Shown piece by piece: positions 1 to 51,468 of a stretch of 51,468 nucleotides of DNA. The stretch spans positions 1-51,468 of the IMG/VR virus record IMGVR_UViG_3300020468_000010, one strand, 5' to 3'. Below the pieces are notes generated by a model. It was not told where the DNA came from. It saw only the letters and a program-made list of their open reading frames with translations, and did not search any database. This DNA comes from a virus. Every line of letters starts with the position of its first letter. The stretch's first letter is position 1. The position numbers were made by a program, and so were the translations under genes.

Positions 1-230
1 TCAGGGTGTTCTTGAGTGAGCTCGATGAATTCGATGTTCATGAGGGTCTCGGTAGCTTCGGTCAGGTCGCCAAGCATCAAGCAAGCAGCGCCGAGGAGGA
101 TAGTGTCAGCGTTCTTGCCAACCCACTCTGCTGTGTCCATGCCGGTGTCAATGACTTTGTTGACTGTGGAATTGTTAGTGAACTCTTTGTTGAAACGGTT
201 CTTGATTGAGTCGAATGAATAAGTTGCCAT
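1..230 (-). CDS. Hypothetical protein, 3' end off the window
   Basis: A leftward ORF starts with ATG at 230 and runs off the left edge without a stop (76 codons visible). GGAG lies 8 nt upstream of the ATG. The visible N-terminus begins MATYSFDSIKNRF and continues with a mixed polar and hydrophobic sequence including a short stretch ILLGAACLMLGDL. I do not recognise a family. It reads in the same direction as the early/replication genes at the right end, and so may be an early gene, divergent from the packaging block. It is not the 5' part of the polymerase cut at the other edge, because the frames do not match and the sequence has no exonuclease motifs. Confidence 0.7.
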   Translation of the reverse strand, partial: MATYSFDSIKNRFNKEFTNNSTVNKVIDTGMDTAEWVGKNADTILLGAACLMLGDLTEATETLMNIEFIELTQEHP

Positions 231-372
231 GATGATTCTCCATTGATGATTGATAGGCGATAACTGAGTTATCACAAATGAAACCGACAACCGACGACGT
301 AAGGAGGAGGTCTGAGTCCCACGGACAAGGTTCAATGGTTAGGTGTTAAAACAAGGTTCCAATGTTGGAATC

Positions 373-405
373 GGGGAAAGGGGTGCTGCTGGGGGCGAGG
401 TGGGG
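373..405 (+). other. G-quadruplex motif
   Basis: Four G-runs, GGGG, GGGG, GGGGG and GGGG, are separated by loops of 3, 7 and 6 nt. This meets the canonical four-tetrad quadruplex pattern. It lies in the divergent non-coding region about 85 bp before the HNH gene. Function is unknown; a role in packaging or replication control is only a possibility. Confidence 0.6.
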
Positions 406-455
406 AGATGATGCCTCAGTGATTCTGACACCAGGAATCACAAAAATTTATAGTG

Positions 456-475
456 AAATATTAGTAAATATTAGT
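456..475. repeat. Tandem 10-bp repeat AAATATTAGT x2
   Basis: Two exact back-to-back copies of AAATATTAGT lie just before the HNH start. One helical turn of spacing suggests a protein-binding site on one DNA face. The core TATTAGT recurs in the inverted repeat at 40,703-40,733 near the repressor gene and at 7,767-7,773 just before the capsid promoter, so a common regulator is possible. Confidence 0.4.
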
Positions 476-488
476 TAACTTGCGAATT

Positions 489-995
489 ATGGCGAAGACG
501 TTTGTTTGCACTAACTGCAAGCAGCGAAAGGGTGAGGCAAAGTTTGAGCTAAAACTAAACAAAAACGGCACTAAATCCAGGATGCGCAAGTGCAACGATT
601 GCACGGCATCTAGCCGCAGATATATAACTGAACGTAAAAGTTATTTTTCTAAAATTTGTTCTGCTCAAAAGTATATGCATTCTTCTGGAAAACGCGCACC
701 TAAAGGACTAGCTTGGGCGATTGACCCAGAGTATTTGCTTGACCTTTTCGATGCACAGAAGGGTAGATGTGGTTATTCAGGCGTTCTGATGACCACTTTT
801 CGTGATGGCACTGGCTCTCACGATCTCAACGCGTCTATAGATCGCATCGATCCTGAACAAGGGTACACCAAAGACAACATCCATCTAGTTTGCTACCGAG
901 TGAACCTCATGAAGCATTCGCTAAGTGAGCCCATGTTCGATTGGTGGTTGACAAATATCTATCGACATCACATTTGCAAAGAAACATTAGAATAG
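489..995 (+). CDS. HNH endonuclease next to terminase
   Basis: The 168-aa protein starts at ATG 489; an in-frame TTG at 480 is less likely. The N-terminus has a CxxC pair (CTNC) and a second pair (CNDC), forming a probable zinc ribbon. The C-terminal half carries an HNH-like core: KGRCGYSG, then NASIDRIDPEQGYTKDNIHLVC, which matches the usual 'hDRid...GYt.dNi..vc..cN' signature, although the second Cys pair is partly lost (VCYRVN). HNH proteins beside the terminase genes often support DNA cleavage during cos packaging. It could also be a free-standing homing-type endonuclease. No strong ribosome binding site is visible. Confidence 0.75.
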   Translation: MAKTFVCTNCKQRKGEAKFELKLNKNGTKSRMRKCNDCTASSRRYITERKSYFSKICSAQKYMHSSGKRAPKGLAWAIDPEYLLDLFDAQKGRCGYSGVLMTTFRDGTGSHDLNASIDRIDPEQGYTKDNIHLVCYRVNLMKHSLSEPMFDWWLTNIYRHHICKETLE

Positions 996-1002
996 CTAAT
1001 AT
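974..1002 (+). promoter_or_regulatory. Predicted sigma70-like promoter P1 (packaging genes)
   Basis: TTGCAA (974-979) and TAATAT (997-1002) are separated by 17 bp. The -10 lies inside TTAGAATAGCTAATAT (987-1002), a 16-bp string repeated exactly in the promoter at 21,502-21,517. The predicted start of transcription falls almost exactly on the ATG at 1009. Confidence 0.6.
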
Positions 1003-1008
1003 GCGCTA

Positions 1009-1311
1009 ATGACGGATAACCTAGAAGTGTTGTGTCTAGAAGGTCTTGAGAAAGCGTTGATCGGCTACCAAATGAACGCCGATTCCCATTTGCTTACTTT
1101 GGTCTACGACTATGACGCAACGCTAGAGCTATTACGTGAGCTTGGTTATGAGCAATCCGAAATTGTGGATTTTCTAGAGGAAATTAGAAATATAGATTTT
1201 GTATCGCCGCCCGTTTTTGTGCGACTCGATGAGCAAGCAAGAGTAAACGTATTGCGATGTGCCTATGGAGACCGATATTACTTCAACGACGGTGAGCGCA
1301 CCATCCACTGA
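1009..1311 (+). CDS. Hypothetical protein, 100 aa
   Basis: A 100-residue acidic protein with a leucine-rich helical N-terminal part (LEVLCLEGLEKALIGYQ) and a segment ELGYEQSEIVDFLEEI that looks helical. No family is recognised. It lies between the HNH gene and the small terminase subunit and ends 4 nt before the preferred terminase start. The ATG has no Shine-Dalgarno sequence, and the predicted P1 transcript begins at about the ATG, so it may be read as a leaderless message. If that is wrong, an internal start at 1072 is the alternative. Confidence 0.6.
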   Translation: MTDNLEVLCLEGLEKALIGYQMNADSHLLTLVYDYDATLELLRELGYEQSEIVDFLEEIRNIDFVSPPVFVRLDEQARVNVLRCAYGDRYYFNDGERTIH

Positions 1312-1315
1312 AGAT

Positions 1316-1795
1316 ATGTCGAGAGCCGAGTTTGAATCTCATATGCCATATATGGGACTCCAAGCCGGTGAATTGACAATTCAGCAGGAAAAGTTGGTGC
1401 AATTTATATGTAGCGGTATGTCAACTGCCGCTGCTGGGCGAGCGGCTGGGTATACAACCCCGCAATCTGCGTGGGCGGCTGCAAAAACCCCCAATGTAAG
1501 AAAGGCCATCGACTATTTTCGCCAGGAAATGCGCGAGGAGGTCAAATTTGGCGTGAATGAAGCGCATTCGATGTACATGAATGCCTATGTTTCCTCTGCA
1601 AATGCTACCGAGATGAAGAACACCGTGGACAGCATGGTGCGTTTGCATGGTTTGGCAAAAGAAGCGCAGCAAACGACACAAGTAAATGTGCAAATTAACG
1701 GGGCCAAGCAGCTAGAACGCCTTAGTGACGATGAATTGCTCCAGATAGCCGGTAAAGATGTTAAGTATTTAGAGCCAACCGCTAATGACGGATGA
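1316..1795 (+). CDS. terS: Terminase small subunit
   Basis: The 159-aa protein contains the segment LTIQQEKLVQFICSGMSTAAAGRAAGY, the DNA-binding helix-turn-helix typical of phage small terminase subunits ('lt.qQ..fv.....g....AA..AGy'). A second helical part (VRKAIDYFRQ) and an oligomerisation region follow. The protein recognises the packaging site and stimulates the large subunit. It overlaps the large subunit start by 11 bp. The start at 1316 was chosen because it follows the previous stop; ATG 1265 in the same frame would add 17 residues. Confidence 0.85.
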   Translation: MSRAEFESHMPYMGLQAGELTIQQEKLVQFICSGMSTAAAGRAAGYTTPQSAWAAAKTPNVRKAIDYFRQEMREEVKFGVNEAHSMYMNAYVSSANATEMKNTVDSMVRLHGLAKEAQQTTQVNVQINGAKQLERLSDDELLQIAGKDVKYLEPTANDG

Positions 1796-3431
1796 AGCAG
1801 CAAGAACGACATGTGAGCGTTGCAAAAAATCAGTACCCGTCACCTTAATGGGTCTAGATGACCTGTGCGTGTACTGCCAAGCGGATCAGCAGGACAGGCT
1901 ACCAACACCAAATCATTTCAGCGTTGCAGAACCACCTCCTAAAACCCCCGAAGAGCTAGCCAGAGAGGAGCTCGCGCTCAGAATACTGACGCGCAAACGT
2001 ATGCTGCCCTTTGTAGAGCGGTTCAATCCCGACTATCAAGCGGGGTGGGTTCACAAGGACATATGTAAGCGGCTAGAAAAATTTTCACAGGATGTCGTGG
2101 AGAAAAAGTCGCCACGGCTAATGCTGTTCATGCCACCTCGACACGGTAAATCGACACTTGCCAGCGTGGCATTCCCCGCTTGGCACTTGGGACGTAACCC
2201 TGATCACGAGTTCATTAGCTGTTCATACTCAGGCTCCTTGGCAATGGGCTTTTCACGGAAGGTACGTAACCTTTTGCGAGAGCCATCCTACAAGAGTGCA
2301 TTTAAAACACGTCTCGATCCAGAGTCACAGAGTGCGGAAGCATGGTTGACCACTGGTGGTGGAGGATTTGTTGCTGCGGGTGTCGGAGGAGGTATTACTG
2401 GTAAAGGAGCACACGTCCTTGTCATCGATGATCCGGTTAAAAACAGGGAGGACGCTGAGTCCCAGAATAATCGGGACGCTAACTGGGATTGGTATACTTC
2501 TACTGCCTATACCCGTTTGGCTCCTGGTGGCGGGGTTTTGGTTATTCTCACCCGTTGGCACGATGATGACCTCGCCGGTCGTTTGCTCCGAATGGGAACA
2601 GACGGCGGCGACGAATGGGAAGTTGTCCGATACCCAGCAATCGCAGAACTTGACGAAGAGTTCCGTGTCACGGGCCAACCGTTGCACGCAGAGCGATACA
2701 ACTTTGAATCTCTAGAAAGAATCCGAAAAGCAGTTGGCCCTAGAGATTGGTCAGCTCTATATCAGCAGAATCCCGTAGCGGATGAGGGTGATTACTTCAC
2801 CCGCGACATGATTAATTACTACGAACCCGAACACATCGATGAAGATCGGATGAAGTTCTATGCCGCTTGGGACTTAGCCATTGGCAAGAACGACCGTAAC
2901 GATTATTCAGTCGGCATGGTTATCGGGGTTGATGAATATGACCAAATGTTCGTTATGGACGTGGTCAGAGGACGCTTTGATGGCTTCGAGATAGTTGAAC
3001 GCATTTTAGATCTATACGTTCAATGGAAGCCGACCATGGTGGGTATTGAGAAGGGACACATCGAGATGGCACTCGGACCCTTCTTAGAGAAACGCATCCG
3101 CGAACGCGGTCTTTACGAGATGTATGTGAAAGACCTCAAGACCGGACGCAGAGATAAAGAAGCCAGAGCGCGAGCGATACAGGGACGTATGCAGCAAGGC
3201 ATGGTGTTCTTTCCGAAGGATGCGCTGTTTACCGCTCCTCTGGTAGCAGAACTTCTCAGATTCCCCAATGGTACGCATGACGACCAAGTTGATGCTTTGG
3301 CATGGCTGGGTCTCATGATGGCAGAGTTTTCTACGTTCCAAGCACCGATTGTCCACCAGCCCTCTTGGAGGGACAAGCTTGCACATCTCACTGGGGGTGA
3401 AACTAAATATAAATCGGCGATGAGTGCTTAA
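1785..3431 (+). CDS. terL: Terminase large subunit
   Basis: This 548-aa packaging motor has a Walker A PPRHGKS (about residues 117-123), a Walker B VLVIDDP with adjacent acidic residues, a coupling region LTRWHDDDLAGRLL, and a C-terminal RNase H-like nuclease starting AAWDLAIGKNDRNDYS and ending in HDDQVDAL. It cuts concatemers and pumps DNA through the portal. The N-terminus carries an extra CxxC...CxxC ribbon (Cys10, 13, 28, 31) that most large terminases lack. It overlaps the small subunit gene and is followed by the portal after 2 nt, as in a packaging operon. Confidence 0.95.
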   Translation: MTDEAARTTCERCKKSVPVTLMGLDDLCVYCQADQQDRLPTPNHFSVAEPPPKTPEELAREELALRILTRKRMLPFVERFNPDYQAGWVHKDICKRLEKFSQDVVEKKSPRLMLFMPPRHGKSTLASVAFPAWHLGRNPDHEFISCSYSGSLAMGFSRKVRNLLREPSYKSAFKTRLDPESQSAEAWLTTGGGGFVAAGVGGGITGKGAHVLVIDDPVKNREDAESQNNRDANWDWYTSTAYTRLAPGGGVLVILTRWHDDDLAGRLLRMGTDGGDEWEVVRYPAIAELDEEFRVTGQPLHAERYNFESLERIRKAVGPRDWSALYQQNPVADEGDYFTRDMINYYEPEHIDEDRMKFYAAWDLAIGKNDRNDYSVGMVIGVDEYDQMFVMDVVRGRFDGFEIVERILDLYVQWKPTMVGIEKGHIEMALGPFLEKRIRERGLYEMYVKDLKTGRRDKEARARAIQGRMQQGMVFFPKDALFTAPLVAELLRFPNGTHDDQVDALAWLGLMMAEFSTFQAPIVHQPSWRDKLAHLTGGETKYKSAMSA

Positions 3432-3433
3432 AG

Positions 3434-5542
3434 ATGGCAAAACATTCAAAGATATCATCGGAACGGGAGCATGAAATTGCTTCAGGACAGTGGGATCGGT
3501 ACGTACGAGCTCGTGACAACGGACATCTAGACTATATAGAGCTGGCTAAGAAGTGTGATGCTTTCTATCGCGGTGATCAGTGGGCAATGGAAGACATTGC
3601 CACTCTTGATGCGGAAGGCCGACCAGCTCTAACGATCAACACGATACTCCCTACAGTTAACACCGTGCTGGGCGAGCAGAGCTCGCGTCGAGCTGACGTA
3701 AAGTTCAAGCCCCGCAAGGGTGGCGACGAGCAAGTTGCGGATACTTTGACCAAGGTGTTCATGCAGGTTTCCGATAACAACAAGCTCGATTGGGTTGAGC
3801 AGCAAGTGTTCAGTGATGGCCTGATTCTTGATGGCCGTGGCTATTTTGATGTGCGGGTGGACTTCAGCGACAGTGTTGAAGGCGAGATCCGTATCACTGC
3901 GAAAGACCCGCTCGATATCCTGATAGATCCTGATGCGAAAGAGTATGACCCCAAGTCTTGGAACGAGGTGTTCGAGACTAAGTGGATGACGCTTGATGAC
4001 ATCGAGGAGATGTACGGCAAGAAGAAGGCTGAAGCCTTGAGATTTATCGCTGAGAACGGCAACAGTTTTGGCCGTGACTCAGTCGAGTACGAGGAGACCC
4101 GTTACGGCGACATAGACACCCGTGAGGATTACCTCGGCGCAAATATTCCTGGGGAGGATGAGTACCGCAATGTGAAAGCGTTGCGTGTTATCGAGCGGCA
4201 GCACCGTAAATTAAACCGTTGTGAGTACTACGTTGATCCCTTGACCGGTGACCAGCGACAAGTGCCAGAGGCGTGGAGCGACCGCAAAGCTAAGAAGTTT
4301 GCCAAGGACCATAACCTATCAATCATTAGCAAGATGGTAAAAAAGGTTCGGTGGACTGTTTCCTGTGATCACGTAGTCCTTCACGACGATTGGTCACCTT
4401 ATGACGACTTTACCGTTGTCCCTTATTTTGCTTACTTCAGACGCGGCAGACCGTTTGGCATGGTCCGAAACCTGCTGTCTCCGCAGGAGCAGTTGAACAA
4501 GATCGCTAGCCAAGAGCTGCACATCGTCAACACCACCGCTAATAGTGGCTGGATGGTTGAGAGTGGCTCGCTGGTTGGCATGAATCCTGATGATCTGGAG
4601 GAGCACGGGGCTGAGACCGGTCTGGTGCTGGAGTATGCACGCGGCACTACGCCACCGACAAAGATTCAACCAAACCAGATTCCTACTGGTCTGGACAGAA
4701 TAAGTCAGAAAGCGGCGGCTAACGTCAAAGCTATATCGGGTATCAACGATTCTATGTTGGGTACTGACTCTGCGGAGGTTTCGGGCATTGCGATCCAAGC
4801 CAAGCAGAATCGCGGCACGATCATGATTCAAGTGCCGTTGGACAACCTGAACAAGACACGACAGTACCTTGCAGAGAAGACGTTGAACCTAATACAGCGG
4901 TTCTACACAGAAGAGCGTCTGATTCAGATCACTAATGAAGAAGATCCGATGCAGCCTCGTGAGCCCATGATTGTTAATCAAATGACTCCAGAAGGCAGGA
5001 TCGTCAACGATTTGACGCTGGGTGAGTACGACGTTGTGATCTCTACCGCACCAGCTCGTGACAGCTTCGATGAGATGCAGTTTGCCGAAGCGATCAGTCT
5101 GCGTAGTGCAGGTGTCGCTATTCCTGATGACGCAATTATCGAGTACTCGCACCTTGCTAAGAAGGCCGAGCTCGCCAAGCGCATCCGCATGATTACTGGG
5201 GTTGAGCAGAGTCCAGAACAGATGGAGATGAACGCAATGCAACAGCAACTGGCTATGCAGGAGCTCCAGCTCGGCATCGAGAAGATTGGTGCAGAGATAC
5301 AGCATCTTCAGTCAGAGGCTGCGGTCAACATGGCCAAGACCCAAGACATGTCTGAGATAGCACCACAGCTCAAGATGATGGAGCTGCAATCTGAGATGCG
5401 TCAGAAGGAGATGGAGCTGCAACTGCGCAGAGAGTTGGCTGACCTTACTAATCAAACCCGCGTGGCTAACCAGGAAACTTCTTCGGCTACCCGAATTGCT
5501 ACTACCGCAATGAATCAAACCAACAAGATGAACCAAGGATAA
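3434..5542 (+). CDS. P22-type portal protein
   Basis: The 702-aa protein forms the dodecameric ring through which DNA enters and leaves the head. The N-terminal part (KKCDAFYRGDQW, ALTINTILPTVNTVLGEQ) and the central part (GIAIQAKQNRG, near residue 450) match the P22-like portal family, and the length is close to P22 gp1 (about 725 aa). The C-terminal 150 residues are Gln/Met/Glu-rich and predicted helical or coiled coil, like the P22 barrel. It lies between the terminase and the scaffold, the standard position. Confidence 0.9.
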   Translation: MAKHSKISSEREHEIASGQWDRYVRARDNGHLDYIELAKKCDAFYRGDQWAMEDIATLDAEGRPALTINTILPTVNTVLGEQSSRRADVKFKPRKGGDEQVADTLTKVFMQVSDNNKLDWVEQQVFSDGLILDGRGYFDVRVDFSDSVEGEIRITAKDPLDILIDPDAKEYDPKSWNEVFETKWMTLDDIEEMYGKKKAEALRFIAENGNSFGRDSVEYEETRYGDIDTREDYLGANIPGEDEYRNVKALRVIERQHRKLNRCEYYVDPLTGDQRQVPEAWSDRKAKKFAKDHNLSIISKMVKKVRWTVSCDHVVLHDDWSPYDDFTVVPYFAYFRRGRPFGMVRNLLSPQEQLNKIASQELHIVNTTANSGWMVESGSLVGMNPDDLEEHGAETGLVLEYARGTTPPTKIQPNQIPTGLDRISQKAAANVKAISGINDSMLGTDSAEVSGIAIQAKQNRGTIMIQVPLDNLNKTRQYLAEKTLNLIQRFYTEERLIQITNEEDPMQPREPMIVNQMTPEGRIVNDLTLGEYDVVISTAPARDSFDEMQFAEAISLRSAGVAIPDDAIIEYSHLAKKAELAKRIRMITGVEQSPEQMEMNAMQQQLAMQELQLGIEKIGAEIQHLQSEAAVNMAKTQDMSEIAPQLKMMELQSEMRQKEMELQLRRELADLTNQTRVANQETSSATRIATTAMNQTNKMNQG

Positions 5543-5545
5543 TTT

Positions 5546-6613
5546 ATGGATGAGCAAGTAACAGAACAAGACAAACTGGAATTTGAAACTTTCCCAGGAG
5601 CAGACAAGCTCGAAGAGCGAGACGAGGATTTTAGTCTCAACTTTGGGCTTGATGATGAGGGCAACGCTACGGAAGAGCCGACTGAGGAGGTAGTAGATGA
5701 AGCTACTGAAGAGACTGTGGCAGAAGCGGAGGAGACAGCAGAAGAAGTTCCACATGAAACATCTGAGGTGGAGACTGCTGAAGAAGCTGAACAACCTGAA
5801 GAAGAGGTTGAAGAGGAAGTGGCCGAGCTGGAAGAAGAACCAGCCCCAGATCCAGCACCGGAGCCCAAGCAGAAAGGGCAGACGGTCCCTAAGTCTCGTC
5901 TCGACGACGTAATTAAGGAGCGCAATGAACTCCGTCGTGAAATGGAGGCGATGAAGGAATCGCAGAAACCACCTGCTCCAGCAGCTCCTGCCTATGATTT
6001 CGAGGCCAACGAAAAGAAATATCAGGACGCTGTCCTCGATGGAGAGACTGAGAAAGCTAAAGGTATTCGAGCGGAGATTAACGAAGCTACGCGTGCGCAA
6101 CTTAGCGCGGAGCTTACGCAGGAAGTTGAGCGCACGGTAAATCGCAAGAACGAAGAGAGCGCGTTACAGATTGCAGCCGACAAGCTGCAAGCAGACTTTC
6201 CAATGTTTGATCAGGACTCATCTGATTACAACGAGGCTATGACGCAAGAGGTCATTGATTTGCGTGATGCCTTTATTGTTAAGGGTGACCGACCTGTCGA
6301 TGCGCTGGCTAAAGCCTCTCAGTACGTCATTTCGACACACGATATCGCAGTTCCCGAAGTCGAGGAGTCTACTGGGCTCGCGGGTAAGGCCGCACCACCT
6401 AAGAAGACACTCGATGAGGTGGCCACACAGCGCAAGAAGAAAGCGCAGGTGGCATCCAAGCTTGATGCTGCATCAAAGCAGCCACCAGAACTTCCTGGTG
6501 AGAGCTCTAGTAATCACGGCGAAAAGGCGCTCGATATCAGCAATTTGTCAGAGGAAGAGTTTAACGCTCTACCAGAAGCAACTCTCAAACGACTACGAGG
6601 CGACATTTTGTAG
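5546..6613 (+). CDS. Putative capsid scaffolding protein
   Basis: The 355-aa protein has a very acidic N-terminal third (Glu-rich, residues about 30-110), a Pro-rich hinge (PAPDPAPEPK), a helical middle (RLDDVIKERNELRREMEAMKE), and a charged C-terminus ending in NLSEEEFNALPEATLKRLRGDIL. This composition and the position between portal and coat genes are typical of phage scaffolding proteins, which line the procapsid and leave before DNA enters. No sequence motif proves it, so the call rests on context and composition. Confidence 0.7.
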   Translation: MDEQVTEQDKLEFETFPGADKLEERDEDFSLNFGLDDEGNATEEPTEEVVDEATEETVAEAEETAEEVPHETSEVETAEEAEQPEEEVEEEVAELEEEPAPDPAPEPKQKGQTVPKSRLDDVIKERNELRREMEAMKESQKPPAPAAPAYDFEANEKKYQDAVLDGETEKAKGIRAEINEATRAQLSAELTQEVERTVNRKNEESALQIAADKLQADFPMFDQDSSDYNEAMTQEVIDLRDAFIVKGDRPVDALAKASQYVISTHDIAVPEVEESTGLAGKAAPPKKTLDEVATQRKKKAQVASKLDAASKQPPELPGESSSNHGEKALDISNLSEEEFNALPEATLKRLRGDIL

Positions 6614-6620
6614 GTGACGC

Positions 6621-6911
6621 ATGTCGAGTAAGAAAGACCCACGTTTAGCTAGAGCAGGAGTCAGCGGCTACAACAAGCCCAAAAGGACTCCTAGCCATCC
6701 GAAGAAGTCTCACATTGTCGTGGCTAAAGAGGGCGACAAGGTAAAGACCATTCGCTTTGGTGAGCAGGGCGCTAAGACCGCCGGTAAACCGAAGAAGGGT
6801 GAGAGCGAAGCTATGAAGAAAAAACGGAAGTCTTTCAAGTCTCGGCACGGGAAGAATATCGCCAAAGGCAAAATGTCGGCGGCGTATTGGGCAAACAAGG
6901 TGAAATGGTAA
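6621..6911 (+). CDS. Conserved basic phage protein, 96 aa
   Basis: A highly basic 96-aa protein with segments KPKRTPSHPKKSHIVVAKEG, VKTIRFGEQGAKTAG and KGKMSAAYWANKVKW. This pattern recurs, as I recall, in small proteins of unknown function encoded near head genes in marine phages. It may bind DNA or the acidic scaffold. It starts 7 nt after the scaffold stop. No catalytic motif is visible. Confidence 0.7.
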   Translation: MSSKKDPRLARAGVSGYNKPKRTPSHPKKSHIVVAKEGDKVKTIRFGEQGAKTAGKPKKGESEAMKKKRKSFKSRHGKNIAKGKMSAAYWANKVKW

Positions 6912-6920
6912 GGACTATCT

Positions 6921-7298
6921 ATGAAAGCTATAGCAGTTGTTGCAGCGGTTTTTTTCTCAATGTTCAGTTCAGCGTCCACAGTCATATCTTATGACGACGG
7001 GTCAACCTACACACTAAGTGGCGAGCAGCAGATTTACATTTCTACGCCGACTAGCGCGATTTTTAAAAGGCGTATTTATGCAAATAAAAGTACCTACTTC
7101 ATCGTCCAGCCGCCTTGGTCACAACGTGACTACATCGAGCAGCCAACGGACGGGCTAGAGGTGGGATCACATGAGTGGTGTCTTTCGTACCTCCCTTGGT
7201 CTGAAGGACTCACGTTTAATCAACAGGCGTGGGATCGGTACTGCGATACCAATAACAACGGTGTTTATGACCCAGCCGATAATGGCTGGGGTGGATAA
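6921..7298 (+). CDS. Predicted exported protein with Ca-binding-like loop
   Basis: The 125-aa protein begins MKAIAVVAAVFFSMFSSASTV, a good Sec signal peptide with probable cleavage after the SAS segment. The mature part is Tyr/Trp-rich and ends DTNNNGVYDPADNGWGG, which resembles an EF-hand or dockerin-like Ca2+-binding loop (DxNxNGxxDxxD). A secreted product among head genes is odd. It may act in the periplasm during infection or superinfection exclusion. No family is recognised. Confidence 0.6.
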   Translation: MKAIAVVAAVFFSMFSSASTVISYDDGSTYTLSGEQQIYISTPTSAIFKRRIYANKSTYFIVQPPWSQRDYIEQPTDGLEVGSHEWCLSYLPWSEGLTFNQQAWDRYCDTNNNGVYDPADNGWGG

Positions 7299-7302
7299 GT
7301 AT

Positions 7303-7497
7303 ATGGCTAGAGGTGTACAGCATTACAAGCGTGATGGCACGCCGTTTAGCGGGGGGACGCATAAGATGCCCAATGGTGAGACTCACTCAGGTAAGTCTCA
7401 CGGGAAGACATCGGTAAAGCTGTTCTATTTCAAAGATCTTTCTAAAAAAGCACAGGAGAAAGCCAATGGGTTACGCCGTAAAAAGAAGTCCCCCTAA
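7303..7497 (+). CDS. Small conserved phage protein, 64 aa
   Basis: The 64-aa basic protein (start MARGVQHYKRDG) contains GGTHKMPNGETHSGKSHGKTSVKLF, a His/Gly/Lys pattern I associate with small proteins next to head genes in marine phages. Function is unknown. The start at 7303 follows the previous stop by 4 nt; an in-frame ATG at 7282 would overlap the previous gene. Confidence 0.6.
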   Translation: MARGVQHYKRDGTPFSGGTHKMPNGETHSGKSHGKTSVKLFYFKDLSKKAQEKANGLRRKKKSP

Positions 7498-7525
7498 AAA
7501 GAAAAAGAAGAAAAAGAAGTCGTAA
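7466..7525 (+). CDS. Lys-rich microprotein, 19 aa
   Basis: A 19-codon ORF encodes MGYAVKRSPP followed by eight lysines and a serine. It has a good ribosome binding site (AGGAG, 7 nt before ATG) inside the end of the upstream gene. The extreme positive charge suggests contact with nucleic acid or with the acidic scaffold. It is too short for homology, so the support is the ribosome binding site, the clean reading frame and the position in a run of small basic genes. Confidence 0.45.
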   Translation: MGYAVKRSPPKKKKKKKKS

Positions 7526-7535
7526 TGGGGGCGCT

Positions 7536-7763
7536 ATGTACAAGTGGTCGTTCGGAGATGTGGTTATAAACATTCTTGCCTACACGCAGGGTGCTTATCC
7601 ATCCAAAGATGTGATGTCGATGGCCGAGGCCATTTGGAAAAAACAAGCTGGACCCAAGATGACTTTAATAGATATGGAAACCCCTTCTCTTGGCGGGGTT
7701 GCCACAGCCGCATTTGACTTCCTAGATCAGGAAGAAGAACCGGAGGAAGAAGCCGAAGAGTAG
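7536..7763 (+). CDS. Hypothetical protein, 75 aa
   Basis: A 75-aa protein with a C-terminal acidic tail (EEEPEEEAEE) and a short helical N-terminus (KWSFGDVVINILAYTQG). The residue pattern SKDVMSMAEAIWKKQ looks helical. No family is recognised. It is the last gene before the capsid promoter and is followed by a 219-bp leader region. Confidence 0.55.
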   Translation: MYKWSFGDVVINILAYTQGAYPSKDVMSMAEAIWKKQAGPKMTLIDMETPSLGGVATAAFDFLDQEEEPEEEAEE

Positions 7764-7775
7764 GGTATTAGTAAT

Positions 7776-7804
7776 TTGACTTATATCTTTAGCAAAGCTA
7801 ATAT
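7776..7804 (+). promoter_or_regulatory. Predicted strong promoter P2 (major capsid)
   Basis: TTGACT (7776-7781), 17 bp, TAATAT (7799-7804) is a near-consensus sigma70 promoter. The -10 is embedded in TTTAGCAAAGCTAATAT, closely similar to the promoters at 974 and 21,489. It would give a transcript starting near 7811 with a leader of about 170 nt before the capsid gene. Confidence 0.75.
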
Positions 7805-7982
7805 TCCAAGTTACAACTCTTGTATCAGCAAGTAACCTGATCGTGCCGTACACGTAAAAACCGTAATCGTCTGCCAAGACGTTAATTAGGCCGAGTCGCA
7901 CTCGTAAACCCGCGCAATCGTTGGTCTGCACGCAAAGGACACTAGGGCTATTTTTTTACTAAGCATCGTTTAGGAGGCCATC
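7805..7982 (+). promoter_or_regulatory. Structured 5' leader of the capsid mRNA
   Basis: A non-coding leader between the promoter and the capsid ATG. It contains possible hairpins: TAATCGTC/GACGTTA (7864-7884, loop TGCCAA, one bulge) and CGAGT-CGC-ACTCG (7892-7904), then a T7 run (about 7951-7957) and a strong ribosome binding site (AGGAGG) shortly before the ATG. Such 5' structures can stabilise a highly expressed message. No known riboswitch was recognised. Confidence 0.4.
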
Positions 7983-9128
7983 ATGGCTTTAACAAACTTT
8001 GCCAGCCTGACTTCTGAGCAACTAACCGCGTGGAGTCGGGATTTCTGGCGACAGGCTCGTAATATGAGCTTCATCAATCAGTTCGCAGGAACTGGTTCTA
8101 ATGCAATGGTTCAGCGTATTACTGAACTCACTCGATCCGAGAAAGGCACGCGTGCCGTCATCACTCTGCTCGCAGATATGACCGGAGACGGTGTCACGGG
8201 TGACTACACTCTGGAAGGTAACGAAGAGGCGCTCCGAGCGTACGACATCGTTATCCAGCTCGACCAACTGCGTTTCGCAAACCGAATCGCCGGTCGTATG
8301 GCTGACCAGAAGTCTGTGGTTAATTTCCGTGAGACCTCTCGTGACGCACTGGCTTATGCTATGGCTGACCGTATGGACCAGCTTGCGTTCCTCACTCTCG
8401 CAGGTCTGGCTTACACCAACAAAACCAATGGTGCTCTTCGTACTACGAGCGGAACCTCTGGTCTAGAGTTGGTTGATCTAGAGTTCGCGGGTGATGTAAC
8501 TACGCCTACCTCTAATCGTCACCTTCGTTTGAACGGCACTGCTCTTGCTGCTGCTGACACTACTGCTGTTACTGGAACCGACAAGATCGGTTACAAGGCA
8601 ATTGTCGAGCTCAAGGCATACGCAAAAGACAACTATATCCGTGGTCTGCGTGGTGCTGGCAACGAAGAGACTTTCCACTTGTTCGTAACGCCGCAGCAGA
8701 TGGCTAACCTGAAGCTCGATTCCGACTTCCTGGCTAACGTCCGTAATGCTGGTGTTCGCGGCACTGCCAATAGCTTGTTTGCTGGCAGCAGCAGCCTGAT
8801 GGTTGATGGTGTGATGGTTCATGAGTTCCGTCACGTATTCAACACGGCTGGTGCAACTGCTGGTACTTCATCTAATGCTGGTGCAGCGGGTTACAAGTGG
8901 GGTGCTAACGCAGACGTAGATGGAGCTCGCGCTCTGTTCTGCGGTGCTCAAGCACTTGCAATGGCTGACATCGGCTTGCCTGAGATCGTCGAAGATACAT
9001 TCGACTACGGCAACCAAGCTGGTATCAGCATCGGCAAAATATTCGGACTGAAGAAGCCTAAGTTCAACAGCGACTACAACGGTAGCGTTGAAGACTTCGG
9101 TGTCATTTGTCTGGATACAGCACAGTAA
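7983..9128 (+). CDS. Major capsid protein, N4-gp56 family
   Basis: The 381-aa coat protein begins MALTNFASLTSEQLTAWSRDFW and contains FAGTGSNAMVQRITELTRSEKG, YDIVIQLDQLRFANRIAGRM and DRMDQLAFLTLAG, which match the N4-gp56 family of HK97-fold coat proteins. It builds the icosahedral shell. The gene has its own promoter, a structured leader, the best ribosome binding site in the head region and a strong terminator, all expected for the most abundant virion protein. Confidence 0.93.
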   Translation: MALTNFASLTSEQLTAWSRDFWRQARNMSFINQFAGTGSNAMVQRITELTRSEKGTRAVITLLADMTGDGVTGDYTLEGNEEALRAYDIVIQLDQLRFANRIAGRMADQKSVVNFRETSRDALAYAMADRMDQLAFLTLAGLAYTNKTNGALRTTSGTSGLELVDLEFAGDVTTPTSNRHLRLNGTALAAADTTAVTGTDKIGYKAIVELKAYAKDNYIRGLRGAGNEETFHLFVTPQQMANLKLDSDFLANVRNAGVRGTANSLFAGSSSLMVDGVMVHEFRHVFNTAGATAGTSSNAGAAGYKWGANADVDGARALFCGAQALAMADIGLPEIVEDTFDYGNQAGISIGKIFGLKKPKFNSDYNGSVEDFGVICLDTAQ

Positions 9129-9164
9129 CTGCAAGAGACTCCTTGAGAGTGGGTTCTCTCATTT

Positions 9165-9197
9165 CCCTCTTCCCTTCGGGGGAGAGGGTCTTTTTTT
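9165..9197 (+). terminator. Intrinsic terminator after the capsid gene
   Basis: A perfect 10-bp stem (CCCTCTTCCC / GGGGAGAGGG, one G-U pair) with a TTCG tetraloop is followed by TCTTTTTTT. It lies 37 nt after the capsid stop and 19 nt before the pqqA start, so pqqA and later genes depend on read-through or on RNA processing. Confidence 0.9.
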
Positions 9198-9215
9198 AAG
9201 AGTTCGGAGGTAGAC

Positions 9216-9287
9216 ATGTGGACAAAACCTAAATACGAAAAAATCAGACTTGGTTTTGAAATCACGATGTATTTCGCCAATCGATAG
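9216..9287 (+). CDS. pqqA: PqqA, pyrroloquinoline quinone precursor peptide
   Basis: A 23-residue ORF starts MWTKP and continues to [13 protein letters not shown]. This is almost the text-book bacterial PqqA (Klebsiella, Pseudomonas and Acinetobacter types begin MW.KPa and end lEVT.Y...R), with the same length of about 23 aa. The essential Glu (residue 15) and Tyr (residue 19), which are cross-linked by PqqE and become PQQ, are both present in the E-x-x-x-Y spacing. GGAGG lies 5 nt before the ATG. No pqqB-E genes are in the window, so the peptide would feed the host pathway through host PqqD/PqqE. It follows the capsid terminator, giving it access to the strongest transcript. It is too short for routine gene callers. 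Confidence 0.9.
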
Positions 9288-9314
9288 GATTGTTTTTATT
9301 AAGGATGATGGCAT

Positions 9315-9674
9315 ATGCGGATTAAAGCTCCCCAGGATTTACGGGTAACAACCCTGAACGGTGCGTGCGTAGTTTTTCAGGCGGGTGTAGAGAAAGAAGT
9401 TGGAGATGAAGTTGGTCACTTGGCACTCAGTATGGGTGCGCAAATGGTCCAAAAAGACGGGGAGCCGCCCTCGATAGTAGCAGCGGTAGAGACTGAAGAA
9501 GTGAATCCTTTAGATGCGGTAGTAGCTGCTATAGAGCAGCTCGTATCGGAGGGCGCTACGGAAGATTTTAAAGCAAATGGTGAGCCTAAAGCGGCTTCAA
9601 TTAATCGTATTTGCGGGAAGACCGTTCCCCCAGAACTGAGAGAAGAAGCTTGGGACCAAGTATTTAACGGCTAA
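9315..9674 (+). CDS. Hypothetical head-region protein, 119 aa
   Basis: The 119-aa protein has an N-terminal beta-rich part (MRIKAPQDLRVTTLNGACVVFQAGVEKEV) and a C-terminal helical part (AVVAAIEQLVSEG; RICGKTVPPELREEAWDQV). Proteins of this pattern follow coat genes in marine podoviruses. The function is unknown; a head completion or decoration role is possible. Translation probably uses AAGGATGATGGCAT before the ATG. Confidence 0.6.
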   Translation: MRIKAPQDLRVTTLNGACVVFQAGVEKEVGDEVGHLALSMGAQMVQKDGEPPSIVAAVETEEVNPLDAVVAAIEQLVSEGATEDFKANGEPKAASINRICGKTVPPELREEAWDQVFNG

Positions 9675-9689
9675 AAAAGGTAACCCAGT

Positions 9690-10367
9690 ATGAGTGTCAC
9701 AGTTCAATCAGTACTTGATCGAGTTCAGATAACTCTGCAAGACACCACTGGAGTGAGATGGCCAGCCGCAAGTGAACTTATATTGTGGGTTAACGATGCC
9801 CAGCGTGAGATAGCGTTATTCAAACCTGACGCATCAGCAACTAATGAAACCATCACACTCGTTGATGGCACTAAGCAAACAATACCCTCTACGGGCAACA
9901 GACTTCTCGGCGTTGTCAGGAATATGTCAGCGGCATCAGCAGGTACAGGCGCTCGTTCAATACGAATAGTAGAACGGGAGGTCTTAGATGCCCAAACGCC
10001 AGATTGGCATAATCCAACCAGCACTGGCGATGCTGCTCATGGGGCTGTGGTTAAGCATTACGTTTACGATGATTCTGATCCCCGTAATTTTTATGTTTAT
10101 CCAGGAGTGTCTGGAAACGCTTACGTTGAGATTGTTTACTCAGCAAACCCAGCCACAGTCACCGCATCGAGTGACCTAGCGGTCCCCGATATCTTTGCTA
10201 ACGCGGTTTACAACTACGTCTTGTACAACTGCTACATGAAGGATGCGGAGTACACAGGTAATAACCAGCGTGCTGGCAACCACTATCAACTCTTTATGGC
10301 ATCGGTTACTGGTAAGTCTCAGTTAGATCTGACTACCAGCCCTAATGCTAATACGGCGGTGGCATAA
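9690..10367 (+). CDS. Head-tail connector-like protein (DUF6682-like)
   Basis: A 225-aa protein. The N-terminal segment SVLDRVQITLQDTTGVRWPAASELILWVNDAQREIALFKPD matches the helical start of phage adaptor proteins that bind below the portal (gp6/gp4-like; DUF6682 as I recall). The rest is beta-rich, with YVYPGVSGNAYVEIVYSANP, and ends with FANAVYNYVLYNCYMKDAEY. Its place after the coat gene fits a head completion or adaptor role. Confidence 0.7.
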   Translation: MSVTVQSVLDRVQITLQDTTGVRWPAASELILWVNDAQREIALFKPDASATNETITLVDGTKQTIPSTGNRLLGVVRNMSAASAGTGARSIRIVEREVLDAQTPDWHNPTSTGDAAHGAVVKHYVYDDSDPRNFYVYPGVSGNAYVEIVYSANPATVTASSDLAVPDIFANAVYNYVLYNCYMKDAEYTGNNQRAGNHYQLFMASVTGKSQLDLTTSPNANTAVA

Positions 10368-10370
10368 CCT

Positions 10371-11048
10371 ATGGCTACTTTTGAGTCGTTACTACCGGAC
10401 GTACTACCAAGTGTATATGGCTGTTCGGACCCTGTAGCAATTTCAGCTATTCGGTCAGCAGCTATCGATTTCTGTGTGAAGTCTGAGGTGTATCAGCAAG
10501 AGCTGGACCCTGTGACTACGGTGGCAAAGATATTTGAATATGACTTGGAGCCCCCCAAAAATTCGGTAGTCCACAAGATACTGTGGGCTATACACGATGG
10601 CGAAAAATTAGAGCCATTGAGCACGGGATTGTTAGAGCGAAGGCTCCCAGATTGGCGAGACAAAGCAAACGCGGGGATACCTAAGTACTTTGTTCAGCAG
10701 AGCCAAACTATTTTTTACCTCGCGCCTATGCCATCTACTACAAAAGTAGAGTCGGTCATTTTGCGTGCGGTACTGAAACCAACAGCAGCGGCCACTGTCC
10801 TCGATGACGAGGTCGTTAACAATCATAAAGATGTCATTGTAAATGGCGCTTTATTTCGGCTGCTTAGAACACCGGCCAAAGATTGGACCGATTATCAGGC
10901 AGCTCAAATGTACGCAGCTCTCTATGGCCAAGGCATAGAAGACGCAAAGCTGGAAGCAAGAGCTGCAAATGCACCAATAGCACGGAGCGTTAAATATGGC
11001 GGCTACCACACCAGCCCAACAAGGCGAAGATACACTCAGTATCGGTGA
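10371..11048 (+). CDS. Head-tail adaptor or tail tube protein A-like
   Basis: A 225-aa protein. The N-terminus, MATFESLLPDVLPSVYGCSDPVAISAIRSAAIDFC, and the C-terminal RLLRTPAKDWTDYQAAQMYAALYGQGIEDAKLEA resemble adaptor-like proteins of podoviruses. It probably contacts the connector or nozzle. It starts 3 nt after the previous gene and overlaps the next by 53 bp. The call is from context and weak sequence resemblance. Confidence 0.55.
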   Translation: MATFESLLPDVLPSVYGCSDPVAISAIRSAAIDFCVKSEVYQQELDPVTTVAKIFEYDLEPPKNSVVHKILWAIHDGEKLEPLSTGLLERRLPDWRDKANAGIPKYFVQQSQTIFYLAPMPSTTKVESVILRAVLKPTAAATVLDDEVVNNHKDVIVNGALFRLLRTPAKDWTDYQAAQMYAALYGQGIEDAKLEARAANAPIARSVKYGGYHTSPTRRRYTQYR

Positions 11049-11445
11049 TATCCGAGAGGAGTGGTGGTGGATCAGACCTGCAATAGAGGAGCTGTTGGCA
11101 GAAAACCCAACGCTCACATACATCCCAGAGGATGTGTATGCAGAAGTCAAAGCCGAGCGAGCAATATTGTTTGTTGCTGAAGGTGGGTTTGCGGTGACAA
11201 CGAGCAAGGTAGACCAGTTTTCTGGGGAAAAGACTTTGCTCATGTGGATTTATTGGAGTCGTCCTCGAAAAGCTCCAGCTCTATTTAGGCATATGGAGGG
11301 GATGAGGCAGGTTGCAGAGGCTATGGGTCACTCGTGGATCGAGGCCAGAACAAAGTCCGAGCGGTGGGGCAATGCCTTATCGCGAAGGGGCTGGGAATTA
11401 GACGATTTAGTGTATAGGAAGCCTGTAAATGTCGGGACCAGATAA
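10996..11445 (+). CDS. GNAT-like virion-region protein
   Basis: The 149-aa protein ends in FRHMEGMRQVAEAMGHSWIEARTKSERWGNALSRRGWELDDLVYRK, the layout of the C-terminal half of a GNAT acetyltransferase fold. T7 gp13, at the same genome position before the internal core proteins, has a comparable fold. No clear acetyl-CoA loop (Q/RxxGxG/A) is visible, so it may be a catalytically dead structural version. The N-terminus overlaps the previous gene by 53 bp. Confidence 0.5.
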   Translation: MAATTPAQQGEDTLSIGDIREEWWWIRPAIEELLAENPTLTYIPEDVYAEVKAERAILFVAEGGFAVTTSKVDQFSGEKTLLMWIYWSRPRKAPALFRHMEGMRQVAEAMGHSWIEARTKSERWGNALSRRGWELDDLVYRKPVNVGTR

Positions 11446-12043
11446 GCAAGATTACGAGCCAACAGAAGCTGAAAAAGCGTCTGCGTCGGTTGCACTTGCC
11501 AATTACAAGAAGTTCAAAAGGGACTATGAACCTGTCCTCTTGGACATGCGAGATAAAGCTGCGAAAGGCGACCCTTCTCAGATTTTAAGAGCTCGTGGTA
11601 ATGCCGATACGATGCAAGCGTTGACTCAGCCTAATTACAGAATGGCCCAGAGTCCTGATTACGGAGCGAATCTCAGTAAGGCATACCAAGGTCAGCTTGG
11701 GCTTGCAAACCAAGCCGGTAAAAAAATCCAGAACACTATGGGTAGTAATGTCCTTGGCATAGCCAGGAAGCAAGAAGCTGACGCTACTACTGGTATGTCG
11801 AAGCTTTCTCGTCTTGCTACTAGTGAGGCTTTAACTAAAGCAAAAGCAGATCAACAAGTAGCACAAGCAAAAGTTAATGCGGGTGTGCAGCTCGGCAGTG
11901 CTTTTGCTATGCAAGGTTTGGATAACCTCGACACTGGTGGGACGTTCTTTACTCCGAACGAAAGAATGCCTTATGGGCAGAGTGGACCGCCGAAACAAAT
12001 CAGTTCAGTCAGCGACCGCTGGAATAATTTCTGGAGGGGTTAA
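11429..12043 (+). CDS. Internal virion protein candidate, 204 aa
   Basis: A 204-aa, largely helical, Ala/Gln/Lys-rich protein (ASASVALANYKKFKRDYEP; EALTKAKADQQVAQAKVNAG) ending in VSDRWNNFWRG. Together with the next three genes it forms a block in the place of T7 genes 14-16, which encode ejected internal core proteins. No family was recognised directly. It overlaps the previous gene by 17 bp and precedes the next by 3 nt. Confidence 0.55.
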   Translation: MSGPDKQDYEPTEAEKASASVALANYKKFKRDYEPVLLDMRDKAAKGDPSQILRARGNADTMQALTQPNYRMAQSPDYGANLSKAYQGQLGLANQAGKKIQNTMGSNVLGIARKQEADATTGMSKLSRLATSEALTKAKADQQVAQAKVNAGVQLGSAFAMQGLDNLDTGGTFFTPNERMPYGQSGPPKQISSVSDRWNNFWRG

Positions 12044-12046
12044 TTT

Positions 12047-12691
12047 ATGGCTAGAGGATATGGAAACGCCGTCAATTTGACTCAACAGCAAATTGACGCT
12101 TTGGCAGCGCAAGGTTACGACACCTCGAATATGACTGCGGGTGCGGGTGCTGGCGGTGATTATGTAAATTCGTTGCCGCCGGTAGATGATCCTGCACAAG
12201 CCTACGCAGACATAACGCGTGGGGAATATAACGATTTTATGAACAACTACAGTGAGTTTGAGCAAGATCTGCTAAACAGAGCTCGGACTGACACAAGCTT
12301 AATTGATCAGGCCAGAGCAGACTCTGCAATGTCTGGCGAACTTACAAAAGGTATCGCAGCTCGTAATTCAGCTCGATATGGCAATTCTCTGACACCGGCA
12401 CAGCAACGCGCTTTGACAAGAAGTATCGACAGAGGTACAGCACTGGGGTCAGTTAAATCACTGTCTGACGCACGTATTGCACAGAACGAGGCTAATACAG
12501 CATTGATGTCTGACCTGATAAACATCGGGCAGGGTCTAAACCGCAGTAGTCAAACCCAGTTGGGTAATGCTGCTCAAGATGCGACGCAGCGCAAGAATGC
12601 GTACGAACAAGCCAAGGCCGCTAATAAAGCCCAGACTTACAGCACATTAGGTTCATTGGGCGCGATGGCTATTTTTGCCATGGCGTTCTAG
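12047..12691 (+). CDS. Internal virion protein, gp14-like candidate
   Basis: A 214-aa helical protein, rich in Ala, Asn and Gln, with a hydrophobic C-terminus (YSTLGSLGAMAIFAMAF) that could insert in a membrane, as proposed for T7 gp14 in the outer membrane. The middle part RALTRSIDRGTALGSVKSLSDARIAQNEAN is helical. The position before two very large ejection proteins supports the call; no motif does. Confidence 0.55.
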   Translation: MARGYGNAVNLTQQQIDALAAQGYDTSNMTAGAGAGGDYVNSLPPVDDPAQAYADITRGEYNDFMNNYSEFEQDLLNRARTDTSLIDQARADSAMSGELTKGIAARNSARYGNSLTPAQQRALTRSIDRGTALGSVKSLSDARIAQNEANTALMSDLINIGQGLNRSSQTQLGNAAQDATQRKNAYEQAKAANKAQTYSTLGSLGAMAIFAMAF

Positions 12692-12700
12692 GGGGAAGTA

Positions 12701-14752
12701 ATGGCCACACCACTTGGAAGCTTAGGACCATTACTGGGCTACGTTCAGAATCGTCGTAATGCGAGGGATCTCAGGGAATACCGTGATTACTCGTTAGGAC
12801 AGCGTGACCGTCAGCTTGAGCAAAGTGACAGACGGCTCGACTTGTACGAAGAAGGCGTTGAGTTACAGAGAAACCAAGATGAACGTCTGCAACAAGAGGC
12901 TGACGTTACTGCACAGACTCAATTTAATGTTGATTTTTTCGACTCTACTGTGTCGGGGCTAGATGATTTTGCGGTAAACGCAAATGGGGCTGTGACTGTT
13001 GGCCTTGATTCTATGCGTCGAGTTCTCCAAAACCAGCCAGAAGTTTTTCAGAAAATAGCTACTCAGTCAGGGGCGTGGAAGACCTTACGTGATCCGAGCG
13101 GTCAAGGTTATGACGGCATTACGAGTTTGCAAGCAGTACCCCAGGAAGATGGTTCGATCTCTTATGCAGTAGGTGTCCAGAACGCTAATACGGCGGGACC
13201 GCTAGCAGGTGGCGGCAGCACGGATGATGCAGCTCCAGTTACGATGATTAAAGAAGCTGATTTGCTGAGAGTTTTTAATCAAGGTTTGACTACTGCATAT
13301 GGTGATGGCGGGTCCACGGCTGTAACTATGCAGACTCGTCTTCTGAACAATGCCATGGTAGGTCGCGGCAATATGGAGAACGCGGCAGGGGCAGTCTTGG
13401 GAACAGCGGCAGGAGAACTATCTCAAGCTGGTGTACCCGAAGGTGTAGACGCTGCTCGCGCAGCAGGATTGGATCTCGGTGAAGCTAGCTACGATGAGTT
13501 AGCCCAGATTCTTGTCGATGAAGGTGGGATGACACCGGAAGAAGTTGAAGCGCAGTTCCCACGGGCCGACACCGAACCGCAGCCTGTTGAAGAGCCCGAA
13601 GATGATCGTACGGGATTAGGACGCAATTTAATTAAAAAGCTGGAAAAACGAGATCGATATCAGAACATGACCGGTCAAATGAGTCGTACCAGTAAAGGTA
13701 AGGCCGAGGAAATTGACGCAGAAATTCAACAGTATGCTGATGATCTTGAAGGAGCCATTAGGTCTAGAAGAGAGGATGGCCCACCAACTAAACGCGGTGC
13801 GAATGCTTATGCCGCAAGAACTCGACAGATGGAGCGGGAGCTGGAGTACCTCAATCCTACAGCCGTAACCGCTGAATCTGATACCGGACCTATTGATCCC
13901 CCAGACGAGACAATCACTCTCGGCAATATGAGAGAGCTGATTACTGAAAAAGGGTGGACTCCGACTGAAGAGCAGGTTAATCAAACTGCGGATGCTTTAC
14001 GAGCTGCTGGTGTTCAGTCAGCGTCTGAAATATCGCTGAAGTTACCACCGAGACAAGCAACGCTTGCAATGGCCGTATTGGCTGCATCAGACCCATCACT
14101 GAATACAGACCAAAGAGTAAAACTCGTAAATCAGTTGGTTAATTTTGCCCAGACCGGTGATACGGAGTATGGCGTAACTCAGCAGATGGATGACCAGCTC
14201 ACCGTGGCCCAAGAAAACCGAATGCGGCAGTCGCTTACATTCGATATGACGAAATATATGCGGCAGCTCCAGAAAGACGCTGCGGCACTTGGCGAAAAGA
14301 ATGCAGGAAAGATTGGCGAAGTCCTCAGGATGGTTGATAACTACGATATTAGTTGGAAGAACTCTGAGTTCTTAGCGCCCCTCCGAGAAATGGCTATCGC
14401 ATATGAGCAAGCTCCTGCTGGCCAGGAGAAACTTCAGTATGGCCGCTCGATGGTCGAGATGTTTGGTTTAGGAATGCGTAAGTACGCACTTGAGAACCAA
14501 AATGATGGCTTATTTAACCGGTTACAAAATGTCTTCCGTCGTGAGTCAGACAATCAAATTACGTTGGATAACATTGCCAACCGCATACGTGTGAATGTCG
14601 CAAAAGACACCTTTACCTTCATTGATCCTGTGGATGGAGCAGGGCCAGAAGACGGTGAGATCCCATTAGACACGATGAGACAGATGATGGGGCCAGCATT
14701 CACAACGATGATGACTAAACTGGCACAAACTAGACCCCCCGTGGAAGCTTAA
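12701..14752 (+). CDS. Internal virion/ejection protein, gp15-like
   Basis: The 683-aa protein has a charged N-terminal helix (YRDYSLGQRDRQLEQSDRRLDLYEEGVEL), a Gly/Asn-rich beta part, an acidic Pro hinge (PQPVEEPEDD), and a helical C-terminal half. It sits between the gp14-like gene and the 1,920-aa protein, the order found for internal core proteins 14-15-16 of T7-like phages that form a trans-envelope channel at infection. It overlaps the next start by 1 nt. Sequence similarity to T7 gp15 is not evident. Confidence 0.6.
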   Translation: MATPLGSLGPLLGYVQNRRNARDLREYRDYSLGQRDRQLEQSDRRLDLYEEGVELQRNQDERLQQEADVTAQTQFNVDFFDSTVSGLDDFAVNANGAVTVGLDSMRRVLQNQPEVFQKIATQSGAWKTLRDPSGQGYDGITSLQAVPQEDGSISYAVGVQNANTAGPLAGGGSTDDAAPVTMIKEADLLRVFNQGLTTAYGDGGSTAVTMQTRLLNNAMVGRGNMENAAGAVLGTAAGELSQAGVPEGVDAARAAGLDLGEASYDELAQILVDEGGMTPEEVEAQFPRADTEPQPVEEPEDDRTGLGRNLIKKLEKRDRYQNMTGQMSRTSKGKAEEIDAEIQQYADDLEGAIRSRREDGPPTKRGANAYAARTRQMERELEYLNPTAVTAESDTGPIDPPDETITLGNMRELITEKGWTPTEEQVNQTADALRAAGVQSASEISLKLPPRQATLAMAVLAASDPSLNTDQRVKLVNQLVNFAQTGDTEYGVTQQMDDQLTVAQENRMRQSLTFDMTKYMRQLQKDAAALGEKNAGKIGEVLRMVDNYDISWKNSEFLAPLREMAIAYEQAPAGQEKLQYGRSMVEMFGLGMRKYALENQNDGLFNRLQNVFRRESDNQITLDNIANRIRVNVAKDTFTFIDPVDGAGPEDGEIPLDTMRQMMGPAFTTMMTKLAQTRPPVEA

Positions 14753-17700
14753 TGGCAGCGAGAGATGTTTATCTCCAAGGACTCATTGCAGATCAGGTAC
14801 TAGGGCAGGAAGCCCAACAGCAAACTAATCAAGCGTTGGTTCAGGACGTTGCTGTCCCCGAAAACCCAGCAGACTACGAAACCCCAGCACAAGGATCATT
14901 CACGGCTGGTTTACGTTCAGGCGCGAACTCTTTCGCATCTAACGTCCAATACTTTTCAGCTCTCGGTAACACCCTTCTTGGTAGAGAAGAGGCTGCTGCG
15001 CTCGATGTAGAGCAAGCACGCGCCCGTGAGGGTATGGCAGCTAATGCTGTTCAAGGCTTTGAGACCTTCGAGGAATTCGCAGATGCGCCAACTTTTGGCG
15101 GTTTTATCGATCAAGTCGGATTAGGGCTTGGCCAAGTTACCCCCTACGCTGCTGAGACAATCGCCACTGTATTAGTAGGTGCTGCCACAGGCGGTTTAGG
15201 CTATGCGGCAGCGGCTGGCAAGACTGCTGCAAAAGCAGGGTTATCCGAAGGCACTTCGCTTGTCGCCAAGAAACTGGTGAAAGATCTAGTTACGAAACAG
15301 GCTCGTGGCGAACAACTCGATATGTTCGAGGAAGCAGCCGGTAATGCTGTTTGGGACGCGTTCAAGAAAGGTGCTGGCAGAGGAGCTCTAGCTGGCCAAA
15401 TAGGCGGTACTTACCCGTTAAACACAGGTGAAAGCTTTGGCGAGTTTGATGACGCTGGAGTTGATCTTTCAGCAGATAGAGCCCTGCAATCACTTCTTGT
15501 CGGAGCAGGTTCAACAGCTATTGAAGTAGCGGGGGAGAGGCTTGTATTTGGCAAGCTGGCTGACCTTGCAAAAAGTAAAGCTGGTCCCGATGAGAGCAGT
15601 ATCCTCAATTTATTTGCAAAAAATGTAGGCCGTGGGGCGGGCATAGGTGCGGCAAGTGAAGGCGCTACAGAGCTCGCCCAGGAAGGTTTATTGGTTGGTC
15701 AGCGTTTAGCCGTCGATGAAAATTACTCGATGGACGACGCAACAATGCGTCTTGGTCAGGCGGCGTTCTTAGGAACGATAGCCGGTACAGCGATGGGTGG
15801 CGGTGGTGGCGCTTTAGCTACTACGCCTGAAGCTGCAACACGAGTGTTTGATAAAGCGCGAGAGCTTTCGCGTCAGGGCCGAAGTCAACAGGTAGACGAA
15901 GATATGATGATCGAGCAATACGGCTCGCTCAATTCTGTCTTTACTACCCCTGAGTCACAGGCTGATCTGAATGCCCAGTTCGATGCCATGCAGGATGATC
16001 AATATGGCAAAGAAGCTGTGTGGGTTGCGGGAGAAAACTTCGCAGGTCCAGACGCACCGGATCAAGGGCAGGTAACACGTAACGGTCAACAGCTTTACTA
16101 CGCCCATATAAAAGGGCGGGGTACGATCTTTTCGCCTAATGCAGACATCGTCAATGATGTTGTCACCAGTAATGGGTCTGATCCATCTATAGCCAAGGCG
16201 TTGGGGTACAGCGCACCTAAATCAATGGCAGATGGGCCTGACATGGTGGTCCAAGCTCGTAATGCTAACGGCGACATTATCTCTGAAGAGATAACTACGA
16301 GAGATGGGGTGTTCGATGCTGTTGCGGCTGCTGACAGAATAGCTGGCCCGAATGGCAGCTCTACGGTCACCTCTCTTGAGAGAGCCCAGAGCGACAGAGC
16401 CAGCCGGTATAACCAAGAGCAGAGCCGTCAGATGGTGGTTGACGATGAAGCTCTGCCCGAAACCGACCCTGACGCGATGCCAGAGCAAGATCAGGGCTTT
16501 GGTGAAGTTGATGTTGAAGACACGGCGCTTGGAGAGGATTTAAAGCCCTACGCGCCTAGACGTACTTGGAACACTGAGTATGACGGCACTCAAGCCGCAA
16601 GGGATCGTTACAACTCTACATTTCAAACAGATATCAATTGGGCTTCGAGCCCTTTGGGTTTGGCTAGTGATGCTGCGCTAAACAAAGCAGCCGAGCTGCA
16701 AGAGCGTAATCCGCAAACGGCAGTTAGTCTTGTCCAGGACAGCGATGGCAATTTCACTATCGAGGCTAATCAGCTCGATGGCAGTCTTTACACCATCCAA
16801 GATGCGAACGGAAACCAGCGTAGATTGCCGCTTGGTGAGTTTATTGTTGAATCAGTGAAGCGCATGACGAAGCGCAGCAAGTTTGCGAAGAACGCTACGC
16901 TGACAAAAGATGGCAAGTCTCAGAAGGTCAATATCAGAGATTTGATCGCTACTGGTAAGCGCATAAACCAGACTGAGACCGGCGCGTCTTTCGAGGGTAC
17001 GAGATCTGATGCTGATGGCTTGAGCACCATCTTAGGTGCGTTGGCAGAGCAGGGTTATACCCTCGAAGTGAATGGTGAGCCACTGCAAGGCGACACTCGT
17101 GGAGCGGTCCCAGAAAGTTACAGAGACGTAACTATAGGTAACGGCAAGACTTTATACGATGTGTTGACTCGTACGCCGCAATCTTCGGTGCAACAGCTCA
17201 GTCCGTCACAACAGGAGCGACTTGCAAATTTAGAAGCAAATATTGATCAGTTCCAATACAACCAGAAGCAAAAATTTCTGCGGGATAATCCGAATGCTAC
17301 TCGCGAACAGGTCGAGCAATTTGATGCCAGACAGGCCAAGGCCAAAGCTGATCGTCTCCGTGATGAGGAAATAAGCTTTGGGTTTGCCAGAGATGAAATG
17401 GTTGATACCGCTTCTACCGCTAGTGCGCGGCAAAGAAATGTCCCAGCAGCGCCAGAAGGGGAGGACGGTACTGGAGGCGGTAGACCTACAGAGCTCTTCA
17501 ACCAAGGTATCGTGCTTGGCACTGATGCAGAAGGTAATACGGTTGAGCTTGGGCAAACTACTACTCGCATACCTGACAACGCGCCACCTCCAGAAGGAGA
17601 AATCGATCCAGCGCAGATTGCTCGTCAAGAGGGTACACAGGCTAACCGCACCAATGTAGAGATGGGCGAAAACCGTCCTGGTTACAGTGACCGCCGCCCC

Positions 17701-20514
17701 AGAGAAGCAGTTGATCGTGACGCTATGCGTTTATCAGCCGACGAATGGCTGACCGAAAACAAGCAAGCGGAAGTAATTGGAACACTGCCCCAGACTGTTA
17801 AGTCATTACTGAACACCATGCTCAAGAGACTGCGTCTCAAGGGCAAAGTAGTGGTCATGACGAGTAGTGAGCTCAAGAAAGCCGCTCTCGGTAATGGGCG
17901 TTATCAGTTTGGCGATAGAGTGGTCGATCTCAAAAGTAATCCAGCGATAGCGCAAGCAGTTGAGAATGCGCTAGGCGATAACTCCGAGGTTGGTACATAT
18001 ATACCTATGCCGCAGAAAGGCGGCGGTATGGCTCACCTTGTTGTGCTCGATGATGTCTCGCTGACCAATGAGGCCGAGCTGGCATTGACCATGGCACATG
18101 AGCTTGGTCACGCGTTCTACAAAGAAGAAGTACAGAAGGCCATTGATAATCCAGAGCTCCGGTCTCGACTCTATAGAGATTTCCAACGGGCCTTGGAAAA
18201 AGATCCCGATCTGTATGCGGGGTACGAGGAAGATGTTGCCTTCGAGGAGTGGGTCGCTGACCAGACTGCGAAGTGGGGTGCATCTGAGCTAAAAGCTCGT
18301 GGTGTCGTCCAGCGATTTTTCCAAGCCTTGGCAGAGAAACTTCGCACGATGTGGAACTCCATGCGAGACACATACAAGCGACGGTTCGGGCAGGAGTATT
18401 CGCAAACTTTCGATCAGTTCGTAAAAGACGTAATTCGCAGGAAAGATCGCGATAACGTATCTGCTGTTCCTGACACTTCACAATCGGCCCTCGATAACGT
18501 AGCCGGTAATGTGTTTGAGCCTGTGCGTCAGATGCGGGTCAATATTTTACGGGATGCTGTGAATAAGGCCGCTCAGTTACTGATCGGAACTAAAGGCATC
18601 AAGGCTGTCCAGGATGCAGACCTAGCGGATAAAACCGCCGAAGCATGGACAGGTCTTATGAAAGTTTTGTTGCCAACGCAGCAAAGGCTCCGTGCTTTAG
18701 GCAAAAAGACAGGTGCGGGTGTACGCATATCCAACATGATGTATGGCCGTTCGGGAGAGCAAGGGTTGGGTTTTGTCCAGCGCACAACTCTCCAAATGAA
18801 CCAGTTCCAAAGCAGATTAGAGGATTTGTTTGGCGGCAACTTAGATTACTTCCAATCACAAGATTTTAAGGACGCGGCTAGAGAAGCGGCTACTAGTAAA
18901 CCGACCTCCGAGTTATCGCCTAATGCGCAAAAGATTCGTGGTTTCTTTGAAGAAATATACGATGACTACATTGCGAAAGAGCCGAATACCAACATACAGA
19001 GGCAAACGGATTACTTCCCAGTAATGCTGGACCTTGATCTTGTTGAGCAAGATATAGATGGATTTGCCAATATCATCGCTAGCCAACGTGAAGACATTAC
19101 TTTCGATCAAGCAAAAGAGGCAATTACAGAGGCAATCGGAAATTCTCGTAAGAGACCAAAGGAATCCCTGAGGTCGGGTGTCGATCCTTTACATGCTGCC
19201 GAAGAGGCTATTCAGCTTACACGAGGTGTGGATCGAGAATCGATTGCTGCCTTTATGAAGCCACCAGATGAAGTAGTCATGCAGTACATGAAGCGCACTG
19301 TAAAGCGTGTGGAATGGAACAGGGCTACAAAAGGCGGCGAGACTACGCTTGCTCAAGAAATGGCACAGCTTTCTCCTGATGAGCGAGAAGATGCTTATCG
19401 ATCTTTAGGGGCGCTGCTGGGTTTTTATGTGCCAATGGACCCTAGATTTAGGCAGGTCTCTAGTGCCGCTCAGAACTTGCAGATATGGACTACGTTGAGT
19501 CTGGCCACATTGTCTTCTATTCCAGAACTGGCGACCGCGATTATCAACACGCGAGAGTTCAATGGGATCTTGGCCGGTTTTATGCAAATCGCAAATACTA
19601 TTACAAACCCAAGGGAACGCTATGAATTCGCCCGTGCGATTGGAGTGATAGCTAACGACTCGATGGCTAATGCCTTTATGTCAGAAGCTGATCTGCAATA
19701 TATGGATAAGGATAATCGGGCCGTCGCTGACTTCTTCTTTAAGTATACGGGCCTTGAAATCTTTACCCGCTTTACTCGTGTGTTCGCAGCCGGTATGGCA
19801 GAACACTTTATCGAAAGTCATGCGTTTAACCCGCGTCAACGATCCGAGCGGTATCTCTCTGAACTGGGCCTGAATGCTGACATCGTGAGGCGTTGGGTAG
19901 CAGAGGGCAAAGGGTTCGACACTGAAGCTGGACAGTTGGTGATGCAGGGACTTCAAAAATTTGTTGAGTCCACCATGCTTCGTCCCAACGCAGCAGAGCG
20001 TCCTGCTTGGGCTTCTGACCCACGGTACGCGATTCTGTGGCAGCTCAAATCGTTCCCATATTCTTATGGCCAAGTCGTGATTGGCGGCGTGATTCGAGAA
20101 ATGAAAGCTCGACAAGCGGAAGGTCGAGCAGCCGGTAAATCTAGTACAGAAATCATTGCACAAGACATGCTTCCACATCTGGCCTTGTTTGGCGCGGCAG
20201 TCTTGCCTTTTGCAATGCTTTCTTTGGAGCTCAAGGAATACACCAAGTATTCAATGGGCGCGATTCTGCCGTTTGCAGAAGCGGATTCGCGAGTATTCCG
20301 AACTGACAATATGGATTGGACTGATTACTTCATTACTGCCTACGGCAGTGCCGGTGTATTTGGCCCACTGGCTTTACTTACCAGTGCGCAAACAGACATC
20401 AGGTGGGGTAAACCACCCGTGAGCATTTTTGGCCCGACCGTGGATACGTTGTATCAGGTATTGATACAAGGCGATCTTTCACGGGCCACGCCTTTATATA
20501 ACCAATTTGGCTAG
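14752..20514 (+). CDS. Giant ejection protein with zincin metalloprotease motif
   Basis: This 1,920-aa protein is probably packaged in the head and ejected, like T7 gp16. An N-terminal Ala/Gly-rich section (residues 100-360) has hydrophobic helices such as ATVLVGAATGGLGYAAAAG. Around residues 1110-1160 it has LTMAHELGHAFYKEEV, a HExxH zinc site (His1116, Glu1117, His1120), followed by FEEWVADQTAKW, whose Glu could be the third ligand. This is a gluzincin-like or 'large polyvalent protein' peptidase domain rather than the lysozyme domain of T7 gp16. The C-terminal part has hydrophobic helices (LFGAAVLPFAMLSLEL). It may clear peptide cross-links or cleave envelope proteins during DNA entry. Confidence 0.75.
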   Translation: MAARDVYLQGLIADQVLGQEAQQQTNQALVQDVAVPENPADYETPAQGSFTAGLRSGANSFASNVQYFSALGNTLLGREEAAALDVEQARAREGMAANAVQGFETFEEFADAPTFGGFIDQVGLGLGQVTPYAAETIATVLVGAATGGLGYAAAAGKTAAKAGLSEGTSLVAKKLVKDLVTKQARGEQLDMFEEAAGNAVWDAFKKGAGRGALAGQIGGTYPLNTGESFGEFDDAGVDLSADRALQSLLVGAGSTAIEVAGERLVFGKLADLAKSKAGPDESSILNLFAKNVGRGAGIGAASEGATELAQEGLLVGQRLAVDENYSMDDATMRLGQAAFLGTIAGTAMGGGGGALATTPEAATRVFDKARELSRQGRSQQVDEDMMIEQYGSLNSVFTTPESQADLNAQFDAMQDDQYGKEAVWVAGENFAGPDAPDQGQVTRNGQQLYYAHIKGRGTIFSPNADIVNDVVTSNGSDPSIAKALGYSAPKSMADGPDMVVQARNANGDIISEEITTRDGVFDAVAAADRIAGPNGSSTVTSLERAQSDRASRYNQEQSRQMVVDDEALPETDPDAMPEQDQGFGEVDVEDTALGEDLKPYAPRRTWNTEYDGTQAARDRYNSTFQTDINWASSPLGLASDAALNKAAELQERNPQTAVSLVQDSDGNFTIEANQLDGSLYTIQDANGNQRRLPLGEFIVESVKRMTKRSKFAKNATLTKDGKSQKVNIRDLIATGKRINQTETGASFEGTRSDADGLSTILGALAEQGYTLEVNGEPLQGDTRGAVPESYRDVTIGNGKTLYDVLTRTPQSSVQQLSPSQQERLANLEANIDQFQYNQKQKFLRDNPNATREQVEQFDARQAKAKADRLRDEEISFGFARDEMVDTASTASARQRNVPAAPEGEDGTGGGRPTELFNQGIVLGTDAEGNTVELGQTTTRIPDNAPPPEGEIDPAQIARQEGTQANRTNVEMGENRPGYSDRRPREAVDRDAMRLSADEWLTENKQAEVIGTLPQTVKSLLNTMLKRLRLKGKVVVMTSSELKKAALGNGRYQFGDRVVDLKSNPAIAQAVENALGDNSEVGTYIPMPQKGGGMAHLVVLDDVSLTNEAELALTMAHELGHAFYKEEVQKAIDNPELRSRLYRDFQRALEKDPDLYAGYEEDVAFEEWVADQTAKWGASELKARGVVQRFFQALAEKLRTMWNSMRDTYKRRFGQEYSQTFDQFVKDVIRRKDRDNVSAVPDTSQSALDNVAGNVFEPVRQMRVNILRDAVNKAAQLLIGTKGIKAVQDADLADKTAEAWTGLMKVLLPTQQRLRALGKKTGAGVRISNMMYGRSGEQGLGFVQRTTLQMNQFQSRLEDLFGGNLDYFQSQDFKDAAREAATSKPTSELSPNAQKIRGFFEEIYDDYIAKEPNTNIQRQTDYFPVMLDLDLVEQDIDGFANIIASQREDITFDQAKEAITEAIGNSRKRPKESLRSGVDPLHAAEEAIQLTRGVDRESIAAFMKPPDEVVMQYMKRTVKRVEWNRATKGGETTLAQEMAQLSPDEREDAYRSLGALLGFYVPMDPRFRQVSSAAQNLQIWTTLSLATLSSIPELATAIINTREFNGILAGFMQIANTITNPRERYEFARAIGVIANDSMANAFMSEADLQYMDKDNRAVADFFFKYTGLEIFTRFTRVFAAGMAEHFIESHAFNPRQRSERYLSELGLNADIVRRWVAEGKGFDTEAGQLVMQGLQKFVESTMLRPNAAERPAWASDPRYAILWQLKSFPYSYGQVVIGGVIREMKARQAEGRAAGKSSTEIIAQDMLPHLALFGAAVLPFAMLSLELKEYTKYSMGAILPFAEADSRVFRTDNMDWTDYFITAYGSAGVFGPLALLTSAQTDIRWGKPPVSIFGPTVDTLYQVLIQGDLSRATPLYNQFG

Positions 20515-20523
20515 GAGATAACT

Positions 20524-20655
20524 ATGGCCTTTGATTTTTTTATAACGCTTAAAACCAAACTAATTGAAGTAGGTAAGGAGCTGTGGGAGGCACATCCGCT
20601 CTCAGTGCTTGTTGGTTTCTGCATCGTGAGTTTTGTCTTGGGATTAATGATCTAG
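20524..20655 (+). CDS. Small single-span membrane protein, 43 aa
   Basis: A 43-aa ORF (MAFDFFITLKTKLIEVG...) ends with the hydrophobic segment PLSVLVGFCIVSFVLGLMI, one predicted membrane span. GGAG lies 6 nt before the ATG, and the stop is 10 nt before the holin gene. The position in the lysis block suggests a holin partner, antiholin or spanin-like role, but nothing else supports a specific call. Confidence 0.6.
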   Translation: MAFDFFITLKTKLIEVGKELWEAHPLSVLVGFCIVSFVLGLMI

Positions 20656-20665
20656 GAGGGTCGAT

Positions 20666-21073
20666 ATGATTCAACTTGTAAGTCAACTTGTCGGGCCGAT
20701 ATCGACCATATTAGACAAGGTAATCCCAGACAAAGACCTGAAAGAGAAGCTCTGCCATGAGATCGCGACCATGGCCGAGAAACATGCCCAGGAACAGGCC
20801 ATGGCTCAAATAGAGGTCAATAAGGTGGAGGCTGCTCACAAGAGCCTCTTCGTTAGTGGCTGGAGGCCAGCAGTTGGCTGGGTCTGCGTGCTCGGAATGT
20901 TCGGCAACTTCATCACTATTCCATTCGCTAATTTTGTTCTTGAGCTCTTGGAAAAGGACGTTGCTATTCCGCTGGTTCCATTGGAAACCATGATGCCTGT
21001 GTTGCTGGGAATGCTCGGTTTGGGCGCGATGAGAACCGTGGAAAAAACTAAAAACGTATCGAGAGAACGGTGA
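20666..21073 (+). CDS. Holin, 3TM family
   Basis: The 135-aa protein has an N-terminal amphipathic part (PDKDLKEKLCHEIATMAEKHAQEQ), the conserved SGWRPAVGWVCVLGMFGNF, and a last hydrophobic helix, MMPVLLGMLGLGAM, ending in basic residues. SGWRPAVGW before membrane spans is the signature of the GTA-type 3TM holin family. It opens the inner membrane for the lysozyme encoded next. The stop overlaps the lysozyme start (GTGA), so the two are translationally coupled. Confidence 0.85.
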   Translation: MIQLVSQLVGPISTILDKVIPDKDLKEKLCHEIATMAEKHAQEQAMAQIEVNKVEAAHKSLFVSGWRPAVGWVCVLGMFGNFITIPFANFVLELLEKDVAIPLVPLETMMPVLLGMLGLGAMRTVEKTKNVSRER

Positions 21074-21483
21074 GAGAAGTAACGAAAAAATTAGTAGAGT
21101 GGGAAGGCTACCGCCAATATGCCTATCGCTGTACAGAAGGTGTACTCACGATAGGAGTTGGCAGAGTGATCGAGACAGGCGGTCCAGGATTGACGCTCGA
21201 AGAGAGTATGGGACTGCTAGAAAACGATATAGAGCGGGTCGAAAAAGATCTTGCAGAGGCGTATCCGTGGTTTACAGACCTTTCTGAAAATCGCCAGATA
21301 GCTATGATTTCTATGGCTTTTCAGCTAGGGATGGGCGGTTTGGCACAGTTCAAGAACGGACTCGCTTCACTGCGCACGGAGTCGTGGCAAGAGGCCCATG
21401 ACCACTTTATGGACTCGAAATGGGCGAGGGAACAAACCCCGAATCGAGCGAAAGAAGTGTGCCAGCTAATATTAGCGGGTTAA
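21070..21483 (+). CDS. Endolysin, T4-type lysozyme (GH24)
   Basis: The 137-aa enzyme starts at GTG 21070, overlapping the holin stop. LVEWEGYRQYAYRCTEGVLTIGVGRV matches the GH24 active site region: catalytic Glu in WEG (residue 11), then the TIGVGR beta-hairpin. NRQIAMISMAFQLGMGGLAQFKN is the conserved second half. It hydrolyses the MurNAc-GlcNAc bond in peptidoglycan. There is no signal peptide, so release depends on the holin. The length is close to the minimum for the family. Confidence 0.9.
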   Translation: MREVTKKLVEWEGYRQYAYRCTEGVLTIGVGRVIETGGPGLTLEESMGLLENDIERVEKDLAEAYPWFTDLSENRQIAMISMAFQLGMGGLAQFKNGLASLRTESWQEAHDHFMDSKWAREQTPNRAKEVCQLILAG

Positions 21484-21488
21484 TTTTT

Positions 21489-21517
21489 TTGTGGATAGAG
21501 TTTAGAATAGCTAATAT
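21489..21517 (+). promoter_or_regulatory. Predicted promoter P3 (tail/fibre genes)
   Basis: TTGTGG (21489-21494), 17 bp, TAATAT (21512-21517). The 16-bp string TTAGAATAGCTAATAT (21502-21517) is identical to 987-1002 at P1. It lies in the 54-bp gap between the endolysin and the first tail gene, with predicted start near 21,524. An overlapping TATAAT occurs at 21,515. Confidence 0.65.
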
Positions 21518-21537
21518 AATTAATACTGGGTGCTGCT

Positions 21538-21873
21538 ATGGCTGAAAAAATTAAGTTAGTACAGGGGGATAGTCTTCCCTCTATCAAACTGACTCTAACA
21601 GACCCTACTAGTGGTGTGGCATTAGACCTGTCTGATTCCACCACAGTGGTCAAAGTCTACTTTAGAGCGGTTGGCAGCGCGACAGTACTTTCTGCCATTA
21701 CCTGTACAAAGGTTGGTGGAGGTACGGGCGGCGTAGTCAGGTTTGATTTTTCGGGGGGCGTTTTGAACGTACCTCCTGGTCCGTATGAGGGGGAGATTGA
21801 GATTAGTTTTAGCGGTCAACTCCAAACTGTATACGACAAACTTAAATTTTTTGTTAGAGAAGATTTCCAGTAG
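21538..21873 (+). CDS. Tail/baseplate protein with BppU-like N-domain
   Basis: A 111-aa beta-rich protein: KIKLVQGDSLPSIKLTLTD...LDLSDSTTVVKVYFRA...GPYEGEIEISFSGQLQTVYDKLKFFVRED. This is the pattern of the immunoglobulin-like N-terminal domain of baseplate upper proteins (BppU-type) and related phage tail proteins that anchor fibres. It is the first gene behind promoter P3. No Shine-Dalgarno sequence stands out. Confidence 0.65.
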   Translation: MAEKIKLVQGDSLPSIKLTLTDPTSGVALDLSDSTTVVKVYFRAVGSATVLSAITCTKVGGGTGGVVRFDFSGGVLNVPPGPYEGEIEISFSGQLQTVYDKLKFFVREDFQ

Positions 21874-21885
21874 CGGAGGACACCC

Positions 21886-22320
21886 ATGTCAGCAATGTCA
21901 GATTTTTTGGAGAACAGTCTTGTAGACCAGATTTTTCGTGGTCAGACGGCTCCTACCACATCAACCCTTTATATCGGCTTATATACAGCAGCGCCCAGTG
22001 ACACTGGGGGTGGAACTGAACTCACTGGCAGTGGATATGCTCGTGTATCTGTGACTTCAAGCCTAGCCAATTGGGCTGGCACGCAGAGCACCGGTAGCAC
22101 CGTAGCCTCTAGTGGCACTGGCGGTGCAACTAGTAATAACGGAGCAATTACCTTCCCAGAACCAACTGCGAGTTGGGGTCAGGTACAAGCTTTTGGAGTC
22201 TTTGATGCTTCAACGAGCGGCAATCTCTTGTTCCACGGAACTTTAACTATTAACAAAACAATCAACCAAGGCGACACGGTCACGTTTCCAGCGGGATCTC
22301 TGGTCGTTACGTTTGCATAA
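21886..22320 (+). CDS. Conserved phage tail protein, 144 aa
   Basis: The 144-aa protein contains DFLENSLVDQIFRG, TSTLYIGLYTAAPSDTGGGTELTGSGYARV and ITFPEPTASWGQVQAFGVFD, the standard motifs of a widespread phage tail/fibre-associated family ('...lyvgLyta.pt...G.e..g.gYaR.....f..a..dwg.v...gi.da'). The structural role is not known in detail. It lies in the fibre cluster. Confidence 0.75.
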   Translation: MSAMSDFLENSLVDQIFRGQTAPTTSTLYIGLYTAAPSDTGGGTELTGSGYARVSVTSSLANWAGTQSTGSTVASSGTGGATSNNGAITFPEPTASWGQVQAFGVFDASTSGNLLFHGTLTINKTINQGDTVTFPAGSLVVTFA

Positions 22321-22335
22321 GGCTACTTATACGCT

Positions 22336-23784
22336 ATGTTAAATAAAGGGCGTTTTAATCAGTTTGTCTTCAATGGCCGCATAGCGGTCGTTGCGAAGCT
22401 GGTTGCGCTCGCCGGTTCTCTAGTAGTCAATTCCAGCACTGCTGCTGATGTAAACATTTCCGCTCCGCTAGCAGGAAGTGCCAACAGTAATGTTGTTGTA
22501 AGCGCACCCCTTGGTAAACAAGCCTCGCTTGCTGGTGCGGTAAGCACAGCGGTATCCACGCAGGCTGGGCTGGATCAAACTACATCTGTAGGTGCGGGGG
22601 TCGATGCTTCTATAGTCATCACCCCAGTTGAGCCGGTTGTACTCAATGTCGTCAGATCTTCTGTTGATGTTTCGGCTACGACCGATCCTGTTGAAATTGA
22701 CCAAACAACATCTTTAGGAGGTGATCTACTATCTGCCTCTGCTGTCGAAGGTGTAATTGACCTTCACATTGAGATTGCTGGCCAAGCTGCTTCCCAAGTC
22801 ACAAGCACACCCGAACTTGGTCTCAGCGTTAATCTCGACGGCGAATCGTCACTTGGCGGTTTGCAAGCAGCAGGAACGCTTGCCGGTGACATTGCTATTG
22901 ATGTGCCGCTTGCTACGCAAGTTCAGGCTGAGTCTACTGCCAGCGGCGGCGTAGACTTAGATATACCACTCGACGGAACCGCCTTACCACAGGGACAAGT
23001 GGCTGGCGACGTGCATCTTGATATACCGCTCGATGGCAACTCCAGCCTCGGCGGTATTCAAGCCACAGGAACTCTCGCCGCTGATGTCGAGATCACTGTA
23101 AATCTTGAGAGCACTACTAATGTATCTGCTCTTACCAGTGGTGATATTGAGCTGGAGATCCCAGTTGCTGTTGATGCCCTCGCATCTTCGGTTGTTACTG
23201 GTGATGTCCACCTCGATATACCTATTGATGGCACATCGTCTGTAGCTGCAAGCACAGATGCTGATGTACACATCACCGTCAATCTCGACGGGGAATCTTC
23301 GGTTGGTGGGCTGCAAGCTCAAGCCACACTTGAAGCTGATGTTGATCTTACTAAGCCTCTGGGCGTTGCGGTCCTTGGGCCTGTCACGGCTACTGCTGAC
23401 GTACACATAACTAAGAATTCGGCTGGCGTTGCTGCGACTGATGCAACGGCTGAAGCCAATGTCCGGTTGGAGATACCGGTCGCATCTGACACTGCTCAAG
23501 TTACAGCAGAAGTAGAGCCGACCCTCCTTGTTATCCACTACTACAACGACATCGATGTTGCCGTTGAAGTTGCTGGAGTAAGTGCATCTCAGGAAGTCGA
23601 AGCGAACTCAGGAAGTGTCGCCGTTGCGGTCGAATACGCAGCGAGCGCGATAGCTGACCAGATTGTTGCAAGTGTAGAAGTCAGCGGAGTCCAAGCGGCC
23701 TTTGAAGTAGAGGGCGGTGTATCAGCGGTAGCAGAAGTAGAAATTATTGAAACAGCAGAAATTAGTTATTTGATGGCGGCGTAA
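22336..23784 (+). CDS. Repeat-built beta protein, probable fibre or decoration protein
   Basis: A 482-aa protein made of about 20-24-residue repeats of Ala/Val/Asp/Ser, nearly free of aromatic residues. Typical units read GDVHLDIPLDG, ADVHITVNLDGESSVGGLQA and ADVDLTKPLG. Alternating hydrophobic residues suggest a beta-solenoid or stacked beta-hairpins. It has no signal peptide or catalytic motif. In the fibre cluster it is likely a shaft or head decoration protein. The stop overlaps the next start. I know of no named family. Confidence 0.6.
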   Translation: MLNKGRFNQFVFNGRIAVVAKLVALAGSLVVNSSTAADVNISAPLAGSANSNVVVSAPLGKQASLAGAVSTAVSTQAGLDQTTSVGAGVDASIVITPVEPVVLNVVRSSVDVSATTDPVEIDQTTSLGGDLLSASAVEGVIDLHIEIAGQAASQVTSTPELGLSVNLDGESSLGGLQAAGTLAGDIAIDVPLATQVQAESTASGGVDLDIPLDGTALPQGQVAGDVHLDIPLDGNSSLGGIQATGTLAADVEITVNLESTTNVSALTSGDIELEIPVAVDALASSVVTGDVHLDIPIDGTSSVAASTDADVHITVNLDGESSVGGLQAQATLEADVDLTKPLGVAVLGPVTATADVHITKNSAGVAATDATAEANVRLEIPVASDTAQVTAEVEPTLLVIHYYNDIDVAVEVAGVSASQEVEANSGSVAVAVEYAASAIADQIVASVEVSGVQAAFEVEGGVSAVAEVEIIETAEISYLMAA

Positions 23785-24143
23785 TGGCGGTTCTTTATTC
23801 CAACAATGCAGAGACAACGATTACTCAGTCGATTAGTGCGTCTGCTACGACTATTCAAGTTGCGACGGGTGATGGGGCCGAGTTCCCTAATCCTGGCACA
23901 GGTGATCATTTTTACGTCACGTTGGTTGGTGATGATGGGACAGGCGGCGATCTGCTTGAAGTTGTCAGATGCACAAATCGTGCAACAGATACGTTGACTG
24001 TTGTTCGGGGGTTAGATGACACGACTGCTTCGGCATTTAACGCAGGAGACAAGTTAGAGCTGCGCGTAACAAAAATATTAATGGACGACATCCAAGAGGA
24101 TGCGGCTGATGAGGCGATGGCGATGGCCATTGCTCTTGGGTAA
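23784..24143 (+). CDS. Tail fibre-associated protein, 119 aa
   Basis: The 119-aa protein: VLYSNNAETTITQSISASATTIQVATGDGAEFP...VTLVGDDGTGGDLLEVVRCTNRATDTLTVVRGLDDTTASAFNAGDKLELRVT. This 'ATTI.v..g.g..FP......y..tl......EiV.vt....ntltV.RG.egT.a..f.aGd.v.lrvT' pattern is common in phage tail/fibre proteins that carry a ligand-like beta domain. It overlaps the previous stop (TAATG). Confidence 0.7.
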   Translation: MAVLYSNNAETTITQSISASATTIQVATGDGAEFPNPGTGDHFYVTLVGDDGTGGDLLEVVRCTNRATDTLTVVRGLDDTTASAFNAGDKLELRVTKILMDDIQEDAADEAMAMAIALG

Positions 24144-24152
24144 AGGTGAACA

Positions 24153-24476
24153 ATGGCTACTAGCTTTATTAATGCAACAGCCAACGATATTGGTACGACC
24201 GAGGCCACCGTTTATACAGTCGCGGCAAACGACAAAGCACTTTTAATTGGGTGCAACGCCGCAAACATATTCGGCTCCATCGTGCCTTTCAATCTACTTT
24301 TACGACGAAGTAGCGGCGATACATGGATAGCCAAAGATTTACGGATTAACAACGGCGAGAACGTCGAGGTTATGAAGGGAAGAATAGTAATGGTAGCTGG
24401 CGATCAATTAATTGCCACTGCTGGAATTGATGCGGCATACGACGTAATTGCGTCGTTGCTCACTGGAGTCAAATGA
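24153..24476 (+). CDS. Hypothetical tail-cluster protein, 107 aa
   Basis: The 107-aa beta-rich protein (TVYTVAANDKALLIGCNAANIFGSIVPFNLLLRR; GENVEVMKGRIVMVAGDQLIAT) resembles small beta-sandwich proteins found in fibre clusters of marine phages, with a 'vpag..alvigl..aN' style start and 'l.l.pGd.i...' end. Probably a virion accessory protein. It overlaps the next gene by 4 bp (ATGA). Confidence 0.55.
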   Translation: MATSFINATANDIGTTEATVYTVAANDKALLIGCNAANIFGSIVPFNLLLRRSSGDTWIAKDLRINNGENVEVMKGRIVMVAGDQLIATAGIDAAYDVIASLLTGVK

Positions 24477-24706
24477 TGGCTGGATTTTATGAAGGCACGG
24501 ATTTAGCCACACAAACTTTTTATGGGTTTCGCTTAGATAACGCTACGGGCGATCTGAACGTCGAGATTATTAATGACGGAAGTGAAGTTCATATACCTCA
24601 GGAGGGGGCCATAGAAGCTGATCAATACAAAGCTTGGTGCTGGAGTCGGGATACGTTGCGATTTCAGTGGACGAACAACGGTCACTTATTGGTGAAATTC
24701 TTATGA
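24473..24706 (+). CDS. Small tail-cluster protein, 77 aa
   Basis: The 77-aa protein has the pattern FYGFRLDNATGDLNVEIINDGSEVHIP, then YKAWCWSRDTLRFQWTNNGHLLVKF. I recall the same pattern from small proteins ahead of fibre genes in marine phages. Function is unknown. ATGA overlaps at both ends show tight translational coupling with its neighbours. Confidence 0.6.
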   Translation: MMAGFYEGTDLATQTFYGFRLDNATGDLNVEIINDGSEVHIPQEGAIEADQYKAWCWSRDTLRFQWTNNGHLLVKFL

Positions 24707-27700
24707 CACAATTAATCGATCTCGGAAAACTGAGGTTCCATTTCGCTGGTGACTGGGCCTCCGCAACAAATTATGAAACGAATGATATCGTCAAATATGG
24801 CGGTAACATTTATGTGTACACCTATGCGCTGAAGAGCAGCGGCCATTTACCTACTGATAACACTTATTGGGCGTTGATGGTAGAAGGCTTTAAGTTCCAA
24901 GGAGACTACAACAACACCACACAGTATCGAGTAGCAGACGGTGTTACTCACGGCGGTAAAGTTTACATCTGTGTGCTGGACTCGCAGGGCAACACACCTC
25001 CAAACGCGACTTACTGGTCGCAGTTTGCAGACGGTATCCAATACGAAGGCGCGTACAACTCGGCTACTGCTTATCAGAAGAATGACCTTGTCCTGCATGG
25101 TCCCTCTGTTTATATCGCAAAAGTTGATACAACAGGCAATGACCCAACAGATACTACTTACTGGGATCGCTTTGTAGAGGGCGTTGGAGCAGAGGGTGTC
25201 TACAACGCCGCTACAGCATATGCTCCTGGTGACCTCGTCGCTTACGGGGCTAACATTTACCGAGCGACGGTAAACACTACCGGTAATTTACCTACTAGCA
25301 CGGCTCATTTCGAGACGTTTGTAACTGGTACTGAGTGGAAGGACGCATACAACAACTCTACTGCTTACTTCAAAGGTGACTTGGTTGTATACGGCGCTAA
25401 TGTATATGTAGCGACGCAAGACACCACCGGTAATCTTCCTACAGACGTTACATATTGGAATGTCTTTACACAGGGCTTCACTTACCAAGGTATTTGGGCA
25501 TCTACGGTTGATTACATCATTGGCCAAGTAGTTAGTTTTGGTGGATCTGTTTATCAGGCGAAGGTTGATAGCACCAACGTCACTCCTGTTCAGGGTGCTT
25601 CGTGGGACAAGATTGTTCACGGGTATAAAAACCGAGGCTCTTGGGCTACTACCACAAGCTATGCGACTGACGAGATCGTCACACACGGTGGCAGCACATA
25701 CCTGTCGTTGACCGCACATGCATCAGGTGACTTTGAAACTGATTATGGCAACAACGAGTGGGTCAAGTTTAACGGCGGTATTCGTTGGCGTTCGGGATGG
25801 ACCGGCACTACTGGTTACTTGCGGGACGATATAATCAGAGATGCGGTCGGCACGGTCTACATTGCAACACAAGACCACACCTCTACTTCTGATTTTGCCG
25901 CTGATGTAACTTCGGGTTATTGGACTCTGTTTGTTTCTGGTGGCGCGAATATTCTACCCGCGATTCAAACTGGGGATCAGACTAAGCAACTTAGCATTGC
26001 TAATGATGGTTCTACGCTGGAGTGGGTTCAATCTGGCTACTCCGCAAATGTTTTTTATGTAGCAGCGCACGGAACCGATGCCACAACAAACGGCAAAAGC
26101 CTTGCTTATCCGTTTGCATCAATTAAGTACGCTTGTTCGCAAGTTCCAAGTGCGACTACAGCGACGATCTACGTTAAGAACGGTACATACGACGAGCAAT
26201 TGCCTATTGTTGTACCGCCCAATGTAGCGATTGTTGGTGACAATCAGCGCACGACAATTGTTCAGCCAGCATCTGGTAATTCCGATGATGGTTCCACCCT
26301 GAACACTGAATCAACTATGTTCCAAATGTCTGACGGTTCGATCCTGAACAAGATGACATTTAAAGGTATGACCGGTTGGGCCGCTGGCAGTACCGCTGAA
26401 GACATTACAACCTCGACCGCCAAAGGCGTGTTCGTTTGTTTGAATTCAGCTTCTCCAATTACCGCTAAATCACCTTACGTCATCGAGTGTTCTGCCATTG
26501 GAGCTGGAGCCATCGGTGCTCTGGTCGATGGTGGGGTTCACTCGACCGGTAACAAGTCGATGCTGTTCCACGGCTACACCATCATCTCTGATCTTGGTGT
26601 GGGCTTCTGGGTGAAAGACGGCGGTAAATCAGAAATTGTTTCTTGCTTTACCTACTTCTGTTACTTCGGCTACGCGACTACGGGCGGCGGTTTCATTCGA
26701 GCCCTGAATGGCAACAACTCCTACGGTAACTGGGGTGCAGTATCTAGTGGGTTCAACGCTAATGAGACCTATATTTCTGGTGCGGTCACGGGTCAGCAGC
26801 TTAACTTTACGCTAGCTACTGGCACGCCGCTAGCTGGTGACACCGTAACCGATGACGTTACCGGTGGAACTGCGACTGTTACCAATGTCCAGCTTACTGC
26901 CAACAAGGTCTATGTGAAGAACGTCACCGGCACGTTCGGTATGACTAATGCGCTCACCTTTGATACCGGAGGCACAACATCAGCCACCGGTACAGTTAGT
27001 GGTGGGGGTCTCGAAGACCAAAGCGGTTTTACTCTTATTGCTGACAGTTTTGACGGCGAACCGCTGCCAGGAATGAGTATCAGCATTGCTGGTGACTCTA
27101 CTTCGTATGTAATCCAGAGTGTTAGTGGCACTTGGGCCGGTACGTCTAGCGAGCTGGTATTGGTGTTAGCGCAGGAAAAGGTTGCCGGTTCTGCTGACAA
27201 CGCAGCAATACATTTGAGAAAAGACTACTCGCAGATTCGCCTGACCGGCCATGATTTCTTGAGCATCGGCACGGGCGGGGTAACGACTACAAATTATCCT
27301 GGCACTCCTTCTCAACCATCCGCACAGGGCAATGAAGTCAACGAGACATTTCCTGGGCGCGTGTATTACGTGTCTACGGACCAAGACGGTAACTTCCGCG
27401 TTGGTGAGTACTTCAGAATTGATCAGGCCACCGGTCGAGCGACACTTAATGCAAGTGCCTTTGACCTAGCTGGTTTGACCTCGTTGAGGTTAGGGTCAAT
27501 TGGAGCGCAGCTCGGCGAAACAATTAACGAGTTCTCCTCTGATCAAACGCTGTCTGGAAACAGTAATTCTGCTGTACCCACTGAGTACGCAGTTAAGACT
27601 TTTGTGCAGACATACGCTGATCAAGCAGAAACTGATGCGGTTACAACAGCTAACGCTTACACCGATACACAGCTCGGTAATGTTTCTAGTACAGACATAC

Positions 27701-27858
27701 CGTTCATAGCAACGATCTCTGCAAACGAGACCGTGCCATCAAATTCCATGCGTTTCTCGATGGATACGATCACCGTGAATAGCGGTGTCACTTATACGAT
27801 CCCCACCGGATCTTATCACTTTGTACTTAACCCAGACGGCTTCGCGCTGTTTAATTAA
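24703..27858 (+). CDS. Tail fibre/spike with eight CBM5/12-like repeats and beta-helix
   Basis: A 1,051-aa protein; the ATG at 24703 overlaps the previous stop and was preferred to an upstream frame extension. Residues about 10-415 hold eight copies of a unit of about 46 aa: 'G.w...t.Y..gD.V.ygg.vY.a......g..Pt....W..fv.G', close to the chitin-binding type 3 / CBM5/12 fold. Then comes FYVAAHGTDATTNGKSLAYPFASIKYACSQ and IYVKNGTYDEQLPIVVPPNVAIVGD, a pectate-lyase-like right-handed beta-helix typical of tail spikes. The C-terminus (TLSGNSNSAVPTEYAVKTFVQTYAD) is a trimeric fibre end common in marine phages. It likely binds host surface polysaccharide. Confidence 0.8.
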   Translation: MTQLIDLGKLRFHFAGDWASATNYETNDIVKYGGNIYVYTYALKSSGHLPTDNTYWALMVEGFKFQGDYNNTTQYRVADGVTHGGKVYICVLDSQGNTPPNATYWSQFADGIQYEGAYNSATAYQKNDLVLHGPSVYIAKVDTTGNDPTDTTYWDRFVEGVGAEGVYNAATAYAPGDLVAYGANIYRATVNTTGNLPTSTAHFETFVTGTEWKDAYNNSTAYFKGDLVVYGANVYVATQDTTGNLPTDVTYWNVFTQGFTYQGIWASTVDYIIGQVVSFGGSVYQAKVDSTNVTPVQGASWDKIVHGYKNRGSWATTTSYATDEIVTHGGSTYLSLTAHASGDFETDYGNNEWVKFNGGIRWRSGWTGTTGYLRDDIIRDAVGTVYIATQDHTSTSDFAADVTSGYWTLFVSGGANILPAIQTGDQTKQLSIANDGSTLEWVQSGYSANVFYVAAHGTDATTNGKSLAYPFASIKYACSQVPSATTATIYVKNGTYDEQLPIVVPPNVAIVGDNQRTTIVQPASGNSDDGSTLNTESTMFQMSDGSILNKMTFKGMTGWAAGSTAEDITTSTAKGVFVCLNSASPITAKSPYVIECSAIGAGAIGALVDGGVHSTGNKSMLFHGYTIISDLGVGFWVKDGGKSEIVSCFTYFCYFGYATTGGGFIRALNGNNSYGNWGAVSSGFNANETYISGAVTGQQLNFTLATGTPLAGDTVTDDVTGGTATVTNVQLTANKVYVKNVTGTFGMTNALTFDTGGTTSATGTVSGGGLEDQSGFTLIADSFDGEPLPGMSISIAGDSTSYVIQSVSGTWAGTSSELVLVLAQEKVAGSADNAAIHLRKDYSQIRLTGHDFLSIGTGGVTTTNYPGTPSQPSAQGNEVNETFPGRVYYVSTDQDGNFRVGEYFRIDQATGRATLNASAFDLAGLTSLRLGSIGAQLGETINEFSSDQTLSGNSNSAVPTEYAVKTFVQTYADQAETDAVTTANAYTDTQLGNVSSTDIPFIATISANETVPSNSMRFSMDTITVNSGVTYTIPTGSYHFVLNPDGFALFN

Positions 27859-27871
27859 TAGGACTTAAATT

Positions 27872-28615
27872 ATGTCTAAGATAGTTGTGGATCAAATCCA
27901 AAAAAGCGGTGGGGCTGCTCTTACTCTTCCTGCCGCCGACGGTTCTAGTGGCAATGTTTTGCAAACTGATGGTTCTGGCCAGTTATCTTTCGGTGCTGGG
28001 CCTACCGTAGTTCAAACTTGCAAGTACTCCAAAGCGTTTGCCATCACTGGCAGTACCTCTGCGGCCAGTACAAACAAGATCATGTGGACCGACGTAAAGT
28101 CAGGTATCGCTACTGACGACATCATACTGGTTCGGATCGAAGGCAAGTTAGCTTCTAACTCCAATTTCCAAATCCGTATGATGGGCGCTGATGCTAGCGG
28201 TAATGCGATTACTAGTGGTTACCTCGGTGCTGGTTGGCGCGATGCTTACAACGGCGGTAGTACCACCGATAGCACTCGCCACAACAGTAACAACGGATAT
28301 ATTGATTTTCCTGGTTACACCACCGCATATGGAACTAACTCAGATACCTATGGTTACGGTATAGCGTTTGTCTACGAAGCTTGCATCCACAAGTACGGCA
28401 GTACGGGTGGCCATCACCACAGGATTAATTACTGGTATCAGCAGGACACCAGCTATGACTATCCCAACCACGGGATGATGGCTTGGAATAACTATTCCTC
28501 AAGCGCGCCACCTGCGACTTGGCATGGTATTCACATCTACCCAAGTAGTGGCTCGTGGGATACCACCTATAACAACAATGTTGTTTCGGTTCAGCTCACA
28601 ACTAAAAACGCTTAA
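27872..28615 (+). CDS. Tail fibre protein, 247 aa
   Basis: The 247-aa protein begins MSKIVVDQIQKSGGAALTLPAADGSSGNVLQTDGSGQLSFG, the standard opening of marine phage fibre proteins ('...g..LtlP...gt.GqvL.tdG.G.lsw'). The rest is rich in Gly, Ser, Tyr, Asn and His (HHHRINYWYQQD; YPSSGSWDTTYNN) and is beta-rich, fitting a receptor-binding tip or collar. Confidence 0.75.
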   Translation: MSKIVVDQIQKSGGAALTLPAADGSSGNVLQTDGSGQLSFGAGPTVVQTCKYSKAFAITGSTSAASTNKIMWTDVKSGIATDDIILVRIEGKLASNSNFQIRMMGADASGNAITSGYLGAGWRDAYNGGSTTDSTRHNSNNGYIDFPGYTTAYGTNSDTYGYGIAFVYEACIHKYGSTGGHHHRINYWYQQDTSYDYPNHGMMAWNNYSSSAPPATWHGIHIYPSSGSWDTTYNNNVVSVQLTTKNA

Positions 28616-28635
28616 TGGGCGCGAGGTAATTAGTT

Positions 28636-29661
28636 ATGGCTAAATTAGAAGTAGGAGATCTGGAGGTAAAGGGAGAATTCGTTTCATCGGAGCTCTCTTT
28701 TTCTGGTCTGAATTTATATCGCGTCCTGGCAGACGGAACTAAAATTGCGATTTCTGAGGATAAGGCAAACGAACTTTTCACCCTTCCCACGACTGTTACG
28801 GGGCAGCAGCAGTACACAAGCAATGGAACTTACTCTTGGCTTTGTCCTTCTGGTTGCTACCAAGTATCTGTGGTTGCCATAGGTGGCGGGGGTGCTGGTC
28901 AGGACAACTGGGCTAACCCCGCTGGTGGTGGTGCAGGTCTTGGTTGGAAGAATAATATTTCCGTGATGCCAGGAACGACCTACACCGTGGTAGTTGGTGC
29001 GGGTGGTACTTCCACCTCTAGTGGCGGTTCTGCAAATCTGAAAGGCGGCAATAGCTATTTCAGAACCGCACAAGAGGTGGCTGGTATGGGCGGTGGAAAC
29101 GCCTCCGGTGGAAGTGCTACAGCCGACGGGCCAAATAGCAACAGCAGCTCTGGTGGCGGTTATGTCGGGGATGGCGGCGGTGCTGGTGGTCATGCGCCAA
29201 ACTATCAAGGCGGCGGTGGAGCTGGCGGCTATGGAGGTCGTGGTGGCAACGGTTACGAGTCCCAATTTCCTCTCTGGAATACCGATCTCGGCGGTGCTGG
29301 CGGCGGCGGCTACTATTCTTCCACCTACGGAACCGGTGGTGGCGGCGGCACAGGGTTAAATGGCCAAGGTGCAATTAATGGTAGCCAGCCTTTTTACAAC
29401 CCATTTACTGGTTACAACAACACCAACAGCTGGGGCAACGGTGGATCTGGACGCGCTGGTGGCAGTAATGGGTATTACGGAGAGAACCCTTTCTCTGGAA
29501 CCGGCCAAAGCTCAAGCAATGTCCAAGGCGGTACGCACGGTGGCGGTGGCGGTGGCCCAGGAACCTCATGGCCAAGCGCATCAGGTAATGGCGGCGTAGG
29601 TGGCGTCAGGATTATTTGGGGTCCACCAGGATCACGCTCATACCCCGCACAAGCTACATAA
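28636..29661 (+). CDS. Glycine-rich receptor-binding tip protein
   Basis: The 341-aa protein has GQQQYTSNGTYSWLCPSGCYQVSVVAIGGGGAG near residue 60 and then more than 200 residues of Gly-rich sequence (GGGGAGGYGGRGG and similar). This polyglycine layout with aromatic and Ser/Asn spacers is known from adhesin tips such as T-even gp38 and from other phage receptor-binding proteins. It would determine host surface recognition and probably varies fast. Confidence 0.75.
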   Translation: MAKLEVGDLEVKGEFVSSELSFSGLNLYRVLADGTKIAISEDKANELFTLPTTVTGQQQYTSNGTYSWLCPSGCYQVSVVAIGGGGAGQDNWANPAGGGAGLGWKNNISVMPGTTYTVVVGAGGTSTSSGGSANLKGGNSYFRTAQEVAGMGGGNASGGSATADGPNSNSSSGGGYVGDGGGAGGHAPNYQGGGGAGGYGGRGGNGYESQFPLWNTDLGGAGGGGYYSSTYGTGGGGGTGLNGQGAINGSQPFYNPFTGYNNTNSWGNGGSGRAGGSNGYYGENPFSGTGQSSSNVQGGTHGGGGGGPGTSWPSASGNGGVGGVRIIWGPPGSRSYPAQAT

Positions 29662-29673
29662 GGAGTTAAGAAG

Positions 29674-30165
29674 ATGCAGAAATATTATCTATCTGTGAGT
29701 GGTGATGGTGCTGTAACCAGTGAACCAATAGCAGGTGACAATTTGGCCGTAGTGTTTGGTGAGATGTCTGATGAAGGTTATGCCGCGCAAGGCTATCAAC
29801 TGGTTTTAAACAATCCTCCAACACTTGAAAAGGGACAAGAAGCTTTTCTTGATGGGTATGTTAAAAACGATGACGGCGATTGGGAATGGAATTATGCGGT
29901 CGTAACTCCTGACCAAGATTATCTGACCAATCTTCATATCCGACATCGGCGCGACATTCTGCTACGTGACACGGATTGGTCTGTATTACCTGACAGCCCA
30001 CTGTCTGCCGACAATAAGGCAGCTTATGAAACATACCGTCAGGCTCTTAGAGATTTGCCGTCGGCATACCCAGAAGTAAAAAGTCCTGAAGATGTGACTT
30101 GGCCGACTGCACCGTGGGCTTATGAGGAGGCTGCGATTCCTGAGGAGGAAAGTGATCCCGAATGA
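29674..30165 (+). CDS. Tail fibre assembly chaperone-like protein
   Basis: The 163-aa protein ends with IRHRRDILLRDTDWSVLPDSPLSADNKAAYETYRQALRDLPSAYP and a DVTWPTAPWAYEE tail. 'Rd.lL..tDW..lpds.ls.....a...YRqaLRDlp......wP..P' is the signature of the phage tail assembly chaperone family found after fibre genes. The first half (YYLSVSGDGAVTSEPIAGDNLA) resembles the fibre-associated N-domain. It overlaps the next start by 4 bp. Confidence 0.85.
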   Translation: MQKYYLSVSGDGAVTSEPIAGDNLAVVFGEMSDEGYAAQGYQLVLNNPPTLEKGQEAFLDGYVKNDDGDWEWNYAVVTPDQDYLTNLHIRHRRDILLRDTDWSVLPDSPLSADNKAAYETYRQALRDLPSAYPEVKSPEDVTWPTAPWAYEEAAIPEEESDPE

Positions 30166-30743
30166 GGACATATTATCGATGGCTTGATGAAGTCCTTACG
30201 GATGAGGAATGTGAAGAAATCATTAGTTTTGGGACTGCAAATTTAGAAACCGCGTCTACACATGGAGAGAAAGTAGGAAACAGGATGCAGAGAATTGGCA
30301 GTTGGATAAAAAGGAAAAGCCAAGTTAGTTGGGTTGACGCGGGTAGTGACCTCGATCCATTAATGAGCCGGTTGGTTAATAACTTGTTGGCCGTATCGAG
30401 AAACGATTATTTTGTAAATCTCGATTATGTGGAGTCAATTCAGTTTACGCGTTATGACGGCGGGTTGGCGCGTTATGGCTGGCACACTGACTCATCTGCT
30501 AATGGTTTAGCAGCAAGTCGGATTATGAGTGCGACAGTAGAGTTGTCAGACCCAAACGATTATGTGGGGGGCAACTTAAAAATTAAGGTCGGAGGTGATA
30601 ACTGGGTTGCAAAAAAGAAAAGGGGAAGAATGATTCTTTTTCCTTCTTCGTTTCCGCACAAAGTAACGCCGGTCTTAAAAGGTACAAGACACTCGTTAGT
30701 TTTATGGGCTCACACAAGAGAGCCATCGGAAGACCAATGTTAG
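30162..30743 (+). CDS. 2-oxoglutarate/Fe(II)-dependent oxygenase (PKHD-like)
   Basis: The 193-aa enzyme has a double-stranded beta-helix fold of the prolyl-4-hydroxylase type. Ligands are visible: His108 and Asp110 in YGWHTDS, distal His166 in FPSSFPHKVTPV, and Arg176 (GTRHSLVLW) for 2-oxoglutarate. The N-terminus YRWLDEVLTDEECEEIISF is typical of PKHD-type oxygenases. It would hydroxylate a protein side chain or another substrate using O2 and 2OG; the target is unknown. It is the first gene of a four-gene cassette (oxygenase, oxygenase, heme oxygenase, bilin reductase) embedded in tail genes. Confidence 0.85.
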   Translation: MRTYYRWLDEVLTDEECEEIISFGTANLETASTHGEKVGNRMQRIGSWIKRKSQVSWVDAGSDLDPLMSRLVNNLLAVSRNDYFVNLDYVESIQFTRYDGGLARYGWHTDSSANGLAASRIMSATVELSDPNDYVGGNLKIKVGGDNWVAKKKRGRMILFPSSFPHKVTPVLKGTRHSLVLWAHTREPSEDQC

Positions 30744-31381
30744 AGGGCCGCAAGTTAGGGCTTTTTGAAACCCCAGTGTATGTGGGGGAATGCCAGAACT
30801 ACGACGTTTGTGAGGAGATCTGTGCGCTAGCGGCTGAACATAAAGAGCAAACTAAGAATCTGCGACTTATATCCAATGGTTGGAACGCAGCGGCAAGGAC
30901 TGACGATAAAAAACTGCGGGAAAAGGAAGGGGTAACTTCCCACGGGACAAATGACCAGTTGCATTTGCTTAAAGAATGGGAACGGCCAACTAATTTAATT
31001 ACTAGTATGGCCAAAGAGCTGCTCAAGCACGTTGACCAAGAATATTGGTACTCGGCTAGAGCTGAGATAGAGAGCATGTGGTACTCGATGTACCCAGAGG
31101 GAGGATACATACCAGAGCATATTCACTCCAATGTTTCATTTAGTGGGGTGTTTTATGCAAAGGCTGAACCTGATGCTGGTAACTTGGTATTCCATGATCC
31201 AGCTTGGCATTTGAAATCAGCGGTATGGGTAAACGATGCCCCTGTTCAGGCGATAACGAAGCAACAACTACCGATCCATACAGGTGTGATGTTTCTGTTT
31301 CCTGGTTGGTTACCGCATTCGACGATGCCGAATAACTCCGGTGAAGAACGAGTGATTGTTGGTTTTAATTTGGGCTTTTAA
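30737..31381 (+). CDS. Second 2OG-Fe(II) oxygenase, TIGR02466-like
   Basis: The 214-aa protein (start MLEGRKLGLFETPVYVG; ATG 30737 has GGAAG 5 nt upstream and overlaps the previous stop; an upstream frame extension to 30704 is less likely). YPEGGYIPEHIHSNVSFSGVFYAKA and VMFLFPGWLPHSTMPNNSGEERVIVGFNLGF are the hallmarks of the phage/marine 2OG-Fe(II) oxygenase family TIGR02466, with metal His residues in HIH and PH and a 2OG-binding Arg near the end. The substrate is unknown. Sequence similarity to the preceding oxygenase is low, so the two are different subfamilies rather than a recent duplication. Confidence 0.85.
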   Translation: MLEGRKLGLFETPVYVGECQNYDVCEEICALAAEHKEQTKNLRLISNGWNAAARTDDKKLREKEGVTSHGTNDQLHLLKEWERPTNLITSMAKELLKHVDQEYWYSARAEIESMWYSMYPEGGYIPEHIHSNVSFSGVFYAKAEPDAGNLVFHDPAWHLKSAVWVNDAPVQAITKQQLPIHTGVMFLFPGWLPHSTMPNNSGEERVIVGFNLGF

Positions 31382-31382
31382 C

Positions 31383-31931
31383 ATGACGCTGAAAGAGTTC
31401 ATAAAACCAATACATGACAGGGCAGAGCATCATCCAATGGCCCAGAGCATGGTGAAAGGAACATTAAGCGTCGAGGCGTATATAGACCTGCTAGCTAATC
31501 TTTTAATTGCTTATGGCGATATAGAAAGCAAAGCGAGGCGGGTAGGGTGGTTAAAGGAATTAAATGGCATTAGTCGTTTTTCAGCAATGTTAGAAGATTT
31601 AGTGGAGCTGGTATCTAAGAGTAATGTACGACCTAAAATTTATAACGATTTTGTTGCTGAGTATTGTGATCGAGTTTGGCATCAATCAAAGAACGCTACT
31701 CTCGCCCACGTTTATGTCCACCATATGGGGGATATGTATGGGGGGCAAATGCTGAAAGATAAGTTGCCAGGACAATGCCGTAGGTACGTGTTTGAAAATC
31801 GTGGAGATTTAATAGCGGGAATACGGCTTAATTTACAACACGACGAGGCCAATATGCAGGAGGCGATTGCTGCTTTTGACTTTGTGATAGGGCTATATGA
31901 CAGAGTTACCAGAGAGCACAATATTCACTAG
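31383..31931 (+). CDS. ho1: Heme oxygenase
   Basis: The 182-aa protein has KPIHDRAEHHP near the start, where His11 is the proximal heme ligand, and HVYVHHMGDMYGGQMLKDKL, the distal helix motif GDxxGGQ (Gly116-Gln122) that contacts heme and O2. It should open heme to biliverdin IX-alpha, CO and Fe2+ with electrons from ferredoxin. It is shorter than cyanobacterial enzymes (about 240 aa). ATG 31383 follows the previous stop by 1 nt. It overlaps the bilin reductase gene by 35 bp, which indicates coupled translation and pathway coupling. Confidence 0.93.
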   Translation: MTLKEFIKPIHDRAEHHPMAQSMVKGTLSVEAYIDLLANLLIAYGDIESKARRVGWLKELNGISRFSAMLEDLVELVSKSNVRPKIYNDFVAEYCDRVWHQSKNATLAHVYVHHMGDMYGGQMLKDKLPGQCRRYVFENRGDLIAGIRLNLQHDEANMQEAIAAFDFVIGLYDRVTREHNIH

Positions 31932-32562
31932 CCTAGAAAAGGCTAAGGAATGGCTTGTTTCGGAGCTTTCGGACTACGAAACATACGATGAAGGTCATCG
32001 TTATCCATGGGATAATTACCTATGGCGAGATGAGAAGTTTAGAAGAGCGCATCTGGATGTGGTGGATGCGAGGGATACAAAGAGACTGTACATGATGCAT
32101 CTCACCGTGTTCCCACATACTGACGACGGATCGCCGGTTTTTGGTTTCGACTTAATAGCGGGACCAAAGAAAGTAACAGGGGCTTTTCATGATTTCAGTC
32201 CCATCGACGAGAATCATGAAATGCTCTTGGGGTTCAAGGAGCGGGTAACACCGATGACTTGGTCCAAGAAACGTGAATTGCCTGAATGGGCAAGGAACAT
32301 TTTTAGTGAGGACATGGTTAGTGCTGGATTTATAACCGATGTCGAAGAGCTTGAGTCAGTAATCGGATTGGTAAAGGCCAATCTGCGTTACTACTTGAGT
32401 AAAGTAGGTGAACGGGGCGATATAGATTTTACAGATGCACAGAACAAGTATTGTTTTTGGCAGAAGCAAAACCCCCATACACCGAAAGTCATGGCTGCGC
32501 TTGGGTATCAGGATGAGGAGGTAAATAAATTTATTCAGGAATGCTTATTTCCTGAAAGGTAA
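31897..32562 (+). CDS. pcyX: Ferredoxin-dependent bilin reductase, PcyA/PcyX type
   Basis: The 221-aa enzyme aligns with cyanobacterial PcyA through the active site: FRRAHLDVV (PcyA FRKMHLELA), MMHLTVFP (PcyA LHCVMFP) and SPVFGFDLIAGPKKV (PcyA LPLFGCDIVAG). PcyA His88 and Asp105 are kept (His68, Asp85), while Glu76 is replaced by Asp54. It reduces biliverdin with electrons from ferredoxin. Phage PcyX enzymes, PcyA-like in sequence, were reported to make phycoerythrobilin by four-electron reduction, and the Asp fits that group. No ferredoxin gene is in the window, so the donor is presumably the host's. PcyA itself (phycocyanobilin) remains possible. Confidence 0.88.
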   Translation: MTELPESTIFTSLEKAKEWLVSELSDYETYDEGHRYPWDNYLWRDEKFRRAHLDVVDARDTKRLYMMHLTVFPHTDDGSPVFGFDLIAGPKKVTGAFHDFSPIDENHEMLLGFKERVTPMTWSKKRELPEWARNIFSEDMVSAGFITDVEELESVIGLVKANLRYYLSKVGERGDIDFTDAQNKYCFWQKQNPHTPKVMAALGYQDEEVNKFIQECLFPER

Positions 32563-32573
32563 AGCGTGGAAAC

Positions 32574-33047
32574 ATGCCCGTTGCAGAAGCATTAGCAGTG
32601 GTGTCAGCCGCCAACAGCGCATACAAGGTCATCAAGACCGCAGTAGCGAATGGCCGAGATATGGCTGACTTTGCCGGTCACATCGGTAAGTTCTGGGACG
32701 CAAAAGAAGAATTAAGTGCGCTCGAACAGAACTCTGCCCACCCCAACATCCTCGCAAAAACTTTCGGTGCTAAAAGCGTCGAAAATCAGGCGCTTCAAAT
32801 TACTTTACATAAGAACAAGCTCGCTACCTTGGAGCAAGAGCTGCGTGAAACTTTTATTTATACGGGGAATGGAAATCTCTGGGACGACATGATGAAAGAG
32901 CGGCGAAACATTCGTAATCGCCGTTTCCAAATGGCTAAACGAAAAGCCGAAAACCGTAAATTATATGCAGATGTTTTTATCGTAGTTGTGTTCACGATTC
33001 TTTTCGGGTCGTTGATATCACTGCTGGTAATTATCAGCGCAACTTAA
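32574..33047 (+). CDS. Membrane-anchored tail-cluster protein, paralogue A
   Basis: The 157-aa protein begins MPVAEALAVVSAANSAYKVIKTAVANGRD, with a helical middle (ALQITLHKNKLATLEQELRETFIYTGN; RRNIRNRRFQMAKRKAENRK) and a C-terminal membrane span (VFIVVVFTILFGSLISLLVII). It has the same architecture as the 152-aa protein at 37,826. Similar proteins occur in tail regions of marine phages, as I recall. Function is unknown. Confidence 0.65.
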   Translation: MPVAEALAVVSAANSAYKVIKTAVANGRDMADFAGHIGKFWDAKEELSALEQNSAHPNILAKTFGAKSVENQALQITLHKNKLATLEQELRETFIYTGNGNLWDDMMKERRNIRNRRFQMAKRKAENRKLYADVFIVVVFTILFGSLISLLVIISAT

Positions 33048-33061
33048 TAGGCATTAGTCCG

Positions 33062-33310
33062 ATGACCGATGATGAATTGCAAAGAGCTATAGACAGAGCG
33101 GCAAAGCAAGGAGCGGAAGAAGCCCTGAGGAATATTGGCCTCAACGATGAAGATGCATATCAAGACATGCACGAGCTGCGACTGCTGCTCGATTCGTGGA
33201 GGGTGACCAAGAAGACTGTTGCAACGACGTTCATAAAGTTCGTCACTACGCTCGTTCTTGGAGGGGTTGTAGCGGTGTTATGGATGCAAGAAAAAAATAT
33301 AGGAGGATAA
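33062..33310 (+). CDS. Small membrane protein, 82 aa
   Basis: The 82-aa protein has an acidic/basic helical N-terminus (DDELQRAIDRAAKQGAEEALRNIGL) and a C-terminal membrane span (FVTTLVLGGVVAVLWM). This layout (helix, then TM at the C-end) resembles the previous protein and may form a complex with it. It ends 1 nt before the nozzle gene start, whose ribosome binding site (AGGAGG) overlaps its last codons. Confidence 0.6.
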   Translation: MTDDELQRAIDRAAKQGAEEALRNIGLNDEDAYQDMHELRLLLDSWRVTKKTVATTFIKFVTTLVLGGVVAVLWMQEKNIGG

Positions 33311-35092
33311 ATGGCCGTCTTCAGGTTAGAAAATTTTGCGGGTATAGCACCTGCGAAATCAGCGCGACTGTTGCAAGGAGGGTTAGGCCAAAAAGCTGAG
33401 AATATGACCTTCTCCTCTGGCCGTATTACGCCCCTCAAGGCTGATACTACTAGCACTGCCTTGAGCAGCGGTTTGATTCAGTCAATTCACTTCTATGAGC
33501 GTGTTGGTCAAACACATACTCTATTTCAGTTTACTGACCAAAATGTCCAAGTGCTTGAGTCTCCAGTAGCTAGGGACACCTATGAAAGGGCGTATTGGAC
33601 CGGCGACTCTTTCCCAAGAATGGGTGGTTACTCAGGCATGGTCTCTGGGAGTGGCTCATATCCTAATGTGTCATTCCGTCTTGGAGTTCCTGCCCCTAGC
33701 GCAGCTCCTACTGTTGCTTATGACACGACTTCTGGGACAGCGAGTACTACTGAAGAGGTCCAGGACTTTGCATACGTCTATACATTTGTAACTGGCTTTG
33801 GGGAAGAAGGTCCACCCAGCGATCCGTCTACCGTCATCACATGGACCAGCCCACAAGTAATAAAAGTGGATCTGCCATCTACCTCAAACCCTTCAACCAG
33901 CAACCACAACCTTGGATCTGGTGCGCGAAGACGGGTTTATCGAGCCAACGCCGGTTCAAGCGCAGCGTACTTCCAGCTCGTAGCAGATGTGCCTTATACA
34001 ACAACTTCTATAACTGACAATACGCCTTCGTCTGCTTTGGCAGAGGTCTTGCCATCCGAAGGATGGATTGGACCGCCTGACGACAACACCTCACTGTACC
34101 CAGATGGGCCTATGCAGGGCTTAATTGCTGTTGGCAATGGCGTGTTCTGCGGGTTCGCTGGCACACGCCTGTGTTTCTCAGAGCCGTTCTTGCCTCATGC
34201 GTGGCCAATCCAATACCGCATCACCATCGAGAACGAGATCATTGGCATCTCAGCCACTAACAATGGCGTGATTGTCATGACCAAGGGGTTCCCGTATTTC
34301 GTAACGGGTACTGACCCAGCGGCAATGACCGCGATTCAAGTGGACGTTGCACAGTCCTGTGTTAACAGGAACTCGATAGTTGATATGGGCGAGTATGTCC
34401 TCTACGCAGGGCCAGATGGTCTGGTGCAAGTGTCAAATACCACCGGCCAAGTGATCTCACGAGAGTTCATTTCGGTTGCTCAATGGAACGCAGATTTTTA
34501 CCCGACAAGCTTAAAAGCTTTCTTGTATGAGGGGCTTTACGTAGCATTTTGGACTAACACCAGCACTACGCCTTTCACGCATGGTGGTTGGATATTTGAT
34601 CCAAGACGGCCTGAGACAGCGTTCTCTACGTTCACGATGGGCGACAATGTGCATGGTGGGTTTCACCACAAGAGCACAGGAAAGCTCTATTACATAGACG
34701 ACGGCGATCTCAAAGAGTTCCAAGGTGACTCCACCAATGAGCGGGGTTATCTGACCGGCATCAATGGAGCAACATACAAGAGCCGTATCTTCGTAAGCCA
34801 GCCGACCAGCATGGGAGCTTTGAAAATTAAAGCTCAAAGTTATCCGGTGGATTTTAAAGTCTGGGCTGATGGTACGTGTATCGCCGAACAAACAATGGTC
34901 TATGACAGCTCCACAAGCCAATACAGTATTTTGACCTCGACCACCCCATCGGGGGCAACGGGTAGCCTTGGCGCGTCTCCAATTGCAAGACTCCCTGCTA
35001 ATCATGGCACTGAATGGGAGGTCGAAGTGTCATCTCCCCATGAAATAGATGAAGTAGTGCTCGCGTCCACCGTTGCGGAGCTCAATGCATGA
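33311..35092 (+). CDS. Tail nozzle-like protein (tail tubular protein B type)
   Basis: The 593-aa beta-rich protein begins VFRLENFAGIAPAKSARLLQGGLGQKAENMTFSSGRITPL, followed by IHFYERVGQTHTLFQFTDQNVQVLESPVARDTYERAYWTGD. It continues with fibronectin-like and beta-propeller-like repeats (GNGVFCGFAGTRLCFSEPFLPHAWPIQY; YVLYAGPDGLVQVSNTTG). This arrangement is typical of podovirus nozzle/gatekeeper proteins and of marine phage tail proteins described as 'structural'. It probably forms the distal tail. Confidence 0.7.
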   Translation: MAVFRLENFAGIAPAKSARLLQGGLGQKAENMTFSSGRITPLKADTTSTALSSGLIQSIHFYERVGQTHTLFQFTDQNVQVLESPVARDTYERAYWTGDSFPRMGGYSGMVSGSGSYPNVSFRLGVPAPSAAPTVAYDTTSGTASTTEEVQDFAYVYTFVTGFGEEGPPSDPSTVITWTSPQVIKVDLPSTSNPSTSNHNLGSGARRRVYRANAGSSAAYFQLVADVPYTTTSITDNTPSSALAEVLPSEGWIGPPDDNTSLYPDGPMQGLIAVGNGVFCGFAGTRLCFSEPFLPHAWPIQYRITIENEIIGISATNNGVIVMTKGFPYFVTGTDPAAMTAIQVDVAQSCVNRNSIVDMGEYVLYAGPDGLVQVSNTTGQVISREFISVAQWNADFYPTSLKAFLYEGLYVAFWTNTSTTPFTHGGWIFDPRRPETAFSTFTMGDNVHGGFHHKSTGKLYYIDDGDLKEFQGDSTNERGYLTGINGATYKSRIFVSQPTSMGALKIKAQSYPVDFKVWADGTCIAEQTMVYDSSTSQYSILTSTTPSGATGSLGASPIARLPANHGTEWEVEVSSPHEIDEVVLASTVAELNA

Positions 35093-37227
35093 GTGTGGGG
35101 AAGCGAACGATTAATCCGACTATTGTTCCTGGGCTTCCCAAAGTCCCATCGGACTTATCGCCACAGGCAAAGCGTTATTTGGAAATGCTTACTGAGGCGG
35201 TTGAGATCAGGCTCGGTCGTCGCGGAGATCCTAGAGACGCAGCAATTACTTTTAGGGATCTGCTTGATGCTGGTCTAGCGACTGAAGGCGCGTTGGTGTT
35301 CAACTCTTCTACGGGGTTTAGTGGCACTTCTATTGTTCCGACAGGTGGTCCCACAAATTCAACAATTCCGACTGCTCCCACTGGCTTTCAAGCTAATGGG
35401 GCATATTCAAAAATTATTCTCCAATGGGATTATCCATTCGACCAGTTTTATGGGTATTCAATTACCGAAGTATTTCGGCACACCACAGATGTACTAGGTG
35501 ATGCCCAGTTGGTTGGCAGTGCCACGGGAATGATTTTTGTTGATGAGGTCGGAGAAAGCGCGTCGTATTACTACTGGGTTCGGCACGTTAACGATAACGG
35601 GATAGCTGGCCCGTTCAACAGCAACACGGGTACGTTTGCACAAACAGCCACCGATGTAAATTTTATGCTGGAGCTGCTGACTGACGCGATAACCGAAGAT
35701 GAGTTTGCGCAATCTCTTAAAACCGAGATCGACCTCATTCAGGTTATTGTGACTCAGTTGTACGGCAGCGGTTCAACAGGGAATCCCGCCGTTGGTTCGA
35801 TAATGTATGACGTTAATACATTGCAATCTACTATCGGCACAGTCACAAACGATGTGTCAAATTTGACGACAGTCACCGGTAATCACACGTCACAAATTTC
35901 GGCTCTCAATAACACTCTTAATGATCCAAACACTGGTCTAGCTGCAACCTCAAATGTGCTCCAGGGCGTACAAACGAATGTCACTAACCTTGGAACTACG
36001 GTCGGTGCAAACAGCTCGGATATCACACTGCTAAAAAATACAGTTAATGATCCAAATACGGGTTTGGCCGCTCAATCAACAGCATTGAGTGGCTTATCGA
36101 GCAGTGTCACAACCAACGGGGCAACTATTAGTTCTCAAGGTCAAGATATATCAGCATTGCAAACCCAAGTTAACGACCCCGCCACTGGGCTTTCTGCGAG
36201 CTCAACTGCTATTACCAATCTACAAGCGACGACAAGCCAGCACGGCCAAGACATATCAAACAACGCGGCTCTTACCAATACTCTCAATTCAACTGTCGGT
36301 GGTCACACCGCCTCGTTCCAACAGCAAGCATTAACGAATGCCAACCTTTCGGGCGACATTGCGGATCTTAATGCAGAGTACTCGGTCAAGGTTGATGTTA
36401 ATGGCAACGTAGCTGGCTTCGGTTTGGCAAGTGGTGGTAGCCCACAACAAAGCAGATTTTATGTAGCTGCCGACAAGTTCGCGATTGTCCCTTCGGGGGC
36501 TCCGAGCACGTCTAATTCAACCGTACCGTTCGTAGTGGTGACTTCACCAACAACCCAGAACGGGGTGACCGTACCAGCAGGAACTTACATCCACAGCGCG
36601 ATGATTGCCAATGGCACTATTGCTAACGCACAGATAGGCAACTTGGCAGTTGACAGTGCGCAGATTGCCGACTTAGCAGTTGAGACCGCGAAGATAGATA
36701 ACTTCGCAATTACCGGCGCTAAGATTGCACTCGCAACAATCACAACTGCAAATATCGAAGACGCGACAATCACAACTGCCGATATTGGCTTGGCACAAAT
36801 TACGACTCTGATCCTAGACCAAGAAGCAGTCATCGTCCCACGGTTTGCACAAGGGACAGTTTACAACGTCACCTTAACTGGAAGTGCTACGCAAGTAGTT
36901 GGAGTGCCGATAAGCATTAGTGGCCTACCATCAAACCAAAGCTGTCGAATAGTAGTTATGGGGGTAATCTCTGCTTATCCTGGCAACAACACAGTCACTA
37001 ATTTGAGAGCCCACATTTATTCAGGCTCTACACAACACAACACCATTGGCGTGTCTTACACCGACTATGGTCTCAGCCTTGCTACTTTCGGGTCGTTCTT
37101 AGTGAGCAACGGTTACAGCCAAACGATCAGTTTACGTGTGAGCTGCACGGCCAACCCATCGGGTTCATCCACAAAATCAAATAATACTTTCTTAGGGAAG
37201 ATTATTGTCATGGCGGCAAAACGATGA
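35089..37227 (+). CDS. J-like tail host-specificity protein
   Basis: The 712-aa protein has an N-terminal helix, a fibronectin III-like domain (TGFQANGAYSKIILQWDYPFDQFYGYSITEVFRHT, near residues 95-175), a long coiled-coil region with three copies of a segment of about 40 aa marked NDPNTGLAA, then a DUF1983-like part (YSVKVDVNGNVAGFGLASGG; FYVAADKFAIVPSG) and a run of NAQIGNLAVDSAQIADL-type repeats. This is the C-terminal organisation of lambda gpJ-like tip proteins. The C-terminal 120 residues form a beta-domain, possibly receptor-binding. It overlaps the nozzle stop (ATGA). Confidence 0.75.
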   Translation: MSVGKRTINPTIVPGLPKVPSDLSPQAKRYLEMLTEAVEIRLGRRGDPRDAAITFRDLLDAGLATEGALVFNSSTGFSGTSIVPTGGPTNSTIPTAPTGFQANGAYSKIILQWDYPFDQFYGYSITEVFRHTTDVLGDAQLVGSATGMIFVDEVGESASYYYWVRHVNDNGIAGPFNSNTGTFAQTATDVNFMLELLTDAITEDEFAQSLKTEIDLIQVIVTQLYGSGSTGNPAVGSIMYDVNTLQSTIGTVTNDVSNLTTVTGNHTSQISALNNTLNDPNTGLAATSNVLQGVQTNVTNLGTTVGANSSDITLLKNTVNDPNTGLAAQSTALSGLSSSVTTNGATISSQGQDISALQTQVNDPATGLSASSTAITNLQATTSQHGQDISNNAALTNTLNSTVGGHTASFQQQALTNANLSGDIADLNAEYSVKVDVNGNVAGFGLASGGSPQQSRFYVAADKFAIVPSGAPSTSNSTVPFVVVTSPTTQNGVTVPAGTYIHSAMIANGTIANAQIGNLAVDSAQIADLAVETAKIDNFAITGAKIALATITTANIEDATITTADIGLAQITTLILDQEAVIVPRFAQGTVYNVTLTGSATQVVGVPISISGLPSNQSCRIVVMGVISAYPGNNTVTNLRAHIYSGSTQHNTIGVSYTDYGLSLATFGSFLVSNGYSQTISLRVSCTANPSGSSTKSNNTFLGKIIVMAAKR

Positions 37228-37829
37228 ACGCATATATTCGAGTTGATGAAAGCGGCCATATCAATAGCTGCATGGAGATATCCGAAGAGGATGCCAATTT
37301 CCCAGAGGAAGAAATCTGGGTGCAGGTTGCCGAGATCCCTTTTGATTTGATGTCCTCGGACTACATGTACAGGTACGACCATGACATGGGGTCGATTAGC
37401 CTTACCGATAAACTGATATTACCGGTCATGCCCTACACCGTCTGGGATGGAGTGGCGGGTGAGTGGACTGATCCTCGCGATCTCGAAGATAAAAAAGACG
37501 ACAAGTGGGCCGAAATGAAGAAGGCACGCGATGCGGAAGAGTTCAGCACATTTACATGGAACAGTTACACGTTTCAGTGCGATGAAGTCTCTCAGCAGAG
37601 GTTAACGGGAGCAGTGTTAAGAGCTCAGATTGATCCTCAACAAACGGTCGATTGGACCTTGTCCGACAACACATCACGCACGTTCACTGCTACAGAGATA
37701 AAGCAGGTTGGTTTGTCTTTAGCAGCGCACGTAGATGGTTGCCATGTAAAAGCTCGGCAGCTCCGTGAACAGATTGTTAATGCTACGAACGAAACAGAAA
37801 TAAATGCCATAACTTGGGAAGATAATTGA
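37224..37829 (+). CDS. Tail protein with DUF4376-like domain
   Basis: The 201-aa protein: after a beta N-part (YIRVDESGHINSCMEI), residues 90-200 read KKDDKWAEMKKARDAEEFSTFTWNSYTFQCDEVSQQRLTGAV...WTLSDNTSRTFTATEIKQVGLSLAAHVDGCHVKARQLREQI. That is the DUF4376 pattern found in fibre assembly or fibre-associated proteins of many phages. It is coupled by ATGA to the J-like gene and by TTGA to the next. Confidence 0.8.
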   Translation: MNAYIRVDESGHINSCMEISEEDANFPEEEIWVQVAEIPFDLMSSDYMYRYDHDMGSISLTDKLILPVMPYTVWDGVAGEWTDPRDLEDKKDDKWAEMKKARDAEEFSTFTWNSYTFQCDEVSQQRLTGAVLRAQIDPQQTVDWTLSDNTSRTFTATEIKQVGLSLAAHVDGCHVKARQLREQIVNATNETEINAITWEDN

Positions 37830-38284
37830 TAGGAGAAGTTGCAGCCGTAATCTCGGCATTAAAGGCGTTGAACGATGGAATCGCCACTTTAAAACAGGGA
37901 GCTCAAAACGCTAATTCTCTGCAAGCTCTAGTAGGCCGTTGGGCTTCAGCGGATGAGCAGTACCGCGAGGTCGAACAAAAGAGAGCGGGAGCACTTTCTT
38001 ATAAAGATGCGATTGCGATGGAGTCAGCAAAGCGCCAACTGAATAATTTTGACCAACAGTTAAAAGACATCTGCATGATGCAGGGACAATTCGACTTATA
38101 CACGTCGATTAAAAAACGCATGGAAGACGCTCGGATAGCTCATGAGAGAGAAGTAAGACGCATAAAAAAACGGCGTGCTGAATTCCGAAAGAACCTCGGC
38201 ATTGCTGGAACCGTTTTGTTGGGGTGGGTTTGTTTTATGGGCTTTCTTTGGTTCGTGATCTGGTTTTTAGGACAAGTGAGGTGA
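37826..38284 (+). CDS. Membrane-anchored tail-cluster protein, paralogue B
   Basis: The 152-aa protein starts at TTG 37826, overlapping the previous stop (TTGA). It begins IGEVAAVISALKALNDGIATLKQG, has a charged helical middle (EQKRAGALSYKDAIAMESAKRQLNNF; ARIAHEREVRRIKKRRAEFRK) and a C-terminal span (GTVLLGWVCFMGFLWFVIWFLG). The architecture equals the 157-aa protein at 32,574, suggesting an old duplication that now flanks the nozzle/J genes. Function is unknown. Confidence 0.65.
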   Translation: MIGEVAAVISALKALNDGIATLKQGAQNANSLQALVGRWASADEQYREVEQKRAGALSYKDAIAMESAKRQLNNFDQQLKDICMMQGQFDLYTSIKKRMEDARIAHEREVRRIKKRRAEFRKNLGIAGTVLLGWVCFMGFLWFVIWFLGQVR

Positions 38285-38286
38285 CC

Positions 38287-38379
38287 ATGCATAAGGGTAA
38301 GAAATGTAAGTTGAATGCAAAGCCAACCAAAGCTGGTGGCAAAGTGAAGAAACCGCGACGTGGGAGTACTCCGAAATGA
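38287..38379 (+). CDS. Basic microprotein, 30 aa
   Basis: A 30-aa ORF (MHKGKKCKLNAKPTKAGGKV...) rich in Lys, with GAGG about 5 nt before the ATG and a 4-bp ATGA overlap with the next ORF. No family is recognised. The tight packing between two membrane protein genes supports translation. Confidence 0.45.
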   Translation: MHKGKKCKLNAKPTKAGGKVKKPRRGSTPK

Positions 38380-38516
38380 TTAAGAAGTTAGGGAAATCTT
38401 TTCGGTCACGAGTACAGGGCATGAGTGAGAAAGAGGCAGGGATGTTTGTTGTAAGCACCATCTGTTTCCTGGTCATCATGATGATGATGCCCTCGATTAC
38501 AGCAGGTATGTGGTAA
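38376..38516 (+). CDS. Small membrane protein, 46 aa
   Basis: A 46-aa ORF with a basic N-terminus (MIKKLGKSFRSRVQGM) and one membrane span (GMFVVSTICFLVIMMMMPSITAGMW). The start overlaps the previous stop (ATGA). It is the last or second-last gene of the rightward block. Function is unknown; small Met-rich single-span proteins in this position can be lysis or superinfection accessories. Confidence 0.5.
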   Translation: MIKKLGKSFRSRVQGMSEKEAGMFVVSTICFLVIMMMMPSITAGMW

Positions 38517-38536
38517 CCCTGTATCTTTACCTAGTA

Positions 38537-38719
38537 ATGGATTCGTACGTATACACTTGGAAAGTCGGTAGCCATACTCAGTTAGGACATCACCGTATCT
38601 GTAGATATAAAGAGATTGGTGGTGATCCCCAGAAGACGTGGACGTGGTATTTGCACCCGTATTTTGGTACACACTGTGATCCATATGTAGTGCATGTGAC
38701 TGAGGGTTCTACTAATTAA
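38537..38719 (+). CDS. Hypothetical protein, 60 aa
   Basis: A possible 60-aa protein (MDSYVYTWKVGSHTQLGHHRICRYKEIGG...) rich in Tyr, His and Trp. The ATG has no clear Shine-Dalgarno sequence. The reading frame can be extended upstream to GTG 38510, overlapping the previous gene by 7 bp. The protein ends right before the terminator hairpin. Evidence is limited to the ORF and position. Confidence 0.35.
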   Translation: MDSYVYTWKVGSHTQLGHHRICRYKEIGGDPQKTWTWYLHPYFGTHCDPYVVHVTEGSTN

Positions 38720-38737
38720 AAGTCGAGGGTTCTACTA
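38702..38737 (+). repeat. 13-bp direct repeat GAGGGTTCTACTA
   Basis: Exact copies at 38702-38714 and 38725-38737, 23 bp apart. The second copy overlaps the left arm of the terminator hairpin. It may be a recombination scar or a small integrase/excisionase site next to the attP region. Confidence 0.6.
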
Positions 38738-38747
38738 GCCCCTTTTT
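38727..38747 (+). terminator. Probable terminator of the late rightward operon
   Basis: A stem GGGTT / AGCCC (one G-U pair) with loop CTACT is followed by C and TTTTT. It sits immediately behind the last rightward virion-block gene and before attP, where it would keep late transcription out of the integrase gene. The stem is only 5 bp, so strength is uncertain. Confidence 0.5.
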
Positions 38748-38758
38748 AGTTGCAACGC

Positions 38759-39006
38759 TTTGACGCACGTTTGACGCAAATCGAACGTGAAACAAAACGA
38801 GATAAATAGAAATAGCGCCCAAAAAATATAGAAGTATTGGGAACTTAATAGAACAAAATGAAGAAGTTGGGGGAGAAAATCCCTCCTTCTCCGCCAATTT
38901 TTAAACCCCTGATTTCGCCGGTTTTTATTTTGAGTTGACGTAAATCTGACGCAATGCATACTGGTTCTAACGGAGTGTGCGTCAGGCTACTTGGCCCTTG
39001 ACGCTT
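38759..39006 (+). other. attP: attP region with integrase arm-type sites
   Basis: This non-coding stretch before the integrase has repeated TTGACGCAAA-like sites: TTTGACGCA (38759), TTTGACGCAAA (38770), TTGACGTAAA (38935), TCTGACGCAA (38945), the inverted TGCGTCA (38978) and TTGACGCTT (38998). They lie on both sides of a tRNA-Ser-like core at 38878-38896. Two clusters flanking a core is the layout of arm-type integrase sites in lambda-like attP regions. Confidence 0.65.
38878..38896 (+). other. attP core identical to a tRNA-Ser 3' end
   Basis: The string AATCCCTCCTTCTCCGCCA parses exactly as the end of a T-loop (AAT), T-stem 3' strand (CCCTC), acceptor 3' strand (CTTCTCC), discriminator G and CCA. 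This is the 3' end of a bacterial tRNA-Ser, which has G73. The rest of a tRNA is absent upstream, so it is not a tRNA gene. Tyrosine integrases commonly use such 3' ends as attB, so the host site is predicted to be a tRNA-Ser gene. Confidence 0.7.
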
Positions 39007-39025
39007 ATTGCTTGAGGAGCCACGT

Positions 39026-40090
39026 ATGGCAGTCAGAAAGCGCGGTAAAAACTGGTCTGTGACCGTCAGCCACAAGGGCAAGCGGTACTACAAGACGTTA
39101 CCTACCAAACCAGCAGCAGAGGCATGGCGCATTCAGAAGAAGGCAGAGCTCATGTCACCCACGGCACATGAGATCGCGGCCAGTGAGTGGACTGTAGATA
39201 TGCTCCTGGACAGATATATCGCGGAGGTGCATCCACACCGACCCTTCGCTCGATCTAAGATGTCCACCATCAAGCTCACTGCTGAACATTTCACAGATGT
39301 CCCTATCAGCTCGCTCGCTCCAGAGCACATATTCCAATATGCAGAGAAACGACGGGCAGGGTACAAGGGTCGAGCGCCAATTGCGGCTTCGACATTGAAC
39401 CAGCAGCTCACGTATCTCGCTCAGACTATCGAGCACGCACGTACACTGTGGGGTGTGGATCTGCCGTCAAACGCCGCGAGAGACGCGTTGTCAGCCCTCT
39501 CAAAGATAGGTTTGGTGGGAGGTAGTAAGCACAGGGACCGCAGGGTGGCTCCCCATGAGCTGATCTCACTGCTCGAAATAGCAGAGGAGCACCGGTCAGG
39601 TTGGATGGGTCCAATGATCAGATTGGCAGTTGAGACCGGCATGAGGCAGTCGGAGATCTGTGAACTGAAATGGGAGTACGTAGACTTCGAGAACAGCACG
39701 ATCTTCATTAAGGACCGAAAGCACCCAACAGAGAAGAAGGGTAACGACCAAACAATACCGGTCAGCGAGGCAGCTCTCGATGTGCTGCGAGAGTGGGGTA
39801 TAGGCACGGCACATAATTGCGTATGGCATCCAAGGCATCGAAAAGGAAAGATCTTTACTGATGTAAAACTGGCAAGCTCGGTGTCCGACAGGTTTGCGGT
39901 GGTCAGGGAAAAGGCGGGGATCGAGGACTTACACTTTCATGATCTGCGGCATGAGGCGATCTCTCGCTTCTTCGAGCGGGGATTGCAGATCCAGGAGGTG
40001 GCTAGGATCTCCGGTCATAAGGATTGGAAACAGTTGTTACGCTACACGCAGCTTACAGCCGCAAGCCTAGTGTCGAAGCTTAATGGTTAA
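39026..40090 (+). CDS. int: Tyrosine-type phage integrase
   Basis: The 354-aa recombinase starts at ATG 39026 with GAGGAG upstream; a TTG at 39008 in frame is unlikely. The N-terminal arm-binding part (MAVRKRGKNWSVTVSHKGKRYYKTLPTK) resembles the AP2-like/DUF3596-type beta domain, followed by a core-binding helical domain and a catalytic domain with Arg in ETGMRQSEICEL, HDLRHEAISRF (HxxR), GHKDWKQ and the nucleophile Tyr in LLRYTQ. It inserts and excises the phage at the attP upstream. It converges with the excisionase-like gene, overlapping by 4 bp. Confidence 0.95.
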   Translation: MAVRKRGKNWSVTVSHKGKRYYKTLPTKPAAEAWRIQKKAELMSPTAHEIAASEWTVDMLLDRYIAEVHPHRPFARSKMSTIKLTAEHFTDVPISSLAPEHIFQYAEKRRAGYKGRAPIAASTLNQQLTYLAQTIEHARTLWGVDLPSNAARDALSALSKIGLVGGSKHRDRRVAPHELISLLEIAEEHRSGWMGPMIRLAVETGMRQSEICELKWEYVDFENSTIFIKDRKHPTEKKGNDQTIPVSEAALDVLREWGIGTAHNCVWHPRHRKGKIFTDVKLASSVSDRFAVVREKAGIEDLHFHDLRHEAISRFFERGLQIQEVARISGHKDWKQLLRYTQLTAASLVSKLNG

Positions 40091-40422
40091 CAACCCTCAA
40101 CCAGATATTCGGCAACGTCAGCAGTCTGAAATAAATATTTCTTACCGTTTCTGATGCGGGGAATATTAAACCGGTTTTGGTACATCTGTTGGTAGAGCGT
40201 GCTTCTTTCTAAACGAAGCAGGTTCGCGAGATCTTGAAGATCCATCAGAGGCCCATACTGTTCATTTAATTTGTGTTCAAGAGCGTGATGTTTGGTTTTT
40301 CTAGATAACATAGGAATCCTCCCGAATGGCGAGTCACCCGATCCGTCTAGCCAGACTTCAAGAAGTGACAGCAAACTCAATGGTTGCGGCTCGTGTTTGT
40401 GAACATCGATACAGCGAATCAT
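40087..40422 (-). CDS. Excisionase/AlpA-like HTH protein
   Basis: The 111-aa protein ends with LMDLQDLANLLRLERSTLYQQMYQNRFNIPRIRNGKKYLFQTADVAEYL, a winged-helix MerR/AlpA-type domain (HTH_17) as in excisionases and phage regulators. Convergent with the integrase, it is a good candidate for the recombination directionality factor. The start at 40422 overlaps the DUF3310 stop (ATGA); an internal ATG at 40311 has a better GGGAGG and would give a 74-aa protein of typical excisionase size. Confidence 0.75.
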   Translation of the reverse strand: MIRCIDVHKHEPQPLSLLSLLEVWLDGSGDSPFGRIPMLSRKTKHHALEHKLNEQYGPLMDLQDLANLLRLERSTLYQQMYQNRFNIPRIRNGKKYLFQTADVAEYLVEGC

Positions 40423-40676
40423 GATTGACTACCTTTGGTTGCTGTCCTTCCCGTCTCTTCTGCTACTACTTCTTTCAAGAGCTCTAGATACCACGACGAT
40501 TTATCGAGGTCTTGGTAAGGATGTCCTTTGTAGGTATAGCGCCACAAATACTTCATGGCGTTACCTTTCAGATAACCGGTAAATTCGGTGGACGACATTG
40601 ACGCACGAATGGCATCGATACATTCGATTCCGTCTTCAGATTGATAATGTGGGGGATGATTTACTTGGTCTACCAC
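40419..40676 (-). CDS. DUF3310 protein (T7 gp1.7-like nucleotide kinase family)
   Basis: The 85-aa protein (GTG start; AGGA 9 nt upstream) contains VNHPPHYQSEDGIECIDAI and FTGYLKGNAMKYLWRYTYKG...DLDKSSWYLELL, the complete DUF3310 signature. T7 gp1.7, in this family, acts as a nucleoside monophosphate kinase. It may support phage nucleotide pools. It is the first gene after the operator-like region and probably leads a leftward int-control transcript with the excisionase-like gene. Confidence 0.85.
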   Translation of the reverse strand: MVDQVNHPPHYQSEDGIECIDAIRASMSSTEFTGYLKGNAMKYLWRYTYKGHPYQDLDKSSWYLELLKEVVAEETGRTATKGSQS

Positions 40677-40702
40677 GAGCTGTCGTCCTGACTTTTATAA
40701 TA

Positions 40703-40747
40703 AACTATTAGTAATTAATATTCACTAATAGTTCTCCAGACTATCAA
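40703..40747 (-). promoter_or_regulatory. Operator-like palindrome and leftward promoter
   Basis: A perfect 10-bp inverted repeat AACTATTAGT (40703-40712) / ACTAATAGTT (40724-40733) with an 11-bp spacer. On the minus strand, TTGATA (40747-40742), 18 bp, GAATAT (40723-40718) can serve as a -35/-10 pair, so one arm of the repeat lies inside the promoter. It stands between the repressor gene and the DUF3310/excisionase genes, the expected place for repressor control. Confidence 0.5.
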
Positions 40748-40824
40748 AAATAGGACTTTGAGTAAAATAATATTTCCCGTAAAGCCGTAAGTAATTTGAT
40801 ACGGCGCGATGCGTTTTTGAAGCA

Positions 40825-41502
40825 CTAACTAAAGAGGATTGATACTACTGTCAGTATCTGAAGAGTCGCTGCCGTGTGATGCGGCGGGGAAAGCGAAAAC
40901 GAAATGTTATAGCTCTTTCGTTTTGAGCTTTTTTCTAAATAAATTCTCGGAGCAGAACTAAGGTAGCTGTAAGGAATGTCGTCAAGATCGATGCAGCCTA
41001 GTACTGATCCTTTTGGGATAGATCTCTGCTCTTTCGATGATATTGCAGGGTTGTTCAACACACTAATATCTTGATCCACTTCAATCCAAGTAATGGTCGA
41101 AGCGTCGTGTCCTTTGAACACTTCAGGCAGATATTTTTTCTTAATGGAGGACTTAGCGTCCGAAGAAAGAAAGGTAATCTCTACAGCGTCTACGGGCGAA
41201 GGCGTTAGCGCAGGGACTAATTTATCTTTGAATGAACTGTCAATCTCTTCTGGTCGGACATTGAGAAATTTTGCTAGCTTGAGAACGGCTTTTTCGTTCA
41301 TCTCGGTATGGCCGTTAAGGTACTGTGAAAAAGCACCTTGAGTCATTCCGAGTCGTTCGGCAGCAGTCTTCTGGGTTATGTCGAGCTCTTGCTTTCGCTG
41401 CTTCCATAACCTTCGGAAGTTCAGAGCTTTTGCTTGGAGCGTTGTCCTAGTTTTGGGTTCTAGTTTAACGACGCGGGGCGTCGCCCCATCCTCCGTTTCC
41501 AT
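40825..41502 (-). CDS. CI-like HTH transcriptional repressor
   Basis: The 225-aa protein has an XRE/HTH_3 domain, FRRLWKQRKQELDITQKTAAERLGMTQGAFSQYLNGHTEMNEKAVLKLAKFLNV, in the N-terminal third and a C-terminal beta-rich part of about 130 aa. ATG 41502 (MEDT-like start METEDG) is preferred because AGGA lies 9 nt upstream; ATG 41514 in frame is possible. It probably maintains lysogeny. The C-terminal part has no obvious LexA/CI Ser-Met and Lys catalytic motif, so RecA-stimulated self-cleavage is uncertain. Confidence 0.8.
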   Translation of the reverse strand: METEDGATPRVVKLEPKTRTTLQAKALNFRRLWKQRKQELDITQKTAAERLGMTQGAFSQYLNGHTEMNEKAVLKLAKFLNVRPEEIDSSFKDKLVPALTPSPVDAVEITFLSSDAKSSIKKKYLPEVFKGHDASTITWIEVDQDISVLNNPAISSKEQRSIPKGSVLGCIDLDDIPYSYLSSAPRIYLEKSSKRKSYNISFSLSPPHHTAATLQILTVVSILFS

Positions 41503-41899
41503 ATCCAATGCCATCCTGGGTTAGTCCAATTAATCCGTTGATAAAATCTTTTTTGGGCTTACTTTCTCGTTCTACTTCCTCCGCTGTAAAGGACTTATTC
41601 CATTGTCCTTTAGAAAGTATTAGCACCCCGCAATCGTTTCCGACAGCGACAATAACTGATTGTCCGTACATGTGGAATAGGTTTAGCCAATTTAATTGTA
41701 GTTTAGACAAATTAAAGTTAACTAAAGTTTTTGGGCGAGCCGGTATCTTAACCCACTTATACTCTACAAACACAATACCTTTTGGTCCAGCATACAATGC
41801 ATCAGGTACACCACCTGTATACGTGTCGTGGATCTTCCAACGATAGACGGAGGAGGGCAGTACCCGATGAATAGACTTAACAAAGCTATGTTCATTCAA
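41465..41899 (-). CDS. PD-(D/E)XK nuclease (VRR-NUC/Hjc-like)
   Basis: The 144-aa protein contains GGVPDALYAGPKGIVFVEYKWVKIPARP, where the Asp in VPDAL and Glu-x-Lys in FVEYKW form the PD-(D/E)xK site, then LSKLQLNWL, as in VRR-NUC and Holliday-junction-type nucleases. It could act in recombination or resolve branched DNA before packaging. The 3' end overlaps the repressor gene start by 38 bp. Confidence 0.75.
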   Translation of the reverse strand: MNEHSFVKSIHRVLPSSVYRWKIHDTYTGGVPDALYAGPKGIVFVEYKWVKIPARPKTLVNFNLSKLQLNWLNLFHMYGQSVIVAVGNDCGVLILSKGQWNKSFTAEEVERESKPKKDFINGLIGLTQDGIGYGNGGWGDAPRR

Positions 41900-41920
41900 C
41901 AGAGTACTGCCGTTCTCAGA

Positions 41921-42631
41921 TTAGTGGATAGTGCCACCTTTGGTTGACTCGTAAAGCTCTTCAGCTCGCTTATAGTCTTCCTCGCTCGCCACAAAGCCTA
42001 CGTACTCTGCTTTCAGATTAACCCACGAACCTTTGTCATTTGACATTGGTGTAGGGGCAAACCGCCAGATCGTAGAGAAACGCTCACCACCTCTTGTCAG
42101 AAGCTGAGAATTCCAGTTACGAGAGACTCTAAGCTTGGTAGAGCTCATGTCTATGATAAACGGCGTACTACGAAGCTTGCCGTCATTCTCGTCATACACC
42201 AGAACCAAATGCTGGTGGTTCTCTTGAATGTCCATCTGAGCAGCTATACCTTCGCCCATGTCAGCCACAAACTTGTCAGCTTCTTGGCGAGTCGAGAAAG
42301 AGCCTTGCTTGCCACCGCCGTTCTCACGTTTACGCCAGACAACGAACTCGACCATGAAATTAATCGAGATCACATGGATCGTTTCTAAAAGCTCATTAGT
42401 GAGCTTGTTAAGGAACAATCCTGGTTCAGCACCCTCTACGTGATTAGGGTCATTTTTGTCTACCTCACCTGACATTTTCTGAAGTAGCTTGAGACGTGGA
42501 ATTTCCACTTGATCGCCAACATTTTCGTTACCTCGATCATCTTTGCCTTTCAGAAAATCTGGAAGGGCATCAACCGCTGGCAATGTATTAACAGGCTCGA
42601 CAGGTGCTACTGCTTGATTTGACTTACTCAT
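41921..42631 (-). CDS. Hypothetical replication-region protein, 236 aa
   Basis: A 236-aa protein with PRLKLLQKMSGEV and GLFLNKLTNELLETIHVISINFMVEFVVWRKRENGGG, a beta-rich core, and GSWVNLKAEYVGFVASEEDYKRAEELYES at the end. This arrangement recalls uncharacterised phage proteins near recombination/replication genes that may be ssDNA-associated. The function is not established. The ribosome binding site is weak (TAGGT). Confidence 0.55.
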   Translation of the reverse strand: MSKSNQAVAPVEPVNTLPAVDALPDFLKGKDDRGNENVGDQVEIPRLKLLQKMSGEVDKNDPNHVEGAEPGLFLNKLTNELLETIHVISINFMVEFVVWRKRENGGGKQGSFSTRQEADKFVADMGEGIAAQMDIQENHQHLVLVYDENDGKLRSTPFIIDMSSTKLRVSRNWNSQLLTRGGERFSTIWRFAPTPMSNDKGSWVNLKAEYVGFVASEEDYKRAEELYESTKGGTIH

Positions 42632-42661
42632 AAATAAATACCTAATAAAGAATTAAGAAAG

Positions 42662-43036
42662 TTAAATTGCCCGAACATTCAATCCGCGCTTCGTGAAGTC
42701 AACGACACCAGGAACTTGTACCCCAGCCTCCCTGAGTTCGCGATACGCTTTGACTGCTGCTCGGCGTTGTACGAGCTCAAATTCACCGGTCTGAAGAATG
42801 TGGGCTTGAAATGCATCCCAATCCTCGACCTGTGGAACTATCTGCTCGCTTATTGAAATAGTGGCTTGGTCATTTGAAAACTTGCTCAAACCATCTGCTT
42901 CCAATTTCTGCATTAGCTGGTAGTCCACCTCTTCTTGCTGCTCTTTGAGGTGCTTCTCTTGCTCGGCAAGATCAGCTAACGCTTGTCTGATTGCTAATCG
43001 CTTATCGATTAGTTCGCTTGTATTTAATTCACTCAT
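42662..43036 (-). CDS. Coiled-coil phage protein, 124 aa
   Basis: The 124-aa protein (ATG 43036, GGAG 5-6 nt upstream; ATG 43042 is less well spaced) has an N-terminal coiled coil (KRLAIRQALADLAEQEKHLKEQQEEVDYQLMQKLEADG) and a C-terminal part VEDWDAFQAHILQTGEFELVQRRAAVKAYRELREAGVQVPGV, a pattern familiar from small phage proteins beside helicase or ssDNA genes. Function unknown. It overlaps the helicase stop by 8 bp. Confidence 0.65.
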   Translation of the reverse strand: MSELNTSELIDKRLAIRQALADLAEQEKHLKEQQEEVDYQLMQKLEADGLSKFSNDQATISISEQIVPQVEDWDAFQAHILQTGEFELVQRRAAVKAYRELREAGVQVPGVVDFTKRGLNVRAI

Positions 43037-44525
43037 TCGCATCTCCGTGCTTATGTAAGTTGTTTAGAATGTGGAGGAGGTCTTCCATCTTCCCCAGTTT
43101 GGTTTCCAATTTGTCGTACACCGCTGTCTCCCAAGTGTCCTTGGAAGCGATCTGTATGACCTCGGTCTTTTGGGTCTGACCGGCGCGGTATATGCGACGA
43201 TTGAACTGTTGGTAGTGCTCGGCGTTGTATGTCGGCGAGGACCAGATGACTGTTGTTGCTTTGGTCATGGTTAAGCCGTGACCTGCTGACTGCGGATGTG
43301 CAAAGACAACTTTCAATTGCCCAGCTTGCAATCGATCTACAACCTCACCGCGTTTGTGGGCAGGTGTTTTACCGTCAATGACTGCGTACTTAATGCCGCG
43401 AGACTCTGCTAATTCAACGAGAGCTTCCCTCTCATGACGCCAGTTGAATGCAACTAACGAATGCTTACGCGCTTCAACGAGGTCGATGACCAACTCGTAA
43501 CGGTCGTTATGTACTTCTTGTGGATGACCTTCTGCGTCGTACACTGCACCGGTACAAAGCTGTAATAGCTTTTTAACTTTTGCACCGGCATTGATTGCGT
43601 TGATCGTACCTTTGCCTGTGTATAAGACATTGTCTTCAGCAAGTGTTTCGTATGCAGCTCGGATAGAGCGGGGCAGTTCAACGTACATTGTGTGTACGCT
43701 CTGCTCTGGCATATCGAGACAGTCTTCGAGGGAGTACCGGATGTTGATGTCTGACAGTTGAGCAGCAACGATCTCTTCTGCATCCTCTTTGTCCATCCAT
43801 TCGTTGGCAAAGCCGTTGAACTTAGGCGTACAGACCGTGCTACGAAAACTGTAGAACCGACGACCTAGACGTTCACCGTCGTCAACGACATACGCTGGAT
43901 GCCAGATATCTGTAATGGTGTTGCTGTTTGGCGTACCGGACATTGCGATCCGATAGTCGAGATCGCTTACAATCCTTGCCAAAGCCTTACTGCGCTGGCT
44001 GTCTTTGTTCTTGAAAGCTGTGAACTCGTCGATACAGATGGTGTCGAACATGTCCATGATGTTCATGTTTTTAGCAAGCCACTTAACTGCATCATGGTTG
44101 GTAATCACGACATCAACATCCGAGCAAGCGCCAAATATCTTGGCTCTGTTTTTCGCGTAGGCAATTGAGTAGTTGATGAACGGTGCGAACTTATCGATGT
44201 CATCACCCCAGCTCGCTTGTAAGATCGATAGTGGTGCGAGCACAAGCATCCTGTCCCCGCGCTGCTTAAAGGCATCGATGACAGATCTGGTTTTACCAGT
44301 TCCTGGATCAGATGTGACAAGGCAGCGGGGGTGTTTAAGGATGTGATCAGTCGTAGTGACTTGGTGTGCAAAAGCATCCATAAAAGATCCGTCTTTATTA
44401 GCACGAATATTAGCATTGCTAAAGTTAGTGGGCAAGGAAAACGACGGGGTTTGAGCTGCTCCAGCAGTACCCGCAAGTAGTGCATCCCACCGTTTGACCA
44501 AGCTGTTCTGGACAGACGAGCTCAT
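43029..44525 (-). CDS. SNF2-type DEAD-box helicase
   Basis: The 498-aa helicase has Walker A SDPGTGKT (near residues 72-79), motif Ia APLSILQASW, motif II IDEFTAFKN, motif III SGTPNSN, and in the C-terminal domain HPQSAGHGLTMTKATTVIWSS and QFNRRIYRAGQ (motif VI). This makes it a superfamily 2 SNF2-like translocase/helicase, as common in marine phages. ATG 44525 has GGAGG upstream and was chosen over an upstream extension. It overlaps the Gp88-like gene by 101 bp. It probably remodels forks or displaces proteins. Confidence 0.9.
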   Translation of the reverse strand: MSSSVQNSLVKRWDALLAGTAGAAQTPSFSLPTNFSNANIRANKDGSFMDAFAHQVTTTDHILKHPRCLVTSDPGTGKTRSVIDAFKQRGDRMLVLAPLSILQASWGDDIDKFAPFINYSIAYAKNRAKIFGACSDVDVVITNHDAVKWLAKNMNIMDMFDTICIDEFTAFKNKDSQRSKALARIVSDLDYRIAMSGTPNSNTITDIWHPAYVVDDGERLGRRFYSFRSTVCTPKFNGFANEWMDKEDAEEIVAAQLSDINIRYSLEDCLDMPEQSVHTMYVELPRSIRAAYETLAEDNVLYTGKGTINAINAGAKVKKLLQLCTGAVYDAEGHPQEVHNDRYELVIDLVEARKHSLVAFNWRHEREALVELAESRGIKYAVIDGKTPAHKRGEVVDRLQAGQLKVVFAHPQSAGHGLTMTKATTVIWSSPTYNAEHYQQFNRRIYRAGQTQKTEVIQIASKDTWETAVYDKLETKLGKMEDLLHILNNLHKHGDANE

Positions 44526-45165
44526 TCTTTTGAACCTCCGTTTTGTCGTAGTTTGTGAAGTGTTTGAGTGACCGGTCATAAGTGCCACTAATAACGCGTG
44601 CTCGGAATTGATCGTCCATGTCGTCGCTGAAACGAATCTGCCAACGATCAGGCGCTGTCTCATTCATTCGCTTGACTTGCTTACCTATAGACGAGTCATG
44701 TCGATGGTGTGTGTAACCAAAGGCATGTAATCCTGGATACTTGTTAAGGGCTGATTGCCAAGCGTTCACGTAGCCAAGACTGTAGAAGTCACCGAGTACG
44801 TGCAGCCGAACGACAAAGCCGTCTTTACACTTACGTTGGTTAGCGACGTTGTCGATACTCCTCATCAGGTAGTCCTCGAACTCTGGATGAGTGTGGTCAT
44901 GGCGCTTGGCAAACGGCATGTTATTGCCATAACAGATGTCGTACTGCGAACAAGAGGGCGTACAAGACTTGCGCTCTTCGAGAGTAAGGGCATACATGGG
45001 CATGTCCTTCCACTTCTTTACTGAGATTTGTTTGCCGAGCTTCTTGTTGTAACTTGCCGACTTGAGCATGTTGTCGTCAGGCGGTTTGACGGACTTGAGA
45101 TATCGAGTCCGGTGGGAATTACTTGTCGCGATTAGCGAAGAATTTTCTCTCCTCTTCAAGGTCAT
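44425..45165 (-). CDS. Gp88-like phage protein
   Basis: The 246-aa protein has MYALTLEERKSCTPSCSQYDICYGNNM with clustered Cys, then VVRLHVLGDFYSLGYVNAWQSALNKYPGLHAFGYTHHR, and a C-terminal CPEQLGQTVGCTTCGYCWSSS. This is the layout of the phage 'gene product 88' family: Cys-rich start, HVLGDF core, and a Cys cluster near the end. Function is unknown; Cys ligands may bind metal or an iron-sulfur cluster. ATG 45165 follows GGAGG by 9 nt and was preferred to an extension to 45213. Confidence 0.75.
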   Translation of the reverse strand: MTLKRRENSSLIATSNSHRTRYLKSVKPPDDNMLKSASYNKKLGKQISVKKWKDMPMYALTLEERKSCTPSCSQYDICYGNNMPFAKRHDHTHPEFEDYLMRSIDNVANQRKCKDGFVVRLHVLGDFYSLGYVNAWQSALNKYPGLHAFGYTHHRHDSSIGKQVKRMNETAPDRWQIRFSDDMDDQFRARVISGTYDRSLKHFTNYDKTEVQKNELVCPEQLGQTVGCTTCGYCWSSSNPVVFLAH

Positions 45166-45373
45166 TGAGTAGCGCCTCCTTGGCGGGTCCGTAGACTTGC
45201 TTGTCGTTGGCATCGAACACTTTGAGGTGTGATGCTTTTACTCTGTAGGTTGACCAGTACATAGCTTCGGGGGGGTCAGTCCACAGCTCGAAGCGGTACG
45301 TGTCGTCTTCAAAGGTGAAGTAACAATTGTCACGGCCAAACGACAGTGGCAATTGTTTAGAAGTGGGCATCAT
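45119..45373 (-). CDS. Hypothetical protein, 84 aa
   Basis: An 84-aa protein (MMPTSKQLPLSFGRDNCYF...), beta-rich at first (YFTFEDDTYRFELWTDPPEAMYW) and helical at the end (LLNDLEEERKFFANRDK). The start overlaps the stop of the membrane protein gene (ATGA) and AGGAGG lies upstream. No family recognised. Confidence 0.6.
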   Translation of the reverse strand: MMPTSKQLPLSFGRDNCYFTFEDDTYRFELWTDPPEAMYWSTYRVKASHLKVFDANDKQVYGPAKEALLNDLEEERKFFANRDK

Positions 45374-45657
45374 CGAACCTCCTGCCAGCCGAACCGGCGG
45401 TAAGGGAACGAGTCTGTCTTGATTGACGTGAACTTCTCGTGCCGCATCGTGCGCTTCATGACGTACAGCACGATTGAGACCAACATGCCGCCGAACATTG
45501 CAGCCATCATGCCGCTGTAAGTACCTGCGAAGGAAAACAGCAGAAAACCGGTGATCGCGATGTCGAAGAAGATGTCGTAGTGAATGACTTTTTTGATGCC
45601 GAACTTGAACAGCAAGAACAGCATACCGAGTGCGGCGATAAGACCTGTTAAGAACAT
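45370..45657 (-). CDS. Membrane protein, 95 aa
   Basis: The 95-aa protein (ATG 45657, AGGAGG 5 nt upstream) has hydrophobic spans MFLTGLIAALGMLFLLFKF and a longer one (IFFDIAITGFLLFSF...GMLVSIVLYVM) that can form two further helices, with a basic C-terminal tail. It may act at the host membrane in early infection. No family is recognised. Confidence 0.65.
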   Translation of the reverse strand: MFLTGLIAALGMLFLLFKFGIKKVIHYDIFFDIAITGFLLFSFAGTYSGMMAAMFGGMLVSIVLYVMKRTMRHEKFTSIKTDSFPYRRFGWQEVR

Positions 45658-45899
45658 AGTTCCTCCTTTACTTCTACTGGTGCGTGAGTTTCGATCCACA
45701 CCTTGGCTCCGCAGGGCAAGGGTTTATCGGGTGAATAAACAATCCGTGACGAACCGTAGATGGTTGCGTCGTAACCCTTGTGGTTAGCAGTGGATGTCTT
45801 GATCGTGAGAGGGGGGAGTTGTTCGTCGTTCTTGGCGTTGGCGCGGATGTTGTGTTGGTTCACATGTATCCGCTTGATGTTGCTGTTGAGTATCTGCAT
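45648..45899 (-). CDS. Hypothetical protein, 83 aa
   Basis: The 83-aa protein (MQILNSNIKRIHVNQHNIRANAKND...; AGGAGG upstream) has a polar Asn/His-rich N-terminus and a beta-like C-part (VYSPDKPLPCGAKVWIETHAPVEV). It overlaps the next gene start by 10 bp. No family is recognised. Confidence 0.6.
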   Translation of the reverse strand: MQILNSNIKRIHVNQHNIRANAKNDEQLPPLTIKTSTANHKGYDATIYGSSRIVYSPDKPLPCGAKVWIETHAPVEVKEELCS

Positions 45900-45996
45900 G
45901 TGCGTCCTCCTGACGGCTTGCATATTTACGTTTAATGGCTTGATAAATCAGTAACACCTCCGCGACTTGCAGAAGGCGAAATAAAATTTGGGACAT
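45784..45996 (-). CDS. Hypothetical protein, 70 aa, overlapping
   Basis: A 70-aa ORF with a hydrophobic N-terminus (SQILFRLLQVAEVLLIYQAI) and a Gln/His/Arg-rich polar tail. The start follows the stop of the 53-aa membrane protein without a gap (TGA-ATG), with GGAGAG 7 nt before. The 3' half overlaps the 83-aa gene by 116 bp, which is unusual, so only the N-terminal part may matter. Confidence 0.4.
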   Translation of the reverse strand: MSQILFRLLQVAEVLLIYQAIKRKYASRQEDAHADTQQQHQADTCEPTQHPRQRQERRTTPPSHDQDIHC

Positions 45997-46158
45997 TCAG
46001 TCTCTCCGGTAGATTTCATAAGCGACAAACACACCTGCAACGATCAACACAGAGATGAAAGCGATGCTTAGTGCGTGGGCAAAAAGAGAAAGGCCGATAG
46101 TGATAAGAAAGACTGAGATGATGGTTAAGATAATTTTTTGGGTAAGAGATAAAGTCAT
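45997..46158 (-). CDS. Two-span small membrane protein, 53 aa
   Basis: A 53-aa ORF: MTLSLTQKIILTIISVFLITIG... followed by a second hydrophobic stretch (SIAFISVLIVAGVFVAYEI) and YRRD. Two predicted spans. The start is 2 nt after the stop of the 111-aa gene and the stop abuts the next start. The packed arrangement supports translation. Function unknown. Confidence 0.6.
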   Translation of the reverse strand: MTLSLTQKIILTIISVFLITIGLSLFAHALSIAFISVLIVAGVFVAYEIYRRD

Positions 46159-46160
46159 AG

Positions 46161-46496
46161 TTAATCCGGTCCTGGAATGTTATCGAGCGCCCTGTCATAG
46201 ACGTAGTGCTCAAGTTGTTTGATGAAGTGCTTGCCGATAGCGGAGTAGTCACTATTGATGACTGCATCCATAAGGGCTTCCTGCTCTTCATCCCGTTTGG
46301 TTTCGGGAACATAAGAATGAAAACCGTCGTAGCCGATGCCTTCCCAAAACCAATCCTTGTCTCGCATTAGCAATTCCATTTGCTCGACTAAGTCTTCGGT
46401 GAATTTTCCGCTGGACTCGTAGTGCTGCCATTGGAGCTCTAGTCGCTCGATGCGGTATTGAAAAGCGTTTTCATCTGCCATAACTCTGCATTCCAT
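46161..46496 (-). CDS. Hypothetical acidic protein, 111 aa
   Basis: The 111-aa acidic, helical protein (ENAFQYRIERLELQWQHYESSGKF; EEQEALMDAVINSDYSAIGKHFIKQLEHYVYD) starts at 46496 with AGGAG 7 nt upstream. Two-nucleotide spacing to the next gene. No family is recognised. Confidence 0.65.
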   Translation of the reverse strand: MECRVMADENAFQYRIERLELQWQHYESSGKFTEDLVEQMELLMRDKDWFWEGIGYDGFHSYVPETKRDEEQEALMDAVINSDYSAIGKHFIKQLEHYVYDRALDNIPGPD

Positions 46497-46654
46497 TTAA
46501 GTTCTCCTGTAAAGGCCCGTGACGTGGGCTAGTCGGCGCGATCACGAGGTGGGGATAATCATCAAAGGAGTGCCTCGCTCGTGCTGCGGGTGTTTTTACG
46601 GAGGAAAAACATGAACCAAAAAAACCCCCGTTCAACTGACCACCTCCCGCTGGG
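46497..46654. other. Intergenic gap
   Basis: A 158-bp gap between the nuclease and the 111-aa gene, the only sizeable non-coding gap in the leftward replication block. It contains a T7 run after GGGGG on the minus strand (near 46,618-46,630) without a convincing stem, and on the plus strand a GGAGG-ATG pair at 46,602-46,613 opening a 27-codon antisense ORF. No clear promoter was found. Confidence 0.3.
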
Positions 46655-47404
46655 TCAAACCCCCCACTTGCAAATTGCAGGGGATTCTTCGTAACTCTTT
46701 TTGTAGTCGCACCACCTACAAGCATCTTTGCTGGGCTTTGGTTCCCAGTTAGTTTCGGTGGTCATCTTGATTGCACGTCGATACAAGCCAGGAAGAAACT
46801 CCATGGCTGTAGCGCGGCTGTAATCTTTGATAGTTGTTTCGCCTTTATCGAGATACCAGAACTCAGTTCTTGCGTGCTCGATATGCGGGTATCTAAGAAA
46901 AGTAGCGATGGCGTAGACCAGACCTTGCTGGCCGTGGGCAATCTCGTTGCCGAACTTCTTACCGGTCTTATAGTCAATGACACGGCAAGAGGTATCGTCC
47001 TCGTTGACTAATGCGTCCAGCTTGATACGAGCCCATGTGTCTCCCATGAGCCAGCCAGTGGTTTCCCAATCTAATGTGAAACCCCACTCTCCTTCGAGCT
47101 CTACTTGAGCATCAGCGAAGCCTTGTCGTAAGACCTCGAACTCTGACTTAAATTTCTTCAGAGATTCTGGCATCTCGCCGAGTTCACCGCGTACGTAATC
47201 CTCTGCTTCTTGGTGGATTAACGAACCGCGTTCGGCTGCGGGAGAGCTAGGCTCTCTAATTTTTCTAACTTTTTGTATGTACACTCGGTATGGGCATTGC
47301 TCATACGTTTTCAGTGTGCTGTATGACCATGCTCTAACATCACCGAGTTGTGATGGGTCTACGGTTACCTCTCTGAGAGGTTTGTCTCCAACAGGAATAT
47401 TCAT
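46655..47404 (-). CDS. RecB/Cas4-like PD-(D/E)XK nuclease
   Basis: The 249-aa protein has SYSTLKTYEQCPYRVYIQKV near the start, RGSLIHQEAEDYV, and the nuclease core IKLDALV...CRVIDYKTGKK (D...D-x-K), and ends with DACRWCDYKKS and a last Cys. The four Cys residues (one near residue 38, three at the C-end) suggest a 4Fe-4S cluster as in Cas4/AddB-type nucleases. It is probably a DNA end-processing exonuclease in recombination-dependent replication. Coupled by ATGA to the primase-helicase. Confidence 0.88.
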   Translation of the reverse strand: MNIPVGDKPLREVTVDPSQLGDVRAWSYSTLKTYEQCPYRVYIQKVRKIREPSSPAAERGSLIHQEAEDYVRGELGEMPESLKKFKSEFEVLRQGFADAQVELEGEWGFTLDWETTGWLMGDTWARIKLDALVNEDDTSCRVIDYKTGKKFGNEIAHGQQGLVYAIATFLRYPHIEHARTEFWYLDKGETTIKDYSRATAMEFLPGLYRRAIKMTTETNWEPKPSKDACRWCDYKKSYEESPAICKWGV

Positions 47405-49899
47405 GAAGAAGTCTCCAAAAGCTTCTGATCTTGTGGATCAGTAAAGTATTTGTTGATGAGGTCTTGACGCTCTAAGTCGTCAAGTTTCCACTTAACTTCT
47501 GCACCTCGAATCGCGTGGACTTCGCGACCCACTCCATGAGGCCGTTTACGCACAGACTTAATTCCGTTTTTCATTGCAATCTTTTTGAACTGCATAGGAC
47601 TCAATCGAGTGCTATGGGTAGCAATGAGCACGTTGTAGATGAGCTGCATTTGGTCGAAGTTCACCATGCAGTACGGAAGTTTGGCGCTGGCAATCCAGCC
47701 TTTAACAACGCGCTTGGCAGACATGTATTCACCAGCTTTCATCACGTCGTTGACATCTATGTCCAGGACATCAATAAACGGAAGCAGCTCGCCCGTGCGA
47801 ACTGATTGAAAGAACTCTTCTGTGTCTGACAGGCTGACCTGCCGCATTAAGTCTTTCGCTTCGTTGACAATTGGAGTCTTAACTAGACGCTCACTCACCT
47901 TGAACGTAGTGAGAAAGCCAGCGAAGAGTGACAACTCTTTCTCTATCTTGTCTAAGCTATCGACTATGTCAGGGTGTGCCTCTATGAGCGTCTTCTCTTG
48001 TCGAGGCGCGATGTTGTACCGGCGATCCGTCTCTTCAAGCTTGACTGCGTCGGCACGGTTAGTAAGAAAGATGTAGTTACAGAAGTTAGGTACTTCTATT
48101 TGGTTCGAGCGCATTGCCCGTATTGTTTGTGTCGGCTCGGTGATCTGGTTCTTTAGTTTGTCGGCCATCTTCATCGTGCCTGAAGAGGCACTGGCCATAT
48201 GAAACTCATCAACAATCATGAAGAGGGCAGAGCGCATATAGCTGTTGAACTGCTCTTCAATAGATTGGATGGCTTTCATTGGCACATGGTGTGAACCGAA
48301 CAGTGGCCGCAATACATGCGAGTAAAAGACACCTTTACCTGTGCCTTGCACACCAGTAAAAACCCACGCTGTGCCTGTCTTTTTTCTAGTCTGAAAAATG
48401 TAGGCCAACCAATTGATGAATCGCTCGAATTCTTGGTCGCCATCACCGAGCACATGAAGGATAAGCTTGGAGATAAGGGGTACTTTGGAGTGAAGAAGGG
48501 AAGCTTCACCGACCCCTAAACGCTTATCTGGTTCCGAGGGGTTCATCATGTACTCGGTGCGACGATAGAGATTGATCTTCATAGGCGACTGTTGCAGATC
48601 AACTGTCGGTACGTTCTCTGTAGGATCGAAGTAAATCTTTGCGTCCATGATGATCTCTGGCATGAGCGCACCATGAGTCGCCATGAAGCTTGTGATACCA
48701 GCTTGTGAGCTGGGTGTTAACGGAAACGAGTCGTCGAACTGAGACACGTTCGGGTCATACAGGCCGTTGAAATATGTATCGGTATCGAAGTCTCGAAGAC
48801 ATACAGGTCTGCACGTCTTACCATTGACGGCGAAGTAGTCCTCGAAGACCTCTTGTATCGAAGCGTAGAAATCTGGATCAGCCTTCTCGATCTCGAAGAT
48901 CGGCTCGCCCTTGAAGTTGTACATGTAGTTGGGGCGATCAAGATTAAAGTAGTACGCTGCTGAGTTGCCGCTGTTGATGTTGCAGTTAACCCACGGCAGG
49001 TACGTAGTGTTGACTACCTGTATCGTCATTCGGTCAGGATTAGTAAGCACTTCTTCTGACCTGTTATTGACGTTAACCATACTCAGCTTTTCTTTCTTGC
49101 GGCTGTAACCTTGGTTCCTTCGCAGTTTGTTTTTGATATCTGTGATCGAGTTGTGAACAGCTTCGGGGCTGAGATCAACCATCTCATCGAGAGAGAGCTC
49201 ACCCTCTGTCTTTCGGACAAGAGTCAGCCGATCATTTGAGGTTGCAAATGGATCAACTACATCATCTTGAAATGTGGGTGGTGCTATAAAGATTAGCTTG
49301 GAGTTATCAGCAAGACTGACATCAAGCGGATAAGTCAAAGATAAACCGTTGACACTCAACCCTATCTGGTCTTTTAAGAACGTAGTTTTAGCGTTCGTAT
49401 TTGTCAGCCATATCTTCTGTGTGGCTGGAGGCAGTGCATACTTCAGCTTGAAGATCAGATGCATACTGATCTTGCTGCCCTTGAAACCCAGAGAGCTACT
49501 GGCTTGAGCTATGTACGAGACCTCGTGCAAAGGTTCGGGTAGCTGATGAACAAGCACTTCCGCTAGTCGTGAGACATCACCGGACGTGTACGTTGTCTGT
49601 TGCAAATGAGCTGGATGGTCAATGCCATCAAAGTCCAGAACCAGGAGCTGATTAAGATCCTGGCGACGGACTGAACCCGCTCGGCTGCGGTCAACTAAAT
49701 CGTGTTTAGGGTTACCTTTTAAAAGACAATGGCCAAGTGCCGCGTGCTTTTGGACAAGGTCATACAACTCACCAATGTCATTAATGACATACTTGTGCGA
49801 GTTCACATTCTTTACGAATGGATAAGGTTTAGTACCTTTATGCGTAATGGCTTTTGATAGAGGCAAGCCATTAGAAGCCTCTAAAAAAGATACTTCCAT
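47401..49899 (-). CDS. Primase-helicase
   Basis: The 832-aa protein joins an N-terminal archaeo-eukaryotic-type primase-like domain (LLVLDFDGIDHP; SKISMHLIFKL, giving the DxD and sxH motifs) with a C-terminal superfamily 3 / D5-like helicase: Walker A GVQGTGKGVF, Walker B FMIVDEFHMA, sensor NYIFLTNRADAVKLEETDRRYN. It would unwind DNA and make primers for the polymerase encoded upstream. It is followed by the nuclease and preceded by csrA with overlapping stop/start (TAATG). Confidence 0.88.
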   Translation of the reverse strand: MEVSFLEASNGLPLSKAITHKGTKPYPFVKNVNSHKYVINDIGELYDLVQKHAALGHCLLKGNPKHDLVDRSRAGSVRRQDLNQLLVLDFDGIDHPAHLQQTTYTSGDVSRLAEVLVHQLPEPLHEVSYIAQASSSLGFKGSKISMHLIFKLKYALPPATQKIWLTNTNAKTTFLKDQIGLSVNGLSLTYPLDVSLADNSKLIFIAPPTFQDDVVDPFATSNDRLTLVRKTEGELSLDEMVDLSPEAVHNSITDIKNKLRRNQGYSRKKEKLSMVNVNNRSEEVLTNPDRMTIQVVNTTYLPWVNCNINSGNSAAYYFNLDRPNYMYNFKGEPIFEIEKADPDFYASIQEVFEDYFAVNGKTCRPVCLRDFDTDTYFNGLYDPNVSQFDDSFPLTPSSQAGITSFMATHGALMPEIIMDAKIYFDPTENVPTVDLQQSPMKINLYRRTEYMMNPSEPDKRLGVGEASLLHSKVPLISKLILHVLGDGDQEFERFINWLAYIFQTRKKTGTAWVFTGVQGTGKGVFYSHVLRPLFGSHHVPMKAIQSIEEQFNSYMRSALFMIVDEFHMASASSGTMKMADKLKNQITEPTQTIRAMRSNQIEVPNFCNYIFLTNRADAVKLEETDRRYNIAPRQEKTLIEAHPDIVDSLDKIEKELSLFAGFLTTFKVSERLVKTPIVNEAKDLMRQVSLSDTEEFFQSVRTGELLPFIDVLDIDVNDVMKAGEYMSAKRVVKGWIASAKLPYCMVNFDQMQLIYNVLIATHSTRLSPMQFKKIAMKNGIKSVRKRPHGVGREVHAIRGAEVKWKLDDLERQDLINKYFTDPQDQKLLETSS

Positions 49900-50099
49900 T
49901 ACCGCTCCGCTTTTTTAAGGCCGTGCTTAGATTCAAAAACCTCTTTACGATCAATTTTTAAATCCGCGTCTGCCTCAAAGGACAGCCGCACACTGTTTCT
50001 GTCAATTTTGGAAACGCCAATAGAGCAGACAACCTGTCTATTTTCGTTTGAGATGATGATTTCTTCATCGATCTTGCGTGTTAGCACCAATCTGGTCAT
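49899..50099 (-). CDS. csrA: CsrA/RsmA-type RNA-binding regulator
   Basis: The 66-aa protein begins MTRLVLTRKIDEEIIISNENRQVVCSIG and ends with LKIDRKEVFESK. LVLTRK and the Arg of the final strand (RKEV) correspond to the two RNA-contact edges of CsrA (residues around Leu4-Arg6 and Arg44 in E. coli). The central GI.AP motif is altered to SFEADADLK. CsrA binds GGA-containing leaders and changes translation or stability. The start overlaps the polymerase stop (ATGA) and the stop overlaps the primase-helicase start, so it is co-translated with replication genes. It may reprogram host carbon and motility control or regulate phage mRNAs. Confidence 0.88.
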   Translation of the reverse strand: MTRLVLTRKIDEEIIISNENRQVVCSIGVSKIDRNSVRLSFEADADLKIDRKEVFESKHGLKKAER

Positions 50100-51468
50100 T
50101 TGGAATATCCAATGTCGTAGCCGCCCTCTGCGGCGAGAGGGAGGTCACCTGCCCAAGATGGTGGTATGCACATGATGTCGATGATGTCTTGCATTCGCTC
50201 GTCTGCGTCTTCCGCAGGGCCGATGCAAACAATCTCGTCATGGACGGTTAGGCAGACATCTAAGTCTTTGCGTTTGTAAGCTAGTCTGAGTAACGCATCC
50301 GTGACGACGATACGAGAAAGAGCTTGGACGACGTTTTCTGTGATCTTCCCGCCGTAGGTGTAGACCGTCTTGCGGTTGGATTGAAATTGAAAACCGTCGA
50401 ATGTCTTCGCTAAGTCCTCGTAGTAGAGAGACATCCCATTCGGGAGCTCAATTCTGTTGCGCTTGGTCTCTAAGACCTTGTGGTAGTTGGACCTACCTAC
50501 GAGCATGTCTATTAGAAACATGTCGCACGTACTCCAGAGAGCTGGAATCTTGTAGAACTTGGAGCGATAAGCATTGACGATTTGCCAAGACTTCTCGTCA
50601 CTAACGTCTACAACAGGCCCAGAAGCTCCACGCGCCAGAGTGGATTGGAATTTCCTCCAACCCATGCCATAACCAAGACCAAGAACAGCAGTCTTACCAA
50701 CGAATCGTTCGGTAGGATCGGTGTTCTTATCGATTGGTCTGTCATAAATGGTAGATGCAAATGAGCTATACACATCTTCGCCGCTACTAAACTGATCGAG
50801 CAGGTCATGCTGATCTGCTAACCAAGCCAACATCCTGGCTTCGATGTTTGATAGGTCAGCAACGTAGATGAGGTGGTCTTTAGGCGCAGTCAGGCACTTA
50901 CGTAGCTCTGAGCTGCGAGGCATGTTCTGGAAGTTCAGCTTGTCTGAACCACCGAACCTGCCAGTGTGAGCTGCGTAGTAGCGTAGCGGTATACCGATGG
51001 TGTTATCTGGATTAGCCGATTTGAGGAAGCGTTGAGCGCGAGTCTCTGTAAGCCGAGACTTCACCGCTATCCTTGCGTCCCAAATCTTTTGGTGCTCTGG
51101 GTACATCTCACGTAGCTGTTGAAAACCAGCGTCGTCCTTACCCAGCGCAGGTATCTGTTCGCCTGTCGTCGGCGAGGTCTTTGTAGGTACAACGAGATTG
51201 AGTTCCTTCTCGATGTACTCTGCAAATTGCGGGTTGGAACTGAGCACTTTGGGGTCAACACCTGACCCCTCGATAACGGTCTCAGCGTTAACTCGCTCTT
51301 GCTCCATGTAAGTGGTCAATCGCTCACGGTCAATTACCAAGCGGGGCTTGGTAAACATCCGAGTTGTCATATCAATGAGATCGTATTCGGAGGAGGGGAT
51401 CTCCATCTCCCATTGTTTAAAGATGGCGTAGGTCAGCTCGGTATCTTGGATACAGTAACTGGCGAGTG
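50096..51468 (-). CDS. polA: Family A DNA polymerase, 5' end off the window
   Basis: 457 codons are visible; the gene continues past the right edge. The first visible residues SYCIQDTELTYAIFKQWE are the exo III motif of the 3'-5' proofreading domain. Then come motif A (YVADLSNIEARMLAWLADQ), motif B (RFVGKTAVLGLGYGMG) and motif C (VHDEIVC). In motif B the Arg, Lys, Tyr and Gly are kept, and the residue matching E. coli Phe762 is Leu (codon 50,683-50,681). It replicates the phage genome. The next gene downstream is csrA, overlapping by 4 bp. Confidence 0.93.
   Translation of the reverse strand, partial: LASYCIQDTELTYAIFKQWEMEIPSSEYDLIDMTTRMFTKPRLVIDRERLTTYMEQERVNAETVIEGSGVDPKVLSSNPQFAEYIEKELNLVVPTKTSPTTGEQIPALGKDDAGFQQLREMYPEHQKIWDARIAVKSRLTETRAQRFLKSANPDNTIGIPLRYYAAHTGRFGGSDKLNFQNMPRSSELRKCLTAPKDHLIYVADLSNIEARMLAWLADQHDLLDQFSSGEDVYSSFASTIYDRPIDKNTDPTERFVGKTAVLGLGYGMGWRKFQSTLARGASGPVVDVSDEKSWQIVNAYRSKFYKIPALWSTCDMFLIDMLVGRSNYHKVLETKRNRIELPNGMSLYYEDLAKTFDGFQFQSNRKTVYTYGGKITENVVQALSRIVVTDALLRLAYKRKDLDVCLTVHDEIVCIGPAEDADERMQDIIDIMCIPPSWAGDLPLAAEGGYDIGYSK

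Follow-up and report, generated by a model that had tools for sequence, protein, structure and literature searches.

A phage-borne pqqA gene downstream of the major capsid gene: a probable source of precursor peptide for host PQQ synthesis

The window analyzed here is an entire IMG/VR record of 51,468 bases, classed as a virus record, and the features discussed below are summarized in Table 1. In addition to the hallmark genes listed there, the window encodes an internal virion protein, tail fibres, and a family A DNA polymerase. The nearest capsids in GenBank were those of Pseudomonas phage KPP25 and its relatives, with 58% identity to the KPP25 major structural protein, and by its capsid sequence the phage is assigned to the KPP25-like capsid lineage. 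Since an integrase and a cI-like HTH_3 regulator are present, the phage is probably temperate. The 23-codon gene pqqA lies between the major capsid gene and a gene of unassigned function. Its location behind the capsid gene had been proposed in the initial annotation and agrees with the assignment of the upstream gene to the major head protein family phrog_334. With terminase, portal, capsid, and integrase genes around it, pqqA is a host-metabolism gene within a true viral genome, as is characteristic of auxiliary metabolic genes. Another gene of the window (6621-6911) encodes a small basic protein (phrog_7595) with as much as 88% identity between phages that are otherwise unrelated, and in 14 other contigs a gene for a relative of this protein precedes pqqA by 9-10 nt.

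Table 1. Positions of pqqA and of selected phage features in the window.
Feature	Position	Strand	Basis or remark
Large terminase, phage hallmark	1785..3431	+	phrog_38
Portal protein, phage hallmark	3434..5542	+	phrog_156
Major capsid protein gene (major head protein), KPP25-like	7983..9128	+	phrog_334
Intrinsic terminator-like hairpin, 10 pairs (7 GC), plus T-run	9165..9198	+	Between capsid gene and pqqA
GGAGG ribosome-binding site	9206..9210	+	Sequence, 5 nt before ATG
pqqA, 23-codon gene, PQQ precursor peptide PqqA (Glu15, Tyr19)	9216..9287	+	Translation, PF08042, TIGR02107
Gene after pqqA, function unassigned	9315..9674	+	In relatives without pqqA directly after capsid terminator
Integrase	39008..40090	+	PF00589
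HTH_3 (cI-like) regulator	40825..41514	-	PF01381

The initial annotation had described a 23-codon ORF behind a GGAGG site as a phage-encoded PqqA, with Glu15 and Tyr19, the residues that give their atoms to PQQ, in E-x-x-x-Y spacing. Translation confirmed both the ORF and the spacing, and the assignment to PqqA was upheld by profile searches in which the peptide scored above the curated cut-offs of the Pfam family PqqA (PF08042; E=3.3e-10, 40.1 bits vs. a cut-off of 21.1, all 19 model positions) and of the NCBIfam equivalog TIGR02107 (E=1.5e-12, 47 bits vs. a cut-off of 20, all 21 model positions). It was the sole PqqA-profile match in the virus record, and no match to the 23-aa peptide was found among PDB chains. 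Since E-x-x-x-Y also occurs in 2 of the 249 small ATG ORFs (18-40 aa) of the window, the spacing taken alone is weak evidence; the identification is carried by the whole peptide, whose likeness to the family is beyond chance. The length of 23 aa (about 22-29 in the family) and the motifs W-x-K-P and R-x-G-[FL]-E are those of PqqA, and the motif residues W2, K4, P5, R11, G13, F14, and E15 occupy the same positions in the viral set described below. The pqqB-E neighborhood usual for the family is missing from the phage copy. This is expected of a phage gene and is not required by the family, as bacteria too have lone copies (PMC9851590), and judged from its sequence the window gene is a real phage pqqA.

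The 80 best viral contigs by capsid similarity were taken as relatives of the phage. The search of related contigs for the 23-codon ORF, as proposed in the initial annotation, located it behind the capsid gene in four of the 80 (L122, L141, L143, and L146), and the remaining 76 had no pqqA at that place. In L123, with a capsid 97% identical to that of the window, the capsid gene is followed by the terminator and the next gene with nothing between, and other relatives hold different small genes at the same place. The place behind the capsid gene is thus an insertion site, and the lack of pqqA in so close a relative identifies the gene as a mobile one-gene insert. Such an insertion, missing in near relatives, is one of the traits of a moron; as to another, an own promoter and terminator, a terminator is seen upstream and a consensus scan gave no promoter-like site. 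More members of this phage group that have pqqA in the same position, L243 and L275 among them, came from the pattern scans.

Between the L141-type and L243-type pqqA, about 9 synonymous and 0 nonsynonymous changes were counted (P about 2e-7 against neutrality), of which the codons left open by the search pattern held 5 synonymous vs. 0 nonsynonymous. The corresponding changes were 5 and 6 between the window and L141 (ratio 0.27) and 11 and 5 between the window and the cellular pqqA of L203, where the ratio was 0.10; the latter is the comparison with cellular pqqA that the initial annotation had called for. Purifying selection, a further mark of auxiliary metabolic genes, is thus seen between L141 and L243, in a small gene and a partly motif-selected sample. 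The DNA search patterns fixed Glu, Tyr, and most motif residues, so that conservation counted on that set is biased. Conservation was judged on the copies found through their capsids and on the codons left free by the pattern, and for Glu and Tyr it counts as independent only where a copy was obtained through capsid similarity or tblastn.

A hairpin with a T-run separates the capsid gene from pqqA in the window (Table 1), recurs at the corresponding place in relatives, and was seen in most of the capsid-adjacent loci read. A consensus scan found no sigma-70-like promoter in the roughly 17 nt between the terminator and pqqA. The earlier proposal that pqqA is expressed from the strongest transcript of the phage is not supported as it was worded, because the terminator-like hairpin lies between the capsid gene and pqqA. 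Transcription of pqqA would have to come from read-through of the terminator or from a promoter invisible to the consensus scan.

The likely host was sought through the peptide type. The pattern [YF]E-x-[IV]RLGFE[IV]TMYF gave ten matches in a genome collection of 84,980 prokaryote species, nine of them within pqq operons, in marine Pseudomonadales and other gammaproteobacterial MAGs, and eight of those nine genomes belong to the family of uncultured Pseudohongiella. The cellular peptides of this family and of other marine Pseudomonadales (L202-L205, L207-L211) have the same length and motif as the window peptide and differ from it in 3-6 of 23 residues; they are encoded upstream of pqqB, pqqD, and pqqE, whereas the phage copy stands alone. 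The tenth match (L206), binned as Verrucomicrobiales, is a lone phage-type pqqA with no pqqB/D/E and may be a misbinned phage contig. Going by the peptide type only, the host is probably a member of the marine Pseudomonadales. A search for a close prophage in 392 genomes from the host order gave none, the capsid matches being only 27-28%.

In the uncultured Pseudohongiella family, pqqA and pqqE were each present in 34 of 137 genomes, 33 being common to both, and this co-occurrence rules out a phage that rescues hosts deficient in pqqA alone. Eight pqqA-bearing genomes (2.0-3.8 Mb) each matched the PQQ alcohol-dehydrogenase model 24-49 times, the matches being stretches, so that the number of genes may be somewhat lower. 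The likely host lineage has pqqB/D/E as well as many PQQ dehydrogenases. Because several PQQ alcohol-dehydrogenase matches were also obtained in eight family genomes without the PQQ pathway, dependence on PQQ seems to be a trait of the whole family. In the genomes G002-G010 and G036-G043 of this family, the matches were very many for the genome size, pathway or not. A literature search found no paper joining 'Pseudohongiella' with 'PQQ-dependent'.

Two degenerate DNA patterns were run against viral sequences, of which the first gave at least 120 viral stretches and the second, narrower one 76. Lone pqqA was present in at least 185 viral loci with the ORF read out, encoding 79 distinct peptides, and the ribosome-binding sites of viral pqqA copies were intact. 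In tblastn searches with the L204 proteins as queries, pqqB, pqqD, and pqqE were detected near none of the viral pqqA loci and near pqqA in 9 of 10 bacterial loci, which rules out contamination of the viral set by host DNA. PqqE gave nothing over the cut-off in 25 whole virus records, and in 24 virus records bearing pqqA the PQQ dehydrogenase domain was absent and a terminase domain was matched in 14. Two matches titled 'Acinetobacter phage MD-2021a' were dropped; the one viewed (CAKLQF020000010.1, L286) has ppk and pqqBCD beside pqqA and resembles a bacterial chromosome.

In GenBank, lone pqqA was found in the OM43/LD28 methylophages Venkman, MEP301, MEP401, MEP402, and P19250A and in four Melnitz records, with peptides 52-57% identical to that of the window. 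These Methylophilales phages belong to other phage families and have other hosts than the window phage, and in the regions viewed of Venkman, MEP301, P19250A, and Melnitz-1 the gene immediately before pqqA is not a capsid gene. The hosts of Methylophilales phages live on methanol and use a PQQ-dependent methanol dehydrogenase. Many other viral peptides resemble the PqqA of these phages. The initial annotation had expected normal gene callers to overlook so short a gene, and it is indeed mostly unannotated in viruses: in the five cultured-methylophage records viewed the ORF is complete and carries no pqqA annotation, and in Melnitz a gene model on the opposite strand was annotated over it. Several published works on OM43 phages or viral auxiliary genes make no mention of pqqA.

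Other neighbors of viral pqqA were also observed. In 11 loci (L008, L215, L221, L241, L249, L251, L260, L266, L271, L272, and L277), pqqA follows by 10-12 nt a gene for an exported, cytochrome-like CxxCH protein of about 414 aa with no Pfam match, and the two genes form a possible phage redox operon. These contigs are up to 340 kb in size; several encode a terminase and one a T4 tail sheath stabiliser. In one of them the same phage region also holds genes for unusual phage cargo, a CHASE2-guanylate cyclase protein and a curlin-repeat protein (L260:5788-7860 and L260:926-2002). In another viral contig a cytochrome c gene (PF00034; L013:6922-7488) adjoins pqqA, and in L105 and L120 the gene upstream of pqqA looks, by eye, to be of the AhpD/carboxymuconolactone decarboxylase type.

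Of the at least 185 viral loci, 123 have an identifiable upstream gene, defined as one of at least 90 codons ending within 450 nt upstream; in 28 of these it was a major capsid gene. Five PHROG families are represented among these capsids, namely 334 (KPP25-like), 371, 267, 138 (T4 gp23-like), and 283. Counted by cluster, 5 of 39 upstream-gene clusters were capsids, with P about 0.001 to 0.009 for random hits on one gene in 50 or 30. In further loci, a phrog_371 capsid gene lies a few genes upstream of pqqA, which adjoins phrog_7595 or a similar small basic protein. The repeated slot behind capsid genes points to late expression of pqqA, during virion production, as far as position can suggest it.

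We consider it probable that pqqA is a phage-borne, one-gene auxiliary metabolic gene by which the phage supplies the consumable PqqA, while the enzymes of the host make the PQQ that sustains electron flow. One PqqA is consumed for each PQQ, and PqqB-E are catalysts. As these enzymes are already present in the host, the substrate would be the only part that the phage needs in bulk. The infecting phage would make the PqqA peptide, which host PqqD would bind and host PqqE would cross-link between Glu15 and Tyr19, and a host protease, PqqB, and PqqC would complete PQQ. The extra PQQ would load periplasmic PQQ-dependent dehydrogenases and so keep electron flow and energy supply going during phage production. 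We infer expression, processing by host enzymes, a rise in PQQ, and a benefit to the phage from the genes and the known pathway. Bacteria with a high need for PQQ can hold extra lone pqqA copies, as in the methylotroph Hyphomicrobium with five pqqA, three of them alone (PMC9851590); these likewise add a substrate gene without further pathway genes, but are chromosomal and not phage-borne. In Acetobacter, plasmid-borne pqqAB raised PQQ by 29% and the full cluster eightfold (PMC7936290), and since pqqAB gave much less than the whole cluster, the substrate may not be limiting. The terminator before pqqA, the lack of the gene in most of the best capsid relatives (76/80), and the lack of a viral PQQ dehydrogenase in the 24 records also count against a role in PQQ supply.

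A lone substrate mimic without pqqB/D/E could in principle compete with host PqqA, and the phage peptide might then tie up PqqD/PqqE and lower host PQQ. One would expect such a decoy to have lost a cross-link residue, but Glu15, Tyr19, and the family motif positions are intact and the score is at equivalog level. With 3-4 of 23 residues differing from the nearest bacterial PqqAs and no decayed copy behind the capsid gene in the 80 relatives, we regard a decoy as very improbable. The same low probability is given to a neutral passenger, taken from a host and carried without selection. Most relatives lack pqqA and small genes come and go at the site, as a passenger might; this is opposed by the about 9 synonymous vs. 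0 nonsynonymous changes between two phage lineages, the recurrence of the gene in many unrelated phages, the intact ribosome-binding sites, and a reading frame and Glu/Tyr pair that were kept, as partly seen, in lineages sampled without motif selection. Both readings thus fit the conservation of the gene poorly.

Two further roles, each judged unlikely, draw on the integrase and the repressor-like gene of the window. Under lysogenic conversion, pqqA would mainly serve the lysogen by raising PQQ-dependent oxidation, not lytic growth, and a small gene set off from the capsid gene by a terminator is moron-like. There is no promoter room between the terminator and pqqA, however, so that pqqA would follow late transcription, and the same gene occurs in phages isolated on growing methylotroph cultures. 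Superinfection exclusion, useful to a temperate phage, would come about if PQQ leaving infected cells filled the TonB-dependent receptor PqqU and thereby blocked competing PqqU-using phages. PQQ does block a PqqU-targeting phage in E. coli (PMC12124388), but this has been shown only in that species, which makes no PQQ, and the late-gene placement fits productivity better than early exclusion.

The supply of consumable substrate for host PQQ synthesis remains the preferred reading of the window gene, and it might be extended to other phages. Tentatively, and with slightly less than even confidence, we propose that unrelated aquatic phages have repeatedly gained a single pqqA, which phages of five capsid families keep immediately after the major capsid gene. 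On this proposal the gene would be a general means of providing the substrate to the pathway while virions are made in bacteria living on PQQ dehydrogenases. That phage-derived PQQ would in addition close PqqU to competing phages is less likely.

The provision by a phage of a fast-consumed part of a host energy pathway has a parallel in cyanophage psbA and other auxiliary metabolic genes, although psbA encodes a protein subunit, whereas the pqqA peptide is itself converted to the cofactor. The window pqqA is not the first phage PqqA, since the Lake Baikal methylotroph phage VP_266 encodes PqqA, which was read as raising host PQQ (PMC7678222, published in 2020). Like the window phage, VP_266 is a phage contig encoding PqqA, but it belongs to T4-like Methylophilaceae phages that also encode methanol dehydrogenase, whereas the window phage is KPP25-like, probably infects marine Pseudomonadales, and carries pqqA alone behind the capsid gene. 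PqqA also figures in a list of genes from reservoir viruses (PMC13188868), and a connection with phage-host interaction has been drawn for a family of PqqA peptides from the ocean (PMC11118758). Within the literature searched, the presence of pqqA in this capsid lineage, its gain and loss as a single gene, its recurrence downstream of capsid genes that are unrelated to one another, and the overlooked copies in cultured methylophages are new.

In sea and lake water, simple alcohols are processed by methanol and alcohol dehydrogenases with PQQ as their cofactor, and the distribution of the gene suggests that phages top up the PQQ supply of their hosts. The system offers a testable example of a peptide-derived cofactor to which a phage would contribute nothing but the consumed substrate, the enzymes being left to the host, and cultured phage-host pairs exist for this, such as Venkman or Melnitz with the OM43 strain H5P1. 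As a 23-codon gene missed by gene callers is nevertheless found in at least 185 viral loci and several cultured methylophages, the influence of phages on this cofactor has probably been undercounted so far.
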